Shown piece by piece: positions 1 to 64,000 of a stretch of DNA of 64,000 nucleotides (the first letter of the stretch is position 1; each line of letters begins with the position of its first letter). The translations under genes and the position numbers were made by a program. The notes under the pieces are model-generated. The model did no database searches. It was not told the origin of the DNA and saw only the letters and a list, made by a program, of their open reading frames with translations. This DNA comes from Lachnospiraceae bacterium AM93-12TA (GTDB taxonomy: Bacteria > Bacillota > Clostridia > Lachnospirales > Lachnospiraceae). The stretch is taken from assembly GCA_027698105.1 (NCBI GenBank), contig JAQERH010000005.1:1-64000 (forward strand), read 5' to 3'.

Positions 1-24
1 AGGGCTATGCCCGAAAAGGAAAAA

Positions 25-43
25 CCACCCGCTATGCGGGTGG
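25..43 (-). terminator. Hairpin, possible terminator
   Basis: An 8-bp perfect stem (CCACCCGC/GCGGGTGG) with a 3-nt loop. On the minus strand it is followed by TTTTTCC, so it reads best as a leftward terminator, although no convincing minus-strand gene lies to its right. It may belong to a bidirectional terminator of a gene outside the window. Confidence 0.35.
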
Positions 44-166
44 ATGATTATTCAGCAACTTTAAAAAGAGATTCATTTCTCTATTTACATTCCCCGAAAA
101 ATTCGCTATAGTTAAGACAATGATGGTCCGTGCTGTATCTGGAGAGGCGCAGCAGGTGAGAGGCAT

Positions 167-499
167 ATGAACAACAGGGGAATCAGAGAACACAGAGGAC
201 GCCGAAACGAGCTGAGACTGCGCCGTATCCGTGCAAGGTATATGAGGCGCATGCATGAGAGGGCAGTCCGGACAAGACGTCTGGCTTTCTTTTTCTGTAC
301 AGCTCTGGCTGCAGGATATCTGCTTATTCTGGCCAGGCAGAGCGGCCGTCTTTTCCAGATAAAGGATGAGAAAATAATAGAAACTCAGGTCGAAGAAAAA
401 CAGGAGAATGGAAATCCTGAAAAGGAAAAACATCAGTTTGGGATTGTATTCCGCCTGAAGGACGGTGAGATAACTATATACAGAGAAGGCTCTTATTAA
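167..499 (+). CDS. Small single-pass membrane protein, unknown function
   Basis: A 110-aa protein that I do not recognise. It has an extremely Arg-rich N-terminus (residues 1-38), one hydrophobic segment (about 39-56) and a charged Glu/Lys-rich tail with a short predicted strand region at the end. This suggests an N-in anchored protein with a small extracellular tail. The ATG follows an AGGTGAG ribosome site. A minus-strand reading of the same DNA gives an ORF with less natural composition and was set aside. Confidence 0.55.
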   Translation: MNNRGIREHRGRRNELRLRRIRARYMRRMHERAVRTRRLAFFFCTALAAGYLLILARQSGRLFQIKDEKIIETQVEEKQENGNPEKEKHQFGIVFRLKDGEITIYREGSY

Positions 500-530
500 T
501 TATTCTAATAAAAGCCGGAATGGATTCTAG

Positions 531-559
531 TTGATTTTAAAAACAAATTGCATTATAAT
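531..559 (+). promoter_or_regulatory. SigA-type promoter for purB
   Basis: TTGATT (531-536), 17-bp spacer, TATAAT (554-559). This gives an mRNA leader of about 100 nt before purB. No riboswitch was recognised in the leader. Confidence 0.7.
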
Positions 560-663
560 TTCTACTGAATCGATGTTATTTTATTTGTACAGCTTATAAT
601 AAAAACAGGCTGTCATAAACTGAGAAACAATCACGAAAAAATAAAAAGGCGAGGTAAAAATCT

Positions 664-2094
664 ATGCACGACAGATATGTAAGCCCTCTTTCTGAGCGCT
701 ATGCAAGCAGAGAAATGCAGTATATTTTCTCCCCGGAGAAAAAGTTTTGCACCTGGAGACGTCTCTGGGTAGCTCTGGCAGAGGCAGAGAATGAACTGGG
801 ACTCCCTGTGACGAAAGAGCAGATCGATGAGCTGAAGGAGCACATAGATGACATTAATTTCGACGTGGCACAGGAGAGAGAGAAGCTGGTCCGCCACGAT
901 GTTATGTCTCATGTATACGCTTACGGCGTTCAGTGTCCTAAGGCTAAGGGAATTATTCATCTGGGCGCTACCTCCTGCTATGTTGGAGACAATACAGATA
1001 TTATTATTATGGCGGATGCACTGAAGCTGGTAAGAAAGAAGCTGATCAATGTGATGGATGAGCTGGCTAAATTTGCAGATCGCTATAAGGATCAGCCAAC
1101 TCTGGCGTTTACCCACTTCCAGCCGGCTCAGCCGACGACAGTAGGAAAGAGAGCGACGCTCTGGCTGATGGAGCTGAAGCTGGATTTGGATGATTTAGAT
1201 TATCTGCTCAGTTCCCTGCGCCTGTTAGGCTCTAAGGGAACGACAGGAACACAGGCCAGCTTCCTGGAGCTGTTTGACGGAGACCATGGAAAATGCCGTG
1301 AGTTAGACAGAAAGATTGCCCAGAAGATGGGATTTGAGGGATGCTATCCTGTATCCGGTCAGACCTACTCCAGAAAGGTAGACAGCCGTGTGTTAAGCGT
1401 ACTGGCAGGCATTGCCCAGAGCGCTCACAAGTTCTCTAACGATATCCGCCTTCTTCAGCATTTAAAAGAGGTGGAGGAGCCGTTTGAGAAGAATCAGATT
1501 GGTTCTTCAGCAATGGCTTATAAGAGAAATCCTATGAGAAGCGAGAGAATGGCTTCTCTGGCCAACTATGTGATGGCTGATATGATGAACCCTATGATGG
1601 TAGCGTCTACCCAGTGGTTTGAGAGAACTCTGGACGATTCTGCCAACAAGCGTCTCAGCATTCCGGAGGGCTTCCTGGCCATTGATGGAATTCTGGATCT
1701 CTATCTGAATGTGGTAGACGGTCTTGTAGTATATCCGAAGGTAATTGAGAAGCGCCTGATGTCTGAGCTTCCGTTTATGGCTACAGAGAATATCATGATG
1801 GATGCTGTTAAGGCTGGCGGCGACAGACAGGAACTTCATGAGAAGATCCGTACACTGTCCATGGAGGCAGGAAGAAATGTAAAGGAGAAAGGTCTGGACA
1901 ATAATCTGTTAGAGCTGATTGCGGCAGATCCGGCCTTTAACCTGACTCTGGATGAGCTTAAAAAGACTATGGATCCATCCAGATATACAGGAAGAGCCAA
2001 AGAGCAGGTAGAAGAGTTCCTCGATGAAGTGATCCGCCCTGTTCTTGAGGAAAATAAGGAAATTCTGGGTGTAAAGGCTGAGATTAACGTATAA
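664..2094 (+). CDS. purB: Adenylosuccinate lyase
   Basis: A 476-aa fumarase/aspartase-superfamily lyase of purine synthesis. It cleaves SAICAR to AICAR plus fumarate and adenylosuccinate to AMP plus fumarate in the cytoplasm. Seen: TSCYVGDNTD near residue 103, the THFQPAQPTT catalytic-His region near 150, and the family signature GSSAMAYKRNPM near 279-290 with the flexible-loop serines. The length fits the longer clostridial/eukaryote-like PurB group. The ATG follows GGCGAGG. purA, the step before in AMP synthesis, lies 1.3 kb downstream on the same strand with a LysR gene between them. Confidence 0.95.
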   Translation: MHDRYVSPLSERYASREMQYIFSPEKKFCTWRRLWVALAEAENELGLPVTKEQIDELKEHIDDINFDVAQEREKLVRHDVMSHVYAYGVQCPKAKGIIHLGATSCYVGDNTDIIIMADALKLVRKKLINVMDELAKFADRYKDQPTLAFTHFQPAQPTTVGKRATLWLMELKLDLDDLDYLLSSLRLLGSKGTTGTQASFLELFDGDHGKCRELDRKIAQKMGFEGCYPVSGQTYSRKVDSRVLSVLAGIAQSAHKFSNDIRLLQHLKEVEEPFEKNQIGSSAMAYKRNPMRSERMASLANYVMADMMNPMMVASTQWFERTLDDSANKRLSIPEGFLAIDGILDLYLNVVDGLVVYPKVIEKRLMSELPFMATENIMMDAVKAGGDRQELHEKIRTLSMEAGRNVKEKGLDNNLLELIAADPAFNLTLDELKKTMDPSRYTGRAKEQVEEFLDEVIRPVLEENKEILGVKAEINV

Positions 2095-2258
2095 GCGGGA
2101 GCAGCACACAGCCTGTACATTTCAGCAAAACGAAACATGACAGTGATAACTGCGGGAAAGAAGAGAAGATTCGTTTCAGCAGCTTCTATTGAAGCGGGGA
2201 ACAGTCTTCTCTTCCCTGTTTTATAGGACACCAGTAAGAGGCAGAGGGAGGAAAAAGA

Positions 2259-3179
2259 TTGAATATTAGTCTGGAGTATTATAAGGTATTTTATCAGGCG
2301 GCAGGAACAGGAAGCATTACCATGGCAGCGGAAACCCTCTGTATTTCCCAGCCGGCAGTCAGCCAGGCGGTGAAGCATCTGGAGCAGGAGCTGGGGACGA
2401 AGCTTTTCCTGCGGACCCCGAAGGGAGTGCGCCTTACAAGGGAGGGTGAACTGCTTTACAGCTATGTAAAGCGGGGGATCGAGAGTATCCGGGACGGGGA
2501 GGAGATGCTAAAGCAGCTGAAATGCCTTGATACAGGAGTGATTCGGATTGGAGCCAGTGATATGACGCTTCAGTTTTATCTGCTCCCCTATTTAGAGAAA
2601 TTTCATGAGCAGTATCCAAAAATCAAAGTTATGGTGTCCAATGGACCGACTCCGGAGACCATCGAGGCTCTGGGAAACGGAAGTATTGACTTTGGTATCG
2701 TCAGCACTCCTTTTGAAGGGCGGGAGGAAATGCAGGCAGTTCCTGTCAGACAGGTAGAAAATATTTTTATTGCCGGAAGCAGATTCAGGGAGCAGCTGGA
2801 GGGCAGGGTAATGGATTACCGGGAGCTGAAGGACTATCCCTGTATTTTTCTGGAAAAGAAGACCAGCACCAGAAGATTTATGGATCAGTATCTGGAGCGG
2901 GAAGGCGTGTCCCTGGAACCGGAATTTGAACTGGCCACCAGCGACATGATTGTGCAGTTTGTGAAGAGAAACCTGGGAATTGGCTGTCTGATGTCAGAAT
3001 TTGCCAGGGAGGCGCTGGAGAGGGGAGATGTCTTTGAACTGAAATTCAGACATTCCATGGAAAAACGGAGTTTCTGCCTGATTACCTCATCGAAAAATCC
3101 CCTCTCTCCAGCGGCAAAGAAGCTGCTGGAGACTCTGGCGCCAGAGGGTCAGAAACAGACACGGAAGGCATTTGAATAG
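2259..3179 (+). CDS. LysR-family transcriptional regulator
   Basis: A 306-aa regulator. An N-terminal winged helix-turn-helix (about residues 3-62; AAETLCISQPAVSQAVKHLE is the recognition region) is followed by a periplasmic-binding-like effector domain (about 90-295). The start is TTG at 2259, set by AGGGAGG 7 nt upstream; there is no nearby ATG. It lies between purB and purA, so a link to purine metabolism is possible, but LysR genes often regulate divergent or distant targets and no effector can be named. Confidence 0.85.
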   Translation: MNISLEYYKVFYQAAGTGSITMAAETLCISQPAVSQAVKHLEQELGTKLFLRTPKGVRLTREGELLYSYVKRGIESIRDGEEMLKQLKCLDTGVIRIGASDMTLQFYLLPYLEKFHEQYPKIKVMVSNGPTPETIEALGNGSIDFGIVSTPFEGREEMQAVPVRQVENIFIAGSRFREQLEGRVMDYRELKDYPCIFLEKKTSTRRFMDQYLEREGVSLEPEFELATSDMIVQFVKRNLGIGCLMSEFAREALERGDVFELKFRHSMEKRSFCLITSSKNPLSPAAKKLLETLAPEGQKQTRKAFE

Positions 3180-3253
3180 AGTATCCATACGGATGATGTG
3201 TGCGCTGAAAAGACACATAAGAATAAATTATATAGTTCATAATTAATATTGAT

Positions 3254-3282
3254 TTTACTTATGTGAAGAAGTCATATATAAT
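3254..3282 (+). promoter_or_regulatory. Promoter for purA
   Basis: TTTACT (3254-3259), 17-bp spacer, TATAAT (3277-3282), about 80 nt upstream of the purA start. Confidence 0.55.
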
Positions 3283-3370
3283 AGGTAAGTAATGAACAGG
3301 ACACCCTGACACGTGGGTGAAGAAGAGCCGTTTCAGACAGAGAAGACGGCATCCGGAGAGGAGTAAGTAC

Positions 3371-4648
3371 ATGGTAAGAGCAATCGTTGGAGCAAACTGG
3401 GGAGATGAGGGAAAAGGCAAGATTACCGATATGCTTGCTAAAGAATCTGATATCATCATCCGTTTTCAGGGAGGAAGCAATGCAGGCCATACTATTATCA
3501 ATAACTATGGAAGATTTGCACTTCATCTGCTTCCGTCCGGCGTATTCTATGATCACACAACAAGTATTATCGGCAACGGAGTTGCATTAAATATTCCGTT
3601 TTTATTTAATGAGATTGAAGATATTAAGAAAAAAGGCGTTCCGCAGCCAAAGATTCTGGTTTCTGACCGTGCGCAGATTCTGATGCCTTATCACGTACTG
3701 TTTGATGAGTACGAGGAGGAGAGACTGGGCGGTAAATCTTTTGGATCTACAAAGTCCGGAATCGCTCCTTTCTATTCTGACAAGTATGCAAAGATTGGTT
3801 TCCAGGTCAGCGAGCTGTTTGATGAGGAGTATCTGTACGACAAGATCAAGCGTGTATGCGAGACAAAGAACGTGCTGTTAGAGCATTTATACCATAAGCC
3901 GCTGTTAAATCCTGATGAGCTCTTTGAGGAGATGAAAGAGTACAGAAGAATGGTAGAGCCTTATGTATGTGATGTTTCTGCATTCCTGCATCAGGCAATT
4001 AAAGAAGGAAAGAACATTCTGTTAGAGGGTCAGTTAGGCTCCTTAAAGGATCCGGATCACGGAATTTATCCGATGGTAACCTCTTCCTCCACACTGGCAG
4101 CATACGGCGCTATCGGAGCCGGAATTCCGCCATATGAGATTAAGAATATCACAACAGTTGTGAAGGCATACTCCAGCGCAGTAGGTGCAGGTGCGTTTGT
4201 CAGCGAAATCTTCGGCGAGGAGGCTGACGAGTTAAGACGCCGCGGCGGAGATAAGGGAGAATTCGGAGCTACAACAGGCCGTCCGAGACGAGTAGGCTGG
4301 TTTGATGCAGTAGCTACACGCTACGGTTGCCGCATTCAGGGAACAACAGAGGCTGTTCTTACAGTAGTAGACGTACTGGGATACCTGGATGAGCTGAAAA
4401 TCTGCGTGGGATATGAAATTGACGGAAAAGTTACAGAGGACTTCCCGACAACACGTCAGTTAGAAAAGGCAAAGCCGGTATACAAGACTCTGCCAGGATG
4501 GAAGTGCGATATTCGTGGAATTAAGAAATACGAGGATCTTCCGGAGAACTGCCGCGCTTATATCGAGGCAATTGAGAAAGAAATCCAGGTACCGATTACT
4601 ATGGTATCCAACGGACCGGGAAGAGACGAAATTATCGTGAGAAAGTAG
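3371..4648 (+). CDS. purA: Adenylosuccinate synthetase
   Basis: A 425-aa GTP-dependent ligase joining IMP and aspartate, the first committed step to AMP. Seen: the N-terminal GANWGDEGKGK P-loop-like motif, GGSNAGHT near residue 35 (catalytic His) and TTGRPRR near 300. The reading frame extends upstream to a GTG at 3317, but those 18 codons are basic and non-conserved. The ATG at 3371 follows GGAGAGGAG and puts the P-loop at its usual N-terminal place. The gene is followed by a strong bidirectional terminator. Confidence 0.95.
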   Translation: MVRAIVGANWGDEGKGKITDMLAKESDIIIRFQGGSNAGHTIINNYGRFALHLLPSGVFYDHTTSIIGNGVALNIPFLFNEIEDIKKKGVPQPKILVSDRAQILMPYHVLFDEYEEERLGGKSFGSTKSGIAPFYSDKYAKIGFQVSELFDEEYLYDKIKRVCETKNVLLEHLYHKPLLNPDELFEEMKEYRRMVEPYVCDVSAFLHQAIKEGKNILLEGQLGSLKDPDHGIYPMVTSSSTLAAYGAIGAGIPPYEIKNITTVVKAYSSAVGAGAFVSEIFGEEADELRRRGGDKGEFGATTGRPRRVGWFDAVATRYGCRIQGTTEAVLTVVDVLGYLDELKICVGYEIDGKVTEDFPTTRQLEKAKPVYKTLPGWKCDIRGIKKYEDLPENCRAYIEAIEKEIQVPITMVSNGPGRDEIIVRK

Positions 4649-4680
4649 GCTTTTCAGCTTGACATTGAGAGCCAGAATAT

Positions 4681-4727
4681 AAAAAAGCTGCCCAGAAGGA
4701 AATGTGAGCCTTCCGGGCAGCTTTTTT
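4681..4727. terminator. Bidirectional terminator between purA and the leftward small gene
   Basis: A-run, GCTGCCC(A)GAAGG stem, 9-nt loop, the complementary arm, then TTTTTT. It is symmetric, so it serves both convergent genes. Confidence 0.9.
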
Positions 4728-4740
4728 ATATAAGATCCGA

Positions 4741-4956
4741 TTATTTTAAGTCTCTGCCATTTCCAGAGCGTCTGGAGTTTTTCAGAAGAATGCTGCAGCC
4801 GTAGATCATAGCTGGAATGACCATGGTACAGAACAGAGCGGCCAGCAGAAGATCCAAGGCTTTCGGACTTCCGATGATCCCCAACACCAGGGAGGCTCCG
4901 TAGAGCAGTAAGATAAGGAAAACGCCGATCAGGGCGAATATACGTCTTAAATTCAT
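4741..4956 (-). CDS. Small two-helix membrane protein, unknown
   Basis: A 71-aa protein with two hydrophobic segments (about residues 5-27 and 34-55) and a basic C-terminal tail. The ATG follows GGCAGGTGATTTTAC, an acceptable ribosome site. The gene is leftward, alone, and convergent with purA across a shared terminator. I recognise no family, and the topology gives no function. Confidence 0.7.
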   Translation of the reverse strand: MNLRRIFALIGVFLILLLYGASLVLGIIGSPKALDLLLAALFCTMVIPAMIYGCSILLKNSRRSGNGRDLK

Positions 4957-5005
4957 GTAAAATCACCTGCCTTTTGAATCTAGTATAAATGATGTAAGAA
5001 TTTTT

Positions 5006-5014
5006 TGCTATACT
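5006..5014 (+). promoter_or_regulatory. Extended -10 promoter element
   Basis: TGC-TATACT with the TG at -15 and a poor -35, upstream of the secreted cell-wall-binding gene. Confidence 0.35.
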
Positions 5015-5088
5015 TTTTTAGGGGATTCGTTTAAAATAAAGATAGAAATAACAAAGTGCGAAAGACAGTGAAGGAAGGGGGACAGGCC

Positions 5089-6279
5089 TTGAGAAAAATA
5101 GCGGCAGCAGCAGGAATGGCGTGCCTGATGGCGGCAGCTTTTCCGTACTGTGCCCTGGGGGCACAGACAGGAGAGCAGGCTAAGCAGCAGGAAAATTCAG
5201 AGTACAGTATTCCTGGAACCTGGACAGGAGACAGCATGGACAGCCGGTATCTTCTGGAGGACGGTACCTTTCTGGAGAAAAGCTGGCTGTTTCAGAACGG
5301 GCGCTGGTATTATTTGGACGAGGATGGATATCCGGCGGCTGGATGGAATAAAATCAAGGGAAAATGGTATTATTTTAGCGAGGACACAGGACGGATGGCC
5401 GTAGGCTGGGCCTATAACCACGAGGAGGACGAGTGGTATTACCTGAATGAAGATGGGACGAGGAAAACGGGATGGCTTCAGTCAGGCGGAATCTGGTACT
5501 GGCTGAATTCAGACGGTGTTTTGTATGACGATGGCTGGCGCATGGTGGATGGCCACAAATATTATTTTCATTCAAACGGGCAGCTGGCAGCAGGCCAGTA
5601 TATTGGAACTGCCTATTATGGAGCTGACGGTCTGAGAAATCCTGCGTTTGATATGAATATCCAGGGGAAGAGAAAGCCCTCTGATGAGGAAAAGGAAGCC
5701 ATCACAAGGGCGCTGGAAAATATTCCGAGACAGTGGATGGATCGCTTTCTGGCAGATGGCTGGGAATTTATGTACTATACGGATCGAAAATATATGGAAG
5801 CTCCTATGACTGACAGAGGAGTCTACTATGTGCATCACAAGACAGATCAGAAGTATAAAAAGATTAAATTTACAGAACCGGAGTCTTTGACAAGAGCCTT
5901 TGGGGAGTATGTGGCCGCGGCTTTAGAGGCTGATCCGGAGCAGAAGAAAAAAGCGGAAGAGCTGTATTTTATTTCTGAGGAACTATCTTCTGGCTCTGGT
6001 CTGCCTGATTTGTATGCAGATGACTATGAGGTCTGGTTTGGCGTTTTATTTGAGAATTATTGTGATTCAGATATACGCAGTGAAATGCAGATGCTGGTTC
6101 CGGAGCTGTGCAGCGTTCTGAATGAAATGCTGGGCGCTGATTTTGAGGGGCTGCGTCCTTCTGCCTGGGAGATGACAGCAGACGGTGAGATAGATGCTGG
6201 AAAAGCCTTTGGCCCGGCTTTGGATCCGGAGCTGAATCCTCCTGTCAGGGGAACGGTACAGGGAGCAGTTTCCAGCTAA
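5089..6279 (+). CDS. Secreted cell-wall-binding-repeat protein with a degenerate peptidase-like C-terminus
   Basis: A 396-aa exported protein. The preferred start is TTG at 5089, set by GGAAGGGGG; it gives a clean signal peptide (basic N-terminus, Ala/Leu core, cleavage near ALGA-Q). A GTG at 5056 is the alternative. Residues about 50-180 hold five or six choline/cell-wall-binding repeats (WYYLDEDG, GWNKIKGKWYYF, WYYLNEDGTRKTGW type), which attach such proteins to wall polymers. Residues about 210-380 weakly resemble the anthrax-lethal-factor-like/Pro-Pro endopeptidase fold, but the HExxH position reads TRAFGE, so catalysis is unlikely if the resemblance is real. An ECF sigma pair follows after a terminator. 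Confidence 0.75.
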   Translation: MRKIAAAAGMACLMAAAFPYCALGAQTGEQAKQQENSEYSIPGTWTGDSMDSRYLLEDGTFLEKSWLFQNGRWYYLDEDGYPAAGWNKIKGKWYYFSEDTGRMAVGWAYNHEEDEWYYLNEDGTRKTGWLQSGGIWYWLNSDGVLYDDGWRMVDGHKYYFHSNGQLAAGQYIGTAYYGADGLRNPAFDMNIQGKRKPSDEEKEAITRALENIPRQWMDRFLADGWEFMYYTDRKYMEAPMTDRGVYYVHHKTDQKYKKIKFTEPESLTRAFGEYVAAALEADPEQKKKAEELYFISEELSSGSGLPDLYADDYEVWFGVLFENYCDSDIRSEMQMLVPELCSVLNEMLGADFEGLRPSAWEMTADGEIDAGKAFGPALDPELNPPVRGTVQGAVSS

Positions 6280-6311
6280 TATGAAAAAGACATAATAAAA
6301 AGAAGAAAACA

Positions 6312-6362
6312 GGGGTTTTTCGCAGCAGGACATATATTTTGCGAAAAGCCCCCAACTTTTTT
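6312..6362 (+). terminator. Rho-independent terminator
   Basis: 13-bp stem GGGGTTTTTCGCA / TGCGAAAAGCCCC with a T-rich tail at 6357-6362. It separates the wall-binding gene from the sigma gene. Confidence 0.85.
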
Positions 6363-6434
6363 GCCCTGCTCGGCATCTGTAATATATAGAAGGAAACAGA
6401 AACAAGTACAGTTAAAATCAGAAAGGCAGAAAGC

Positions 6435-6926
6435 ATGGAACAGAAGCTATATGACAGTGTGACTGCCTACATTGTAGAGAACCAAAACAGGTTTTACCGC
6501 CTGGCCTACAGCTATGTAGGGGAGAGAGAGGCAGCTCTGGATGTGGTGCAGAATGCAATTTTGAAAGGGTTGGAAAAATGCGATACCCTTCGAAACAAAG
6601 ACGCGGTAAAAACATGGTTTTACAGAATCGTGGTCAATGAGGCTCTTCAGTTTTTGAGAGAAAGGAAGAAAGAGGAGCTGTCAGCGGACGGAGAGGTATT
6701 TGAACAGGTATATACAGAACCAGCCTATGACAGGGAACGGGAGGTATATGAGGCGGTGAGAAATCTGCCGGATCCAGGCCGTACCGTTGTTATTCTCCAT
6801 TATTACGAGGATTTAACGCTGAAGCAGATTGCGGAGATTACAGATGTAAATCTGAATACAGTAAAATACAGGCTGTATTCATCACTAGGGCGTCTGAAAA
6901 AAAGATTAAAGGAGGAAGCGCTATGA
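6435..6926 (+). CDS. sigV: ECF sigma factor, SigV-like
   Basis: A 163-aa group-4 sigma factor. Region 2 spans about residues 10-80 (FYRLAYSYVGEREAALDVVQ, then WFYRIVVNEAL) and region 4 about 105-160 (LTLKQIAEITDVNLNTVKYR helix-turn-helix). It directs RNA polymerase to stress promoters when released from its anti-sigma. The stop overlaps the start of the next gene (ATGA), indicating translational coupling with an RsiV-type anti-sigma. By analogy with B. subtilis SigV the cue would be lysozyme or envelope stress; this is inference from the partner. Confidence 0.8.
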   Translation: MEQKLYDSVTAYIVENQNRFYRLAYSYVGEREAALDVVQNAILKGLEKCDTLRNKDAVKTWFYRIVVNEALQFLRERKKEELSADGEVFEQVYTEPAYDREREVYEAVRNLPDPGRTVVILHYYEDLTLKQIAEITDVNLNTVKYRLYSSLGRLKKRLKEEAL

Positions 6927-7918
6927 AACCGGAAGACGGAAAAAAAATATACAACAGCATAGAGATTCCTGAAGAGCTGGATCAAATTGTAAAGCAGTCT
7001 ATCGCCGAAGCAGAAAAAAGGCGCAGAGAAAAAGAGAGAACAGAGGAAGCGGAAGAGAAAAGAGCTGACTTGCCGGAAGAATTCAGAGGAAAGAACATAG
7101 GCAGCAGGATTCATTTTTATCGGAGACTGGCATCCAGAGCAACGGCCGCTGCCGCCGGAGCGGCAATTGTGTTTACAATCGGGTTAAATACAAACCAGGC
7201 ATTTGCAGAGACCATGCAGCAGATTCCGGGAATTGGAATTCTGGCCAAGGTGCTGACCGTCCGTTCTTATCACCAGTCAGATGGGGATTATCATATTGAT
7301 GCAGAAATTCCGGCAATTATGGAGTCTGAAAAGGAAGGTGGAGCCGACCGCTTGCCTGATACGGCGAAACGTGTGAATGAGCAGATAGAGGCAATCGTGG
7401 ACAGCTATATTGCAGATGTAAAGAAGGAGTTTGAAGACTATAAAGAAGCCTTTTTTGCTACCGGAGGCACAGAAGCTGAGTGGGCAGACCGGCAGATGGA
7501 TCTGTCTGTAGACTATCAGGTAAAGTACCAGAGTGAAACAGTTCTCTCCCTGGAACTTATCACATTTAAGGGCTGGGTGAATGCGCTGGAGGAGAGGTAT
7601 TATTACAATCTGGATTTGAAAGAAGACAGGCTTCTCTCTCTGGAGGACGTTTTAGGAAACGGATATGTAGAGCGGTGCAATAAGGAAGTGGTGCGCCAGA
7701 TAGAAGAGCGCATGGCATCGGATGAAAATCAGATATTTTTTGGTTTTGGAGCGAGTGATGACGGAATGGCAGAGGGCTTTACTACAGTAGATGAGACGAC
7801 TCAGTTCTATATTAATGAAAACAGAGAAGTGGTGCTGGTGTTCCCGAAATACAGTATTGCGCCTGGCTATATGGGAATTACAGAGTTTAATGTGGGAAGA
7901 GTTGAAAATCTTTCATAG
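6923..7918 (+). CDS. rsiV: RsiV-type anti-sigma factor (DUF3298 domain)
   Basis: A 331-aa type-II membrane protein. It has a charged cytosolic N-terminus (1-75) for sigma binding, one membrane helix (about 77-98), and an extracellular region ending in a DUF3298/RsiV domain (NENREVVLVFPKYSIAPGYM near the C-terminus). In B. subtilis this domain binds lysozyme and triggers regulated proteolysis. The ATG overlaps the sigma stop and follows AAAGGAGG. It is longer than B. subtilis RsiV (about 285 aa) because of the N-terminal part. Confidence 0.8.
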   Translation: MKPEDGKKIYNSIEIPEELDQIVKQSIAEAEKRRREKERTEEAEEKRADLPEEFRGKNIGSRIHFYRRLASRATAAAAGAAIVFTIGLNTNQAFAETMQQIPGIGILAKVLTVRSYHQSDGDYHIDAEIPAIMESEKEGGADRLPDTAKRVNEQIEAIVDSYIADVKKEFEDYKEAFFATGGTEAEWADRQMDLSVDYQVKYQSETVLSLELITFKGWVNALEERYYYNLDLKEDRLLSLEDVLGNGYVERCNKEVVRQIEERMASDENQIFFGFGASDDGMAEGFTTVDETTQFYINENREVVLVFPKYSIAPGYMGITEFNVGRVENLS

Positions 7919-7927
7919 GAAAGAAAA

Positions 7928-7949
7928 GGCTGAGGATTAATCCTCAGCC
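7928..7949 (-). terminator. Terminator overlapping the ABC-F stop codon
   Basis: GGCTGAGGAT / ATCCTCAGCC perfect stem. The minus strand continues TTTTCTTTCC. The 5' arm lies inside the last codons of the ABC-F gene, and the convergent rsiV ends 10 bp away, so one hairpin may serve both. Confidence 0.7.
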
Positions 7950-9952
7950 AGCTCCTCCCATTTTTCATACAGCTCTTCCAGCTGGGCGGCAATGGACTGT
8001 TTTTCAGCATTCAATTCCATCAGTTTTGCAACGTCAGAGAAGATATCCTCCCTGCAGAGAAGAGAATCGATTTCGCTGTCCCTGGTTTCCAACTGGTGGA
8101 TAGCGTCTTCTGTTTTATTTAATTCATTCTGGCGCTTTCTGAGGCGGGCCTGTTCCTCCTTTTGCTGCTTCCAGTCCGTTTTTCCGGAGGAATCTCCGCT
8201 GTCAGAGGAGGAAGCGTGTCCTCTGTCTCCTGACCAAGGGAGAGAAGAGGCGTTTACAGAGCCAGAGGCTGTGAAAGAGCCTGACTGGGAACTGCTTTCT
8301 GCGGGTTTGGATGAAGCCGCAGATCCGGAAGAGAACAGCTGCTCCATCGTATCCCGCTTTTCCAGGTAGTAGTCATAATTTCCAATATAGTTTACCAGAG
8401 TATTGTGAGTCAGATCCAGAATTCTGGTAGCTGTCTTGTTAATAAAATATCGGTCATGGGAAACGTAGAGAACAGTTCCTGTGTAATGAGTCAGGGCGTT
8501 CTCCAGTATTTCTTTGGAGGTAATATCCAGGTGGTTGGTCGGCTCGTCTAGAATCAGGAAATTGGCCTCAGAGAGCATCAGCTTGGCTAAGGATACCCGC
8601 CCCTTTTCGCCGCCGCTGAGATCACCGATCAGTTTAAACACATCGTCTCCTGTAAACAGGAAGGCAGCCAGCACGTTTCGTATCTGGGTATTGTTCATAT
8701 TCGGATAGGTATCTGACAGCTCCTGGAACAGAGTTTTTTCATTGTGGAGCACATGATGCTCCTGGTCATAGTATCCGACATGGACCTTGGAACCCAGATG
8801 GATTTCTCCGGCATCAGCAGCCAGAATACCATTGATTATCTTCAGGATAGTGGTTTTTCCTGTTCCATTATTTCCGATAATGGCGATGCGCTCGCCTCTC
8901 TTAATATCAAAGTCTACATCGGAAAACAGAGTCTGCCCGTCAAAGCCCTTAGTGAGGCCGCGGACGGTCAGCACATCATTTCCGCTGACAATGTCCGGTT
9001 CCAGAGTGATGTTCATGGCATCATTGATTTCTGTCGGCTTTTCAATCCGCTCTATTTTATTCAGAAGCTTTTCACGGCTCTCCGCCCGTTTGATAGATTT
9101 CTCACGGTTAAAGGAGCGAAGCTTGGTGATTACCTCTTCCTGATGCTTGATCTCCTGCTGCTGATTTAAGTAGGCCTTCAGAATGCTGGCCCGGAGCATA
9201 GCCTTTTTGTCGCTGTAGGCGGAGTAATTCCCCTGAAAGACAGTGGAAGCGCCGTTATCCAGTTCCACCACTTTTGTAACCACCCGATCCAGAAAATACC
9301 GGTCATGGGCTACGATGATGACAGTTCCCTGGTAATTCAGGAGATAGTTTTCCAGCCAGGCAATGGACTCCATGTCCAGGTGGTTAGTGGGCTCATCAAG
9401 AAGGATAATATCCGGTTTAGATAAAAGGAGCTTGCCCAGGGAAACCCGCGTCTTCTGGCCGCCGGAGAGGGTGGCAACGGGTTTTGAAAACTCCTCTTCC
9501 AGAAAGCCCAGTCCTTTTAAAACGCCGGTGATTTCACTCTTCCAGGCATAGCCGTTGGCCAGCTCAAACTCGTGACTGAGACGGCTGTAGGTCTGGTAAA
9601 GACTTTCCAGTTCTTCACCCTGGGAGCGCTTCATATTTATCTCCAGTGTCCGGAGACGTTCCTCCATCTCAATAATGGGCCGTTTTACCTCTAAAAGTTC
9701 ATCATAAATAGTACGTCCGCTTTCCAGATCCTGATGCTGAGCCAGATAGCCTAAGGTCTTGCCCTTGGCGATGACTACAGAGCCTTCATCGGGAGCCAGT
9801 TCTCCCACAATAATTTTCAGAAGAGTAGATTTGCCGGCTCCGTTAATTCCTACAATAGCGGCTTTTTCCCGCTCTTCTATGTGAAAGGATACGTGTTTCA
9901 GAATCGAATCCGTTCCAAATGCTTTTGAAATATTGCTGCATGATAAAATCAT
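7937..9952 (-). CDS. ABC-F family ATPase (translation factor type)
   Basis: A 671-aa soluble protein with two ABC domains and no membrane segments. Seen: Walker A GINGAGKST (near 36) and GNNGTGKTT; signatures LSGGQKTR and LSGGEKGR; a charged inter-domain linker; a Ser/Gly-rich stretch near 545-590; and a C-terminal coiled coil as in Uup/YdiF-type members. ABC-F proteins act at the ribosomal E site, and some give antibiotic protection. This one looks like a housekeeping member, but substrate class cannot be read from sequence. The start is the ATG at 9952 behind AGGAGG; an ATG nine codons upstream lacks a site. Confidence 0.9.
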   Translation of the reverse strand: MILSCSNISKAFGTDSILKHVSFHIEEREKAAIVGINGAGKSTLLKIIVGELAPDEGSVVIAKGKTLGYLAQHQDLESGRTIYDELLEVKRPIIEMEERLRTLEINMKRSQGEELESLYQTYSRLSHEFELANGYAWKSEITGVLKGLGFLEEEFSKPVATLSGGQKTRVSLGKLLLSKPDIILLDEPTNHLDMESIAWLENYLLNYQGTVIIVAHDRYFLDRVVTKVVELDNGASTVFQGNYSAYSDKKAMLRASILKAYLNQQQEIKHQEEVITKLRSFNREKSIKRAESREKLLNKIERIEKPTEINDAMNITLEPDIVSGNDVLTVRGLTKGFDGQTLFSDVDFDIKRGERIAIIGNNGTGKTTILKIINGILAADAGEIHLGSKVHVGYYDQEHHVLHNEKTLFQELSDTYPNMNNTQIRNVLAAFLFTGDDVFKLIGDLSGGEKGRVSLAKLMLSEANFLILDEPTNHLDITSKEILENALTHYTGTVLYVSHDRYFINKTATRILDLTHNTLVNYIGNYDYYLEKRDTMEQLFSSGSAASSKPAESSSQSGSFTASGSVNASSLPWSGDRGHASSSDSGDSSGKTDWKQQKEEQARLRKRQNELNKTEDAIHQLETRDSEIDSLLCREDIFSDVAKLMELNAEKQSIAAQLEELYEKWEELAED

Positions 9953-10049
9953 GTCGTCCTCCTGTATCTCTAAAATCAAAAACCTGCAACCAGTATAATA
10001 TAAGAAAGGAATATTTGCAAGATAGCGGAAAAAACCTCAGAACTTTTAT

Positions 10050-10077
10050 TTGACAATAATTTATCATATGCTATAAT
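10050..10077 (+). promoter_or_regulatory. Promoter of the rex operon
   Basis: TTGACA (10050-10055), 16-bp spacer, TATAAT (10072-10077). Near-consensus, about 80 nt ahead of rex. I did not find a clear Rex operator (TTGTTAA-n4-TTAACAA) around it. Confidence 0.8.
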
Positions 10078-10156
10078 AATAAATAACGCATTTTCCTGAG
10101 GAACGGAGCGATACAGGAAAACGCCAGGTTAAAGTAAAGGAAGGTGAAGAAAAGCC

Positions 10157-10834
10157 GTGGAACAGAAAGAGATTTCTAAGGCGGTTATTTCAAGGCTGCC
10201 CAGATATTACAGATATTTAGGGGAATTGCTGGAAGAGGGGGTAGAACGGATTTCTTCCAATGAGCTGAGCGTAAGGATGAAGGTGACGGCCTCTCAGATC
10301 CGCCAGGATCTGAATAATTTCGGAGGATTTGGGCAGCAGGGTTATGGCTATAATGTAAAATATCTGTACTCAGAGATTGCCAGAATCCTCGGCATTGACA
10401 GGCAGCACAACCTGATTATTATAGGAGCAGGAAATCTGGGACAGGCCATTGCTAATTATACAAATTTTGAGCGCCGGGGTTTTCTGATCAAAGGGATGTT
10501 TGATGTAAATCCCAGGCTGGTGGGCCTTGTAGTCCGCGGTGTGGAGATAAAGGGAATTGAGGATCTGGAACAGTTCATCAAGGACAACGATGTGCAGATT
10601 GCAGCTCTGACCATTCCCAAGTCCAAGGCGCCGGAAATTGCGGACCGCCTTGTAAAAGCCGGAATTAAAGCGATTTGGAATTTCGCCCATACGGATCTGG
10701 TGGTTCCCGATGACGTGGTAGTTGAGAATGTTCATCTGTCCGAGAGCCTGATGCGGCTGTCCTACCGGGTATGCAGCATGCAGGATCAGAAGGAGCGGGA
10801 AAAAAGTCAGATAAAGGGAAAAGAAGCAAAATGA
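10157..10834 (+). CDS. rex: Redox-sensing transcriptional repressor Rex
   Basis: A 225-aa repressor sensing NADH/NAD+. It has an N-terminal winged helix (about residues 5-80; SNELSVRMKVTASQIRQDL) and a Rossmann domain with GAGNLGQA near 90-97. Rex represses fermentative and NAD-linked genes when NADH is low. The start is GTG at 10157 behind GGAAGGTG. It overlaps acpS by 4 bp (ATGA) and heads a five-gene rightward run that includes NAD(P)HX repair, a sensible partner for a redox regulator. Confidence 0.95.
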   Translation: MEQKEISKAVISRLPRYYRYLGELLEEGVERISSNELSVRMKVTASQIRQDLNNFGGFGQQGYGYNVKYLYSEIARILGIDRQHNLIIIGAGNLGQAIANYTNFERRGFLIKGMFDVNPRLVGLVVRGVEIKGIEDLEQFIKDNDVQIAALTIPKSKAPEIADRLVKAGIKAIWNFAHTDLVVPDDVVVENVHLSESLMRLSYRVCSMQDQKEREKSQIKGKEAK

Positions 10835-11199
10835 TAGCAGGGGTAGGAACAGATATGATAGAGATTGCACGGATCAGAAAGGCCTGTGAAAAAGAGGCTT
10901 TTTTGACGCGTGTCTATACCCAGGAAGAGTGTCGGCAGGCCGGGAATAATTATTCCCGTCTGGCCGGCACTTTTGCTGTTAAAGAGGCCGTTTCCAAGGT
11001 GCTGGGAACAGGGTTTCGAAGCTTTGGCCCCAGAGACATCGAGGTGCTGAGGGACAGCCTGGGAAAGCCCTTTGTACGTCTTTATGGGGGGGCCGGGAAG
11101 CTGGCTGGGGAGCTGGCGATTCAGCAGATTCATGTGTCCATTACAAATACGGCAGAGTATGCGGCAGCCTTTGCTGTAGGGGAGAGGGCGGATCAATAG
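10831..11199 (+). CDS. acpS: Holo-[acyl-carrier-protein] synthase
   Basis: A 122-aa phosphopantetheinyl transferase that moves 4'-phosphopantetheine from CoA to apo-ACP for fatty-acid synthesis. Seen: GVGTDMIEI at residues 4-12 (Mg-binding Asp) and KEAVSKVLGTG near 51. The ATG at 10831 overlaps the rex stop, so the longer upstream frame is rejected. The acpS-nnr-alr-mazF order is a well-known Firmicute neighbourhood. Confidence 0.95.
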   Translation: MIAGVGTDMIEIARIRKACEKEAFLTRVYTQEECRQAGNNYSRLAGTFAVKEAVSKVLGTGFRSFGPRDIEVLRDSLGKPFVRLYGGAGKLAGELAIQQIHVSITNTAEYAAAFAVGERADQ

Positions 11200-11217
11200 G
11201 AGAAGGAGGAGACAGGG

Positions 11218-12765
11218 ATGAGGCAGCTGGTAACGGGAGAACAGATGAAGGCAGTAGATCGCTATGCGATAGAGGAGGTAGGAATTCCGTCTCTGGTATT
11301 AATGGAACGGGCAGCTCTTTCTGTGGTGGAGGAGATGGAACCGGAGCTTTTTAGGGAAGATAAGATTTTGATTGCCTGTGGAACAGGAAACAACGGGGCA
11401 GATGGAGCTGCCATTGGCCGGATGCTTTTCCTGAAGGGATATCATGTCACAGTAGTTGCAGTGGGCAGGGAGGAAAGCCGCACAGAAGAGCTTAGGCTTC
11501 AGCTGGCGATTAATGAAAAGCTGGGACTTTCCGTCATGGAAGCAGGAGACTTTATTCCGGGAACCTGTCAGGTGGCGATAGACGCCCTCTTTGGGGTAGG
11601 ACTTTCCCGAAATGTGGAGGGCGCTTACAGGGATATGATAGAGATGATTGAGGATATGAAGCCTCGCTTTACCGTGGCGGTCGATATTCCGTCAGGAATC
11701 CACTCTGATACAGGAAAAGTAATGGGAACTGCCCTTAAGGCCGATTTGACTGTAACTTTTGGATTTGAAAAGGTGGGACTTGCCCTGTTTCCGGGAAAGG
11801 AGTACAGCGGGCGGGTGGCAGTGAAGGATATAGGATTTCCTGTCTGCCCGGCAGAACGCCTTCCGGGAAGGCGGTATGTGACCTGCGGGCCGGAGGATCT
11901 GGGACTGCTTCCAAAACGGAAGCCATGGTCAAACAAGGGAACCTATGGACATGTACTGATTGCCGCCGGATCCCCGGGTATGGCTGGGGCAGCCTATTTA
12001 AGCGCTCTGGCCGCCTGCCGGACAGGAGCCGGGCTTGTAAAAATTCTGACGCCTGCAGAGAACAGGGAGATTCTTCAGACGCTGATTCCGGAAGCTATCC
12101 TCTCTGTCTATGACTGTTCGGAAGCGCTGGAGGAGCTGGAACAGTTTTCCAGAAGGATTGAACGGGAATGCAGCTGGGCCGATGTGGTGGTGCTGGGACC
12201 TGGACTTGGAAAAGAACCGTGGGCAGTGCGTCTGGTACAGCAGGTTCTTTTGTCTGCTTTTGTTCCAATTGTGCTGGATGCAGATGGGCTGAATATTACA
12301 GCAGAGAATCCGTCTCTGTCAGAGTATTTTACAGAAAATGTGCTGGTAACACCCCATGTGGGTGAGATGGCCAGACTTTCCGGGCTGGAGATAGAGGAAA
12401 TTCAGGCCGATTTGACGAAAGCGGCAGAGGATTACAGTGAAAAGTATGGGGTTATCACGGTTTTAAAGGATGCAGCTACAGTGGTAGTGAGAAAAGATGA
12501 GCCTGTTTATATTAACAGCAGCGGCTGTGCAGCTATGGCCAAGGCCGGATCCGGGGACGTGCTGACAGGAGCGCTGGCAGCCTTGATTGCTATGGGCATG
12601 GACGAGGGCCAGGCGGCTGTCCTGGGCGTTTACCTTCACGGTCTGGCCGGTCAGGCGGCAGAGGAGGCTTTGGGAGAACATGGTGTGCTGGCCAGAAACC
12701 TGGCAGACAGTCTGGCTGATGTGGAGAAGGGAGCAGCAGTATGCGAAGAAAAGAAGATCATGTAA
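11218..12765 (+). CDS. nnr: Bifunctional NAD(P)HX epimerase / ADP-dependent NAD(P)HX dehydratase
   Basis: A 515-aa metabolite-repair fusion. The YjeF_N epimerase domain (about residues 1-215; CGTGNNGADG near 57) is followed by a ribokinase-like dehydratase (about 225-505; GSGDVLTGALAAL near 444). Together they restore hydrated NADH/NADPH. The ATG follows AAGGAGGAG. The 3' end overlaps alr by 25 bp. Confidence 0.93.
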   Translation: MRQLVTGEQMKAVDRYAIEEVGIPSLVLMERAALSVVEEMEPELFREDKILIACGTGNNGADGAAIGRMLFLKGYHVTVVAVGREESRTEELRLQLAINEKLGLSVMEAGDFIPGTCQVAIDALFGVGLSRNVEGAYRDMIEMIEDMKPRFTVAVDIPSGIHSDTGKVMGTALKADLTVTFGFEKVGLALFPGKEYSGRVAVKDIGFPVCPAERLPGRRYVTCGPEDLGLLPKRKPWSNKGTYGHVLIAAGSPGMAGAAYLSALAACRTGAGLVKILTPAENREILQTLIPEAILSVYDCSEALEELEQFSRRIERECSWADVVVLGPGLGKEPWAVRLVQQVLLSAFVPIVLDADGLNITAENPSLSEYFTENVLVTPHVGEMARLSGLEIEEIQADLTKAAEDYSEKYGVITVLKDAATVVVRKDEPVYINSSGCAAMAKAGSGDVLTGALAALIAMGMDEGQAAVLGVYLHGLAGQAAEEALGEHGVLARNLADSLADVEKGAAVCEEKKIM

Positions 12766-13958
12766 CAGAAAACAGAGAAAACACCTTTGATCGGATCTGT
12801 GTCCTGGTTCATCTGGATCGGATCCGGGAAAATATGAAAGCGATGAAAGAGAGTCTTCCAAAAGGGACGAAGCTGATCGGTGTGGTAAAGGCCGATGGCT
12901 ATGGATGCGGGGCAGGAGAGACGGCCCGGGCCATTGAACCTTATGCGTCAGGCTTTGCCGCAGCGACAGCAGATGAAGCGTTAAGTCTGCGAAGAGAAGG
13001 GGTTGTCAAGCCTATCCTGGTTTTAGGAAGTGTATGCAGTGAACGCTTTTACGAGCTTTTAGCGGCAGATATCCGCCCGGTCATTTTTGAGGAGGAGACG
13101 GCGGCAGTGTTTTCCAGGATTGCAGCAGAAGCGGGAATCCGCGGGAAAGTCCATCTGGCGGTGGATACGGGCATGAGCCGGATTGGTTTTCAGCCGGGGA
13201 AAAAAGCACTGGAAGCAATCGGCCGGATCAGCCGTATGGAAAGAATAGAGATAGAGGGGATATTTACTCATTTTGCCAGAGCTGACGAGATTGATAAGAG
13301 GTGGGCAAAGGAGCAGTTTGAGGCATTCAGAACATTCGCTGATTCTGTTTCGAAACTTTTGGAGGAGGCAGAACCGGGCAGGAAAAAGCTGTTCTGTCAC
13401 TGTTTAAACAGCGCTGGAATCGTGGATTTTCACCGAATGCCAGAAGGTTCGGAGATGGATGGAGCCAGAGCCGGAATTGCCATGTATGGTCTTTACCCTT
13501 CCGATGAGGTGGATCACAGTCGCATCCGGCTCCTGCCGGCCATGGAATTTAAGAGCCGCATTACCTATATTAAGGAAATACTGCCAGGAACATCAGTCAG
13601 CTATGGAGGAACTTTTACAGCAGAACGCCCCATGAGGATTGCCACTGTCAGCGCCGGCTATGCAGACGGATATCCCAGAGGCGCGTCCGGAAAAGGAGAA
13701 GTACTGATACGGGGAAAGCGGGCCAGAATCCTGGGACGGGTCTGCATGGATCAGCTGATGGCAGATGTGACAGACATTCCCGAGGCAGAGAAGTGGGATG
13801 AGGTAACTCTTGTAGGCAGGGACGGACAGGAGGAAATTACAATGGAAGAGCTGGCCAAAGCAAGCGGCGGCTTCCACTATGAGCTTCCCTGCCTGATTGG
13901 AAAACGCGTTCCCCGCATTTATACCTGGGGGAACGAAGGACAGAATTCTTCCATATAA
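12741..13958 (+). CDS. alr: Alanine racemase
   Basis: A 405-aa PLP enzyme interconverting L- and D-alanine for peptidoglycan. Seen: the PLP lysine in VVKADGYGCGA near residue 50, the catalytic tyrosine in SYGGTF near 286, and AGYADGYPRG. It has a slightly extended N-terminus; the ATG at 12741 lies inside nnr behind GGGAG, so translation is coupled. mazF follows 100 bp later, the same order as alr-ndoAI-ndoA in Bacillus but without an antitoxin gene. Confidence 0.94.
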   Translation: MRRKEDHVTENRENTFDRICVLVHLDRIRENMKAMKESLPKGTKLIGVVKADGYGCGAGETARAIEPYASGFAAATADEALSLRREGVVKPILVLGSVCSERFYELLAADIRPVIFEEETAAVFSRIAAEAGIRGKVHLAVDTGMSRIGFQPGKKALEAIGRISRMERIEIEGIFTHFARADEIDKRWAKEQFEAFRTFADSVSKLLEEAEPGRKKLFCHCLNSAGIVDFHRMPEGSEMDGARAGIAMYGLYPSDEVDHSRIRLLPAMEFKSRITYIKEILPGTSVSYGGTFTAERPMRIATVSAGYADGYPRGASGKGEVLIRGKRARILGRVCMDQLMADVTDIPEAEKWDEVTLVGRDGQEEITMEELAKASGGFHYELPCLIGKRVPRIYTWGNEGQNSSI

Positions 13959-14058
13959 TAGAAGGGGGAGAGAAAATAAATCTTTCCGCAGTTTTGAATA
14001 CCTGCCGGGAAACAGGCAATACTAGAGGTATAAACTGAAATGACGGAGAGTGAGATAG

Positions 14059-14400
14059 TTGATTATAAAACGAGGAGATATTTATTACGCTGATTTGCGC
14101 CCGGTGGTGGGATCTGAGCAGGGAGGCGTCCGCCCGGTGCTGATTATACAGAATGATATTGGAAATAGGCACAGTCCAACTGTGATCTGCGCGGCCATTA
14201 CCTCTAAGATGAACAAGGCGAAGCTTCCCACCCATGTGGAGCTGGACACCAGACGGTGCGGTATGGTGAGGAATTCTGTGATTCTTTTAGAGCAGCTGCG
14301 CACGATTGATAAACAGAGACTGAGAGAGCGGATCTGCCACATTGATGAGGAACTGCTGGGACAGGTGAATCAGGCTCTGATGGTCAGCCTTGAGCTTTAA
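14059..14400 (+). CDS. mazF: MazF/PemK-family endoribonuclease toxin (EndoA-like), no adjacent antitoxin
   Basis: A 113-aa protein with the full MazF fold: KRGDIYYADLRPVVGSEQGG at the N-terminus (catalytic Arg region), RPVLIIQND, and a conserved Thr/Ser in AAITSK. It closely resembles B. subtilis EndoA, which cuts mRNA at UACAU. The start is TTG at 14059 behind CGGAGAG. The 100 bp between alr and this gene hold no ORF that could encode a MazE, so the antitoxin is either elsewhere or absent. Confidence 0.88.
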   Translation: MIIKRGDIYYADLRPVVGSEQGGVRPVLIIQNDIGNRHSPTVICAAITSKMNKAKLPTHVELDTRRCGMVRNSVILLEQLRTIDKQRLRERICHIDEELLGQVNQALMVSLEL

Positions 14401-14454
14401 AGTGAAAATGGCATTTGGCAGCAGGAAAATACATACACTGCCAGGCTGTTAAGG

Positions 14455-14483
14455 TTGACGAAAGCAGAATAGGATGGTATAGT
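14455..14483 (+). promoter_or_regulatory. Promoter for the CNNM/CBS gene
   Basis: TTGACG (14455-14460), 17-bp spacer, TATAGT (14478-14483). The first transcribed bases would run straight into a terminator-like hairpin (next entry). Confidence 0.65.
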
Positions 14484-14494
14484 GGCAGAATGGA

Positions 14495-14522
14495 GGCAGA
14501 GTTCCAGATATTCTGCCTTTTT
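14495..14522 (+). terminator. Leader hairpin with T-run, possible attenuator
   Basis: GGCAGA / TCTGCC stem with an 11-nt loop and TTTTT at 14518-14522, between the promoter and the coding start. It is short for an attenuator, and an alternative pairing with the upstream GGCAGA copy is possible. Confidence 0.45.
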
Positions 14523-14562
14523 ACTTTACGAAAAAAGAGAACAAAGGAGAGAATTTTTAATT

Positions 14563-15924
14563 ATGGACGATGGGTATTGGCCCTTAAGCATTTTGATTTT
14601 TGCGGCATTTATTCTTCTGGATGCAGTTTTATATGGATTTGGAGCTGCTATCCAGCACTTGAATTCTGGAACGCTGGAGAAAGAAGCTCAGGAGGGAAAC
14701 AGGAAGGCAGAGAGACTTTTGGCGGTAATCAGCCAGCCGGCAGAATTTATCGGTACCGTTCAGATTGTAACAAATTTAATCGGTCTGATTTCAGGAGCCG
14801 TGGTTCTGAAAGAGGCCGGGGCGCTGTTGGAAATGCTGGTACATAGAACCGGTGAGACGGGACAGGGACTTTCCCTGATTCTGGCTACAGCGGCAGCGGC
14901 AGTCATGCTGCTGGCAGCTCTTATCAGCCTTGGAATCGTGGTGCCGAAGCGATGTGCTTCCAAGCACCCGGAGAAGTGGGCTTACCGATATGCAGGCGTA
15001 TCCTCTGTGATTGTGACTCTGTTTAAGCCATTTGCCTGGCTGGTATCCGGACTGTCCTGGCTGCTACTGAAGCCTCTTGGAATCGGGCTTCACGATAAGA
15101 ATGACAGCGTGACAGAGGAGGACATTATGCTGATGGTCAATGAGGGCCATGAGCAGGGAGTTCTGGAGGCCGGCGAAGCTGAGATGATTACAAATATTGT
15201 AGGGCTGGGAGACAAGGATGCCGGCGATATTATGACCAGAAGAAAGCAGATCGTGGCACTCTGTGTTTCCATGACGCTTAAAGAAGCCGTTGCCTATATT
15301 CTCACAGAGGGAAGCAATTCCAGATTTCCGGTGTATGATGAGGATATCGATGATATCAAAGGAATTCTCCATCTTCGTGATACGCTGTCCTGCGCTCAGA
15401 AGGAAGAAAATCTGGACAAGCGTCTGGATGAGGTAGATGGTCTTTTGAGAACGCCTCATTTCATTCCTGAAACCCGTAATATCAACCTTCTGTTTCAGGA
15501 AATGCAGTCCCAGAAGATTCACATGGAGATAGTGGTGGATGAGTACGGCCAGACGGCAGGAATTGTTACCATGGAGGATATTCTGGAGGAGATAGTAGGA
15601 AATATTTTAGACGAGTACGATGAGGATGAGGAACTGATTTCCAGAAAAGCTGACGGAAGTCTGATCTTTGACGGCCTGACGCCCCTTGAGGATGTGGGAA
15701 AAGAGCTGGATATTGAATTTGAGGAAGAAGACTACGAAAACTTCGACACCCTGAACGGATTTTTGATTTCCAGGTTAAACCGCGTTCCCAGAGAGGGAGA
15801 GACACCGGAGGTGACATACGGAAGCTATCTGTTCCAGGTCATTTCTGTAGAAAATAAAGTGATTCATACAGTGAGAGCTGTCCGCAGCTGGGGAGAAATA
15901 GAAAAACCGGGCGAAAACAGCTAG
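14563..15924 (+). CDS. CNNM/hemolysin-C-family membrane protein with CBS domains
   Basis: A 453-aa protein. It has an N-terminal DUF21/CNNM transmembrane region (about residues 5-150), a tandem CBS pair (about 195-325; NSRFPVYDEDIDDIKGILH) and a C-terminal CorC/HlyC transporter-associated domain (about 350-445). Family members are linked to Mg2+/Co2+ transport or tolerance; the hemolysin name is historical. The start is ATG at 14563 behind AAAGGAGAG; an upstream GTG frame (14482) overlaps the leader hairpin and is rejected. Confidence 0.88.
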   Translation: MDDGYWPLSILIFAAFILLDAVLYGFGAAIQHLNSGTLEKEAQEGNRKAERLLAVISQPAEFIGTVQIVTNLIGLISGAVVLKEAGALLEMLVHRTGETGQGLSLILATAAAAVMLLAALISLGIVVPKRCASKHPEKWAYRYAGVSSVIVTLFKPFAWLVSGLSWLLLKPLGIGLHDKNDSVTEEDIMLMVNEGHEQGVLEAGEAEMITNIVGLGDKDAGDIMTRRKQIVALCVSMTLKEAVAYILTEGSNSRFPVYDEDIDDIKGILHLRDTLSCAQKEENLDKRLDEVDGLLRTPHFIPETRNINLLFQEMQSQKIHMEIVVDEYGQTAGIVTMEDILEEIVGNILDEYDEDEELISRKADGSLIFDGLTPLEDVGKELDIEFEEEDYENFDTLNGFLISRLNRVPREGETPEVTYGSYLFQVISVENKVIHTVRAVRSWGEIEKPGENS

Positions 15925-15945
15925 AGGAGAGAACAGCAGAAATTT

Positions 15946-17328
15946 ATGGAAAAAGGAATTTTTTATGATGTAAAGATGATGGCCAGAGACGGGATTTTCC
16001 TGAAAAAGGCAGTACGGATTGCGCTTCCTGTGGCTATGCAGGGAATGCTAAACACCATCGTCAATCTGGTGGATACGATGATGATAGGCGCTCTGGGAGC
16101 TACTGCTATAGCGGCAGTCGGACTGGCCAACAAGGTATTCTTCGTATTCACTCTTCTGGTATTCGGAATTGTCAGCGGATCTGGTGTGCTGGCAGCCCAG
16201 TACTGGGGAAACGGAGATATTAAAAATATAAAAAAGGTAGTGGGGCTGGCGCTGTCTCTGGCAGTCGCCGCGTCCATCGCCTTTCTCGTACCGGCTGTAG
16301 TCTGCCCAGAAGCAGTGATGCGTATTTTTACTGCCAGTGAGGACGCTATTCAGGTAGGAGCCGGATATCTGACGATTGTGGCTCTTTCCTATCCTGCCAC
16401 AGCTGTCAGCAATACCTTTGTAGCCATGCTGAGAGCGACAGGACGGGTAAAAGCCCCGGTAGTAATCAGCAGCTGCACGATTTTTATCAATATTTTCTTT
16501 AACTACACATTTATTTATGGAAACTTCGGCGCTCCGGCCATGGGAGCGGCAGGAGCGGCTCTGGCTACCCTGATCGCCAGACTGGTGGAGGCGCTGTCCA
16601 TTATTCTGGTAGTTTATCTGGGAAAGGCTCCCGTAGCCGCTAAATTTAAGGAAATGTTCGGCTATTCCAGGGAATTTCTTGCTCAGTTTTTCAGCACTAC
16701 AACCCCGGTAATTGCCAACGAGTTTATCTGGGGTCTGGGAACGACTCTGTACTCTCTGGCCTATGGTCGAATGGGCAATGACGCGGTGGCAGCTATTACG
16801 ATTGCCACAACAATCCAGGATATTGTCACAGTTCTGTTCCAGGGGCTGAGTGCGGCTACTGCCGTAATTATGGGAAATGAGATGGGAGCGGGAAAGCTGA
16901 AGCGGGCAGAGCGGTATGCGAAGAATTTCCTGATTCTTCAGTTTATTGTCACGATTCTGGGCGCAGTTTTCTGTGTGGCGATCCGGTGGCAGATTATCGG
17001 CGTGTACAATATTACGCCGGAGATTGCAGAAAGCGTCAGCCGCTGTATCATCATGTTTGCCCTGTTTATGCCGTTTAAAATGTTCAACTACGTTATGGTA
17101 GTAGGAATTCTGAGAAGCGGCGGAGACACGAAAATGTGTCTTCTGTTAGACTGCTCCGGCGTATGGCTTATCGGTGTGCCGATGGCATTTTTAGGCGGCC
17201 TGTTTTTCAAGTTCCCGATTGATATCGTTTACGCTATGGTTATGCTGGAGGAAGTTTATAAGGCTGTGTTCGGTTATTGGAGATACAGACAGAAAAAATG
17301 GCTGCGGAATCTGGCGGCAGAGCTGTAG
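15946..17328 (+). CDS. MATE-family multidrug/metabolite exporter
   Basis: A 460-aa membrane protein with about 12 hydrophobic helices in two homologous halves. Each half has MATE features (ALPVAMQGMLNTIVNLVDTM near residue 25; TPVIANEFIWGLGTTLYSLA near 255). It is a Na+ or H+ coupled antiporter by family. The substrate cannot be assigned. It starts 21 bp after the CNNM gene and is likely co-transcribed. Confidence 0.9.
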   Translation: MEKGIFYDVKMMARDGIFLKKAVRIALPVAMQGMLNTIVNLVDTMMIGALGATAIAAVGLANKVFFVFTLLVFGIVSGSGVLAAQYWGNGDIKNIKKVVGLALSLAVAASIAFLVPAVVCPEAVMRIFTASEDAIQVGAGYLTIVALSYPATAVSNTFVAMLRATGRVKAPVVISSCTIFINIFFNYTFIYGNFGAPAMGAAGAALATLIARLVEALSIILVVYLGKAPVAAKFKEMFGYSREFLAQFFSTTTPVIANEFIWGLGTTLYSLAYGRMGNDAVAAITIATTIQDIVTVLFQGLSAATAVIMGNEMGAGKLKRAERYAKNFLILQFIVTILGAVFCVAIRWQIIGVYNITPEIAESVSRCIIMFALFMPFKMFNYVMVVGILRSGGDTKMCLLLDCSGVWLIGVPMAFLGGLFFKFPIDIVYAMVMLEEVYKAVFGYWRYRQKKWLRNLAAEL

Positions 17329-17353
17329 GCTGGGCGATTCTCCTGTTTAATAC

Positions 17354-17382
17354 TTGCCAAGCTCTGGGTTTAGTGATAGAAT
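17354..17382 (+). promoter_or_regulatory. Promoter for yebC
   Basis: TTGCCA (17354-17359), 17-bp spacer, TAGAAT (17377-17382), about 80 nt before the yebC ATG. Confidence 0.6.
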
Positions 17383-17464
17383 AGCGTCAGTGTACAAGGG
17401 GGCAATATGCCTTTGCAGGTATTCTGTAAAATAAAGAATATGATGGAAAAAGAGGAGTATTACT

Positions 17465-18202
17465 ATGTCAGGACATTCAAAATTTGCCAATATTAAGCAC
17501 AAAAAAGAGAAGAACGATGCGGCGAAGGGAAAGATTTTTACTGTCATCGGACGTGAAATTGCAGTTGCAGTAAAGGAAGGCGGAGCTGATCCGGCTAACA
17601 ACAGCCGTCTGCGCGATGTAATCGCCAAGGCAAAGGCCAACAATATGCCGAACGATACCATTGACAGGGGAATTAAGAAGGCAGCTGGAGATGCTAACTC
17701 CGTTAATTACGAGGAGCTTACCTACGAGGGTTACGGCCCGAACGGAGTAGCTGTGATTGTAACGGCTCTGACAGATAATAAGAACCGTACTGCAGCCAAC
17801 GTAAGAAGTGCGTTTACAAAGGGCGGCGGAAACATTGGAACACAGGGAAGCGTTTCCTTTATGTTCGATAAAAAGGGACAGATTATTATTGACAAGGAAG
17901 AGTGCGAACTGGATGCAGACACTCTGATGATGGAGGCCTTAGACGCAGGCGCAGAGGATTTCGCGGAGGAAGAGGACAGCTACGAGATCATTACTTCCCC
18001 AGAGGATTTTTCCGCAGTGCGCGAGGCTCTGGAAGCTAAGAATATCCCGATGCTGGAGGCTGAGGTGACGATGATTCCTCAGACATGGGTTGAGCTTACT
18101 GATGACGAGTCTATCAAGAAGATGAACCGTCTTCTGGATCTTCTGGATGCTGACGATGACGTACAGGCTACCTACCACAACTGGGATACAGACGAGAGAT
18201 AG
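17465..18202 (+). CDS. yebC: YebC/TACO1-family protein
   Basis: A 245-aa protein of the YebC/PmpR family. Seen: the N-terminal [20 protein letters not shown] signature and [18 protein letters not shown]. Members act as DNA-binding regulators or, in recent work, as translation factors relieving ribosome stalling at polyprolines. The ATG follows GAGGAG. The last 166 bp of the gene lie inside the 187-bp direct repeat that bounds island 1. The C-terminus here ends HNWDTDER, while the displaced copy on the right would end HNWDE, so the element re-created a slightly different tail or the right copy was altered. Confidence 0.95.
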
Positions 18203-18223
18203 GGAAATATAACATAAATAAAG
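18037..18223 (+). repeat. Left boundary repeat of island 1 (attL-like, yebC tail)
   Basis: 187 bp covering the yebC 3' end plus 21 bp after its stop. It is matched on the right at 25769-25918 (150 bp identical by eye) and 26042-26082 (41 bp identical by eye; the 4-bp GGGA is shared by both segments). A tyrosine integrase begins 142 bp to the right, as expected for a gene-tail-targeting island. Confidence 0.85.
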
Positions 18224-18263
18224 GGTTTTTCAATGCAAATTTCTGTAGGCAGAATAAAAAAAG

Positions 18264-18287
18264 AGTCCAGCTATGAGGTTCTGGACT
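18264..18287 (-). terminator. Hairpin just inside the left end of island 1
   Basis: AGTCCAG / CTGGACT with a 10-nt loop. On the minus strand it is followed by CTTTTTTTATT, so it would stop leftward transcription towards yebC. Confidence 0.5.
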
Positions 18288-18320
18288 ATCTTGTATGATT
18301 CAGCTATGGATGTGCAGTAA

Positions 18321-18365
18321 ACTCCTTCCTAAACATTGTAATGATGTCTGGGAAGGAGTTTTTTT
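18321..18365 (+). terminator. Terminator hairpin overlapping the integrase ribosome site
   Basis: ACTCCTTCC / GGAAGGAGT stem followed by a T-run that ends directly at the integrase ATG (18366). The 3' arm GGAAGGAG is also the only Shine-Dalgarno sequence of the integrase. A near-identical hairpin lies at 26097-26141 past the right repeat. Confidence 0.75.
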
Positions 18366-19274
18366 ATGCTGAATGAAGATGTATTACAGGAATTTATTTT
18401 TGAATGCCAGATGAGAAAATTAAGTGACCGAACAATTAAAAGTTACAAAAATGCCAATCTGAGGATGATGAAATTTTTACGGGAACAGTATCAGATCAGG
18501 GAATTGGAACAAACGCATCATCTGTCTATTAAAGCCTATATCAAGTATCAAATAGATCAGGGACGGTCTGAAACGTATATTAACAGAAATATTATTTGTT
18601 ACCGATGCTTTTTTAACTATTGCGTACAGGAACAGTATATTCAAAACAATCCGATGGACAAAATCAAGAAGCAGAAAGAGCCGATTATTATGATAGAAAC
18701 ATTTAATAATGAAGAAGTACTACGTCTGATCAAGGTGTTTAAAGGCTCTCGTTTTTTAGATGTTCGAAATCAGTTGATTATGGTAATGCTGCTTGACAGC
18801 GGTATGAGAAATTCAGAGATGTGCAATTTGAAAATGGATGATATCCGCGGTACACATATTCGTATTTATGGAAAAGGGAAAAAGGTTCGCTACGTCCCTG
18901 TTACGCCGTTCATCAATAAATATTTGATACGTTACCTTAGAGTGAGAGAAGGATATATAAAGGATAAATTATCTTATCAAACAGAGTATTTGTTTTTATC
19001 TCAGAAAGGGAAAAGACTTACCCCGGAAGCATTAGAACACATTTTAAAAAGGGCAGGGGAGGAGGCTAAAGTAAGAAGCCATATCCGTGTCAGTCCCCAT
19101 ACGTGCAGACATTTTTTTGCACAGAGTCAGTTGAAAAATGGATGTGATCTTTATACTGTATCAAAACTGTTAGGCCACAGTAAGGTTGATACAACAAAAA
19201 GATATTTACAGTCTATGCAGGATGACGATTTGATGGAAATGGCAGCTAAGACTAGTCCGTTAATGTGTATATAA
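18366..19274 (+). CDS. Tyrosine recombinase (island integrase)
   Basis: A 302-aa XerC/D-like integrase. It has an N-terminal SAM-like core-binding domain (about residues 5-90) and a catalytic domain with R in DSGMRNSE (near 147), HTCRH (HxxR near 244) and LGHSKVDTTKRY (His near 270, nucleophile Tyr near 279). It presumably integrated island 1 at the yebC tail. The ATG is read through an SD buried in a terminator stem, so expression is probably restrained while integrated. Composition is AT-rich relative to the backbone. Confidence 0.93.
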   Translation: MLNEDVLQEFIFECQMRKLSDRTIKSYKNANLRMMKFLREQYQIRELEQTHHLSIKAYIKYQIDQGRSETYINRNIICYRCFFNYCVQEQYIQNNPMDKIKKQKEPIIMIETFNNEEVLRLIKVFKGSRFLDVRNQLIMVMLLDSGMRNSEMCNLKMDDIRGTHIRIYGKGKKVRYVPVTPFINKYLIRYLRVREGYIKDKLSYQTEYLFLSQKGKRLTPEALEHILKRAGEEAKVRSHIRVSPHTCRHFFAQSQLKNGCDLYTVSKLLGHSKVDTTKRYLQSMQDDDLMEMAAKTSPLMCI

Positions 19275-19296
19275 AAGTAAGAAGAGGTAAGATTTA

Positions 19297-19686
19297 ATGG
19301 AAATGTATGATTACAGGATGTCAGGAGAAACGATAATGGAGATGGAGTTAGATAAGCTAAATCCGGCAGAAAGGAGGCAATTAGATGAAGCCTTGAAACA
19401 AATCAGGCTGGAACATACGAATGAAAAGGTAAAACGTCATATGCTGTGGTTCGACAACACGATTGTGCCGATTTTGAAGGACTTTGCGGAGCTGAGCAGT
19501 TCTGAATTGGTAATAGATAAAAAAGCCAATACGCTGGCTATTGCTATCTTTAGAAATTCCTATGGTTTCGACATCATGGAAAGCGATAGATGGTGGAGGA
19601 TGGCTCTGGCGGCAGCAGGACACATTGGAATTGATACAGAAGATGGAGAAACAGTTTTAACTCTCACTTTTGACTGTGAAGCATAG
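19297..19686 (+). CDS. Unknown island protein
   Basis: A 129-aa soluble acidic protein starting 22 bp after the integrase. An N-terminal helical Glu/Lys-rich half is followed by a part with a short hydrophobic run (KANTLAIAIFRNSYGF) and a Trp pair (DRWWRMAL). I recognise no family. Its position suggests co-transcription with the integrase; whether it is a directionality factor is speculation. Internal ATGs (for example at 19336) are alternative starts. Confidence 0.6.
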   Translation: MEMYDYRMSGETIMEMELDKLNPAERRQLDEALKQIRLEHTNEKVKRHMLWFDNTIVPILKDFAELSSSELVIDKKANTLAIAIFRNSYGFDIMESDRWWRMALAAAGHIGIDTEDGETVLTLTFDCEA

Positions 19687-19814
19687 TTCTATTAGGGAGG
19701 CGGGTACGCAGAGATGTGTACCTGTCTTTTTTGCTGTAAAAGTTCTTAAACTTAAAAAAATTATAATTTTATTAATAATAAGTCTGATAATTAAATAAGT
19801 TATCATAAAATAGA

Positions 19815-19845
19815 TTGACAATTATACAGGCTTATGGTACCATAA
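19815..19845 (+). promoter_or_regulatory. Promoter with palindromic operator over the -10
   Basis: TTGACA (19815-19820), 17-bp spacer, TACCAT (19838-19843). The -10 lies inside a perfect 14-bp palindrome, TTATGGTACCATAA (19832-19845). It drives the paralogue pair and probably the DUF6291-like gene. Confidence 0.65.
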
Positions 19846-19910
19846 AAGCACAAAGGAAGCGCGGCCCGGGAATACGCATCTAAAAACGAAAAATAAGGAG
19901 ATACCGATTA

Positions 19911-20174
19911 ATGACAAAAGCAGAAGCGATTTATGACAAGATGCTTGATAGATTTGAAGAAGAAGGAAAAGGTAATGTTTTTCTGAGCAGTTTAACTTGG
20001 AAGGAACTGGATTTAAAGAGCTGCAACGTCTCTGGGGATGTTCTGACACTAGGATTTACAGATGGTACAGAACAGTATTTCACAGTAACTGAATGGGATA
20101 CTGCTGAGTCTGGGAGGATTTTAAAAGTTGTTGACAAAACAGATAGAAAGCAAGAAATTGCACATCTGTTCTAA
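19911..20174 (+). CDS. Small paralogue A of a tandem pair, unknown
   Basis: An 87-aa acidic protein, homologous to the next gene. The shared parts are an N-terminal helix (YDKMxDxFEE), a D-L-x-x-C-x-x-x-G-D motif, and the near-identical strand LTLGFTDGTE. The ATG follows AAGGAGA. Small beta-containing fold; function unknown. The duplication suggests a dose- or specificity-related role such as an immunity or inhibitor protein, but that is a guess. Confidence 0.65.
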   Translation: MTKAEAIYDKMLDRFEEEGKGNVFLSSLTWKELDLKSCNVSGDVLTLGFTDGTEQYFTVTEWDTAESGRILKVVDKTDRKQEIAHLF

Positions 20175-20203
20175 ATAAATATACATATAGGAGAAATACG
20201 ATT

Positions 20204-20464
20204 ATGACAGCGGCAGAATTAGCTTATAAGAAAATGTGTGATCAATTTGAAGAAAAAGAGCGAAATATTTATATGAAAATTGGAGTTCCAAAAGAAATTG
20301 ATCTGATGAAATGTAGTGCTGAGGGAGATATTTTGACTTTGGGATTTACAGATGGTACAGAACGACACTTGAACGTATTCGACTGTAATTCGGAGTATGC
20401 TGAAGGGGGTGTGTGGATTGTAGATGATACAGGCGACGAGCTGGAGACGGTGTATCTATCTTAA
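20204..20464 (+). CDS. Small paralogue B of a tandem pair, unknown
   Basis: An 86-aa protein with clear homology to the gene 30 bp upstream (LTLGFTDGTE shared exactly; diverged elsewhere). The ATG follows AGGAGA. The C-terminal halves differ most. It is in the same likely operon. Confidence 0.65.
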   Translation: MTAAELAYKKMCDQFEEKERNIYMKIGVPKEIDLMKCSAEGDILTLGFTDGTERHLNVFDCNSEYAEGGVWIVDDTGDELETVYLS

Positions 20465-20516
20465 AGAAAAATGCCAGAGAAAATAGAAATTAGAAGGAGT
20501 ATAAATTTTTATTATC

Positions 20517-21479
20517 ATGAATAATAATGTAAAAGAATTTGATAGGAGTGTGTGCTTCACATATTTCGGAAATTACTTTCGACAAGTAAAAAATGTAGAG
20601 AAGCTCATAGGGATGGAGATGGCTTATAAAGTACAAAACGCTATAGTAGAATATGGATTATGGGGAAAGGAAATAGATGATCCACAAGTGAAAATGCTGG
20701 TTGGAGAGCCGACTCTTGATTTAATTGATAGTAGCCAAGCAAGGAGATCTAGAGGCTTTACAGAAGATGTAGAAAAAACACAAAAAGTCATGTCTTACTA
20801 TGCAGAGCACCCAGGTGCTAGTCAAGATGAAATCTCCAAGGCAACGGGAGTGAGTAAGGGTAAGGTGAATAAAGTAATAAAGCAGCTAAAGGAGAAGGCA
20901 TCTAAACCTATAAATTCATCTGATGATAGAAATTCTGATACTGTTACAGATATTGATACTGATAATGATAGTATGACTGTGACCGATGACCGCTCAGCAG
21001 CTCATCCAGATACCGCTTCGCTAAGCTTCCCAGAGGAAGCATCACCATCACCAGAGACAGGAAAAAAGCTTACATATGAACAGGAAAAGCTGGTAATATC
21101 ATATTGGCAAGAACATAAAAAGATAAAAGAAATTGTATCATTGACAGGATTTGGATATGGACAAGTTAATGAGACTATTACTAAGTACAAGGAAAATCAT
21201 TACCATTTACCAGAACCCAAAATAGAACCAGATAGTAGTCGAAGAATTTTATGTGCAGACGGAAGTTATTATGGAGATTATACGAAAGATAATTTTATAG
21301 AATGGAACGAGGATTTTGAGAATATGACAGAAGAAGAGAAATATGAGGAGGCGCAAAGTTATTGTGATTTACTTACTAATCCTGAAGGATCATGGGAACT
21401 GGATGAAGCATTTGTTACTGGATGGCTTCAGGAACTGTTTGGAGTGATAGTGCATCCCACTTGGAAAAAAGAAAAATAG
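20517..21479 (+). CDS. DUF6291-like protein with winged-helix segment
   Basis: A 320-aa protein. The N-terminal about 80 residues (SVCFTYFGNYFRQ, KVQNAIVEYGLWG) resemble the DUF6291 domain of phage replication-associated proteins. Residues about 85-125 form an HTH (GASQDEISKATGVSKGKVNK). A Ser/Asp/Thr-rich linker (about 128-175) and a second HTH-like segment (about 178-222) follow. Probably DNA-binding; a replication or regulatory role is inference. The ribosome site is AGAAGGAG but unusually far upstream. Confidence 0.6.
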   Translation: MNNNVKEFDRSVCFTYFGNYFRQVKNVEKLIGMEMAYKVQNAIVEYGLWGKEIDDPQVKMLVGEPTLDLIDSSQARRSRGFTEDVEKTQKVMSYYAEHPGASQDEISKATGVSKGKVNKVIKQLKEKASKPINSSDDRNSDTVTDIDTDNDSMTVTDDRSAAHPDTASLSFPEEASPSPETGKKLTYEQEKLVISYWQEHKKIKEIVSLTGFGYGQVNETITKYKENHYHLPEPKIEPDSSRRILCADGSYYGDYTKDNFIEWNEDFENMTEEEKYEEAQSYCDLLTNPEGSWELDEAFVTGWLQELFGVIVHPTWKKEK

Positions 21480-21518
21480 TATTAAAATTAAGCAAATCAT
21501 AAAAAGTAATAAAAGTAA

Positions 21519-21585
21519 TTGACAAACTGTGCTGATCTTGCTATTTTAATAGTATGAAATTTATCGTTCGTTAGAAATGATACTA
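21519..21585 (+). promoter_or_regulatory. Promoter and dyad (possible res/operator site) ahead of the resolvase
   Basis: TTGACA (21519-21524), 17-bp spacer, TATTTT (21542-21547). A 36-bp imperfect dyad bounded by TAGTAT/ATACTA (21550-21585) then runs up to the ribosome site. It may be the recombinase's own binding site, giving autoregulation. Confidence 0.5.
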
Positions 21586-21598
21586 AAGGAGCAGAACT

Positions 21599-22285
21599 AT
21601 GGAATACGGTTATGCAAGAATCAGCACATCAAAACAGAATATTGAAAGGCAGATAAGGAACATACAGAAATCTTATCCTGCTGCTCATATCGTGAAGGAG
21701 ATGTTCACAGGAACAAAGATTCAGTCACGAAAAGAACTGGACAAGCTGTTAAAGCAAGTAACGAAAGGTGATACGATTATCTTTGATTCTGTGAGCCGTA
21801 TGAGCAGAAATGCAGAGGAAGGTTTTAAATTGTATGAAGAGCTGTATTATAAGGGAATAGAGCTTGTGTTTCTCAAAGAACCTCATATCAATACATCCAC
21901 TTACAAAAATGCACTGGAAAGCAATATACAGATGACAGGAACCAATGTGGACTTTATTCTTGAAGGAGTTAACCAGTATCTTATGGCATTGGCAAAAGAG
22001 CAGATACGTCTTGCATTTGGACAGGCTGAAAAGGAAGTACAGGATTTACACCAGAGGACTAAAGAGGGCATAGAAACAGCGCGTTTGAACGGAAAACAGA
22101 TAGGACAGCGGAAAGGGGCGAAGCTTAATATCAAGAAGGCGGGGCCAGCTAAGGAACAGATCCGGAAGTATAATAAGGATTTTGGCGGGCAGTTGAATAA
22201 TCAGGAGACGTGGGAGCTGATTGGGATTAGCAAAATGACATTTTATAAATATAAAAAGGAATTAATCGAGGAGATGGCTGAATAA
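21599..22285 (+). CDS. Serine recombinase (resolvase/invertase family)
   Basis: A 228-aa protein. The resolvase catalytic domain (about residues 1-145) has YGYARIS with nucleophile Ser9 and SVSRMSRNAEEG. A long helix and a C-terminal DNA-binding segment (about 185-228; ETWELIGISKMTFYKYKKEL) follow. The size fits resolvases/invertases rather than large integrases. The ATG follows AAAGGAG. It is a second recombinase within island 1 besides the tyrosine integrase; no obvious invertible segment was found next to it. Confidence 0.9.
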   Translation: MEYGYARISTSKQNIERQIRNIQKSYPAAHIVKEMFTGTKIQSRKELDKLLKQVTKGDTIIFDSVSRMSRNAEEGFKLYEELYYKGIELVFLKEPHINTSTYKNALESNIQMTGTNVDFILEGVNQYLMALAKEQIRLAFGQAEKEVQDLHQRTKEGIETARLNGKQIGQRKGAKLNIKKAGPAKEQIRKYNKDFGGQLNNQETWELIGISKMTFYKYKKELIEEMAE

Positions 22286-22716
22286 GCTGTCTCTTTTCTT
22301 TTATCAGATGGAAATCATGGAGTCTGACAGATTCCCTTATAGGGAAGGTGGTTAAGTTCTTTACGATAAGAAACAGGTTGCTGGAAGTAATTAAAAGGCA
22401 TTACAAGAAAGCAAGATTCGTGCTTGACAAAAATATACAGATAACAGGAAGAATAGGCTTAAAAAGCCTTATAAATCGTTTAAGACTACGATAGCACCAA
22501 GGGGGATGTTAAAACCTGATATGAGGTGATAAAGACTATAAAAATTATCATCAGGATAGTGTACACACTGAGAGGGATTTTACCGTATAGAATTTTATTA
22601 GATGTAGAAATTTCAGATTCTGGAAGTGAGGCAGGACAAAGATATCAGAAAGAGAGGCTTTTCAGAAATTTGTTATTACAATAATAAAAATACAGCAAGA
22701 CAGCCACGGCAGTTCA
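22286..22716 (+). other. 431 bp without a convincing gene
   Basis: AT-rich. Contains a short hairpin (GGCTTAAAAAGCC) and scattered promoter-like hexamers. A weak + ORF that begins here runs antisense into the XRE gene and is rejected. It may be a decayed gene or the resolvase 3' UTR. Confidence 0.5.
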
Positions 22717-22935
22717 CTACAGCAGCTGATCGTCTGCGGACGGTACATATCTTACAATATCACAGATATCACAGTGAAGGATCCGGCACAAGTCATTCAA
22801 TGTTCTGGTGGATACATCCTGATTATGTTTCAGACGATGAAGCGTACTACTGGATAAATGATGCTTATTTATCAATGTATACCAGTTTTCTGACGATTTT
22901 TCCAGTGTCTGCCAAAATGGTTCATAGTTTATCAT
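22717..22935 (-). CDS. Small XRE-family (Cro/CI) regulator
   Basis: A 72-aa protein that is essentially one helix-turn-helix domain (NKHHLSSSTLHRLKHNQDVS recognition region, then TLNDLCRILHCDICDIVRY), as in YozG-like repressors. The ATG at 22935 follows a perfect AAGGAGGTAGAAC. It is divergent from the 23047-25495 cassette, with a palindromic operator lying between the -35 and -10 of the cassette promoter, so it most likely controls that promoter. Confidence 0.85.
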   Translation of the reverse strand: MINYEPFWQTLEKSSENWYTLINKHHLSSSTLHRLKHNQDVSTRTLNDLCRILHCDICDIVRYVPSADDQLL

Positions 22936-22986
22936 GTTCTACCTCCTTCAGATAATATGAAGATAGAATAGGATATATCTTTATGC

Positions 22987-23015
22987 TTGAATATATTCGA
23001 TAAAACGAATATAAT
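22987..23015 (+). promoter_or_regulatory. Cassette promoter with embedded palindromic operator
   Basis: TTGAAT (22987-22992), 17-bp spacer, TATAAT (23010-23015). The inverted repeat TATATTCG-n6-CGAATATA (22992-23013) fills the spacer and overlaps both boxes, an ideal repressor site. The divergent XRE gene is the obvious candidate repressor. Confidence 0.75.
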
Positions 23016-23046
23016 GAAGGAAATAGGATGTTTGGGAGGTGTTTCT

Positions 23047-23319
23047 ATGGTAGGAGGACACAGAGCCGAAGGTTTTCCTTCGCATATTGAATATTTAAAG
23101 CCGCCGCGCAAGAAAAAAAGAAAAATGCAATCACCAGAGGATAATCTTTATAAAGGTAGGGTACTTGTAAAATTGAAAGGTGGCAGTCGTAAAAAAGCAA
23201 TGGAATGTCAGTTTTTTAATAAGATAGATAATCACTGTTATAAAAAAATAGGAACTAAGTACTGCTCCTTTTTAAGAGGGATTTATGATGAAGATTGTGT
23301 GAAACAAAAAAGGGGTTGA
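23047..23319 (+). CDS. Small basic Cys-containing protein, unknown
   Basis: A 90-aa protein. A basic KPPRKKKRK stretch (about residues 19-27) is followed by a C-terminal part with spaced cysteines (ECQFFNKIDNHCYKK, then KYCSF and EDC), which could bind a metal. The start is ATG at 23047 behind GGGAGGTG; an upstream TTG frame overlaps the promoter and is rejected. First gene of the XRE-controlled cassette. It may be related to the Cys region of the next gene. Confidence 0.65.
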   Translation: MVGGHRAEGFPSHIEYLKPPRKKKRKMQSPEDNLYKGRVLVKLKGGSRKKAMECQFFNKIDNHCYKKIGTKYCSFLRGIYDEDCVKQKRG

Positions 23320-23322
23320 ATT

Positions 23323-23976
23323 ATGGGAAGAATATCAAAAGGTGCTCCTGCTAAGGGAGTTCCTCCAAAGGGAAGTTGGGGAACAGGGTATACTATTGAA
23401 AATACATATGAAAGTAAGAGAATATCATGCAGCTACTGTATTCATTATTGTAAAGAGGATAAATCTTGTAATAAAACGGGGGCATATGTACCAATTAATG
23501 GATATGGTTATTGGAAACAATGTGCATATTTTATTTTATCTCCAGAGTATGAGGGGAAATATAAAGATATAGCAATTAGTATTAAAGGAAAACGATGTAT
23601 TTATAGTGAGCGGACAGAAAAGGCAACAAAAAATATAAGAAATATAAGTGACAATATTAGAACAAGAGCAAAAAGTATTCAGAGAGAAAAAGAAAGTGTA
23701 ATTCCAGATAGCTTTTATACAGACTTTTTGGAAAAGTTTGGAATAGGGTATAATGAAAATTTTTATAATTCAGTACAAAAACTTTTAAAGAATCTAGGAT
23801 ATAATGAAAAAAATATCAAAATAAATTATCGAAAAGTTTCTGAAAAAATATCAGTAGAAATCATTGAGAAATTAACAATAGTGAAGAACAAAAAGAGAGA
23901 GATTATATTGACAAAAGAGAGGTTTACAAAAGCACTAATTGAGATTCTACAAGAAGAGCATTTATATAAAAAATAG
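23323..23976 (+). CDS. Cys-cluster protein, unknown
   Basis: A 217-aa protein starting 3 bp after the previous stop. Residues about 28-65 hold a cysteine cluster (SCSYCIHYCKEDKSCNK, then KQCAYF: C-x2-C-x3-C-x5-C plus one), likely a metal site. The remainder is basic and helical with a long Lys/Asn-rich stretch. I recognise no domain. Possibly nucleic-acid binding, from the basic charge. Confidence 0.65.
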   Translation: MGRISKGAPAKGVPPKGSWGTGYTIENTYESKRISCSYCIHYCKEDKSCNKTGAYVPINGYGYWKQCAYFILSPEYEGKYKDIAISIKGKRCIYSERTEKATKNIRNISDNIRTRAKSIQREKESVIPDSFYTDFLEKFGIGYNENFYNSVQKLLKNLGYNEKNIKINYRKVSEKISVEIIEKLTIVKNKKREIILTKERFTKALIEILQEEHLYKK

Positions 23977-24061
23977 TAAAGCAACAATGATAGAGATTAG
24001 AGATTTTGACTTTGTTAAAAATATGCTTGGTGAAAAGTTAGATTAAAAGTGAGGTAAAATC

Positions 24062-24418
24062 ATGATTGCTAATAGAGATAATATTAAACCAGAAGAGAGA
24101 TACCCGTTAGGTTATAGAGATAATCTTTATATTGCAGCAATGAAATTAGAAAATGATTGGTATTGGCAGGAATATGAAAAAATACTTTATTATAAGCCAG
24201 AGCATGAAAATATTATTATCCCAGTTGCTTTAGCTTGTGTTGTAATATTTTTCGGTGATAATCCTAGCGTAAGTATTCCAATGGTTATTGTAACTATTTT
24301 AATAGTTTTATTTATGTGTCATTTGGATAATTTAAAATTAGACTATGATCCATGGGTTCAAAAAGAAAGAAAAAGATCAAGAGAATTTAGAAGGAAACAC
24401 TTGAATATGGATGTGTAA
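24062..24418 (+). CDS. Two-helix membrane protein, paralogue 1
   Basis: A 118-aa protein. An N-terminal soluble part (about residues 1-55) precedes two membrane helices (about 57-95) and a basic tail ending REFRRKHLNMDV. It is paralogous to the next gene in layout and in the ILYYKPEHENIIIP and RRKHLNMDV-type ends. The start ATGATT sits behind AAAAGTGAGGTAAAA, a leader repeated before the next gene. Function unknown. Confidence 0.65.
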   Translation: MIANRDNIKPEERYPLGYRDNLYIAAMKLENDWYWQEYEKILYYKPEHENIIIPVALACVVIFFGDNPSVSIPMVIVTILIVLFMCHLDNLKLDYDPWVQKERKRSREFRRKHLNMDV

Positions 24419-24459
24419 TTAGTGTAGCTAAATAAAATAATAAAAAGTGAGGTAAAACC

Positions 24460-24813
24460 ATGATTAAAAGCAGACCAGAAGAAAGAATTTATAATTTAGA
24501 AAATTATGATGAAGTAGATTATATTAGATATTCTATGTTAATGTCAAAAGTAAATGATCCTATGTGGCAAAGAGATGAGAAGTATTTATATAATAGTGCT
24601 AAAAATGAAAATTATATTCTTCCTACAATAGTAATACTTCCATTATTATTAATTTTCGGATTCTATGGTATTTGTTATGATATTTTAATTCTTGGTTATG
24701 TATTTTATTTATGTTTTAGAAATGACATGGCTTTAAGTAAAGATCCTAGAATCATTGAGGATAGAATTAGCAGTAGAAATTTTAGAAGAGTATATATGAA
24801 CATGAATGTATAA
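24460..24813 (+). CDS. Two-helix membrane protein, paralogue 2
   Basis: A 117-aa protein with the same layout as the gene before it (soluble N-terminus with a Trp-Gln-Arg-Asp region, KYLYNSAKNENYILP, two helices, tail RNFRRVYMNMNV). Its leader AAAAAGTGAGGTAAAACC repeats that of paralogue 1, so the duplication included the ribosome site. Tandem small membrane pairs occur in holin-like, toxin and defence systems, but nothing here is diagnostic. Confidence 0.65.
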   Translation: MIKSRPEERIYNLENYDEVDYIRYSMLMSKVNDPMWQRDEKYLYNSAKNENYILPTIVILPLLLIFGFYGICYDILILGYVFYLCFRNDMALSKDPRIIEDRISSRNFRRVYMNMNV

Positions 24814-24885
24814 TTGATATTAAATTGATATTAAAATTATAAAATCATATCAAAAATATAACAAATAAGAAAAGAGGATATTAAA

Positions 24886-25110
24886 ATGAATAAACAGAGA
24901 AGAACAGATATTAGCACAGTAATTTCTAAACTAGAATCTATTAAATCAGAATTAAAAAGTATATTGTTATCTGAAGAAATTGCATTTGATAGTATGCCAG
25001 AGAATTTACAAGGTTCTATGAGAGGGGAAGAATCAGAAGAAGCAATTGATTGTATGAATGAAGCGGTAGACAATTTAGAGGAAGCTATTAGTCAATTAGA
25101 AGAAATATAG
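24886..25110 (+). CDS. Short acidic coiled-coil protein
   Basis: A 74-aa, almost entirely helical acidic protein with heptad-like Ile/Leu spacing (ISKLESIKSELKSILLSEE near residue 13; NEAVDNLEEAISQLEEI at the end). It resembles small phage/island coiled-coil proteins seen next to many unrelated genes. The ATG follows AAAAGAGGATATTAAA. Role unknown. Confidence 0.65.
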   Translation: MNKQRRTDISTVISKLESIKSELKSILLSEEIAFDSMPENLQGSMRGEESEEAIDCMNEAVDNLEEAISQLEEI

Positions 25111-25126
25111 AAAAGAGGATAATAAA

Positions 25127-25495
25127 ATGATAATACCAATCTGTGATAAAGTTAATCATGAAGTATATCGAGAAGAAGTTCACCTTCATGCCATTATAGA
25201 TACAGAACAAGAATATGATATACAAAGAATTTTAAAATCAATAAAATATAGATATTATAAAGACAGGCCTAACAAGTTTTTAGGTATGTATAATTACGGC
25301 AAAAGATGGGACGATTGGGAAGATATTGATGAATGGGACGGCTCCGCGCCAGTTGATAAAGAAATACCAGATAAATTGACAATAAGTTTATATAAAAGTA
25401 TAAAAGATTATGAACAAGGTATAGTTGAAATTGAAGAAACATCCTTCAATCCAAACGCTAAAAAAGAATGTACTTTTATAGAAACATATTATTAA
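25127..25495 (+). CDS. Unknown acidic island protein
   Basis: A 122-aa protein, last of the cassette, 16 bp after the coiled-coil gene and behind AAAAGAGGATAATAAA. Aromatic-rich with a DDWEDIDEWDG acidic patch near residue 63. No membrane segment or recognised domain. Confidence 0.6.
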   Translation: MIIPICDKVNHEVYREEVHLHAIIDTEQEYDIQRILKSIKYRYYKDRPNKFLGMYNYGKRWDDWEDIDEWDGSAPVDKEIPDKLTISLYKSIKDYEQGIVEIEETSFNPNAKKECTFIETYY

Positions 25496-25768
25496 ATAAA
25501 ATAAAGATTCTTTCATCCATGAAAAAAAGAATGCACAGTAGCCCTCTCCTATTCGAATCTCATAAAATGCAGATAGAAATATACATAGTACAAACTCTAT
25601 AGAAAATTCAGAACTTGTATTCTCTGCTAAAGTAATTGCAAAAGGGCTATGGAGTGCAAGGACATATTGTTGATTTTTAAATCCAGTTATGATATAATCG
25701 CCACAATAACAAAGAAACAGGTAGCATCAGTTATGATGTTTTGGTTGTTTTTATGTTATATTTTAGCA
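25496..25768 (+). other. Gene-free right end of island 1
   Basis: About 270 AT-rich bp. Holds a small hairpin (about 25505-25532, ATTCTTTCAT/ATGAAA...AGAAT) after the cassette and the rightward promoter described next. No ORF was supported. Confidence 0.6.
25670..25698 (+). promoter_or_regulatory. Strong rightward promoter at the island's right end
   Basis: TTGATT (25670-25675), 17-bp spacer, TATAAT (25693-25698), pointing out of the island across the right repeat. In the integrated form it has no gene downstream on its strand before nicotinate phosphoribosyltransferase, which is convergent. In an excised circle it would read into the integrase. Confidence 0.65.
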
Positions 25769-26082
25769 TAAGAATATCCCGATGCTGGAGGCTGAGGTGA
25801 CGATGATTCCTCAGACATGGGTTGAGCTTACTGATGACGAGTCTATCAAGAAGATGAACCGTCTTCTGGATCTTCTGGATGCTGACGATGACGTACAGGC
25901 TACCTACCACAACTGGGACGAATAAAGCGAGTGAAACCGAGCGCTGCCCGGACGCAGCAAAGAGGAGTCCGGGATTCCCGATGCGCTGCTTGCAGCAGCA
26001 TTTTTAGAGGAACCCAAGCAAGACCTGTAAGGCCTTGCGCAGGGATACAGACGAGAGATAGGGAAATATAACATAAATAAAG
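25769..26082 (+). repeat. Right boundary repeat of island 1 (attR-like, displaced yebC tail with 127-bp indel)
   Basis: 25769-25918 repeats 18037-18186 and 26042-26082 repeats 18183-18223, all identical by eye. They are separated by 25919-26041, which is absent on the left. GGGA occurs on both sides of the extra segment. The yebC fragment here has no start and would end HNWDE-stop. Confidence 0.85.
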
Positions 26083-26096
26083 AATGTTAGAGAAAA

Positions 26097-26141
26097 ACTC
26101 CTTCCTGAACATTGCAGTGATGTTCGGGAAGGAGTTTTTTT
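26097..26141 (+). terminator. Terminator right of island 1 (native yebC terminator)
   Basis: ACTCCTTCC / GGAAGGAGT stem plus TTTTTTT. It differs at only a few loop positions from the hairpin ahead of the integrase, so the element carries its own version of the host terminator. Confidence 0.8.
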
Positions 26142-26177
26142 GCTATGCCATAGGAAATGGCATTCTATGACATAATA

Positions 26178-27638
26178 TCAGCGGTTATAGTGATAGCTGT
26201 CTAACAGCTGGTTTTTCATGTGCCAGAGCTCGTTGGACAGATCCACATGAACCTCGTGAGGGTTGATCAGACGCCTGGATTCATCCCAGAGCGTATCAAG
26301 CTCCTGACGGCAGTACTCGCGGATCTCCATAACCTTAGGAGACTGGTAGACGCAGACCCCGTCTTTAAAGACAGGAACCAGCAGCTCTCTCATCTCATAG
26401 GAGCCTGGAGCCAGGTGCGTCTTCTTCCAGGTTTCGATTGGATCGAAGAGCAGAAGGGATTTATTCTCATCATAAACTTCGCCTGCCAGACAGATGAGAT
26501 CAGCGATAATCTTGTGGTTCTCCTTATCATAAATTCTGTAAATGGTTTTATTTCCAGGATTTGTTACCTTTTCTGTGTTCTCAGAAAGCTTAATTTTAGG
26601 AATGAATTTTCCTGTGTCCCGATCCAGAACTGCTGCCAGCTTGTAAACTCCGCCGAAGGATGGGCAGTCTTTTGAGGTAATCAGGTTCGTTCCCACGCCC
26701 CAGGAGTTGATGGCAGCTCCCTGGATTTTCAGACTGTCAATCAGATACTCATCCAGATCGTTGGATGCGGAAATAATGGCGTCTGTAAATCCGGCCGCAT
26801 CCAGCATGGCCTTGGCTTTTTTAGACAGATAGGCCAGATCGCCGCTGTCTAAGCGGATACCGTAGCCTTTTAAAGGAATACCGGCTTCGCGCATTTCTGT
26901 AAACACACGGATTGCGTTTGGAATACCAGAGTTTAAGGTGTCATAGGTATCTACCAGGAGAATGCAGGCAGTAGGGTAGAGTTTTGCGTAGGTACGGAAC
27001 GCTGTAAGCTCGTCCGGGAAGCTCATAATCCAGCTGTGGGCATGGGTTCCCTTTACCGGAACATCAAACATCTGGCCGGCCAGCACATTAGAGGTTCCCA
27101 CACAGCCGCCGATCATGGCAGCTCTGGCTCCGTAAATGCCTGCATCAGGTCCCTGAGCCCGGCGGAGGCCAAATTCCATAATGCCATCTCCCTGAGCAGC
27201 CTGAACGACACGGGAAGTTTTGGTTGCAATCAGGCTCTGGTGGTTGATGATATTTAAAATGGCAGTCTCCACCAGCTGAGCCTGCATAATCGGAGCGATT
27301 ACCTTTACAACTGGTTCTCTTGGGAACATAACTGTGCCCTCCGGAATAGCGTAGATATCGCCAGTAAATTTAAAATTGCGCAGGTAATCGAGAAAATCTT
27401 CTGTGAAAAGTCCCACGCCTCTGAGATATTCAACATCCTCCTCTGAAAAATGGAGATTTTTAATATATTCAATAACCTGCTCCAGGCCTGCGCAGACAGC
27501 AAAGCCGTTTCCATCCGGGTTGCTTCTGTAAAAGGCATCAAAAATGACAGTTTCATTGGCATCCTTCTCGTGAAAATAGCCCTGCATCATTGTAAGCTCG
27601 TACAGGTCTGTCAGTAAAGTAAGATTTCGTGGCTCCAT
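26178..27638 (-). CDS. pncB: Nicotinate phosphoribosyltransferase
   Basis: A 486-aa NAD-salvage enzyme making nicotinate mononucleotide from nicotinate and PRPP with ATP. Seen: LLTDLYELTMMQGY at the N-terminus, the KGTHAHSWIMSF phosphoribosyl-site region and RLDSGDLAYL near residue 264, all typical of the family. The ATG follows AAGGAGAAGGAT. Leftward, alone, and convergent with island 1. Confidence 0.93.
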   Translation of the reverse strand: MEPRNLTLLTDLYELTMMQGYFHEKDANETVIFDAFYRSNPDGNGFAVCAGLEQVIEYIKNLHFSEEDVEYLRGVGLFTEDFLDYLRNFKFTGDIYAIPEGTVMFPREPVVKVIAPIMQAQLVETAILNIINHQSLIATKTSRVVQAAQGDGIMEFGLRRAQGPDAGIYGARAAMIGGCVGTSNVLAGQMFDVPVKGTHAHSWIMSFPDELTAFRTYAKLYPTACILLVDTYDTLNSGIPNAIRVFTEMREAGIPLKGYGIRLDSGDLAYLSKKAKAMLDAAGFTDAIISASNDLDEYLIDSLKIQGAAINSWGVGTNLITSKDCPSFGGVYKLAAVLDRDTGKFIPKIKLSENTEKVTNPGNKTIYRIYDKENHKIIADLICLAGEVYDENKSLLLFDPIETWKKTHLAPGSYEMRELLVPVFKDGVCVYQSPKVMEIREYCRQELDTLWDESRRLINPHEVHVDLSNELWHMKNQLLDSYHYNR

Positions 27639-27830
27639 ATCCTTCTCCTTGTAAAAATAGTTGTATGTTTGTATTAATTGGGTAAAAGTATACCATAAAA
27701 GCAGTAAAAGGGGAAATGAATTGATAAAAAAATAACATTTAGCGGCTGAGGGGCTTTTTCATCCTTCTATGGAATTTCAAGCCTGCCTATGGTAAAATAT
27801 CAGAAGATGGAAAGAGAAAACGGAGGATGT

Positions 27831-29435
27831 ATGTATACAATAGTAGTTGCAGATGATGAAGAGGAGTTAAGAAGAGCGATTATCCGGAGGATTAACTGGG
27901 AGGAAATCGGATTTCAGGTAGTGGGAGAAGCAGAGAATGGGGTGGAGGCTCTGGAGCTGGTCAGTGAGAAGGAGCCGGATCTGCTGCTTACAGATATCAG
28001 GATGCCGTTTATTTCCGGCGTGGAGCTGGCCAGGCAGGTGCGGGAAATCCGCCCGGCCACGCAGATTGCATTTTTGAGTGGATTTGACGATTTTTCCTAT
28101 GCTCAGCAGGCGATCCAGTATAATATTATCAGCTATATGCTGAAGCCTATATCCATGGCAGATTTAACGGAGAATCTGATTCAGATTAAACAGAAGATTG
28201 ATCATTTATTCTCAGAGTTTGCCCAGAGAAGAAAAAACGAGCTGGGAATTTCAGAATTTTTGCTTCCTCTGCTGCTTGACAGCTTTCAGACAAACTTCAG
28301 CCCGGAAAGAGAGGAACGGCTCTGCAGCCAGGCCAAAGCCTGCGGCATGATACGGCCGGAGAGTGAAAACATCCGCTATCTGGTGATATCGGTCGCTTTC
28401 TGGGATGAAAATGGAACCAACTGTACCGATCACAGCCATGTGCATTCCATTGACAGTATTTTAAAGAAATATATTAAATATGAAAGCTTCTTTCTGGAGG
28501 ATCGGATTGTGTCCGTATTATGGGCTACACCTGCCTCTTTTGACAAGTATCTCCATATTCTGGCAGACGATATTGTTCAGAGTTCTGACCGTATTCTGAA
28601 CCTGAAGTGCAGCGTGGGAGCCAGCCGGATCTTAAACGGCTTTTCAGAGCTTTCAGAAGGATACAGAGACGCAGTAAACGCCATGCGGTACGCCAGCAGA
28701 AGCAAAAAGGGGGGAGTCCGGTATATTACGGATGAGGAACCGTTTTCAGGCGTAGATATGGACTATGTGATGAAGGTGGTGGCCAGCATCGAAGAAAAAA
28801 TCCGGGGGGGATCCAGAGAGGAGCTGGAGGAGTATCTGTGGGAGGTATTCAGCCATCTGAGGGATGAGAACAACTCCAGGGAAAAGGTCAACTTTATGCT
28901 GGTAGAGATATTATCCTGTGTCTGCCGGATTATGTATTCTGTATCAGCTGAGTCAGACGCGGCGGCCCTGAAATCAGATCCCTTTATGCAGCAGATGGTC
29001 TTTTTAGACAGCTCTCTAAAGGATGCGGCAGATCATTTTGTCAATTTCTGCATGACAGCCAGGGACAGGATTTCAGAGCAGAAGACAAAGAGCAGCATGG
29101 ATATCTGCGACAAGGCGATCAGGCATATTGAAGATAACTATTTTAAAGCAGATCTTTCCCTGATGTCAGCCAGCACGGAGATTGGCGTCAGCCCTAATTA
29201 CCTCAGTTCTCTGATTAAAAAGAGAACAGGAAAGAGTTTTGTGGATTATCTGACACAGAAGAGAATGGAGGCGGCAAAAACCCTGCTTCTCAACACAGCC
29301 ATGAAAATTAAGGAGGTTTCTGAAACCTGCGGCTACAATGATCAGCACTATTTCAGCTACTGCTTTAAAAAATATGAGGGAGTGTCGCCGAATATGCTGC
29401 GCCGGCGGCTCAGCCAAGGAGAAACGCAGGCATGA
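27831..29435 (+). CDS. YesN-type response regulator (REC + AraC HTH)
   Basis: A 534-aa regulator. The receiver domain (about residues 3-120) has the acidic pocket ADDEEE and phospho-acceptor Asp in LLLTDIRMP near 56. A long middle region follows, then a C-terminal AraC-type double HTH (about 430-530; ASTEIGVSPNYLSSLIKKRTG and YNDQHYFSYCFKKYEGVSPN). The start is ATG at 27831 behind CGGAGGATGT; the frame's earlier ATG (27789) has no site. It overlaps the kinase by 4 bp and probably activates the adjacent sugar ABC operon. Confidence 0.92.
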   Translation: MYTIVVADDEEELRRAIIRRINWEEIGFQVVGEAENGVEALELVSEKEPDLLLTDIRMPFISGVELARQVREIRPATQIAFLSGFDDFSYAQQAIQYNIISYMLKPISMADLTENLIQIKQKIDHLFSEFAQRRKNELGISEFLLPLLLDSFQTNFSPEREERLCSQAKACGMIRPESENIRYLVISVAFWDENGTNCTDHSHVHSIDSILKKYIKYESFFLEDRIVSVLWATPASFDKYLHILADDIVQSSDRILNLKCSVGASRILNGFSELSEGYRDAVNAMRYASRSKKGGVRYITDEEPFSGVDMDYVMKVVASIEEKIRGGSREELEEYLWEVFSHLRDENNSREKVNFMLVEILSCVCRIMYSVSAESDAAALKSDPFMQQMVFLDSSLKDAADHFVNFCMTARDRISEQKTKSSMDICDKAIRHIEDNYFKADLSLMSASTEIGVSPNYLSSLIKKRTGKSFVDYLTQKRMEAAKTLLLNTAMKIKEVSETCGYNDQHYFSYCFKKYEGVSPNMLRRRLSQGETQA

Positions 29436-31192
29436 GCAGAAAACGGGGAGAGGAGTATAGACGGATGAAAGGGAAAGACCGGGAGATAGGCCTTACCAGT
29501 TCGGGGATCATGACGATTCTGGTAGTATCTATGGTAGCGTTCTCGCTTTTAGCAGGAATTGTGGTGTTTGCTACAACCTACCGGGCTTCTATGATTCAGA
29601 ATGTTAAAACATCCAGCGATCAGGCAGCTGTCCAGGTAGAGAGGATTGTCAATAACTACATGGACGATATCGGCAAATCGTTAAAGCTGATCGAGGAATT
29701 TTTTCTGGAGGAAGCTCCGGTTCGGGATGTAGATTTGAATCATATGGCAGATATCCGTTCCGATGTGACGGCTATTACCAGCTATGATCCGGACACAGGG
29801 GAATTGACAGGAGCCTGGACAGGGAACAAGACATTTAAGAAGGATGCTCTTGCCAATCTTTCTTTTAATAAAGAAGAGATGCCTGAGATAGGGGAGATGA
29901 TTATATCCAGGCCCCATGTGGAGAGTCTTCTTCTGAATGAGTATCCCTGGGTGGTGTCTATCTCCACCAGAATCCGGGAAAAAGATGGGACAGAGCGGAT
30001 TGTAGTGCTGGATTCCCGCTTTTCCCAGATTGCCAGCTATGTAGACACGGTAGGTGTGGGAAACCACGGATACTGCTTTATTATGGATCAGGATGGAACC
30101 ATTATCTATCATCCTCAGCAGCAGCTGATTTTTGCAGGGCTGAAAAAGGAGGATACAGAGAAAATGACAGCCAGGCCGGACGGAAGCTATGAGGAGAACG
30201 GCCTTATTTATACTATCCGGACCAGGGAAGGAAGCTCCTGGCGTATTGCAGCAGTCAGCTTTGTGGATGAGCTGGTGGAAGAACGGCTGAAGGATTGTCT
30301 GGTTCTGTTAGCGGCACTGCTTCTGATTGTGCTGGCGGCCACTATTATCAGCAGTATTGTTTTGTCCCGATATATTTCCAGGCCGATTCACAGTCTGAAT
30401 CAGGCAATGGGAGAGTTTGAGGCCAATGCAGAGGGTTTTTCCTATGAACCGGTTTATGGAAGCCGGGAGGTGACATCTCTTTCCAATGCTTTTGGACACC
30501 TTGTAATCAGGATTCAGGAGCTGATGAACCAGGTGAGGAATGAGGAGATCGTGCTGAGAAAGACGGAGCTTCGGGCTCTCCAGGCTCAGATCAATCCGCA
30601 TTTTCTTTATAATACGCTGGATTCAATTGCCTGGATGTGCGAGGAAGGCAGAACCAAGGATGCGGTAGAGATGGTAAATGCCCTGGCCCGGCTGTTCCGG
30701 ATCAGCATCAGCAAGGGACATGAACTGATTCCGGTGGAGAAAGAGGTAGAGCACGCCAAGAGCTATCTTCAGATTCAAAAATTCCGCTACAAAAACCAGT
30801 TTCAGTACAGCTTTGATGTGCAGGAGAGCTGCCTTCACTATTACTGCAACAAGATTACACTTCAGCCTATTATTGAAAATGCGATTTATCATGGCCTGAA
30901 CAGGATGATTGACGAAGGGTTTATTGAGATTAAAATTTTCGAGGACGGCGGCGATGTAGTATTTACTGTGGAGGATAATGGAGTCGGTATGACCAAGGAG
31001 CAGTGCGAGAGCATTCTCCACAAAGAAGTAAAGGGACAGACTGGCGGAATCGGTATTAAAAATGTAAATGACAGGGTGAAAATTTACTTTGGAGAACAGT
31101 ACGGAATGAAGATAGAAAGTGAGCTGGATGAGGGAACGAAGGTTTCTATCCGCATGCCAAAGCTGGAGGAGGACTCATATGAAGCACGCTAG
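29432..31192 (+). CDS. YesM-type sensor histidine kinase
   Basis: A 586-aa membrane kinase. TM1 (about residues 20-46), an extracellular Cache-like sensor (about 50-285), TM2 (about 290-315), a HAMP domain, a His_kinase domain with phospho-acceptor His in QINPHFLYNTLD (near 390), and an HATPase with QPIIENAIYHGL (N box) and EDNGVGMT (G1). It partners the upstream regulator (ATGA overlap) and probably a periplasmic binding protein encoded directly downstream. Confidence 0.92.
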   Translation: MSRKRGEEYRRMKGKDREIGLTSSGIMTILVVSMVAFSLLAGIVVFATTYRASMIQNVKTSSDQAAVQVERIVNNYMDDIGKSLKLIEEFFLEEAPVRDVDLNHMADIRSDVTAITSYDPDTGELTGAWTGNKTFKKDALANLSFNKEEMPEIGEMIISRPHVESLLLNEYPWVVSISTRIREKDGTERIVVLDSRFSQIASYVDTVGVGNHGYCFIMDQDGTIIYHPQQQLIFAGLKKEDTEKMTARPDGSYEENGLIYTIRTREGSSWRIAAVSFVDELVEERLKDCLVLLAALLLIVLAATIISSIVLSRYISRPIHSLNQAMGEFEANAEGFSYEPVYGSREVTSLSNAFGHLVIRIQELMNQVRNEEIVLRKTELRALQAQINPHFLYNTLDSIAWMCEEGRTKDAVEMVNALARLFRISISKGHELIPVEKEVEHAKSYLQIQKFRYKNQFQYSFDVQESCLHYYCNKITLQPIIENAIYHGLNRMIDEGFIEIKIFEDGGDVVFTVEDNGVGMTKEQCESILHKEVKGQTGGIGIKNVNDRVKIYFGEQYGMKIESELDEGTKVSIRMPKLEEDSYEAR

Positions 31193-32156
31193 GAAAAGGA
31201 AAACCGTCTTTCTTCTCCTGCTTGCTGTGACCGCGGCTCTTTTGGGCGGAGCCGCCGCCATGCAGCGCCGCGGACAGGAGAGATACCAGGTTGCAATGAT
31301 TGTAAAATCGACAGAATCAGCCTTTTTTAAGTCTGTTTTTTCTGGGGCCGGTGCTGCTGCGACAGAATATAATATTGCCCTGACAACAGCAGGCGCCCAG
31401 TCAGAGGAGGACTATGAAGGCCAGAATGAGATAATACGGAATGCTGTGGAGAAAGGGGCAGATGCCCTGGTTATTTCAGCTGTAGACTATGAAAAGAATG
31501 CAGAGGCAGTAGACTGGGCTGCGCAGAGGGGGATTCCTTCTGTAATTATTGACAGTGATGTGAACAGCAGCACAGTGAAAATTCGGATTGGCACGGACAA
31601 CAAGGAAGCGGGGCGGATGGCAGCCAGGGCGGTTCTGGATGAGACGAAAGGAGAGCTGTGCATCGGCATTGTGAATTTTGACAAGCATACGGCCAATGGA
31701 CAGGAGAGAGAACGGGGATTTAGGGAAGAGGCAGAAAAAGACAGCCGGGTTAAGGAGATTGTGACGATTAACGTGGCTTCTACTACAGAGGAGGCCAGAG
31801 CAGCGGCCAGGGAGCTGATTCTGACTCATCCGGAGATCAATGTGATTGCTACGTTTAATGAGTGGACCAGTCTGGGGGTAGGCTGGGCTATCAGGGATCT
31901 GGAAAAAAAGGATGAGATATTTGTCGCTGCCTTTGACAGCAACGCTGTATCAGTTGGAATGCTGGAGACAGGTGAGGTAGATGCCCTGATTGTCCAGAAC
32001 CCCTATGCCATGGGCTATTTGGGAGTGGAGAAGGCCTGGGAAATTCTGACAGGCCGCAAGGGAAAGGAAAAACAGATTGATACAGATACGACAACTGTAA
32101 CAAGGGAAAATATGTTTCTGGAAGAATATCAGAAAATTTTATTCCTGTTCGACTGA
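31179..32156 (+). CDS. Membrane-anchored periplasmic sugar-binding protein (sensor partner)
   Basis: A 325-aa PBP1/LacI-type solute-binding protein. A basic N-terminus and hydrophobic segment (about residues 8-25) lack a lipobox Cys, so it is a signal anchor or simple signal peptide. The ligand-binding domain then follows (QVAMIVKSTESAFFKS, VISAVDYEKNAEAVDWAAQR, AAFDSNAVSVGMLETGEVDA). It starts inside the kinase gene behind GGAGGAGG. In this layout such proteins present the bound sugar to the kinase sensor rather than to a transporter; inference from position. Confidence 0.85.
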   Translation: MKHARKRKTVFLLLLAVTAALLGGAAAMQRRGQERYQVAMIVKSTESAFFKSVFSGAGAAATEYNIALTTAGAQSEEDYEGQNEIIRNAVEKGADALVISAVDYEKNAEAVDWAAQRGIPSVIIDSDVNSSTVKIRIGTDNKEAGRMAARAVLDETKGELCIGIVNFDKHTANGQERERGFREEAEKDSRVKEIVTINVASTTEEARAAARELILTHPEINVIATFNEWTSLGVGWAIRDLEKKDEIFVAAFDSNAVSVGMLETGEVDALIVQNPYAMGYLGVEKAWEILTGRKGKEKQIDTDTTTVTRENMFLEEYQKILFLFD

Positions 32157-32230
32157 CGGGCCGCAAAGCGTTTGGCGAAGTATACAAGAAAAGGTGGGAA
32201 AATCAACAGGAGAATTGAAATTTGTACAAG

Positions 32231-32276
32231 TTTTGTTGATTATTCTATGTACTTTTGTTGAAAAAAACTCTATAAT
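32231..32276 (+). promoter_or_regulatory. Regulated promoter of the sugar ABC operon
   Basis: TATAAT at 32271-32276 with no good -35. Two direct repeats TTTTGTTGA at 32231-32239 and 32253-32261 are 22 bp apart, each preceded by TGTAC a few bases upstream. Direct repeats two helical turns apart and touching the -35 are the usual site layout for AraC-type activators such as the YesN-like protein encoded upstream. Confidence 0.6.
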
Positions 32277-32346
32277 CACTTATGAAAGATATGTGGAATA
32301 CACATACAAATAAAGTTTAATTACAAAACGGGAGGATGATGTAATT

Positions 32347-33603
32347 ATGAAGAAAAGATTTCTTGCACTCACTATGGCGTCTTTAATGGCATTCAGCATG
32401 GTAGGATGCTCCGGCGGCAACAAAGAGGCTGCTGACACAACTGCAGCAAACGGCGAGACACAGGCAGCTGGTGAAGAGACAGCTAAAAAGTCTGATTTAA
32501 ATGTAGGTGTATTCTACTACACATACAGCGATACATATATCACAAGCGTTCGTACAGCTCTTGACGCAGCTCTTACAGAGGCTGGTGTTAAGTTCCAGGA
32601 TTTTGATGGAAACAGCAACCAGACAACACAGAATGAGCAGATCGATACAGCTATCGCTCAGGGTGTTAATCTCTTAGTTGTAAACATTGTTACATCCGGT
32701 TCTGTAGACGCTTCCCAGGCTATCGTAGATAAGGCTAAGGCAGCTGATATCCCGGTTATCTTCTTCAACCGTGCAGTTGAGACTGACGAGGATGAGGGCA
32801 AGGTACTTGGAAGCTATGAGAAGTGTGCATTCGTAGGAACAGATGCTCCTGAGGCTGGACATATGCAGGGACAGTTAATCGGTGAGTACCTGGTTGAGAA
32901 CTACGACACAGTTGACTTAAACGGCGACGGAAAGATCAGCTACGCTATGTTCATGGGACAGCTTGGAAACGTAGAGGCTATCTACCGTACACAGTTCGGC
33001 GTAGAGGATGCAAACAAGGTTCTTGAGGAGGCTGGAAAGCCGGCTCTGGAGTACTTCGACCCGTCCAATACTGACTGCTACCAGGTAGACCAGGATGGAA
33101 ACTGGAGTGCTACAGCAGCTAACAACTACATGGTAACAAACCTGGCTCAGTACAATGAGGCTAACGGCAACATGATCGAGCTGGTTATCTGCAATAACGA
33201 CGGTATGGCAGAGGGTGCTATCTCCGCTCTGAACGATAAGGGATACAACCTTGGAACAGCAGACAGCAAGACAATTCCGGTATTCGGCGTTGACGCTACA
33301 GATGCTGCTAAGCAGTACATTGCAGACGGCAAGATGACAGGTACTATCAAGCAGGATGCAGAGGGTATGGCAGACGGTATCGCTTACCTGGTAAACAACG
33401 TAGCAGAGGGTAAGGAAGTTATGGCTGATACAGACGACTTCAACAAGTCTGAGACAGTAACTAACAAGATTTACATTCCATACGCTACATACACAGGCGA
33501 GGAAGGTGCAGCAGCTGAGGAGACAGAAGCAGCTGAGGAAGCAGCAGAAGAGTCCACAGAGGCAGCTGAGGAGATAACAGCAGCTGAGACAGAGGCTGAG
33601 TAA
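32347..33603 (+). CDS. mglB: Galactose/methyl-galactoside-type ABC substrate-binding lipoprotein
   Basis: A 418-aa lipoprotein. Signal peptide with lipobox ending MVGC (Cys about residue 22), then a PBP1-fold sugar-binding domain (about 55-385; NVGVFYYTYSDTYI, FGVDATDAAKQYIADGKMTG). Length and sequence fit the MglB/galactose-binding family, but the true sugar cannot be fixed. The tail (about 388-418) is a low-complexity Ala/Glu run. Codon choice is strongly biased, suggesting high expression. The start follows GGGAGGATG. Confidence 0.88.
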   Translation: MKKRFLALTMASLMAFSMVGCSGGNKEAADTTAANGETQAAGEETAKKSDLNVGVFYYTYSDTYITSVRTALDAALTEAGVKFQDFDGNSNQTTQNEQIDTAIAQGVNLLVVNIVTSGSVDASQAIVDKAKAADIPVIFFNRAVETDEDEGKVLGSYEKCAFVGTDAPEAGHMQGQLIGEYLVENYDTVDLNGDGKISYAMFMGQLGNVEAIYRTQFGVEDANKVLEEAGKPALEYFDPSNTDCYQVDQDGNWSATAANNYMVTNLAQYNEANGNMIELVICNNDGMAEGAISALNDKGYNLGTADSKTIPVFGVDATDAAKQYIADGKMTGTIKQDAEGMADGIAYLVNNVAEGKEVMADTDDFNKSETVTNKIYIPYATYTGEEGAAAEETEAAEEAAEESTEAAEEITAAETEAE

Positions 33604-33623
33604 TTTGTAAATTTGAATAAAGT

Positions 33624-33655
33624 GAAAGCGGCTGTCGGCTGGCGGCAGCCGCTTT
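33624..33655 (+). terminator. Intra-operon hairpin after mglB
   Basis: GAAAGCGGCTG / CAGCCGCTTTC stem with little T-tail. Probably a partial terminator or mRNA-stabilising end that keeps binding-protein mRNA above that of the ATPase and permease. Confidence 0.65.
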
Positions 33656-33851
33656 CCTTGTGCTTAAAATGTAAGCAGGGGAAGCATAGGGCAGTGAAGG
33701 CTGCTCCGGCAGGCTGCAAGGTCTGCAAAAAACGAAGTGATCGGAAAAAGGGGAAGAGAATCTGCAGATGATAATATGCTGCGGTGTTTCACCTGGATTG
33801 GTACGGAATTTGACCGGGCACATTCCAGGAAATGAAAGGAGGAAATGAGTT

Positions 33852-35348
33852 ATGGGACAGGAAGTTTTACTCGAGATGAAAAACATCACTAAAGAGTTTC
33901 CTGGCGTTAAAGCTCTCAATCAAGTTTCTCTGACTGTCAAAAAAGGAACAGTACACGCTCTGATGGGTGAAAACGGAGCAGGTAAATCTACACTGATGAA
34001 ATGCCTCTTCGGTATGTACAGCAAAGACGGCGGTCAGATTTTCCTGGAAGGAAAAGAAGTAAATTTCAAAAATTCCAAGGAGGCCCTGGAAAACGGTGTT
34101 GCCATGGTACACCAGGAGTTAAACCAGGCGTTAAAGAGAAATGTTATGGATAATATCTGGCTGGGACGTTATCCAAAAGTCGGCGGAGTCATGATCGATG
34201 AAAAGAAGATGTACGAAGACACAAGAGAAGTCTTCCAGGAGCTTGGCATTGATGTAGATCCGAGACGTATTATGAGTACCATGCCTGTTTCACAGAGACA
34301 GATGGCGGAGATTGCCAAGGCAGTTTCCTTTAATTCTAAGATCATTGTATTTGACGAGCCTACGTCTTCTCTTAATGAACAGGAAGTAGAGCACTTATTC
34401 AAGATTATTAACATGCTCCGTGACAAGGGCTGCGGAATCATCTATATCTCCCATAAGATGGCAGAGATTCTGCGGATTGCCGATGAAGTTACGGTTATGC
34501 GTGACGGCACATGGATTGCCACAAAACCGGCGAAAGATCTGACGACAGAAGAGATTATTAAGCTGATGGTTGGACGTGAGCTGAGCAATCAGTTCCCGCC
34601 AAAGACAAATAAGCCAGGAGAGGTTGCCCTGGAGGTAGAGGGACTGACAGCCCAGTACTCCCTTTTAAAGGATGTATCCTTTAAGGTGAGGAGAGGCGAA
34701 ATCGTAGGTCTGGCAGGTCTGGATGGCAGCGGCCGTACAGAAACGCTGGAAAATATTTTCGGTATCGCAACGAGAAAGTCAGGAACCATTAAATTAGACG
34801 GAAAGCAGGTATTGAACCGAAATGCCAGAGAATCCATTAAGAATGGCTTTGCCATGCTGACAGAAGAGCGCCGCGCAACCGGTATCTTCGGAATTCTGAA
34901 CATCAGGGAAAATACCGTTATATCAAGCCTTAAAAAGCATAGAAAGGGTATTGCCTTAAGTGAGAAGTCCATGCGGGCTGACACAGACTGGTCCATTAAG
35001 GCAATGCGGACCAAAACGCCTACACAGGAGACGAAAATCAGAAGCCTTTCCGGCGGTAACCAGCAGAAGGTTATTCTGGGAAGATGGCTTTTAACAGAGC
35101 CTGAAGTTCTGCTTTTGGATGAGCCGACACGAGGCATCGATGTAGGTGCAAAGTATGAAATCTACCAGTTAATCATCGACCTTGCAAACAAGGGCAAGAT
35201 TGTTATGATGGTATCCTCAGAGATGCCTGAACTTCTCGGTGTGTGCGACAGAATTCTTGTTATGTCCGGCGGACGTCTGGCAGGCGAGGTTGACGCAAAG
35301 AATACCACACAGGAAGAGATTATGACACTTGCTGCAAAATACGTGTAG
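33852..35348 (+). CDS. mglA: Sugar ABC transporter ATP-binding protein
   Basis: A 498-aa double ABC protein. The first domain has Walker [10 protein letters not shown] (near 37) and the Walker B region [10 protein letters not shown]; its signature is degenerate (PVSQRQMAE). The second has the relaxed Walker [10 protein letters not shown], signature LSGGNQQK and [15 protein letters not shown]. This asymmetry is standard for MglA/RbsA. The ATG follows AAAGGAGG. It forms a transporter with the flanking binding protein and permease. Confidence 0.92.
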
Positions 35349-35364
35349 AGGAGGTTTTGGTCAG

Positions 35365-36435
35365 ATGAGAATGATTGAAAATTATAAAGCAAAAGTAGAT
35401 AGCTATAAGTCTCTTGACGCAAAGGATAAAAAGTTATTCTGGAAAGAAGCCGCAATTAATAATGCGCTTTATGTACTGTTACTTATCGCAATTATTTATA
35501 CATTTATGCAGAACTCCAGGTTCCTGGCTCCTGCATCTATCGTAAATATTATCAGCCTTTCCGCGGCGAACCTTCCTATCGCCTGCGGTATTGCAGGATG
35601 TATTGTACTGACAGGTACAGACCTTTCTGCCGGACGAGTAGTAGGTTTGACAGCATGTATTTCTGCATCCCTGCTTCAGTCTTTAGATTATGCTACTAAG
35701 ATGTTCCCAGGTATGCCTCCGCTTCCGATTCCGGTTGTTATTCTGGTAGTGCTTGCAGTGGGCGGCGTTGTTGGATATGTAAATGGTTTCTTCGTTGCTA
35801 AATTCCAGCTCCACCCATTCATCGTAACCCTGGCAACTCAGCTGATTGTTTATGGTCTGCTGTTAATGTACATCATGATCAACGGCAATAACGGACAGCC
35901 TCTGTCCGGTCTTGATGATTCCTTCAAGACCTTCGTTACAGGCAGCATCTTAAAGGTTGGCGGCGTTGCGATTCCGAACTACGTATGGTACGGCATGATT
36001 GTAGTGGCCATCATGTGGTTCATCTGGAATAAGACTACATTCGGTAAAAACATGTTTGCAGTTGGTTCCAACCCGGAGGCAGCTAACGTATCTGGTGTAA
36101 ACGTAATGAGAACCACAATTCTGGTACACACACTGGCAGGTATGATGTACGGTGTGACAGGCTTTATTGAGTCTGCACGTATCGGTTCCAACCAGGCTAA
36201 TACAGGTCTGAACTACGAGTGTGACGCTATCGCAGCCTGCGTTATCGGCGGCGTATCCTTCGTAGGTGGTACTGGTAAGATCAGCGGCGTTGTTATGGGT
36301 GTATTCTTACTCAGAATCATCTTCGTTGCCCTGAACTTCCTCTCTATCAATATGAACATGCAGTATGTAATTAAGGGTCTTATTATCCTGGTTGCCTGCG
36401 CTATCGATATGAGAAAGTATCTGGTAAGAAAGTAA
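35365..36435 (+). CDS. mglC: Sugar ABC transporter permease
   Basis: A 356-aa BPD_transp_2-family permease with about 8-10 membrane helices. The family motif region GNNPEAA is seen here as GSNPEAANVSGVNV, and GGVSFVGGTG is near residue 300. The start is ATG at 35365 behind GAGGAGG; the frame extends 12 codons upstream into mglA but without a site. Last gene of the operon, followed by a strong terminator. Confidence 0.9.
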   Translation: MRMIENYKAKVDSYKSLDAKDKKLFWKEAAINNALYVLLLIAIIYTFMQNSRFLAPASIVNIISLSAANLPIACGIAGCIVLTGTDLSAGRVVGLTACISASLLQSLDYATKMFPGMPPLPIPVVILVVLAVGGVVGYVNGFFVAKFQLHPFIVTLATQLIVYGLLLMYIMINGNNGQPLSGLDDSFKTFVTGSILKVGGVAIPNYVWYGMIVVAIMWFIWNKTTFGKNMFAVGSNPEAANVSGVNVMRTTILVHTLAGMMYGVTGFIESARIGSNQANTGLNYECDAIAACVIGGVSFVGGTGKISGVVMGVFLLRIIFVALNFLSINMNMQYVIKGLIILVACAIDMRKYLVRK

Positions 36436-36468
36436 TGAATCTGCGGGGAGTATAGGCTTCCGGCAGAA

Positions 36469-36512
36469 GGGGATTCACGGAAAGCAGAGATGCTTAGGGG
36501 AATCCCCTTTCT
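36469..36512 (+). terminator. Terminator of the mgl operon
   Basis: GGGGATTC / GAATCCCC stem with a long loop and a T-rich tail (TTTCTTTATTTT). Confidence 0.75.
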
Positions 36513-36575
36513 TTATTTTATAGGAAATTGCATTTGATGAATTCTTTTTTATAGGGCAGTATGGAGGAAAAAGAA

Positions 36576-37202
36576 ATGGAAGAACAGGATAAAAAGCAGC
36601 TGGAAACAGAAAGAGAAGAAGATAAGGAGCAGGAAAATCCCATGATCCGAAAGAGGCTGTTCGGGCGGGGAATTTATGGAAGCAAGGATGTTCCCATCCG
36701 CCTGCTGGACGGGCTGATTGCTTTTTTGATGATTGCAATTGTGGGAATGATTGCCTATTTTGCCTTTCATGGCGGCTATACCGTTACGTTCGACTCACAG
36801 GGAGGAACAGAGGTAAAATCCCAGAAGCTGAAGTATGGTGATACAGTGGCAGAGCCGGAAGATCCAGTCAGACAGGGGTATGAATTTGCCGGCTGGTACA
36901 CGGAGAGCGGAGCGCTTGAGTGGTATTTTCCAGAAGCCTCAGTGGAAGGTGATATCACCCTGTATGCTCACTGGACTCCAGCCAAAATTACAGTAAAATT
37001 TGATCTGGATGGAGGCAACATAGGAGGAGAGGAAGAAGCTGCACCAGTGCAGGTTACTTTTGAAGACGCTTATGGAAAACTCCCTGTCCCTGAAAAGGCG
37101 GGATACCAGTTTGCCGGCTGGAGCTACAGCGGACAGATGATAGAAAGCAGTACGATTGTGACAACGAACGGGGAGCACGTGCTGACTGCTGTGTGGGAAT
37201 AA
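36576..37202 (+). CDS. Membrane-anchored protein with two InlB-type B repeats
   Basis: A 208-aa protein. A charged cytosolic N-terminus, one membrane helix (about residues 45-66), then two Listeria-Bacteroides (Flg_new/InlB B) repeats, about 70-137 (YTVTFDSQGGTEVKSQ ... GYEFAGWYTESG ... LYAHW) and 138-208 (ITVKFDLDGGNIGG ... GYQFAGW ... LTAVW). Such repeats are extracellular beta-grasp modules. The start is ATG at 36576 because GGAGG precedes it by 8 nt; the ATG at 36561 has no site. The next gene follows after 12 bp. Confidence 0.85.
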   Translation: MEEQDKKQLETEREEDKEQENPMIRKRLFGRGIYGSKDVPIRLLDGLIAFLMIAIVGMIAYFAFHGGYTVTFDSQGGTEVKSQKLKYGDTVAEPEDPVRQGYEFAGWYTESGALEWYFPEASVEGDITLYAHWTPAKITVKFDLDGGNIGGEEEAAPVQVTFEDAYGKLPVPEKAGYQFAGWSYSGQMIESSTIVTTNGEHVLTAVWE

Positions 37203-37214
37203 GAGGAGAAGATT

Positions 37215-37580
37215 ATGAATCAGTTTGAACCGGTATCAATGATTTCCTCCATTATAGGGATGGCTCTCAGTGTGGGAATGCTGGTATTTACTATCGGCGG
37301 AGGCATACAGATGTTCAGAAAGGCAGGAGTGCCGGGGATTTTTGCGATTATCCCCTTTGTGAATTCCTGGCAGCTGATGAAAATAACATGGGGCAAGGGC
37401 TGGTATATGCTGCTGCTTTTTATTCCCATTGTAAACCTTGTAATATGGGTGATTACCTGTGGCAAACTGGCTGCAGTCTTTGGAAAAGGAATGCTGTTTG
37501 CTGTCGGCTTATTTTTCCTCTCGCCGTTTTTTGTAGGATTTCTGGGATGGGGAGAGGCAGAGTATCTGGGACCACAGTAA
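37215..37580 (+). CDS. DUF5684-type small membrane protein
   Basis: A 121-aa protein with three or four hydrophobic helices and the motif GVPGIFAIIPFVNSWQLMKI and WYMLLLFIPIVNLVIW, characteristic of DUF5684 proteins often found with signal peptidase domains or sporulation/secretion genes. The ATG follows AGAGGAG. Likely co-transcribed with the B-repeat gene. No function is established. Confidence 0.75.
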   Translation: MNQFEPVSMISSIIGMALSVGMLVFTIGGGIQMFRKAGVPGIFAIIPFVNSWQLMKITWGKGWYMLLLFIPIVNLVIWVITCGKLAAVFGKGMLFAVGLFFLSPFFVGFLGWGEAEYLGPQ

Positions 37581-37597
37581 AGATAGAGGAATATCAG

Positions 37598-37626
37598 TTG
37601 ACTTTTGCAGTTAAACTGTTTAAAAT
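37598..37626 (+). promoter_or_regulatory. Promoter for the ileS T-box leader
   Basis: TTGACT (37598-37603), 17-bp spacer, TAAAAT (37621-37626). Transcription would start about 37633. Confidence 0.75.
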
Positions 37627-37632
37627 AGTATA

Positions 37633-37919
37633 CTGTACAAGTAATTTTATATGTTTAAACCAGAAAAACTGTGACGGAGACAGTAAGGCTTTACGGAAAG
37701 GCAAAGCGAGGCAGGGAGGGTGAGAGCCTGCTGCGAGTAGGGAAGCACTGAATATCACTCCTGAGTTGCAGGCTGAACGGGATGCCTTTTCGTCATGGGC
37801 TTCCTTATTAAGCTGAGCCGGTGTCCGCCGTTAGAGGGAGCGCATATGAAGTATGCAGTAACAGGTGGTAAAACGAAGTGATTGACAGCCTTCGTCCTTT
37901 TACGGGACGGAGGCTTTTT
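37633..37919 (+). promoter_or_regulatory. T-box riboswitch (tRNA-Ile), ileS leader
   Basis: A tRNA-sensing leader. The specifier loop shows the isoleucine codon ATC at 37754-37756 in the usual GAAT-ATC-ACT context. The T-box region AACAGGTGGTAAAACG (about 37859-37874) offers TGGT to pair with the tRNA ACCA end. A terminator GCCTTCGTCC/GGGACGGAGGC plus TTTTT lies at 37888-37919. Uncharged tRNA-Ile should favour antitermination and raise ileS expression. Confidence 0.92.
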
Positions 37920-37965
37920 ACGCTTTCTGCATACACAAAAATTCACCAGACAGGAGGAAAAAAAC

Positions 37966-40900
37966 ATGTACGACAAGGTCTCTACTGACATGAATTTTGT
38001 GGAGAGAGAAAAAAAGACAGAGAAATTCTGGGCTGACAATCAGATTTTTGAGAAGAGTATTGAAAGCCGGAAACAGGGCCCGACTTATACTTTTTACGAC
38101 GGTCCGCCTACCGCTAACGGAAAGCCACATATCGGCCACGTTTTAACACGCGTTATCAAGGATATGATTCCAAGATACCGCACAATGAAGGGATATATGG
38201 TTCCGAGAAAGGCCGGCTGGGATACACACGGACTTCCAGTAGAGCTGGAAGTAGAGAAAATGCTGGGTCTGGACGGTAAAGAGCAGATCGAGCAGTATGG
38301 TTTGGATCCGTTTATCGGACACTGCAAGGAGAGTGTCTGGAAGTATAAGGGCATGTGGGAGGATTTCTCCGCAACCGTTGGCTTCTGGGCTGATATGGAA
38401 CATCCATATGTTACCTATCACAATGATTTTATTGAGTCTGAGTGGTGGGCACTTAAGCAGATCTGGGAAAAGGGACTGCTCTACAAGGGATTTAAGATTG
38501 TGCCTTACTGTCCGCGCTGCGGAACTCCGCTGTCCAGCCATGAGGTTGCTCAGGGATATAAGGATGTGAAGGAGCGCTCTGCCATTGCCAAGTTTAAGGT
38601 AAAGGGTGAGGATGCGTATATTCTGGCATGGACCACAACTCCGTGGACACTGCCTTCCAACGTGGCTCTCTGTGTACATCCGGATGAGACTTACGTAAAA
38701 GTCCAGATGAAGGAAGACGGCACAGTCTACTACATGGCTGAGGCCCTCTGTAATACAGTTCTTGGCGAGGGAACCTACGAGGTAAAGGAAAGCTTTACGG
38801 GAAAAGATTTAGAGTATAAGGAGTATGAGCCATTATTTGACTGTGCAGGCGAGATCTGTGCAAAGCAGCGCAAGAAGGCATACTTTGTAGTCTGTGACAC
38901 CTATGTTACTCTGACAGACGGTACAGGAGTAGTTCACATTGCCCCGGCCTTCGGTGAGGATGACAGCAAGGTGGGAAGAAAGTACGATCTTCCGTTCGTG
39001 CAGTTAGTAGATGCAAAGGGCGAGATGACAAAGGAGACTCCGTGGCCAGGAACCTTCTGCAAAAAGGCAGACCCGCTGGTTCTTAAGGATCTGGAAGAGA
39101 GAGGGCTCTTATTCTCTGCTCCAAACTTTGAGCACAGCTATCCTCACTGCTGGAGATGCGACACTCCTCTGATTTATTATGCAAGAGAGTCCTGGTTCAT
39201 CAAGATGACAGCCGTAAAGGACGATTTAATCCGCAATAATAATACAATTAACTGGATCCCGGAGAGCATTGGAAAGGGACGTTTCGGTGACTGGCTGGAG
39301 AATGTACAGGACTGGGGCGTTTCCAGAAACCGCTACTGGGGAACTCCTCTCAATATCTGGGAGTGTGAGTGCGGCTGCCAGCACTCTATCGGAAGCATCG
39401 AGGAATTAAAGAGCATGTCCGACAACTGTCCGGACGATATTGAGCTGCACCGTCCATTTATTGACGCAGTGACGATCCGATGTCCAAAGTGCGGTAAGGA
39501 AATGCACCGTGTTCCTGAGGTAATTGACTGCTGGTTCGATTCTGGATCCATGCCGTTTGCACAGCACCACTATCCATTCGAAAACCAGGATCTGTTTGAG
39601 CAGCAGTTCCCGGCAGACTTTATCTCAGAGGCTGTGGACCAGACGAGAGGATGGTTCTATTCCCTTTTAGCGATTTCCACACTGCTCTTTAACAAGGCGC
39701 CTTACAAGAATGTAATTGTGCTGGGACATGTGCAGGATGAAAATGGACAGAAGATGAGTAAGTCCAAGGGAAATGCAGTGGATCCGTTTGAAGCTCTTTC
39801 TACCTACGGCGCAGATGCAATCCGCTGGTATTTCTATATCAACAGTGCTCCGTGGCTTCCAAACCGTTTCCACGGCAAGGCAGTGATGGAGGGACAGAGA
39901 AAATTCATGGGAACTCTCTGGAATACCTATGCTTTCTTTGTTCTCTATGCCAATATTGACAGCTTCGATGCAACTAAGTACAGCTTAGAGTATGATAAGC
40001 TTCCAGTTATGGATAAATGGCTTCTGTCCAAGTTAAATACTCTGATTAAAGAGGTGGATGATAACCTTGGCAACTACAGAATTCCAGAGGCTGCCAGAGC
40101 ACTTCAGGATTTTGTGGATGACATGAGTAACTGGTATGTAAGAAGAAGCCGTGAGCGTTTCTGGGCTAAGGGAATGGAGCAGGATAAGATCAACGCGTAT
40201 ATGACGCTTTATACAGCTCTTGTAACTGTTTCCAAGGTGGCTGCTCCGATGATTCCATTCATGTGTGAGGATATTTACCAGAATCTGGTAAGAAACATCG
40301 ATAAGACAGCTCCGGAGAGCGTTCACCTGTGCAGCTTCCCGGAGGCACAGGAAAGCTTTATCGACAAGGAGCTGGAGGCATACATGGACGAAGTCTTAAA
40401 GATTGTTGTATTTGGCCGCGCTGCCAGAAATACAGCGAATATTAAGAATCGTCAGCCAATCGGCAAGATGTTTGTAAAAGCAGAGAGAAGCCTTCCAGAG
40501 TTCTACCAGGAGATCATCGAGGATGAGTTAAATGTAAAGAGCGTGGAATTCACAGATGATGTGAGAGCCTTTACCTCTTATACCTTTAAGCCGCAGCTTC
40601 GTACAGTGGGACCAAAATATGGAAAGCAGCTGGGAAATATTAAGAAGGCTCTGGCTGAAATTGACGGAAATGCAGCAATGGATACCTTAAAGGAAAAGGG
40701 AGCTTTAACCTTTGATTTCGGCGGTGAGGAAGTTGTTCTCACAGAAGAAGATCTTCTGATTGATGCCGCTCAGGTAGAGGGATATATTTCCGAGGGAGAT
40801 AATACAGTGATGGCAGTTCTCGACACGAACCTGACTCCGGAGCTTTTAGAGGAAGGCTTTGTAAGAGAGCTGATCAGCAAGATTCAGACAATGAGAAAAG

Positions 40901-41103
40901 AAGCCGGATTCGAGGTTATGAACCACATCCGCGTGTTTGCAGAAGGAAATGAGAAGATTTCCGCTGTTTTTGCAGCACACGGAGAGGAAATTAAGGGCGA
41001 GGTTCTGGCAGACGAGATTGTAACTGGACAGACAGGCGGATACTCAAAAGAATGGAGTATTAACGGTGAAAAGGTAGTGCTCGGCGTTGAAAAGACAGCG
41101 TAG
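37966..41103 (+). CDS. ileS: Isoleucyl-tRNA synthetase (type 2-like)
   Basis: A 1045-aa class I synthetase charging tRNA-Ile. Seen: PTANGKPHIGHV (HIGH box near 55), the CP1 editing domain with WTTTPWTLPSN, the KMSKSKGN box near 596, and a C-terminal anticodon-binding region. The length (over 1000 aa rather than about 920) and HIGH-box context place it with the eukaryote-like IleS2 group, which is often naturally mupirocin-tolerant (family knowledge, not tested). The start is ATG at 37966 behind AGGAGG; the longer frame runs into the T-box terminator. Confidence 0.95.
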   Translation: MYDKVSTDMNFVEREKKTEKFWADNQIFEKSIESRKQGPTYTFYDGPPTANGKPHIGHVLTRVIKDMIPRYRTMKGYMVPRKAGWDTHGLPVELEVEKMLGLDGKEQIEQYGLDPFIGHCKESVWKYKGMWEDFSATVGFWADMEHPYVTYHNDFIESEWWALKQIWEKGLLYKGFKIVPYCPRCGTPLSSHEVAQGYKDVKERSAIAKFKVKGEDAYILAWTTTPWTLPSNVALCVHPDETYVKVQMKEDGTVYYMAEALCNTVLGEGTYEVKESFTGKDLEYKEYEPLFDCAGEICAKQRKKAYFVVCDTYVTLTDGTGVVHIAPAFGEDDSKVGRKYDLPFVQLVDAKGEMTKETPWPGTFCKKADPLVLKDLEERGLLFSAPNFEHSYPHCWRCDTPLIYYARESWFIKMTAVKDDLIRNNNTINWIPESIGKGRFGDWLENVQDWGVSRNRYWGTPLNIWECECGCQHSIGSIEELKSMSDNCPDDIELHRPFIDAVTIRCPKCGKEMHRVPEVIDCWFDSGSMPFAQHHYPFENQDLFEQQFPADFISEAVDQTRGWFYSLLAISTLLFNKAPYKNVIVLGHVQDENGQKMSKSKGNAVDPFEALSTYGADAIRWYFYINSAPWLPNRFHGKAVMEGQRKFMGTLWNTYAFFVLYANIDSFDATKYSLEYDKLPVMDKWLLSKLNTLIKEVDDNLGNYRIPEAARALQDFVDDMSNWYVRRSRERFWAKGMEQDKINAYMTLYTALVTVSKVAAPMIPFMCEDIYQNLVRNIDKTAPESVHLCSFPEAQESFIDKELEAYMDEVLKIVVFGRAARNTANIKNRQPIGKMFVKAERSLPEFYQEIIEDELNVKSVEFTDDVRAFTSYTFKPQLRTVGPKYGKQLGNIKKALAEIDGNAAMDTLKEKGALTFDFGGEEVVLTEEDLLIDAAQVEGYISEGDNTVMAVLDTNLTPELLEEGFVRELISKIQTMRKEAGFEVMNHIRVFAEGNEKISAVFAAHGEEIKGEVLADEIVTGQTGGYSKEWSINGEKVVLGVEKTA

Positions 41104-41124
41104 CCGCCGCCGGAATAAGCTGAC

Positions 41125-41147
41125 AGGCGGGACTTTGAGTCCCGCCT
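41125..41147 (+). terminator. Hairpin after ileS
   Basis: AGGCGGGACT / AGTCCCGCCT perfect 10-bp stem with a 3-nt loop but no T-run, so termination may be weak. Confidence 0.55.
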
Positions 41148-41186
41148 TGTCCCAAAAGTGAAAAACGCTTGTTAGGAGGATGGAAG

Positions 41187-43637
41187 ATGCAGACCTTTGA
41201 TAAGGAAACATTGAAAGAAAGCATTATTGACAATATGAAGAACCTGTACCGGAAAACGATTGATGAGGCTACACCTCAGCAGGTTTACCAGGCAGTTGCC
41301 TATGCGGTTAAGGATGTCATTATTGATCAGTGGATTGCCACACACAAGGCGTACGAGGAGAACGACGCAAAAATCGTATACTATCTGTCTATGGAGTTTC
41401 TGATGGGACGCGCTCTGGGAAACAATATGATCAGTATTGGAGCCCAGAAAGCGATCAGGGAGGCTCTGGCAGATCTGGGCTTTGATTTGAATGCCATCGA
41501 GGATCAGGAACCGGATCCGGCCCTTGGAAATGGCGGCCTGGGAAGACTGGCGGCCTGCTTTTTAGATTCCCTGGCTACTCTGGGATATCCGGCATATGGC
41601 TGTGGAATCCGTTATCATTACGGTATGTTCAAGCAGAAAATAGAGAACGGCTATCAGATAGAGGTTCCGGATGAGTGGCTGAAAAACGGTTATCCCTTTG
41701 AACTGCGCCGGGCAGAGTATGCCACAGAGGTAAAGTTCGGAGGATATGTGAAGACTGTCTGGGAGAATGGCAGAAATAAATTTATCCAGGAGGGATACCG
41801 CTCTGTTATGGCAATCCCCTACGATATGCCGATTGTAGGCTATGGCAATAATATGGTCAACACACTCCGCATCTGGGATGCCCAGCCGTTAAATTCCTTC
41901 AGCCTTCAGGCCTTCGATAAGGGTGATTATCAGAAGGCAGTAGAGGAGGAGAACCTGGCGAAAAACCTGGTAGAGGTGCTCTATCCAAATGACAATCACT
42001 ATTCCGGCAAGGAGCTTCGCTTAAAACAGCAGTATTTCTTTATTTCTGCCAGCGTACAGCGGGCTGTGCTCAAATATAAGGAGACTCACGATGATATTCA
42101 TAAGCTGCCGGAGAAAGTGATTTTCCAGTTAAACGATACCCATCCGACAGTCGCCATTGCCGAGCTTATGAGAATCCTTCTGGATGTAGAAGGACTGGAG
42201 TGGGATGAGGCCTGGGCGATTACCACAAAGTGCTGCGCTTATACAAACCACACTATCATGTCCGAAGCCCTGGAAAAATGGCCGATTGAGCTCTTTTCAC
42301 GTCTCCTTCCACGTATCTACCAGATTGTGGAGGAAATTAACCGCCGTTTCTTAATTGAGGTGGAGAGACGCTATCCGGGAAATTATGAGAAGGTTAAAAA
42401 GATGGCCATTATCTTTGACGGGCAGGTAAAGATGGCCCATCTTGCTATTGTAGCAGGATTTTCTGTCAACGGTGTGGCAAGACTTCACACGGAGATCTTA
42501 AAGAACCAGGAGCTGAGGGATTTCTATGAGATGATGCCGGAGAAGTTTAATAATAAGACAAACGGCATTACCCAGAGACGTTTCCTGCTCCATGGAAATC
42601 CGGAGCTGGCTGCCTGGGTGACAGATAAGATTGGAAGCGAATGGATTACCGATCTTTCTAAGATTGGCAAGCTGAAAATTTATGCAGATGATAAGAAATG
42701 CCAGCAGGAGTTTATGAATATCAAATATCATAATAAGCTGCGCCTGGCAAAGTATATCAAGGAGCACAATGGAATCGATGTGGATCCCCGCTCTATTTTC
42801 GATGTTCAGGTTAAGAGACTTCATGAGTACAAGAGACAGCTGTTAAATATTCTTCATATTATCTATCTGTACAACCAGCTGAAGGATAACCCGAATATGG
42901 AAATGATTCCGAGAACTTTCATTTTCGGAGCTAAGGCGGCTGCAGGCTATCAGATTGCCAAGAAGACCATCAAGCTTATTAACTCTGTTGCCAATGTGAT
43001 CAACAATGACCGCTCTATCAATGGAAAGATCAAGGTAGTATTTATTGAAGATTACCGTGTTTCCAATGCAGAGCTGATTTTTGCCGCGGCTGATGTCAGC
43101 GAGCAGATTTCTACTGCCAGCAAGGAGGCATCCGGCACAGGCAATATGAAGTTCATGTTAAACGGCGCTCTGACTCTGGGAACCATGGATGGAGCCAATG
43201 TGGAGATTGTAGAGGAGGTAGGGCAGGAGAATGCATTTATCTTCGGACTTTCCTCTGACGAGGTTATCAACTATGAGAACAATGGCGGCTACAATCCAGT
43301 TGAGATCTTTAACACGGATCAGGAGATCAGAAGAGTGCTGATGCAGCTGATTAACGGCTACTTTGCACCTGAAAATCCAGAGCTGTTCAGAGATATCTAC
43401 AACTCTCTCTTAAATACAAAGAACAGTGCGAAGGCTGACACATACTTTATTCTGAAAGACTTCCGCTCCTATGCAGAGGCCCAGAAGAGAGTGGAGGCGG
43501 CATATCGGAATGAGGACTGGTGGGCAAAGGCTGCTCTTTTAAATACAGCCAGCTCAGGCAAATTCTCTTCTGACAGAACGATTGAGGAGTATGTAAAGGA
43601 TATCTGGCATCTGGAAAAGATTCAGGTAGAAATGTAG
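41187..43637 (+). CDS. glgP: Glycogen/maltodextrin phosphorylase
   Basis: An 816-aa GT35 enzyme releasing glucose-1-phosphate from alpha-1,4-glucans. Seen: DPALGNGGLGRLAACFLDS near residue 110, QLNDTHPTVAIAELMR, and the PLP-lysine motif EASGTGNMKFMLNGALT near 646-662. The ATG at 41187 follows AGGAGG; an upstream TTG adds only six codons. Monocistronic between two hairpins. Confidence 0.95.
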   Translation: MQTFDKETLKESIIDNMKNLYRKTIDEATPQQVYQAVAYAVKDVIIDQWIATHKAYEENDAKIVYYLSMEFLMGRALGNNMISIGAQKAIREALADLGFDLNAIEDQEPDPALGNGGLGRLAACFLDSLATLGYPAYGCGIRYHYGMFKQKIENGYQIEVPDEWLKNGYPFELRRAEYATEVKFGGYVKTVWENGRNKFIQEGYRSVMAIPYDMPIVGYGNNMVNTLRIWDAQPLNSFSLQAFDKGDYQKAVEEENLAKNLVEVLYPNDNHYSGKELRLKQQYFFISASVQRAVLKYKETHDDIHKLPEKVIFQLNDTHPTVAIAELMRILLDVEGLEWDEAWAITTKCCAYTNHTIMSEALEKWPIELFSRLLPRIYQIVEEINRRFLIEVERRYPGNYEKVKKMAIIFDGQVKMAHLAIVAGFSVNGVARLHTEILKNQELRDFYEMMPEKFNNKTNGITQRRFLLHGNPELAAWVTDKIGSEWITDLSKIGKLKIYADDKKCQQEFMNIKYHNKLRLAKYIKEHNGIDVDPRSIFDVQVKRLHEYKRQLLNILHIIYLYNQLKDNPNMEMIPRTFIFGAKAAAGYQIAKKTIKLINSVANVINNDRSINGKIKVVFIEDYRVSNAELIFAAADVSEQISTASKEASGTGNMKFMLNGALTLGTMDGANVEIVEEVGQENAFIFGLSSDEVINYENNGGYNPVEIFNTDQEIRRVLMQLINGYFAPENPELFRDIYNSLLNTKNSAKADTYFILKDFRSYAEAQKRVEAAYRNEDWWAKAALLNTASSGKFSSDRTIEEYVKDIWHLEKIQVEM

Positions 43638-43671
43638 AAAATGTTCTAATTATATAGAGAAATAGAAAAAA

Positions 43672-43714
43672 GGGAACTGTTTTGCTCAGGATAGTGCAGA
43701 ATAGTTCCTTTTTT
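43672..43714 (+). terminator. Terminator of glgP
   Basis: GGGAACTGTTTTGC pairs with GCAGAATAGTTCC (one or two wobble pairs) and is followed by TTTTTT. Confidence 0.8.
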
Positions 43715-43739
43715 CGTTTTATAGTGCAGCTTCCTGGTT

Positions 43740-43766
43740 ATAAATCCTGAGTGCTTCACATAGACT
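43740..43766 (+). promoter_or_regulatory. SigE-like promoter for spoIID
   Basis: ATA at 43740-43742, 16-bp spacer, CATAGACT at 43759-43766, matching the mother-cell SigE pattern (ATA-16-CATAnnnT). spoIID is a known SigE target in Bacillus and clostridia. Confidence 0.55.
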
Positions 43767-43812
43767 CTTAGAAGGATATGGATTCTGTGTGGCAGCAAAG
43801 GAGAGATGATTT

Positions 43813-44733
43813 ATGAAACGGACTGCAGCCCTGTGCATGAGCCTGCTTTTATTCCCCTATCTGTTTACCATGGCATGGACAGGCCGGGCAGAGGGGATGA
43901 TTCGGATGGAAAACAGCGCCGCAGAAAAGCGGATGATCATATTGGATCGGGGAGGAGAGGGATATCCTGTCCCTGTGGAGGATTATCTTATCGGAATGAC
44001 GGCTATGCAGATTCCGGCTGATTATGAGAAAGAAACCATCAAGGCTCAGACGATCATTGCCAGGACCTATCTGTGCAGCATCATGGGAGAGGAGAGGAGG
44101 ATCCAGGAGTCAGCAATTGACGCAGATATTATGACAGAGGAGGAGATGAGGCGGAAGTGGGGAAAAGAAAATTTTCTGGATTATTATCAAAAATTTGCTG
44201 ATGCAGCCAAGGAGACGGAAGGAATTGTCATCACATTTGAAGGAAAGGCTGTTGATCCTTTGTTTCACAGAGTCAGTGCAGGGAAAACAAGGGCAGGCGA
44301 CAGTCTTCATCCCTATCTGGCTTCTGCAGACTGCGAAAATGACGTGGGAGCAGAGGGATATTTAACAGCTGTAAGCATGACACCAGAGGAATTCTGCCAA
44401 CGTCTGAGCGAAATAGAGGACTCTCTGAACCTTGTACCGGAGGAGGTTTATAAAAGCCTTCAGATTGTGGAAAGAGATGAGGCTGGATATGTCATCCAGG
44501 CGAAGATTGGAGAGAAGCTGTATACAGGAGAGGAGATTCAGTATGCCCTTGGATTGAAGTCACCATCTTTTTCTTTTGAAGAGATGGAGGGGAAGATCCG
44601 CTGTATCGTTCAGGGAGAGGGGCATGGATATGGTTTTGATCAGTGGAATGCCAACGAGAAGGCTAAGGAAGGGTATACAGCAGAGGAACTGCTGAACTGT
44701 TATTATAAAAATATTGAGCTGATTTTTGAATAA
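43813..44733 (+). CDS. spoIID: Stage II sporulation protein D (SpoIID/LytB domain)
   Basis: A 306-aa membrane-anchored protein with an N-terminal signal anchor (about residues 5-24) and a SpoIID domain (about 50-300; EKETIKAQTIIARTYLC near 76, GEGHGYGFDQWNANEKAKEG near 275). SpoIID trims peptidoglycan during engulfment as part of the DMP complex. Where Bacillus has the catalytic Glu in an EMP motif, this protein reads MQIP, so the Glu appears replaced by Gln; a shifted alignment is possible. spoIIQ follows. Confidence 0.88.
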   Translation: MKRTAALCMSLLLFPYLFTMAWTGRAEGMIRMENSAAEKRMIILDRGGEGYPVPVEDYLIGMTAMQIPADYEKETIKAQTIIARTYLCSIMGEERRIQESAIDADIMTEEEMRRKWGKENFLDYYQKFADAAKETEGIVITFEGKAVDPLFHRVSAGKTRAGDSLHPYLASADCENDVGAEGYLTAVSMTPEEFCQRLSEIEDSLNLVPEEVYKSLQIVERDEAGYVIQAKIGEKLYTGEEIQYALGLKSPSFSFEEMEGKIRCIVQGEGHGYGFDQWNANEKAKEGYTAEELLNCYYKNIELIFE

Positions 44734-44765
44734 GTCGCCTCGGTTTGGTAAGAATATTACCGAGG
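44728..44765 (+). promoter_or_regulatory. SigF/SigG-like promoter and overlapping hairpin before spoIIQ
   Basis: GAATA (44728-44732), 14-bp spacer, GGTAAGAATA (44747-44756), an exact fit to the forespore -10 pattern GGnrAnAnTw. The same DNA forms the hairpin CCTCGGT/ACCGAGG (44738-44744/44759-44765), whose 3' arm covers the spoIIQ ribosome site GAGGTGAT. From readthrough mRNA the site would be hidden; from the forespore promoter it would be free. Confidence 0.5.
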
Positions 44766-44773
44766 TGATAAGC

Positions 44774-45553
44774 GTGAAAGAGAAAATGAACCAGTTGTTC
44801 AAGGATAAAATTCTCCTTGGAATGATGGTGCTAGGCCTGCTGACTATTGTTGCCGCAGCAGGCGCAGTCAGATTCAGACAGGGAAGCGACAGGGTGGAGG
44901 AAAATCCATATCTGGAGGTTCCGGAGACAGGCGGATATATTGTAAAACAGGATCCGCAGACAGAGGAAAAAGAAGAAAAACAGGACACAGAGGAGAAAAA
45001 AGAAGACATTAAGGTAGCGGGAAGTTCTGACGCCGAATACTCCAGGGAAAATCGTCCAAAGTCTCCAAATTCAGGGACAAGCGGCTCAGAGGACAGCGAA
45101 GCCGCGTCAAAAACCGGCGCGAAAGCTCTGGCTCTTGATTTTAAAGAGGCAGATAAGCTGGCCTGGCCGGTAACAGGGAATATTCTTCTGGATTACAGTA
45201 TGGACGCGACGATTTATTTTCCCACGCTGGATCAGTATAAATGCAATCCGGCGCTTATTATCCAGAGCGATGTAAGCAGTCCCGTCCAGGCTCCGGCTGA
45301 CGCGAGAGTCACTGAATGCGGAGCCAACGAGGAGATAGGCAATTACGTAGTCATGGATCTGGGAAATGAGTACACAGCCGTCTGCGGACAGCTGAAAGAT
45401 GTAAAAGCTCTGGAAGGAGAGTACCTCTGTAAGGGAGACATTATCGGCTATGTGGCTGAGCCTACGAAATATTATGCTACAGAGGGAAACAACGTATTCT
45501 TTGAGTTAAAGCAGGGAGGACAGCCCGTAGACGCCCTGGACTACCTGGAGTAG
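44774..45553 (+). CDS. spoIIQ: SpoIIQ-like M23 (LytM) domain protein, zinc ligands missing
   Basis: A 259-aa protein with an N-terminal membrane anchor (about residues 12-32), a Glu/Lys/Ser linker (about 45-115) and a LytM-fold domain (about 135-259; YVVMDLGNEYTAVCGQL, GEYLCKGDIIGYV, NNVFFELKQGGQPVDALDYL). In LytM enzymes His/Asp/His residues bind zinc; here the HxxxD region reads NPALI, the YAHL position CGQL and the HLHF position NVFF, so it is non-catalytic. SpoIIQ works as the forespore half of the Q-AH channel. The start is GTG 44774 behind GAGGTGAT. Confidence 0.82.
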   Translation: MKEKMNQLFKDKILLGMMVLGLLTIVAAAGAVRFRQGSDRVEENPYLEVPETGGYIVKQDPQTEEKEEKQDTEEKKEDIKVAGSSDAEYSRENRPKSPNSGTSGSEDSEAASKTGAKALALDFKEADKLAWPVTGNILLDYSMDATIYFPTLDQYKCNPALIIQSDVSSPVQAPADARVTECGANEEIGNYVVMDLGNEYTAVCGQLKDVKALEGEYLCKGDIIGYVAEPTKYYATEGNNVFFELKQGGQPVDALDYLE

Positions 45554-45586
45554 AAAAAACAAAAGCAGAAAAAAAGAAAAATCATA

Positions 45587-45631
45587 GGGAGAAGTTTTTA
45601 GCGGCTCTAAAAGCGCGCGAAAGCTTCTCCC
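45587..45631 (+). terminator. Terminator after spoIIQ
   Basis: GGGAGAAG / CTTCTCCC outer stem with an inner GC-rich hairpin; weak T-tail (TTCTGCGTTTG). Confidence 0.6.
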
Positions 45632-45697
45632 TTCTGCGTTTGAACAAACAAAATGTGACAGAACTGTAAAAATTCTCTTCTTCCTTTTGTTTTACAG

Positions 45698-45726
45698 TTG
45701 ACATCTTACCGGGAAAAAGTTAAGAT
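45698..45726 (+). promoter_or_regulatory. Promoter for the LUD gene
   Basis: TTGACA (45698-45703), 17-bp spacer, TAAGAT (45721-45726). Confidence 0.6.
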
Positions 45727-45749
45727 CATAGGAGGATAAAAGAAGGGAC

Positions 45750-46355
45750 GTGAACAACAGAATGAATCAGGAAATGCTTAAAAAAAATTTTGAAGAGCAT
45801 GAGTTTGAAACCTCTTTTTTCGAGACGAAAGAGCAGGCGGCAGACTACTTGAAAGCCCAGGTTAAAGGGCAGAAGGTGGCTTTCGGCGGCTCTGTTACGC
45901 TACAGGAAATGGGGCTTTTTAACGCTCTTTCAGAGGAGAACGAGGTGATCTGGCACTGGAATGAGCCAGGGCCTGAGACACTCGCAAAGGCCAGGGACGC
46001 CCGGATTTACATAACCAGCGCCAACGGCGTGTCGGAGACAGGAGAGCTGGTAAACATTGACGGGACGGGAAACCGCGTTGCACAGACATTGTACGGACCT
46101 GAGAAGGTTTACTTTGTGGTGGGAGCAAATAAGATAGAGAAGGATTTAAGCGCCGCCCTGTCCAGAGCCAGAAATGTGGCTGCCCCGCTGAATGCAAAGA
46201 GGCTGAAAACCAATACTCCATGCAGCCGGACGGGAGAGCGGTGTTTTGACTGCAGCAGTGAGGCGCGTATCTGCCGGGCTACTGTGATTTTAGAACGTCC
46301 GACCCGCGGCATGAAGGCAGAGGTTGTATTTGTGAACGAGACTCTGGGATATTAA
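45750..46355 (+). CDS. LUD-domain protein (LutC/YkgG family)
   Basis: A 201-aa (from GTG 45750) or 197-aa (from ATG 45762) soluble protein; neither start has ideal spacing. Seen: KVAFGGSVTLQEMGL near residue 37, YITSANGVSETGELVNIDGTGNRV near 90-113, VYFVVGANKIEKDL, and a Cys set near the C-terminus (CSRTGERCFDCSSEARIC) that could bind a metal or Fe-S cluster. LUD proteins take part in lactate oxidation (LutABC); this stand-alone type is common in anaerobes and has no firm role. Confidence 0.85.
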   Translation: MNNRMNQEMLKKNFEEHEFETSFFETKEQAADYLKAQVKGQKVAFGGSVTLQEMGLFNALSEENEVIWHWNEPGPETLAKARDARIYITSANGVSETGELVNIDGTGNRVAQTLYGPEKVYFVVGANKIEKDLSAALSRARNVAAPLNAKRLKTNTPCSRTGERCFDCSSEARICRATVILERPTRGMKAEVVFVNETLGY

Positions 46356-46411
46356 TGTATATTTGATGCAGGAAGTGTCCTGCAGAACTGGAAGAAGGAG
46401 AGAATTGCAGA

Positions 46412-46837
46412 ATGAATATTTTATTTTTCTTAACGCCTAAAAGTGATGTGGCTTTAATTTATGAGGATGACACTCTGGATGAAGCTATTGAGAAGATGGA
46501 GAACTATAAATATGCGGCTATGCCGATTATCAGCCGCCAGGGCCGGTATGTGGGAACCATTACAGAGGGAGATTTGCTTTGGGGCATTAAGAATAAACAT
46601 GACTTTACATTTAAGGGGCTGGATCGGGTCCAGGTGACAGAGGTTCCAAGGAGACTTGACAATCAGCCAGTATATGCAGATTCAGACATGGAGGATCTGC
46701 TGGATAAAGCCATGAACCAAAACTTTGTTCCGGTATTAGACGATCAGAAAAACTTTATTGGAATTGTTACGCGTAAGGATATTATCAAATACCTAAGTAA
46801 TCAGCTGAAGAAAAAAGAAAAAGAAGCAAAAGCCTGA
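46412..46837 (+). CDS. CBS-domain pair protein
   Basis: A 141-aa soluble protein consisting of two CBS motifs (about residues 8-60; YAAMPIISRQGRYVGTITEGDLLW, and 75-135; NQNFVPVLDDQKNFIGIVTRKDII). CBS pairs bind adenine nucleotides and regulate partner proteins; the partner is unknown. It ends at a terminator shared with the convergent TrkH gene. The ribosome site is GAAGGAGAG. Confidence 0.88.
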   Translation: MNILFFLTPKSDVALIYEDDTLDEAIEKMENYKYAAMPIISRQGRYVGTITEGDLLWGIKNKHDFTFKGLDRVQVTEVPRRLDNQPVYADSDMEDLLDKAMNQNFVPVLDDQKNFIGIVTRKDIIKYLSNQLKKKEKEAKA

Positions 46838-46846
46838 TATAGGGAA

Positions 46847-46896
46847 GAGGAGCAGTTTTCCAGCGACTTTAAATGAAGTGGGGAAAACTGCTCCTC
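46847..46896. terminator. Bidirectional terminator between the CBS gene and trkH
   Basis: Perfect 15-bp stem GAGGAGCAGTTTTCC / GGAAAACTGCTCCTC with a 20-nt loop and a T-rich tail on the plus strand. Confidence 0.85.
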
Positions 46897-46914
46897 TGTT
46901 TGTTTGATATATTT

Positions 46915-48354
46915 TTAGAATTTTTTCCACGTATCTCTTACAAAAAGAAGGAGAAGCGGGAACAGTTCCAACCTTCCGGCCAGCATGTCAAAAATCAGAA
47001 CACATTTAGCCGGATTAGAGAAAAGGCTGAAATTCTGAGATGGTCCGACCAACTCCAGACCTGGTCCAATGTTATTCAAGGTAGCAGTCACAGCTGTAAA
47101 ATTCGTGATTAAATCGTGATTGTCAAAACCTATTAATAAAATGGAGAAGGCAAAAATCAGAACATAAGCAGTCATAAATACATTAATAGAGCGAACTACT
47201 TCGTGTTCTATTACCTTGCCATCCATGGAAATTTTGCGTACTGCCTTGGGATGAAGGAACAGGTGAAGTTCTTTGTTAACCGTTTTTAAAAGAATCACAA
47301 AACGTGATACCTTGATTCCGCCTCCCGTACTGCCGGCGCAGGCACCCACAAACATCAGCATAACAAGAATGGTTCGGGAGACCTGAGGCCAGGTATTAAA
47401 ATCCGTTGTCGCATAGCCGGTAGTTGTGATAATGGAACCTACCTGAAAGGCTGCCTGCTGAAACGCCTCCATAATAGAGGGATATAACCTGCGTATATTG
47501 AAAGTAATGATAGATACGGTGACAGCAATAATTGCCAGATAGCAGCGTACTTCTTCATTTTTCAGTGCCTTCTTGGGCTTTCGCATTAAAAGCAGAAAGT
47601 AGAAATTGAAGTTGATTCCAAATAAAATCATAAATACAGTTACTACATTCTGCAGGTAGGGAGAGTAACTGGCAATACTGTCGTTTTTAATGCCGAAGCC
47701 TCCTGTTCCCGCTGTTCCAAATGTGGTAGTCAAGGAATCGAACAGAGGCATTCCTCCGGCCAGCAGGAGAATAATCTCTAAAATGGTCATGGCCATATAG
47801 ATGGAATACAGGATTTTAGCAGTGGACTGGATTTTTGGAACCAGCTTTTCCACAGACGGTCCAGGGCTTTCTGCCTTCATTAAATTCATGTGGTAGCCTC
47901 CGGTTAAAGGAAGCAGGCTTAAAATAAATACCAGGACTCCCATACCGCCAATCCAGTGTGTAAAACTTTTCCAGAGCAGAATACACCGTGGCAGGGATTC
48001 CACATCGCTTAAAATACTGGCTCCTGTTGTGGTAAAACCAGAAACCGTTTCAAACAGGGCATCGACTGGGCTGGTAATGGAGCCGCTGAAGAGAAAGGGC
48101 AGAGAGCCCATAATACTCAGGACAATCCAGCTCAGGGAGACAGATACAAATCCCTCTTTTGTATAGAACACCATGTTTTTTGGCTTCCGCACAGTCAGGG
48201 GAATTCCAAATAGAAAACACAGGGCTATCGTAATCACGAAAGAGAATCCAGCTGCTTCCTGATAAATAACAGCAGTCAGACAGGGAAGAAGCATCAGCAG
48301 GCCTTCGCAGTTTAAAATCCACCCGATTACATAGGCGATCATTGCATAATTCAC
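46915..48354 (-). CDS. trkH: TrkH-type potassium uptake membrane subunit
   Basis: A 479-aa membrane protein with the four-repeat TrkH/KtrB pore layout. Selectivity-loop regions are visible as SGFTTTGASIL, GTAGTGGFGIK and GSIITTTGYATTDFN, and near the end as NNIGPGLE. It imports K+ with the RCK partner encoded immediately upstream in transcription (12 bp gap). The ATG follows AAGGAGGTAACGC. Confidence 0.92.
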   Translation of the reverse strand: MNYAMIAYVIGWILNCEGLLMLLPCLTAVIYQEAAGFSFVITIALCFLFGIPLTVRKPKNMVFYTKEGFVSVSLSWIVLSIMGSLPFLFSGSITSPVDALFETVSGFTTTGASILSDVESLPRCILLWKSFTHWIGGMGVLVFILSLLPLTGGYHMNLMKAESPGPSVEKLVPKIQSTAKILYSIYMAMTILEIILLLAGGMPLFDSLTTTFGTAGTGGFGIKNDSIASYSPYLQNVVTVFMILFGINFNFYFLLLMRKPKKALKNEEVRCYLAIIAVTVSIITFNIRRLYPSIMEAFQQAAFQVGSIITTTGYATTDFNTWPQVSRTILVMLMFVGACAGSTGGGIKVSRFVILLKTVNKELHLFLHPKAVRKISMDGKVIEHEVVRSINVFMTAYVLIFAFSILLIGFDNHDLITNFTAVTATLNNIGPGLELVGPSQNFSLFSNPAKCVLIFDMLAGRLELFPLLLLFVRDTWKKF

Positions 48355-48366
48355 AGCGTTACCTCC

Positions 48367-49725
48367 TTAATGCTCCAGAATATCAAGGATATTCTGCTGT
48401 CCCCGCTCCAGGGTAACGATAATAACAGAATCGCCTACCTGGATGGAATCCTGTCCGCGTGGAATTAAAACCTGTTCTCCTCTGCGGATGCAGCAAACCA
48501 GGTGTCCTGGACGTATTTTCAGATCAGCAAGCGGAATATCTGTCACAGGGCAGGATTCCAGAATAGAGAATTCCAGCGCTTCCACCCGGTTATCCAGAAG
48601 GCGGTACAGGGTCTCAATGGTATTAATCGAAGAGTGGCGCATACTGCGGACATGCTGGATAATATAGTCCGTGGTCAGATATTTTGGATAAATGACGCTG
48701 CCCACATCGAGTCCTTCGATAATATCGTCAAAGGCCAGACGGTTTACTTTGGAAATCAGCTTTGCCTTTGAGTTTTTCTTGGCAAAAAGAGCCAGAAGGA
48801 TGTTCTCTTCATCCAGGTTCGTCAGGGTAACAAAAGCTTCCGCTCTTCCCAGCCCTTCCTCCATCAGGAGGTGGCGATCCGTACCGTCTCCGTGGATTAC
48901 CGTTGCGTCAGGAAGAAGCCCGCTGAGTGCTTCACAGCGCTCCAGATTGTTTTCTACAATCCGTACCCGTACCCCTTTTTTGAGAAGCTGTTTGGCCAGA
49001 TAATAGCCGATGGTTCCTCCTCCGACGATCATGACAGATTGAACTGGCTTGATTGGAAGAGAAAAATTCTTAAAAAAGCTGCGTACCTGATCCTTGGATG
49101 CGACAAAAGAAATAGCATCATTTTCATGAAGGACAAAGTTTCCATCTGGAATATAGACGGTATCCTCACGTTCTACTGCACAGACCAGAATATCGCTGCC
49201 GGATCGGGACGGAAGTTCCTTTACCTCCATGCCGTCAAGGGGAATCCGGCTGTCTATCTTCAGCTTTACAAGATAAATTCTTCCGTTTGCAAAGGTATCG
49301 ATTTTACTGGCCGCAGGGAAGCGGAGCAGTTTTTCGATTTCACGGGCAGCTGTCAGCTCGGGATTGATGATCATAGAAACGCCCATCTGGGCCTTGATAA
49401 AATCAATCTCCTGGCTGTACATAGGATTTCTGACTCTGGCAACAGTCTGACAGCGGCTGGCTTTTCTGGCAATCAGACAGCAAAGAAGATTTAATTCATC
49501 AGATCCGGTGACAGAAATTAAGATATCTGCCTGCTCCACACCTGCTTCTAACAGTGTAGTGATACCGGCTCCATTGCCGCTGATTCCCATCACGTCTAAA
49601 TCTTCTGTGATAGTCTGAATTTTCTTTGGGTTTGTGTCAATGACGGTGATGTTGTGGTTTTCGGAGACCAGCTGCTCTGTCAAGGCGCGTCCAACCTTTC
49701 CACAGCCAATGATAATAATCTTCAT
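48367..49725 (-). CDS. trkA: TrkA, NAD-binding potassium uptake regulator
   Basis: A 452-aa cytosolic protein with two TrkA_N/TrkA_C (RCK) units. The first Rossmann motif is GCGKVGRALTEQL at residues 8-20 and the second GGGTIGYYLAKQL near 232. It gates TrkH according to bound nucleotide (NAD(H)/ATP, or c-di-AMP in some Firmicutes at RCK_C). First gene of a leftward trkA-trkH operon. Confidence 0.93.
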   Translation of the reverse strand: MKIIIIGCGKVGRALTEQLVSENHNITVIDTNPKKIQTITEDLDVMGISGNGAGITTLLEAGVEQADILISVTGSDELNLLCCLIARKASRCQTVARVRNPMYSQEIDFIKAQMGVSMIINPELTAAREIEKLLRFPAASKIDTFANGRIYLVKLKIDSRIPLDGMEVKELPSRSGSDILVCAVEREDTVYIPDGNFVLHENDAISFVASKDQVRSFFKNFSLPIKPVQSVMIVGGGTIGYYLAKQLLKKGVRVRIVENNLERCEALSGLLPDATVIHGDGTDRHLLMEEGLGRAEAFVTLTNLDEENILLALFAKKNSKAKLISKVNRLAFDDIIEGLDVGSVIYPKYLTTDYIIQHVRSMRHSSINTIETLYRLLDNRVEALEFSILESCPVTDIPLADLKIRPGHLVCCIRRGEQVLIPRGQDSIQVGDSVIIVTLERGQQNILDILEH

Positions 49726-49771
49726 AAAACAATTACTCCATTCCGACAGTTTAGCTTCTGTACTTTAATAT

Positions 49772-49845
49772 CTGCGGGAGCGTCTGTCATGCGATATGTT
49801 CTGGCAGACGTTTCCCGCAGATGAGATCATATGGCTATTATAGCA
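49772..49845 (-). promoter_or_regulatory. trkA promoter and 5' leader hairpin
   Basis: Minus-strand extended -10 TGC-TATAAT at 49845-49837 with a weak -35. A start near 49830 would place a long hairpin (TCTGCGGGA..GTCTGTCA / TGGCAGAC..TCCCGCAGA, about 49772-49824) at the very 5' end of the about 100-nt leader. It does not match the ydaO c-di-AMP riboswitch pattern. Confidence 0.5.
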
Positions 49846-50174
49846 AAAGGGCGGAATAAAATAAAGATAAGATAAAGATAAAATTAAGATAAAATAAAAA
49901 GAAAAATGATAAAAGTAAGACAGGATGAAGGAAAAAGGGAAAAGTAGCAGGAAAAAATCCGTTTCCTTTGAGAAAAAGTTCCAAAAAGAGGAGGAGCCGG
50001 ACAGATATCTGCCCGGCTATTATGAAAAAAATATTACTGTCTCTTGCGAGAAGTATTTGATTTCTATGGTTATTAGTATAGACAGAGTTTGTGTACCGGA
50101 TTTGGAGAAATTGTGAACAATATTTGAACAGAACGTAAGTAATTTATGAATAGAAACAAAGGTTCCAGGAAACA
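49846..50174 (+). other. Mostly non-coding stretch
   Basis: Holds an A/G-rich run with repeated AGATAA-like units (about 49855-49920) and a 63-codon + frame (49925-50116) with no clear ribosome site and Lys/Glu-rich low-information content. I do not call it a gene. Confidence 0.5.
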
Positions 50175-50207
50175 GGAACTGCCGCAGAAATTTTCTGCGG
50201 CAGTTCC
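50175..50207 (-). terminator. Terminator of the Cys-rich gene
   Basis: Perfect stem of at least 15 bp, GGAACTGCCGCAGAA / TTCTGCGGCAGTTCC, 53 bp past the Cys-rich stop; the minus strand continues TGTTTCC. Confidence 0.75.
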
Positions 50208-50259
50208 CATCAGACAGCTTGAAACAGGGTCGGAGGAGGTTCGCTGTCAGACAGAGAAA

Positions 50260-50550
50260 CTATGCGCCGCATCCGCATCCGCCGGAAGGAGCACTTCCAT
50301 TTATCGGCATAACACAGTTTGCAATACCGGCATCGTAGCCGTTCTGGTAGCCAACCTGGCAGCCGGCGGCATAGCCGTCATTGTAGCCGTTTCGGTAGCT
50401 GGAGTTTCCTGAGGAGCAGCAGGAACTGGAATTATTATTGTGGCTGCCGCAGCAGGAACCGGAAGGATTGGTATCTTCGCAGCAGGTTGTATAGCAGTGG
50501 CAGCATCTTCTCTGGTATCCACAGTTATTATATCTTCTAAAACAACACAT
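50260..50550 (-). CDS. Cys-rich small protein, probable spore coat/crust component
   Basis: A 96-aa protein with about 14 Cys, many as CC pairs (MCCFRRYNNCGYQRRCCHCY; SGSCCGSHNNNSSSCCSSG), a Tyr/Gly repeat (YRNGYNDGYAAGCQVGYQNG) and a GGCGCGA end. It has no signal peptide. The ATG follows AAGGAGATATTTTAT. A SigK-like promoter lies upstream and cotJC is 0.5 kb away, so a disulfide-cross-linked spore surface protein is the best inference. Metal binding is an alternative. No named family recognised. Confidence 0.75.
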   Translation of the reverse strand: MCCFRRYNNCGYQRRCCHCYTTCCEDTNPSGSCCGSHNNNSSSCCSSGNSSYRNGYNDGYAAGCQVGYQNGYDAGIANCVMPINGSAPSGGCGCGA

Positions 50551-50586
50551 ATAAAATATCTCCTTGATTAATTATCATTTATAATA

Positions 50587-50613
50587 TATGGTATGTACAT
50601 CGGGACAATAGGT
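50587..50613 (-). promoter_or_regulatory. SigK-like promoter for the Cys-rich gene
   Basis: On the minus strand: AC at 50613-50612, 16-bp spacer, CATACCATA at 50595-50587, an exact match to the late mother-cell pattern AC-16-CATAnnnTA, about 30-40 bp upstream of the ATG. Confidence 0.6.
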
Positions 50614-50640
50614 TCCGAAAATTTAAAAACAGGAGGCCTT

Positions 50641-50886
50641 ATGTTTCAGATTCATTCAATCATTCATCTGGATAATGGAGCTTGGTCCTGCAGAACGCGG
50701 TGCAGAAGTGCCCAGGCGGCAGAGGAGGTCCGTGCCGGCTTTACCGGGCCTGTCCGTCAAATCAGCATGTTTGCAGATTTGTATCGGGAAGGGGAGGAGA
50801 TTGTGCTGGAAGGGCCTGACAGGGAAACTGTGGAGAAGCTGGCAGATATCCTGAATCATTCGGCAGAAGAATTGCTGGAACAGTAG
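50641..50886 (+). CDS. Small unknown protein
   Basis: An 81-aa soluble protein starting at ATG 50641 behind AGGAGG (an upstream GTG/ATG frame lacks a site). Compact alpha/beta look; the end (REGEEIVLEGPDRETVEKLA) loosely resembles the last strand and helix of HPr-like folds, but the HPr active-site His/Ser are not seen. Divergent from the Cys-rich gene and followed by a terminator. Confidence 0.65.
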   Translation: MFQIHSIIHLDNGAWSCRTRCRSAQAAEEVRAGFTGPVRQISMFADLYREGEEIVLEGPDRETVEKLADILNHSAEELLEQ

Positions 50887-50926
50887 AAGAGAAGCAAAAA
50901 GAGGAACGGGTTCAGATTTCCTGGTG

Positions 50927-50971
50927 AAAAAGAAAGCTTTTCTGCTTAAATGCAGAAAAACTTTCTTTTTT
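50927..50971. terminator. Bidirectional terminator before the cotJC fragment
   Basis: AAAAAGAAAG.TTTTCTGC / GCAGAAAAACTTTC followed by TTTTTT, between a rightward small gene and the leftward cotJC fragment. Confidence 0.8.
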
Positions 50972-51033
50972 ATAGACTCCCTGCAGCTGCAAATCAGAGT
51001 CTCGTGGATTTTAAAAGATTAAGAGAAGCAGGC

Positions 51034-51576
51034 TTATTTGACACGATCAAATTCAGGGTTAAAGGCATAAAAGTTCTTGCTGTCCAGGCGTTCCTGTAAA
51101 TTTCTCAAAGCTTCACCGAATCTTTGGTAGTGAACGATTTCACGTTCCCGTAAGTACCGAATCGGATCGCAGACATCAGGATCCTTTACCACGCGGAGAA
51201 TATTATCATAAGTAGAGCGGGCCTTCTGTTCTGCAGCAAGATCCTCCGTCAGATCGGTGATTGCATCGCCTTTTACCTGGAATTCGCAGGCATTAAAGGG
51301 GATTCCTCCGGATGCCTGTGGCCAGATTCCTGTAGTATGATCAATGTAGTAAGGACCGAAGCCGGATTCTTCGACCTGCTCAGGAGTCAGGTTTTTTGTG
51401 AGCTGGCAGACAATGGCAGCTACAATCTCCATATGAGCCAGTTCCTCTGTGCCGATATCAGTCAGAAGACCTTTTTCCTCTGCATAGGGCATGGTGTAAC
51501 GCTGGGAGAGATAACGCATGGAAGCACCGATCTCCCCGTCAGGCCCGCCGTATGTCAGTAACAGATTAGTGCTCAA
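51034..51576 (-). pseudogene. cotJC: cotJC (spore-coat manganese-catalase family), 5' end removed by island 2
   Basis: 180 codons of CotJC: YGGPDGEIGASMRYLSQRYT, then TDIGTEELAHMEIV (ferritin-like metal ligands), and EKARSTYD-type and EIVHYQRFGEAL motifs (seen here as EQKARSTYDNIL). Full-length CotJC proteins carry about 20-25 more residues before the YGGPDGE motif. Here the homologous frame runs without a stop into the end of the serine integrase, and the only start is a TTG with a poor site. The missing 5' part and the rest of the cotJ operon should lie beyond the far end of the element. Confidence 0.8.
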
Positions 51577-51596
51577 AACCTTGATTTTATAAGAAA
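51577..51596. mobile_element. Junction of island 2 (prophage-like element) with cotJC
   Basis: Host-like cotJC sequence ends within about 20 bp of the integrase stop codon, so one attachment half-site of a large serine recombinase must lie here. The element extends right past the window end; only the left boundary is visible. Confidence 0.65.
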
Positions 51597-53033
51597 TTAC
51601 GATATGTAATAGTGAAATTCGAACCGATCCGCTTTTCGGTCAAATACAATGAATTTTAAAATGCTGCGAAGGGCCGTCCCCTTTGTTTCAAAGTCCACAT
51701 CAGGGGAGCAGAGGAGATCATGGACTGTTTTGACACGTTCCAGAAGCTCTTCATGAGATAGGGCAGGAGAGCAGTCAGCTGGTTCCAGGGAAGCAAGCTC
51801 TGCCTCCAGCTCCGCTCGTTCTTTTAAGAGCTGTTTCTTTCGTGTCCTATACTCTTCTAATGAGTCGATGCCGTTTTCGTAGGCGGACCGGATACGTTCT
51901 TCTTTCAGCGCCAGGCGTTCCAGCTTCACTTCGATGGCTGCCTTTTGGCTGGAATCCTGTTCAGAGGCGGGCCGGGGAATTCGGTCATACTCAAAGTTTC
52001 CCGTTTCCAGAATCTTTTCCAGGGAACGAATGACAATTCTCTCTGCCTTGGCTACAGTCACAGAACAGGATTCCTTATGGAGACCCTTGGCATATTTCCA
52101 GCAGGCAAAGACAGCGTCCGGACGGCTTTTGCCTCCGCCGTTGTAGGACATGGTCGCTCCACAGACAGAACATTTTAAAATCCCGGAGAGCCAGTGCCTG
52201 CATGTGGATATGCTGCGGCGCTTCACAGGGCGGAATTCCTGTTTCAGTCGTTCCTGGCAGATATCATATAAACCGGTGACAGATTGGCGTGTCTCATGGC
52301 TTCCCTGGAAGGAGATGCCATTCCAACTTACTGTACCGTTGTAAAAAGGATTTGTAAGAATCCTGGTAATAGTTCGCTGCTCGAAAGGGTTTCCCCGCTT
52401 TGCTTTTTTACCTTGAGCGTTCAGGCGCCGGGCGATGGCAGTCCTGTCCAGATTTTCCAGAGCATACATCCGGAAAATATCCTCTACGATTTTATATTCG
52501 TCTTCTACGATAACGAAAGGCTTTCCATTTCCTACGGCCGCATAGCCAAGACAGGGAACAATCTGATATCCCTTTAGTTCCGCCTTTTTCGTCATACCCC
52601 GCTTTACTTCAACGCCCAGATTGTAGGAATAGAACTCATCCTGCCATTCAATAATCATTTCAATCAGCCGGCCGTACATGCCTTCCATGATAGGCTCTGA
52701 CACGCTGACCACATCGATTCCCAGTTTTTTCCTGAGCATCCCCTTGTAAAAGGTGCTTTCGTCCTGGTTCCTGGCAAACCGGGAAAATTTCCAGACGAGA
52801 ATGCAGTCAAAGGGTTTAGGTTTTACCTTCGCTGTGGAAATCATCCGCTGGAACTCTGGCCGGTTCTCGGCTTTTTTGCCGCTTCGGCCTTCCTGCTCCA
52901 TGAAAATGTAATCAGGCGACAGAACAATGTCGTTTGCCGCGGCATATTTTTTGATTTCATCCAGCTGGGAGTCAGGACTCAGATCCAGCTGGTCATCCGT
53001 GCTGACACGGATATAAGCAGCTCCTATCAGCAT
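51597..53033 (-). CDS. Large serine recombinase (phage-type integrase)
   Basis: A 478-aa protein. The resolvase domain has nucleophile Ser11 in GAAYIRVSTDDQ and KFSRFARNQDES; a recombinase domain follows (about residues 150-260; GYQIVPCLGYAAV, NPFEQRTITRILTNPFYNGT). It then has a zinc ribbon (LKCSVCGATMSYNGGG, then SC) and a coiled-coil segment (about 370-440), as in phiC31/TP901-type integrases. The start is ATG 53033 behind GGAGATGATATA; an upstream frame to 53081 lacks a site. Its 3' end touches the cotJC fragment, so it is the enzyme that inserted island 2. Confidence 0.93.
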   Translation of the reverse strand: MLIGAAYIRVSTDDQLDLSPDSQLDEIKKYAAANDIVLSPDYIFMEQEGRSGKKAENRPEFQRMISTAKVKPKPFDCILVWKFSRFARNQDESTFYKGMLRKKLGIDVVSVSEPIMEGMYGRLIEMIIEWQDEFYSYNLGVEVKRGMTKKAELKGYQIVPCLGYAAVGNGKPFVIVEDEYKIVEDIFRMYALENLDRTAIARRLNAQGKKAKRGNPFEQRTITRILTNPFYNGTVSWNGISFQGSHETRQSVTGLYDICQERLKQEFRPVKRRSISTCRHWLSGILKCSVCGATMSYNGGGKSRPDAVFACWKYAKGLHKESCSVTVAKAERIVIRSLEKILETGNFEYDRIPRPASEQDSSQKAAIEVKLERLALKEERIRSAYENGIDSLEEYRTRKKQLLKERAELEAELASLEPADCSPALSHEELLERVKTVHDLLCSPDVDFETKGTALRSILKFIVFDRKADRFEFHYYIS

Positions 53034-53093
53034 TATATCATCTCCTTCATGTAGTGACAATCTATGTGATTTTGGGTGCAAAAATAACGCCCC

Positions 53094-53214
53094 TTGTCAG
53101 GACGCTCTGGAAATGATATAATTCAGGTGTTCAAGCTGATTGTATCTTCCGGAGCGTCCGGTAAGAGAAAATCTATGGAAAAGCCGTTCCTGGTTGCAGC
53201 CAGGGGCGGTTTTT
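53094..53214 (+). ncRNA. Candidate small RNA: isolated promoter plus terminator
   Basis: TTGTCA (53094-53099), 17-bp spacer, TATAAT (53117-53122), then about 85 nt later a 10-bp terminator stem (CCGTTCCTGG / CCAGGGGCGG, 53184-53209) and TTTTT. There is no gene on this strand, and both neighbours are leftward. A 13-bp inverted repeat (GGACGCTCTGGAA at 53100-53112; TTCCGGAGCGTCC at 53147-53159, one mismatch) surrounds the -10. The transcript would run convergently with rhuM. Confidence 0.5.
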
Positions 53215-53215
53215 A

Positions 53216-54214
53216 TTATGAGTGTTTTGGAAGTTCTGGCAAATCATCAATTACTTCTGCATTGTGTTCAAGGGTTTTTCGATGTTTATCAAATAGTTCA
53301 TACTGTTTTTTTGCAAAATCATCAGCTTCTTCTCTGGTAACAGTACCGTTTGTACTGAGTACCGTTCTTCCCATGAATTGCAGGAAAACATTAAGACGTT
53401 GCTCCCAATCACTCATATGCATAGGTATGTGCTGACGGGCTTGGTCTTCTGCATAATCCAAATACATTGTTACAATGCGGTTTAAATTGTCGATTTCCTC
53501 TTTGTTTAAGTAATTTTTAGCAATAGTAACATCCGATTTTCTTACTTTGCTTCCTTTAAAAGAAGTTAATCCCATATTGTCTTTTGAGGAATTTGCGCGT
53601 TCTACTATTAGTTCTGGGGCAGTATGGCCATGAACAGAATAATGAAGCTTATTTTGAACAGTTTTAAAAAATTTGTCAGCCTGTTCACTTTTGGGATCAT
53701 AATCTATAGAAGTAGCGAATATATCTCGCACCTTTAAATAGACTCGTTTTTCACTGGCACGGATATCTCGAATACGTTCTAATAATTCATCAAAATAATC
53801 GGCTCCAAACTGTTTGGGGTTTTTTAAACGTTCATCATTGAGCGCAAATCCTTTTTTCATGTATTCAGACAGAACGGAAGATGCCCAATTTCTAAAATGC
53901 ATACCGATATTATTTCTAACACGATAACCGATAGCCAGAATTAGAGAAAGATTGTATACTTTAATGGTCCTTTGAACACTGCGAATACCTTCATTTTGAA
54001 CTTGTAAATAATTCTTACAAGTTGAATTTTCATCTAATTCACCATCACCATAAATATTCTTTATATGTGTTGTAATATTTTGAGGCGTTGTTTGGTATAG
54101 TTCAGCAATACTCTTCTGGGACATCCAGATAGTTTCATCGTTAAAGTATGCATCAATTTTTGTATCTCCTTTTTCTGTTTGATATATCAATATATTTCCA
54201 GTATTTTCTAGCAT
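53216..54214 (-). CDS. RhuM-family protein
   Basis: A 332-aa protein matching the RhuM family. Seen: NDETIWMSQKSIAELYQTTP (N-terminal HTH-like), RNNIGMHFRNWASSVLSEYM and SDWEQRLNVFLQF near residue 265. RhuM was named from a Salmonella pathogenicity island; homologues are common accessory genes on phages and restriction-modification islands, and function is unresolved. The ATG follows AAAGGAGAG. First gene after the candidate sRNA. Confidence 0.88.
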   Translation of the reverse strand: MLENTGNILIYQTEKGDTKIDAYFNDETIWMSQKSIAELYQTTPQNITTHIKNIYGDGELDENSTCKNYLQVQNEGIRSVQRTIKVYNLSLILAIGYRVRNNIGMHFRNWASSVLSEYMKKGFALNDERLKNPKQFGADYFDELLERIRDIRASEKRVYLKVRDIFATSIDYDPKSEQADKFFKTVQNKLHYSVHGHTAPELIVERANSSKDNMGLTSFKGSKVRKSDVTIAKNYLNKEEIDNLNRIVTMYLDYAEDQARQHIPMHMSDWEQRLNVFLQFMGRTVLSTNGTVTREEADDFAKKQYELFDKHRKTLEHNAEVIDDLPELPKHS

Positions 54215-54258
54215 AAACTCTCCTTTGCTTTATCCCGGCAATTTCATGTTCCTATTTA

Positions 54259-54446
54259 TATGATTAGGTGGGCATTGTTCCGAAGCAGGTGCTTGAAGTA
54301 TTCCATCTCCAGAGCTGAGTAACCTGATATATTTTCCCAAGTATAATCAGGAAGATAGCAGGTAACATCTCGAAAACTGCCGTTATCATCTGAGGACTAA
54401 AAATATACTTTAACACGCCCGTCAGGTTTCATTTCAGAATGGGTAA
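54259..54446 (-). pseudogene. Degenerate second copy of the DUF2442 gene
   Basis: About 188 bp closely similar to 55447-55634 in the intact gene. It lacks the N-terminal about 20-25 codons and has an in-frame TAG where the intact copy has the Glu of VYFETP. A duplication remnant between rhuM and the Uma2 gene. Confidence 0.8.
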
Positions 54447-54467
54447 GTGGCTCCCCTGCAGCAGGGG

Positions 54468-55013
54468 CTATTCTAAAAGCCCCGCTATGCAGATGGAGAG
54501 CTGCTTCTGATAAATTTCCGCTTTCAGCTCCGCCGAAAAAGGAACAATAACAGGTGCGCTGTCTTCCTCAAAATAGTATTTTGTCGTACACTCCTTAACC
54601 GGATCTACAATCCAGTATTCTCGGACACCAGCGTCCATGTAAAGTCCGGCTTTCCACACATAGTCCATTTTCCGACTGGAAGGAGATACAATTTCCACAA
54701 TCAGATCCGGAGCTCCGGAGCAGCCACGGTCTGTCAGCTTGGACTTATCGCAGATAACGGAAACATCCGGCTCCACCCAGTTCTTATCCTCTGCATCCAG
54801 ATTGACGGCGAAGGGAGAGGGGTAGACCTCGCAGTTTCCTTTTTGCGAAACAATGTAGTTATCAATTTGTTTGGAAAGCTGAAAACACAATTTTTGATGA
54901 ATCCGGCTGGGCGGAGCCATCGCATAAAACTGGCCGTTAATTAGTTCGGCCCGTTCACCTTCTGGAAGATTCCAGTAATCATCGGAAGTATAGAGTTCTT
55001 TTTTGAGTAACAT
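54468..55013 (-). CDS. Uma2-family (PD-(D/E)XK-like) putative endonuclease
   Basis: A 181-aa protein with the DUF820/Uma2 core: YWNLPEGERAELINGQFYAM, WVEPDVSVICDKSKL (catalytic Asp region), and PDLIVEIVSPSSRKMD followed by REYWIVDP. The fold is that of restriction-like nucleases, and the biological role is unknown. The ATG follows AAGGAGGTTCCT. In this island it sits among accessory genes next to DUF4160/DUF2442. Confidence 0.85.
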   Translation of the reverse strand: MLLKKELYTSDDYWNLPEGERAELINGQFYAMAPPSRIHQKLCFQLSKQIDNYIVSQKGNCEVYPSPFAVNLDAEDKNWVEPDVSVICDKSKLTDRGCSGAPDLIVEIVSPSSRKMDYVWKAGLYMDAGVREYWIVDPVKECTTKYYFEEDSAPVIVPFSAELKAEIYQKQLSICIAGLLE

Positions 55014-55137
55014 AGGAACCTCCTTTTAAACATACAAATTAAATTCAAGTCTACAAGGGCGTGGCAGTTGTCCAGGTGAGAATACTATATTATTAAGGTG
55101 TGTTCCCTGGGACAGGAAAGCTGAAGGAAACATTGCA

Positions 55138-55422
55138 TTAGCAGTAATAAGTAATTTCACCGAAATGCTCGACCCACTGTTCAATAATCTCATCACTGTT
55201 GGCCTCAATCATTCTCATGATACTTCGTAAAACTTTGAATGAAAGATTGGCGGAATTTTTTGCGAGGAGAGTTTTTCCTGTACTGGTAATCCAGACTTTT
55301 GTTCCAGCAGCAGTTGCACGTCCTTCTGCAATATGGACATGGATTGGTTCGAGAGGTTTTCCCTCGTTGGACCAGAAGTAAACGGTATAGGAGCCGATCT
55401 TAAAGATTTGAGGCATTTTCAA
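55138..55422 (-). CDS. DUF4160 protein
   Basis: A 94-aa protein with the family pattern near the N-terminus (GSYTVYFWSNEGKPLEPIHV then HIAEGRA) and a helical C-terminus (IEANSDEIIEQW). It overlaps the DUF2442 gene by 23 bp and is therefore translationally coupled. DUF4160/DUF2442 pairs recur in mobile DNA and have the size and layout of a toxin-antitoxin pair; activity is not established. The ATG follows AGGAGGGAGGG. Confidence 0.85.
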   Translation of the reverse strand: MKMPQIFKIGSYTVYFWSNEGKPLEPIHVHIAEGRATAAGTKVWITSTGKTLLAKNSANLSFKVLRSIMRMIEANSDEIIEQWVEHFGEITYYC

Positions 55423-55672
55423 ACCCTCCCTCCTGCGAAAACTCTATGATCAGGTGGGCATTGTTCCGAAGCAGGTGCTTGAAGTATTCCATCTCCAGAG
55501 CTGAGTAACCTGATATATTTTCCCAGGTATAATCAGGAAGATAGCAGGTAGCGTTCCGAAAACCACCGTTATCATCCGGAGTTTCAAAATACACTTTAAC
55601 ACGTCCGTCCGGCTTCATTTCAGAATGAGTAATTTCAGTGTCATCGTTTAAAGTCATATATGGATACATCAT
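55400..55672 (-). CDS. DUF2442-like protein
   Basis: A 90-aa protein (start at the double ATG 55672/55669 behind AAGGAGG; the longer TTG frame overlaps that site). Seen: KPDGRVKVYFETPDD and TCYLPDYTWENISGYS, then a helix ending LLRNNAHLIIEFSQ. Upstream partner of the DUF4160 gene. A decayed copy lies at 54259-54446. Confidence 0.75.
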   Translation of the reverse strand: MMYPYMTLNDDTEITHSEMKPDGRVKVYFETPDDNGGFRNATCYLPDYTWENISGYSALEMEYFKHLLRNNAHLIIEFSQEGGFENASNL

Positions 55673-55713
55673 AAATAATTTACCTCCTTGCAAGGCGTCA
55701 TAATAAAAGTTTT

Positions 55714-56187
55714 TTACTTTACAGAAAAATATTCGTACACCTGAAGTGCCGGTTCAAACTGGATAAAATAGTTGTCCACCATCACACCTGTTCCATAAAT
55801 CTGTCTATAGCATTCCAGAGCATCCGTTAAAGTATCCTCTGATATCCCTAAATATTCAGCAATTTCATAACGGTTGGTGCAGTGATTTTGGAAAGCATTT
55901 AAAATTCTAATTAGCCCTATTCTCTTATTGTAAGACCAGAGGCGGGCTGTCCGTTCCTGCTTACGGGCATTAATTGTATCCTGTTTCAAAATATTTCCAA
56001 CGCTGGTATAGTGATGGCCTAACTCTTCGGCGATTGTATCAGCGGTTTTGGATGAAACCATCCCTTCTTTTATCGCAATGGAGCCATCTACATAAAGACC
56101 ACATAAGCGTTCACTATTAAAATTTATATAATCAATGGCAATTCCGTTATCACAAGCTTCTTGTTCAAGCTGTTCTTTGTCAGTCAC
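55714..56187 (-). CDS. ImmA/IrrE-type metallopeptidase
   Basis: A 157-aa protein with the peptidase motif AEELGHHYTSVG (near residue 52; an EELGHH variant common in Firmicute ImmA) and a C-terminal helical region. ImmA-type enzymes cleave the adjacent phage repressor on induction. It follows the CI-like gene by 15 bp in the leftward transcript, matching the ImmR-ImmA layout of ICEBs1. Confidence 0.85.
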   Translation of the reverse strand: MTDKEQLEQEACDNGIAIDYINFNSERLCGLYVDGSIAIKEGMVSSKTADTIAEELGHHYTSVGNILKQDTINARKQERTARLWSYNKRIGLIRILNAFQNHCTNRYEIAEYLGISEDTLTDALECYRQIYGTGVMVDNYFIQFEPALQVYEYFSVK

Positions 56188-56202
56188 TATTATCAGCTCC
56201 TA

Positions 56203-56505
56203 TTATTTATTACGTCTGTTCTTAACGAATTCGGCATAGGCACGGATATCGTCTAATTCATCCTCTGTAAATTCGTCACCATCAAAATGGGCAGCAATAG
56301 TAGAAGAATATGGAATATCATCAAAGTCGTTTAACGTAAGTCCCAACACTCTTGCAACGGCTTTTAAAGTTTCCAATTTAGGATCCTTTGTCGCCCCACT
56401 TAATATTTTGTTTAGTGTTCCAACGGGTACACCAGATAATTTTGATAATTCTTCAGTAGTGAGTCCGATTCTTTTTTTATATTCATTAATTTTTTCAAGT
56501 CCCAT
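56203..56505 (-). CDS. XRE-family repressor (CI/ImmR-like)
   Basis: A 100-aa protein with an N-terminal HTH (LTTEELSKLSGVPVGTLNKILSG, about residues 15-37) and an acidic C-terminus (FTEDELDDIRAYAEF). The ATG follows GGAGGATTGCT. Divergent from a Cro-like gene across a region with repeated TTTACCGTTA operators, so it is the likely lysogeny repressor. Confidence 0.9.
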   Translation of the reverse strand: MGLEKINEYKKRIGLTTEELSKLSGVPVGTLNKILSGATKDPKLETLKAVARVLGLTLNDFDDIPYSSTIAAHFDGDEFTEDELDDIRAYAEFVKNRRNK

Positions 56506-56527
56506 AGCAATCCTCCATCATGGAAAT

Positions 56528-56650
56528 ATTTTACCGCTAATTATCAATTAAGTCAATGTTTTTTACCGTTATTTATAATTATTTTACCACAAACGGTTGA
56601 CATTTACCGTTAAAGGATGTATGATATAGCCACAACAACCGTTGACGGTT
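56528..56650. promoter_or_regulatory. Lysogeny switch: repeated operator sites
   Basis: The divergent intergenic region has four TTTACC-type repeats: near 56529-56541 (TTTTACCGCTAATTA), 56561-56573 (TTTTACCGTTATT), 56582-56590 (TTTTACCAC, weaker) and 56602-56612 (ATTTACCGTTA). Two dyads are AACGGT-n8-ACCGTT (about 56592-56611) and AACCGT-TG-ACGGTT (56637-56650). Binding would control both the CI-like and Cro-like promoters. Confidence 0.75.
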
Positions 56651-56666
56651 AGAAAGGAGTTTACCA

Positions 56667-56888
56667 ATGCATAGAATTTTGAGAGCAGAAATGGTGAAAT
56701 GCAATAGAACCATTTTGCAGTTGGCTTCAGAAATGGGAATATCTGAAAAAACTTTAAGAAATAAAATTAATGGAGATACAGATTTTACTCTTCCAGAAGC
56801 CCAAACCATAAGAAGGCTTCTTGGCACAAAACTTACATTAGATGAGTTATTTGAAGTGGAAGAAAAAGAGCATAGGCATGACCGTTGA
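56667..56888 (+). CDS. Cro-like small HTH protein
   Basis: A 73-aa protein, mostly a helix-turn-helix (TILQLASEMGISEKTLRNKI) with a short acidic/basic tail. The ATG follows GAAAGGAG. First rightward gene of the element's lytic-direction transcript and the counterpart of the divergent repressor. Confidence 0.85.
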   Translation: MHRILRAEMVKCNRTILQLASEMGISEKTLRNKINGDTDFTLPEAQTIRRLLGTKLTLDELFEVEEKEHRHDR

Positions 56889-56913
56889 GGAGCTGCTGAG
56901 GGGAGGTGAGAAG
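56884..56913 (+). repeat. Leader repeat A (GAGGAGCTGCTGA + SD)
   Basis: First of three copies of a GAGGAGCT(G/A)CTGA..GGAGGTGAGA unit. Related copies are at 57542-57574 and 58414-58446. Each encodes a VEELL/IEELL-type peptide and ends in a strong ribosome site. Confidence 0.7.
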
Positions 56914-56915
56914 TA

Positions 56916-57071
56916 GTGCATCATTTGATGATTAAAGAAACTTCAAATGGATTTGAGTTAAGCCTTGATGAGAAGAAAATCCATAATGTAGAAGAATATG
57001 AAATCACCAAAAGCTCTACGAAACAGGGCACGGCAGAGCTTCTGGTGAAGATATTGGTTAAATATCCTTAG
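56916..57071 (+). CDS. Small phage protein, unknown
   Basis: A 51-aa protein starting at GTG behind GGGGAGGTG (leader repeat A). Short beta-strand-rich sequence (HHLMIKETSNGFELSLDEKK). Its stop overlaps the convergent DUF2513 gene by 4 bp. Too small to classify. Confidence 0.55.
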   Translation: MHHLMIKETSNGFELSLDEKKIHNVEEYEITKSSTKQGTAELLVKILVKYP

Positions 57072-57433
57072 CCAAGGAAATGCTTTAGTGCAATATTTTT
57101 TGCAAGTTCCATAAGAATTGGAAGCGATGCATCGGCCCCTTTGGAAATTACTTTTTTCCATAGAGAATCGCTTCGGATGTTGGCTAAGAATTCATGCCCA
57201 TACGGAGTGAGGTCGGAAACAATAATAGTTTCTCCACCATCGTAATAATGGACACCTTGAATAAGTCCAGATTGGCTCGCCAGTCTTATGTGGTAGATGA
57301 TTTCTTCGTGGCTGAGTTCAGCCAAATATTCAGAATCAAAGCTATTTTCTTCGTATTCCCAGGGAGTATGGAAGTTACATTTTTCCTCAACAGTTAGAAG
57401 TATAGCACGGAGGCAATCAGGATTTAATTTCAT
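57068..57433 (-). CDS. DUF2513-family phage protein
   Basis: A 121-aa protein with the family pattern MKLNPDCLRAILLTVEEKC at the start, EIIYHIRLASQSGLIQG, and LTPYGHEFLANIRSDSLWKK. DUF2513 proteins are frequent in phage lysogeny regions and function is unknown. The start is ATG 57433 behind GAAAGGAAC; the longer TTG frame is rejected. Leftward within an otherwise rightward stretch. Confidence 0.85.
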   Translation of the reverse strand: MKLNPDCLRAILLTVEEKCNFHTPWEYEENSFDSEYLAELSHEEIIYHIRLASQSGLIQGVHYYDGGETIIVSDLTPYGHEFLANIRSDSLWKKVISKGADASLPILMELAKNIALKHFLG

Positions 57434-57541
57434 GATAATGTTCCTTTCTAATTTCGTACTCGGCCTGGCGGGGCCTATGAACAGTATAAGATGAGCAGAT
57501 AGGAAAAGCAAGGTATGGGAGAAGAAATTTCCAGTGAGAGT

Positions 57542-57574
57542 ATCGAGGAGCTACTGAAACAGGAGGTGAGAAGC
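57542..57574 (+). repeat. Leader repeat B
   Basis: Second copy; it directly provides the ribosome site of the gene at 57575. Confidence 0.7.
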
Positions 57575-57769
57575 ATGTTTTTAGAAAACCATGACTATGC
57601 AATGGAAAATGGAGAAATTTTCCCCAGAGAGAAAGTCAGCGAGCTTGTCCAAGAGATTTTAAACAAGTTCGCTGAAGAAGGGCTGAGCGTTGACGAGGCG
57701 AAGCTTATATTGCAACGTACCATAGATGTGGTTGGTCAATTTTCCATAGTAAAAATTAAAGATTTTTGA
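57575..57769 (+). CDS. Small helical phage protein, unknown
   Basis: A 64-aa protein from ATG 57575 behind AGGAGGTG (leader repeat B). The frame opens earlier at 57515, where the upstream codons form the recurring IEELL leader. Amphipathic helical sequence (VSELVQEILNKFAEEGLSVD). Converges with the next gene, 14-bp overlap. Confidence 0.6.
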   Translation: MFLENHDYAMENGEIFPREKVSELVQEILNKFAEEGLSVDEAKLILQRTIDVVGQFSIVKIKDF

Positions 57770-58349
57770 GAATCATTTCTTGCAAAGAATAGGAGATACT
57801 TAAAAGTTCTTTATCCTTGGTAGCATATTTTAAAACTGGGAGAGAAGCCGCCGCTGTTAAATCAAGTATAAATTCTTCTCTATATGTTTTAACAGCACTT
57901 TTGTATTTAATGGAAAATCTCACAGGTCGATTTATTTTTGTGAAATCTAAGTAGCAGGTTTTCGATTGACCTGGAGCAATCAGGCATTTTGATAAATCTT
58001 CTATGTAGTTTTTAGAATTGTGAGTTCCATAACAATTAGAAAAATCAAAATCAGTTTTAAATTCAAGCATCTGCGCTGATGATTGTCCATAATTTTTTAC
58101 AACAAGATAGAACATAGGCATTCCAGGATTAAATGTGCTGGTATAGACAGATACAATAGGGCGGCTTGATTCTTCTATCATTTTGTTTGATTGTCGCAAC
58201 GTGAAAATAGAAATGAGAATGGCTATAAAACCCACAGTGGTTGAAAGTATTATACCACTGATCTGAACCCAGTCAGATGGAGTTAAAGAAGAAAAAAATG
58301 AAGTGGTTTGTAAGTTGGCTGATGAAGTGGTGGCGATAGTACATAGCAT
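57756..58349 (-). CDS. Membrane-anchored protein with extracellular/soluble beta domain, unknown
   Basis: A 197-aa protein with one membrane helix (about residues 27-50; ISGIILSTTVGFIAILISIF) and a C-terminal beta-rich domain (about 60-185; PGMPMFYLVVKNYGQSSAQM), like small proteins often encoded as leftward accessory (moron) genes in prophages. The ATG follows AAAGGAGA. A role in superinfection exclusion or defence is possible but unsupported by motifs. Confidence 0.7.
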   Translation of the reverse strand: MLCTIATTSSANLQTTSFFSSLTPSDWVQISGIILSTTVGFIAILISIFTLRQSNKMIEESSRPIVSVYTSTFNPGMPMFYLVVKNYGQSSAQMLEFKTDFDFSNCYGTHNSKNYIEDLSKCLIAPGQSKTCYLDFTKINRPVRFSIKYKSAVKTYREEFILDLTAAASLPVLKYATKDKELLSISYSLQEMILKNL

Positions 58350-58413
58350 TTGTATAGTCTCCTTTGAATTATTGGGTAGATTGTAACATAAAAATATGGA
58401 ATTTTCCAGAAGC

Positions 58414-58446
58414 CATCGAGGAGCTGCTGAAGTAGGGAGGTGAGAG
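58414..58446 (+). repeat. Leader repeat C
   Basis: Third copy. It reads IEELLK-stop and GGGAGGTGAGAG but no ORF begins after it; the next gene has its own site at 58501-58507. Probably a leftover after gene loss. Confidence 0.65.
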
Positions 58447-58514
58447 AAAACTACAATAGTTCAACTTGTACAACCCGTCTTGCATAAAATTTAGCAGAGA
58501 AGGAGGAGAACAGT

Positions 58515-58670
58515 ATGAAAGAAGCAACCATTACAAATTGCATTGATATTCATGGACAAGAGTACCGAATCGAGGAACTGTCAGAGGAAAAGCGAAAGCA
58601 GGTAGCTATGCTGCTGTCAGACCGATTTATGGAGATGGCAGGATACAGAAGAAAGGTGTGTGACGAATGA
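58515..58670 (+). CDS. Small phage protein, unknown
   Basis: A 51-aa protein from ATG 58515 behind GGAGGAG; charged and helical with IEELSEEKRKQVAMLLSDRF. Overlaps the next gene by 4 bp (ATGA). Typical of short host-takeover-region genes; no family named. Confidence 0.6.
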   Translation: MKEATITNCIDIHGQEYRIEELSEEKRKQVAMLLSDRFMEMAGYRRKVCDE

Positions 58671-58840
58671 GAAAGAGAGATACAGTCCCGGAGCACCCGC
58701 TCCGGGTAGCACAGAGGGAAAATGTGGCGCTGAAAGACGAAGTGAAGTTTCTTCATGAGGCCCTGTTTTTCACAGAGATTTTGGCCGCCGGTTTCTTCGG
58801 GGCATTCCTGGCCATTTTGCATGTGGTTGGGTGGCTGTAA
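58667..58840 (+). CDS. Small phage membrane protein
   Basis: A 57-aa protein. Charged N-terminus (VAQRENVALKDEVKFLHEAL) then one hydrophobic helix (about residues 31-55). ATGA overlap with the previous gene suggests coupled translation. Confidence 0.6.
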   Translation: MRKRDTVPEHPLRVAQRENVALKDEVKFLHEALFFTEILAAGFFGAFLAILHVVGWL

Positions 58841-58855
58841 CAGGAGGTGACAAGG

Positions 58856-58993
58856 ATGTGGCTGATTTTTTTAATTAGCATGCTGGTGATTGCAGTGGCA
58901 GCGCTTGGAGTTGTCTGGACTGCCAGCAAGGTATTTTTATCAATCAGGCGAAACGAAAGAAAATTCAATCAGGAGGAAAAGGAAAATGAATAA
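58856..58993 (+). CDS. Very small phage membrane protein
   Basis: A 45-aa protein. N-terminal hydrophobic helix (WLIFLISMLVIAVAALGVV) and a basic/acidic tail. The ATG follows AGGAGGTG. Overlaps the start of the prohibitin-like gene by 8 bp, and its 3' end contains that gene's ribosome site. Confidence 0.6.
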   Translation: MWLIFLISMLVIAVAALGVVWTASKVFLSIRRNERKFNQEEKENE

Positions 58994-59876
58994 GGGACTG
59001 GTCGTAGGTTTAGTAGCAGCTGTAGCAGTAGCAGGAGGCGTATATACCGTTAAATCAATCGAGCATGTAGGGCAGGGAGAGGTCGGAGTTGTCTGGACTG
59101 CGAAGAACGGAGTAGAGGGAACACTGGATTCCGGATGGCATTTTGTAGGCCCTCTTACACGGGTAAAAAACTACCCAATTTCACAGTAGCAGCTGGTTCT
59201 GAGTAACAACCCAGAAGATTATAACGAAAAGAAACACGCAGACTGGCATGTGGATGCTCCGGCAGATGGCGGAATGGTAAAAATGAATCTGACAGTCAAC
59301 TATAACTTCATTCCAGAGCGAGTGACAGACCTCTATGCAAGGTTTAATGGCATGGATGGGGAGGCTATTGTAGACAGCAGAGTGCAGAATTCCATTGTAG
59401 CCTACATAAAAGAAGTGACACCACAGTTTTCCGTAATGGATATTTACAGCGATAAGCGGGCGGAGGTAAGCAAAGCGGTAACAGAATACTTAGACGGAAA
59501 ACTGAATGATGAGTATGGAATCCATGTTTCCTCTGCGCTGATCATCGATGTTCAGCTGGATGAAACGCTTCAGGCGAAGATCCAGGCAAAGGAACAGGCA
59601 AAACAGGACGCAGAAAAGGCAGAACTGGACAAGCAGACAGCAGTTGCTCAGGGAGAAGCCAATAAGGCTCAGGCTCAGGCAGAGGCAGAGGTAAAAAGAA
59701 TTAATGCAGAAGCGGAGGCAGAACAGACCAAGATTAAAGCCCAGGCAGAGGCAGAAGCAAACCGATTATTAAATCAGTCTATTACACCAGAGTTGATCCA
59801 GATGAAAGAGGCAGAGGCCAGATTGAAACATGGATGGGTAACCGTTCAGGGGGCCGAAGCTGTAGTAACAAAATAA
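58986..59876 (+). pseudogene. Prohibitin/stomatin (SPFH)-family phage gene interrupted by one in-frame TAG
   Basis: Reads as a single 296-codon SPFH protein apart from TAG at 59187-59189. It has an N-terminal helix (GLVVGLVAAVAVAGGVYTV), GQGEVGVVWTAKNGVEG, then after the stop VDAPADGGMVKMNLTVNYNF, IIDVQLDETLQAKIQAKEQA and a long Ala/Glu/Lys coiled coil. The frame on both sides is intact, so the stop is recent or is read through. Local context is CAG-TAG-CAG-CTG. Translation could restart only at weak internal sites. Phage SPFH proteins are common, role unknown. Confidence 0.8.
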
Positions 59877-60064
59877 TGGGGAAGCGGATAGAAGACGCAA
59901 CCTGTCGGGACTGCCGTGGCTGGTTCTGGTGTATGGAAGCCAGCCGCCTGTACCCGTGTAAGGAATTCAAAGAAAAAAGGCCCGCCGGTTGCCGCCGGGC
60001 AGGGCCAAAGAAAAATAATCACAAGAAAAGTGTAAACCGAAATAGGAGGAAAAGCAAGTGGTAA
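59876..60064 (+). CDS. Small Cys-motif phage protein
   Basis: A 62-aa basic protein with CRDCRGWFWC and a further Cys (YPCKEF), which could coordinate zinc; Lys/Arg-rich tail. It begins at TAATG overlapping the previous stop. The coding sequence contains a GC-rich hairpin (about 59979-60006). Confidence 0.55.
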   Translation: MGKRIEDATCRDCRGWFWCMEASRLYPCKEFKEKRPAGCRRAGPKKNNHKKSVNRNRRKSKW

Positions 60065-60375
60065 AAGGTTTCATTTTGGCAGAAGGTAAAAAGAGGACAA
60101 TGAAAGAATGCGATATATTATTTTGTGTCGGTGTAAAGTCGACAGAAAAAAATGATATAAACCATCAAGTTGAAGTGCAGAGACTTTTGATAGGAGGCGG
60201 TATAGGATGCGGAGATTTTATTGCGTCATTTGGAGAGGCTGCCGCAGAAGTCATAGTGGAATTAGCAGAAGAAAAACCTGAAAGGGCACTAGCCATGTCT
60301 ACTTTGTTCTTAGAATCTTTCCGAAGAAGTTTCAAAACTGCAATAAGGCAGCAGAAGGATAAAAAAGAGGAGTAG
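60058..60375 (+). CDS. Unknown phage protein
   Basis: A 105-aa protein from GTG 60058 behind AGGAGG, overlapping the previous gene. Mixed alpha/beta, with a Gly-rich turn (LLIGGGIGCGDFI) and a helical C-terminus. It ends in TAG, so TAG is a working stop in this element. Confidence 0.6.
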   Translation: MVKGFILAEGKKRTMKECDILFCVGVKSTEKNDINHQVEVQRLLIGGGIGCGDFIASFGEAAAEVIVELAEEKPERALAMSTLFLESFRRSFKTAIRQQKDKKEE

Positions 60376-60394
60376 TCCTATAGGGAGAAAAGAG

Positions 60395-60940
60395 ATGCAG
60401 TGTATTGGAAGACTCAGAACCTGCTTCCGGGAACCTGGAGGAAAACAGGTTATAGTGATTGAAACCGATGATCCGGTGCTCGCACAGGCGGACGCAGTCC
60501 GCGGGAAGCGCCTCGCGGTCACATTAAAACCTTACCGTCCTCCCAGAAGCCTAAACGCAAACGCATATGCCTGGGGCCTGATATCCAGGTTAGCAGCTAA
60601 AATGTCTACCAAGGAGCAGGTATGGACAAAGAATGAGATGTACCAGGAAATGCTGTCCCGTTACGGCGAGGCAGAGTTGGATGAGAGCGGGAACCCGAAG
60701 CACTTCCTGGCCAAGGTAGAGATAGATCCTGCAAAGTTCGGCGCCGCCTGCCGGCCGATAGGAGTCATGTGGCAGGATGGAGAGCGCTATGTGGCCTATG
60801 AATCAATCAAAGGAAGCAGTCAGTATGACAGTGCAGAGATGTCCCGGTTTCTGGACGGCATTATTTCGGAATGCCGGGAGCAGGGAATCGATACGATATC
60901 AGCGGAGGAACTGGAGAGACTTAAGAGGAGCTGGCGATGA
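60395..60940 (+). CDS. NinB-like phage recombination protein
   Basis: A 181-aa protein with the NinB/YqaN-type core (RSLNANAYAWGLISRLAAKM, then QYDSAEMSRFLDGIISECRE). NinB in lambda binds ssDNA and acts in recombination. Overlaps the HNH-like gene (ATGA). No close sequence check was possible. Confidence 0.7.
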   Translation: MQCIGRLRTCFREPGGKQVIVIETDDPVLAQADAVRGKRLAVTLKPYRPPRSLNANAYAWGLISRLAAKMSTKEQVWTKNEMYQEMLSRYGEAELDESGNPKHFLAKVEIDPAKFGAACRPIGVMWQDGERYVAYESIKGSSQYDSAEMSRFLDGIISECREQGIDTISAEELERLKRSWR

Positions 60941-61221
60941 TAAAAAAGAGCGTATTAGTAGACGATATGGAACACTGCGTGGTAACCGGCAGTTCCAGGG
61001 TCGAGATCCACCATGTATTCAACGGGCCCTGCCGGAAGCTGTCGGAGAAATATCATTTTGTGATTCCTCTCCGGCCGGACTGGCACAATATGCAGCCGTA
61101 CAGCATCCACATGGATCAGAAATTTGATGAGTCCTGGAAGCAGTACGCACAGGCCTACTATGAAGAGCATATTGGAACCAGGGAAGACTTCCGAAGGGAG
61201 TTTGGAAAATCGTATTTATAA
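60937..61221 (+). CDS. HNH-like phage nuclease-type protein
   Basis: A 94-aa protein with VEIHHVFNGPCRKLSEKYHF and PLRPDWHN, the His-rich beta-beta-alpha arrangement of small phage HNH proteins usually found next to NinB-type genes. The Cys residues of the usual zinc knuckle are reduced. The start overlaps the NinB-like gene by 4 bp. Confidence 0.7.
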   Translation: MIKKSVLVDDMEHCVVTGSSRVEIHHVFNGPCRKLSEKYHFVIPLRPDWHNMQPYSIHMDQKFDESWKQYAQAYYEEHIGTREDFRREFGKSYL

Positions 61222-61303
61222 CCAGTGGTCAGATTTCGGTAATATATCACAAATATTCAGGATGTCATTGGTGATTCGCCGGATACCGGCAGAAAGGAAA
61301 ACG

Positions 61304-61753
61304 ATGGGAAGAAACGCAGAATTTGACACCCTGGCAGGGGGGGAGCTGAATGCTCAATTCCGCCAGGCTATCCGCCTGGTAGGCAGAAATATCATGGATC
61401 CCAATATGGATCCGGCAGCCTCCCGCGGAATTACAGTGACGTTAAGTTTTAAGCCCCGCGGGGATGGAACAGTGGGCCTGGGATTTAAAGTGGTTCCAAA
61501 GTTGGCAGGTCCGGCCAAGGTGGAGACGACGCTGCTGATTGGCCAGGACATCCGCACCGGCCAGGTGTCGATGCAGGAGCCGGGAGAAATCAGCCGGCCG
61601 GTAGTCGTGGAGGCAGAAGAAGTAAGAGATTACGATCCGGATACCGGAGAAATTTATGAACAGCCCCCGATTGATTTAAGGGCGAAGAGATGGAAAGGAG
61701 AAGCGGATGGAAGAATCAAGAGATGTGATGGAGTATCTGGAGAGTCTGGTTAA
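61304..61753 (+). CDS. Phage replication-terminator-like protein
   Basis: A 149-aa protein whose start (NAEFDTLAGGELNAQF) and core (NIMDPNMDPAASRGITVTLS then FKP) match proteins annotated as replication terminator proteins in Firmicute phages. Start chosen at ATG 61304 behind AAAGGA; an ATG at 61262 is possible. It overlaps the DUF2303 gene by 47 bp. Confidence 0.7.
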   Translation: MGRNAEFDTLAGGELNAQFRQAIRLVGRNIMDPNMDPAASRGITVTLSFKPRGDGTVGLGFKVVPKLAGPAKVETTLLIGQDIRTGQVSMQEPGEISRPVVVEAEEVRDYDPDTGEIYEQPPIDLRAKRWKGEADGRIKRCDGVSGESG

Positions 61754-62459
61754 AAGAGCGGAGACTCCCAGAGTGATGGAAATTTGCGGAAAGACCTATG
61801 TGGACAAGCGCATGGAGCGCTACGATGTTGCTCCCAAGGCCCGCGCAGTAGCAGCCCACACCCTGACAGCATTGTTAGACTACATTGAAAACTGTGCGGA
61901 GGAGTTTCCGCTTGGCAGCCGGATGATTGTACATATCGTAGACCCGATGACTGTCCGTCTGATGTCTCAGCTGGACAAGGAGCGGACCAGAGAGACGCTC
62001 TTTGAGTCGGAGGCAGAGGTATCCTGCTTCCGGTTTAACCAGTGGTATGACCAGGAAAGTTTTATGATTGCCCTGCAGTCCAATTTTGTCAAAAACGAGG
62101 ACCTGGAGCTGGTAATGAAGCTGTCCGGAAACATTGTCAGTAGGAATGAGCAGGCCTATGCAGATGACGGGATTTCCCAGTCGGCCACCATGAATGTAGG
62201 CGTGGCGAGTAAGGCGCCGGTTCTTGTACCAAACCCGGTAACACTGATTCCGTTTCGGACGTTCCAGGAGGTGGAGCAGCCAGAGAGTCAGTTCGTGTTC
62301 CGCATCGGCGAGCAGAACGGAGCTCCTGCCTTTAAATTGGTGGAAGCAGAGGGAGGCCTCTGGAGATTAAAAGCAATCAATCAGTTAAAAGAGTACATCT
62401 CAAACGTGCTGAAAGACCTCCCAGAAGAAATATCTGGTGATGTGGTAGTGATTGGATAA
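61707..62459 (+). CDS. DUF2303 phage protein
   Basis: A 250-aa soluble protein with the DUF2303 layout: KARAVAAHTLTALLDYIEN, the FNQWYDQESFMIALQSNFV region, and a beta-rich C-terminal half (SQFVFRIGEQNGAPAFKLVE). Common beside phage recombination/replication genes; function unknown. The ATG follows GGAAAGGAG. Confidence 0.85.
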   Translation: MEESRDVMEYLESLVKRAETPRVMEICGKTYVDKRMERYDVAPKARAVAAHTLTALLDYIENCAEEFPLGSRMIVHIVDPMTVRLMSQLDKERTRETLFESEAEVSCFRFNQWYDQESFMIALQSNFVKNEDLELVMKLSGNIVSRNEQAYADDGISQSATMNVGVASKAPVLVPNPVTLIPFRTFQEVEQPESQFVFRIGEQNGAPAFKLVEAEGGLWRLKAINQLKEYISNVLKDLPEEISGDVVVIG

Positions 62460-62487
62460 CAGGTCGGATGAGGCCGGTGTCAGTTTC

Positions 62488-62618
62488 CCTGTCAGAGCCG
62501 CCATCTACCCATTTTCTGTCGCCGTTTTCGGATTGCGGCAGCGAATGAATCCGTTCCTTCCGTCTGCGAGACGTAAGCCTTTCGTTCGGCGGGAACACTG
62601 ATTTGTAGATGGGACAGG
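62488..62618 (+). ncRNA. Candidate multibranched structured RNA (or replication-origin structure)
   Basis: A gene-free 214-bp gap folds well. P1 is CCTGTC (62488-62493) with GACAGG (62613-62618) and CCATCTAC (62501-62508) with GTAGATGG (62605-62612). P2 is CTGTCGC/GCGGCAG (62516-62522/62535-62541, one G-U). P3 is GTTCC/GGAAC (62553-62557/62592-62596), enclosing P4 CGTCT-GCG-AGACG (62561-62573) and P5 GCC/GGC (62577-62579/62588-62590). There is no ORF on the plus strand. I recognise no known RNA family. Confidence 0.5.
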
Positions 62619-62673
62619 CCTGATAGGGAGAAGCTGGCAGCAGCCGGCCGTCCAGGCAGGAAAAGAGGGACAT

Positions 62674-63561
62674 ATGGCAAAAGAGGGAATAGAGTATTTC
62701 CCCCTTAATTGCCGGCTCGATGAAAAATTTGAACTGATAGAAGCAGAATTTGGATTAAAAGGATTTGCAGTAATCGTCAAGCTGCTCCAGCGGATTTATG
62801 GAGAGCATGGTTATTACTGTGAATGGAATGAGGATATCGCCCTTCTGTTTGCGAGACAGGTTCTTTCCTGCAGCGGGGCGAACAATTTAATAGCCAGCAT
62901 TGTGGCGGCTTCTGTCAGGCGGGGTATCTTTGACCAGACACTTTTTGATAAATATGGGATTTTGACTTCCAGGGGAATCCAGAAGCGGTACCTGGAAATT
63001 ACCTATAAACGCAAAAAAGTGGAGATGGAAAAAGCGTACCTTTTATTAAGTGATGCCGAAATTAAGGGAAATGTCACCATTTTGGACAAAAATGATGACA
63101 GAAACGATAAAAATGACGACAGAAACGGACAAAGGAAAGTAAAGGAAAGTAAAGGAAATAATAGAAGAGTCGCCGGTCCCGTTCCGGCCCGGACGACGGA
63201 CCTGACTCCGTTTGATTTAAATTGTACAAAGAAGCTTATCCAGGCAGTTAAAAACCAGCTGCCGGGAGCTAAGGTTCCGGAGACAGAAACAGAGATAGAA
63301 AAGTGGGCCTGCCACGTGGAGAGGATGAGACGGCTGGATAAACGGACCGAAGCAGACATCACAGAAGCGTTGCAGTACGCCATTACGGATCCGTTTTGGA
63401 AAACCAACATCCGATCCACAGCAAAACTCAGAGAGAAATTTGAGACATTGATTTTACAGGCGCGGCAGAGACCGGGCTGGCAGGGAGGAGGTACAAAGGA
63501 TGCAAATGAATCTAAAGCCTGGGGATCACACCGTGATTACTACAGCATGTACCGAGCTTGA
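62674..63561 (+). CDS. DUF4373 (Lin1244/Lin1753-type) phage replication protein
   Basis: A 295-aa protein. The N-terminal DUF4373 domain (about residues 1-105; EYFPLNCRLDEKFELIEAEF, GLKGFAVIVKLLQRIYGEHG) resembles DnaD-type replication initiators. A short Asp/Asn/Lys repeat linker (NDDRNDKNDDRNGQ near 145-158) and a C-terminal helical domain follow. The next gene is DnaC-like, overlapping by 62 bp, which supports an initiator/loader pair. Confidence 0.85.
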   Translation: MAKEGIEYFPLNCRLDEKFELIEAEFGLKGFAVIVKLLQRIYGEHGYYCEWNEDIALLFARQVLSCSGANNLIASIVAASVRRGIFDQTLFDKYGILTSRGIQKRYLEITYKRKKVEMEKAYLLLSDAEIKGNVTILDKNDDRNDKNDDRNGQRKVKESKGNNRRVAGPVPARTTDLTPFDLNCTKKLIQAVKNQLPGAKVPETETEIEKWACHVERMRRLDKRTEADITEALQYAITDPFWKTNIRSTAKLREKFETLILQARQRPGWQGGGTKDANESKAWGSHRDYYSMYRA

Positions 63562-64000
63562 TGCGGTGGTAGTAAGCGTAAACCGATATGAGTATGGCAA
63601 GACCGCCGGCTGGGAAGTCGTCTATGATATCCCCGGTTACGGCATTACGCAGCCCTACTGGTATGACGACCACACCAGTTTCGCGGAAGTGAGACGTACC
63701 CGATCCGGAATTCCGGTGGAGTACGTGTATAAGCGGGGGAATGATTTTAAATGGGACTATTACGGTGACGAGACCGAGATGATAAAAAAGATTGCCCATT
63801 CGTTTGTGGCCAGATATGAGGAGTTTCGCCGGTCTGGACGTGGACTCTATATCTGCTCCCAAACGAAGGGAAGCGGAAAAACACTCCTGGCCTGCTGTCT
63901 GGCCAACGAGGTGATAGAGCGCTATAACGCGGTTGTAAAATTTATCCAGGTCCTGGATTATATCGACCTGGTAAAGAAAAAAGGCGAGGGAGTCTCTGAG
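63500..64000 (+). CDS. DnaC-like ATPase (helicase loader), truncated by the window end
   Basis: 167 codons visible, open at the right edge. An N-terminal part unlike classical DnaC (about residues 1-85) is followed by a P-loop, CSQTKGSGKTLLACCLANEV near 122, as in phage DnaC/IstB-type ATPases. The ATG follows GGGAGGAGG and lies inside the DUF4373 gene in another frame. Helicase-loader role inferred from context. Confidence 0.75.
   Translation, partial: MQMNLKPGDHTVITTACTELDAVVVSVNRYEYGKTAGWEVVYDIPGYGITQPYWYDDHTSFAEVRRTRSGIPVEYVYKRGNDFKWDYYGDETEMIKKIAHSFVARYEEFRRSGRGLYICSQTKGSGKTLLACCLANEVIERYNAVVKFIQVLDYIDLVKKKGEGVSE

Follow-up and report, generated by a model that had tools for sequence, protein, structure and literature searches.

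Mother-cell genes split by phage-like elements with a large serine recombinase (LSR) are known from sigK, which is divided by skin in B. subtilis and by skin-Cd in C. difficile; in skin-Cd, the LSR and a mother-cell directionality factor excise the element (PMC5025042). SPbeta of B. subtilis is an LSR phage in the spore-envelope gene spsM, which is restored in sporulation (PMC4191935). The gin element in gerE of B. cereus and the yin element in yabG of C. botulinum are further spore-gene elements with serine recombinases and short shared cores, and gin is described as having no phage genes (PMC5595907, PMC10747680). In C. difficile R20291 the prophage phi027 sits next to a CotJC homologue, which is described as adjacent or as lying downstream of attR, and not as a gene that is split and then restored when the prophage excises (PMC11222575, PMC12122855). 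Like skin and SPbeta, the element described here is phage-like, carries an LSR and lies inside a sporulation gene, in this case cotJC. It differs from skin in its target, which codes for a coat enzyme and not for a sigma factor, in the four break sites and sometimes two elements that this one gene shows across genomes, and in that its excision is one that we infer; from SPbeta in its gene, host and LSR and in being known from sequence alone; and from gin and yin, which are single cases, in recurring in many genomes at four sites. A literature search, with most subscription journals and all preprints outside its coverage, returned no report of cotJC or sleC split by intervening elements.

In the window (the whole 64,000-nt stretch analysed), the 3′ part of cotJC occupies 51034..51552 on the minus strand, from codon 29 to the stop, and belongs to the Mn-catalase/CotJC family (PF05067, E 2.8e-40); the open frame that contains it runs over 51034-51576. 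Compared with intact CotJC, homology sets in at Tyr29 (51552-51550). The LSR gene lies upstream on the same strand (51597..53033; 478 aa from the ATG at 53033, with the ORF open to 53081), and the 44 bp between its stop codon (51597-51599) and Tyr29 do not resemble CotJC and form an element-side attachment arm (51553..51596, minus strand) with the motif ATCTGTT at 51560-51566, 17 nt from the GG of Gly30. The sequence-only reading had placed the break exactly at the LSR stop codon; the cut of the CotJC frame beside the LSR stands, and its position moves by the length of the arm. We refer to the likely crossover zone, codons Tyr29-Gly-Gly-Pro32 (51541..51552, minus strand), as site A, and the site-A breaks of other genomes fall here.

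Among the best 120 of 7,995 scored proteins in a CotJC protein search, 15 were examined in full. One public 200-aa full-length CotJC (P0002) matches the window at 172 of 172 residues from Tyr29 on and has an ordinary N terminus that starts MWRYEKRLQYPV; P0003 is likewise full length. The gene in the window is thus cut at Tyr29 and not naturally short, and the condition that would have spoken against the sequence-only reading, relatives with an equally short CotJC and an ordinary start, does not hold, as P0002 is full length. Since the identical break point recurs in other genomes, a chance origin of the split is unlikely. That an LSR element splits this cotJC is near certain. Two of the proteins examined are 180-aa short forms (P0001, P0008), and four run into an arm resembling that of the window (P0004, P0005, P0007, P0011). 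P0025, P0027, P0028 and P0030 show a second divergence after RFGEA and look cut at sites A and D, unlike P0005 and P0007, which are cut at site A only; from these proteins, site occupancy seems to vary among close strains with the window type of CotJC. Left of the fragment, genes for SpoIID (PF08486, E 4.2e-14) and an M23 peptidase are consistent with a spore-forming host. Just downstream of cotJC, a Cys-rich ORF of 96 aa (50260-50550, minus strand), with no Pfam or NCBIfam matches, is perhaps another spore-surface protein.

The LSR has the Resolvase (PF00239), Recombinase (PF07508) and zinc ribbon (PF13408) domains, all above cut-offs, and among PHROGs it matches number 95, integrase, best (E 3.2e-95). 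Beyond it on the minus strand follow a RhuM-family gene (53216..54214; PF13310, E 5.9e-113), a Uma2-family gene (54468..55013; PF05685, E 5.2e-31), a phage metallo-protease-type gene (55714..56187; PHROG 87, E 4e-30) and a cI-like repressor (56203..56505; PF01381, E 4.5e-11; PHROG regulators). The plus strand carries a divergent CII/Cro-like regulator (56667..56888; PHROG 101, E 9.4e-06), a NinB-like recombination mediator (60395..60940; PHROG 72, E 5.8e-17) and a phage replication initiation protein (62674..63561; PF14297; PHROG 2562, E 1.3e-55). Phage lysogeny and replication genes had been read from the letters alone, and the Pfam and PHROG matches to the repressor, divergent regulator, NinB and replication initiation genes bear this out; the 3′ fragment, the LSR and the phage genes up to 64000 likewise support the interruption of cotJC by a phage element that carries an LSR. 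What can be seen of this element spans 51553..64000, with phage-type genes to the end of the window and its other end beyond 64000; the integrase, repressor and replication genes expected of a temperate phage all lie within the 64 kb. No candidate directionality factor or mother-cell promoter was identified in the window, and most of the element may lie beyond it. A near-identity search of a phage collection gave no matches. Upstream of the LSR gene is an inverted repeat (GGACGCTCTGGAA at 53100-53112 and TTCCGGAGCGTCC at 53147-53159), a possible operator or terminator. An SPFH/Band_7 domain seems to extend across two adjacent plus-strand ORFs (58890-59189 and 59250-59876), perhaps a frameshifted or split gene inside the element.

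The window stops inside the element, and the 5′ half of its own cotJC would lie beyond 64000, at the element's other end. The expected far end would consist of cotJC codons 1-28, a GG core and then an inverted arm like GTCAGTAACAGATTA; one arm of this element is seen, and the matching inverted arm is deduced from peptides of two public proteins. These came from a search with the cotJC 5′ half, in which 2 of 103 proteins (P0147 and P0150) go on with VSNRL. Translated, the inverted window arm gives YVSNRLVLKTLIL (which reads YVSNRLVLK) and P0150 has NVSNRLVLKSQYL, with eight residues identical; over residues 1-31, P0147 and P0002 are the same but for one position. P0147 and P0150 thus resemble the 5′ halves that elements of this family should have at their far end, as public proteins unlinked to the window genome. 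The motif ATCTGTT, 17 nt from the GG of Gly30, is also present in three of seven site-A elements compared (G331, G161 and G058); the word itself occurs in 0.8% of random 45-mers drawn from the compared site-A loci. IMG/VR was searched with a degenerate pattern for the far end and with the window arm in two forms; neither matched, and the far end was not recovered. The species of the window was not found in two overlapping sets of 397 and 395 genomes, in which the best cotJC DNA identity is 76%.

We surveyed 397 genomes of one family (that of G012, taken as Lachnospiraceae), 243 of which have cotJC. Matches were tabulated for 120 of the 243, plus three genomes from outside the draw (G005, G006 and G010); the other 123 are known only among the matches listed, so that the 79 split genomes reported here are a lower bound. 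At least 79 of the 243 show both sides of one break or more, at four sites (A in 32, B in 33, C in 13 and D in 12 genomes), with two sites broken in 11 genomes. A further 24 genomes have one side only and were not counted as split, and 17 have no piece at any site. An intact copy is absent from the tables in 63 of the 79, and 16, including G331, have a second, intact copy. Where both halves are on one contig they are in the correct order and on the same strand in 58 of 58 pairs (57 from the draw and one from G010), at distances of 1,549 bp (G360) to 117,556 bp (G265); ends are approximate for four 5′-half or paralogue rows (G286, G086, G126 and G161). In G058 the split gene is on a single 6.93-Mb contig. 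IMG/VR holds 18 contigs with cotJC, the pieces starting at site A in 5 and at site B in 13. As a control, a 201-aa protein of the window gave 51 matches in 48 of the same 79 genomes, one of them clearly partial (G173). The comparison is rough, as 31 genomes lacked any match and the matches were mostly distant. G185 has cotJC pieces 1-32, 27-65 and 167-199 on three contigs (C40, C44 and C67), a pattern that suggests cuts at three sites; the intervening piece was not found.

At all 33 junction pairs (7 at site A, 18 at B, 5 at C and 3 at D), the two halves meet at one and the same residue and have a run of 2-14 nt in common. Automatic joining gave a continuous CotJC in 32 of the 33 (in G150 the crossover was placed on a chance 3-nt match), and the register was kept in all. 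Site-A elements have similar inverted arms at both ends, and the arm sequence differs between elements. The protein is a Mn-catalase by domain (PF05067) and P0002 aligns to 1jku; on this alignment each of the four sites is no more than about six residues away from conserved positions that we take to be Mn ligands. DNA conservation at the four sites is moderately high, and 7,153 of 100,000 random quadruples are equally high, which offers weak support for sequence conservation as the reason for these sites.

From named organisms, the pattern seems to extend beyond Lachnospiraceae to some other Clostridia. On a circular sequence of Monoglobus pectinilyticus (NZ_OY725736.1), CotJA, CotJB and cotJC codons 1-33 are followed by an LSR that is 35% identical to that of the window, two small ORFs and the 3′ part of cotJC, annotated as ‘manganese catalase family protein’; the two cotJC halves share GGCGGTCCTAAT, and excision here would release a circle of 2.6 kb. 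Subdoligranulum variabile (OY725844.1) has a cotJC piece that ends at site C and Pusillibacter faecalis (NZ_AP023421.1) one that starts at site B, and within the stretches examined their partner halves were not found.

An LSR ORF is present in the DNA fetched for all 33 junction pairs and for 9 of the 18 IMG/VR loci. We placed 66 of 72 LSR rows, those of at least 400 residues, on a tree on which the site labels change four times, the minimum possible (shuffles average 34.8); the LSRs of site C fall into a single clade, as do those of site D, and those of site B into two, with long branches between some B and D rows. The window LSR lies inside an eight-row set that is all site A (100/99), and the nearest LSR next to a site-A cotJC (L062, G126) shares 56% identity with it. 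Site-A LSRs are interleaved with relatives located elsewhere than cotJC. At 5 of 22 loci examined the LSR is truncated (G320, G360, G134, G329 and G167) and the cotJC halves are still open.

Protein similarity alone, with the target ignored, yielded 16 relatives of the window LSR. A SleC-like gene adjoins the LSR in ten (L001-L005, L009, L010, L012, L013 and L015), an amidase_3-type gene in three and unresolved sequence in three. SleC is a germination enzyme, without which other Clostridia do not germinate. In the PDB, the SleC query joined from its halves matches 9h68, ‘Spore cortex-lytic enzyme pre-pro-form’, at E 7.6e-134. Halves of sleC broken at WMT|QWG are both present in 7 of 20 genomes (G001, G002, G003, G004, G005, G009 and G010); four of the seven pairs are on one contig, 2.6-5.4 kb apart, and all four join in frame (junctions L128-L131). 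Elsewhere among the 20, G012 has the 5′ half only, G011 has a different break and 11 are unbroken. Both cotJC and sleC are broken in G001, G005 and G010. The amidase_3-type frame starts at HGG and looks cut (L006 6361-7220; L007 9747-10265; L008 11503-12021); its identification as CwlD was rejected, at 70-75 bits against a cut-off of 221.55. Beside three relatives the target gene was unrecognised (L011 after 11139, L014 after 7470 and L016 after 11509). The use of LSR relatives not beside cotJC as counter-evidence was dropped, as these border sleC or an amidase gene.

Developmental excision is the reading that best fits these observations, and we consider the following account as a whole probable. 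An LSR-encoding temperate phage, or a phage remnant, would have integrated at the YGGP codons of cotJC site A, so that codons 1-28 stay with cotJA and cotJB and are parted from codons 29-200. It would belong to a large set of elements that interrupt cotJC in Lachnospiraceae and some other Clostridia. During sporulation, the LSR and a predicted directionality factor would excise the element precisely in the mother cell and so rebuild the gene for the coat Mn-catalase; the window's own 5′ half, the excision, its timing and the need for it are inferred, whereas the sequences show the cut, a full-length allele in near-identical relatives, the recurrence, halves elsewhere that complement each other in frame, and LSR clades that follow the sites. 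This account fits best because 63 of the 79 split genomes are without an intact copy and the halves look constrained: the median pN/pS is 0.159 in 29 split cotJC genes and 0.146 in 21 taken as intact. Many dS values in this comparison were saturated and only medians were used; in the row for G320 the reading runs past the site into phage sequence, and two rows counted as intact (L055 and L056) stop at residue 178, possibly because of a cut at site D. The split gene of G058 and the intact gene of G371 differ with a dS of 0.48 and a dN of 0.027. By the medians, split halves are about as constrained as intact genes. Excision is further supported because compact elements, with little besides the LSR, exist and keep it, and because sister LSRs border a second spore gene, sleC.

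Other observations weigh against excision: the truncated LSRs with open halves, the intact second copy in 16 of the 79 genomes, the absence of an identified directionality factor or mother-cell promoter, and the fact that constraint that predates insertion could explain intact halves. They bear on a rival account, in which ordinary prophages and their remnants use conserved, dispensable cotJC codons as attB, and the gene is restored only by chance phage excision with no link to sporulation. The repressor and replication genes of the window element suit such a prophage, as do the loci with truncated LSRs and open halves and the possible age of the constraint. Conserved genes are common LSR targets; those named in one survey include competence genes and the genes for a prolyl isomerase and a magnesium-chelatase-type protein (PMC10083194). 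A broken cotJC may also be tolerable, because mutants in related proteins show little phenotype: B. subtilis without this coat protein has no apparent spore defects (PMC12122855), and C. difficile cotCB and cotD mutants have reduced catalase activity and no significant coat defect (PMC11222575). Against this account stand the undecayed halves in genomes that have no intact copy, compact elements that retain the LSR but few other genes, the 11 genomes with two sites broken in one gene, and the position of sister LSRs in a germination enzyme gene. We regard it as unlikely, though a serious competitor to sporulation excision.

It is very improbable that the CotJC of the window is naturally short, or a decaying pseudogene, independently of the element. 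An in-frame TTG start does give a 180-aa ORF, and the clusters of P0001 and P0008 have that form; P0002 and P0003 are nevertheless full length, the former with its identical 172 residues, and the extra N-terminal residues of the short form are the element's arm, read through in a frame without a stop. Least credible of all is an assembly artefact, even though some named loci come from metagenome assemblies: breaks fall at the same residues in many genomes, among them the 6.93-Mb contig and the circular M. pectinilyticus sequence, and the control protein, for all its distant or missing matches, was clearly partial only once in 51.

A wider proposal, for which we see the balance as even, is that gut Clostridia run a modular developmental rearrangement, in which unrelated LSR clades would each have settled at one of four cotJC sites and a sister clade of the window LSR in sleC. 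A single coat gene would hold two independent elements in some genomes, and perhaps three in one of them; all elements would have to excise in the mother cell to rebuild the enzyme, and several recombinases would gate coat and germination genes.

The sporulation-gene intervening elements named in the literature covered are single cases from Bacillus and a few Clostridium-type species. Should the elements in cotJC and sleC be excised as spores develop, a large gut family would rearrange its DNA in a programmed way as a matter of routine, and one gene would have four separate recombinase targets. This would supply many pairs of LSR and attachment site and account for the many gut genomes in which spore genes look broken. 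M. pectinilyticus is a cultured commensal with a compact element in cotJC, and the idea is testable there.
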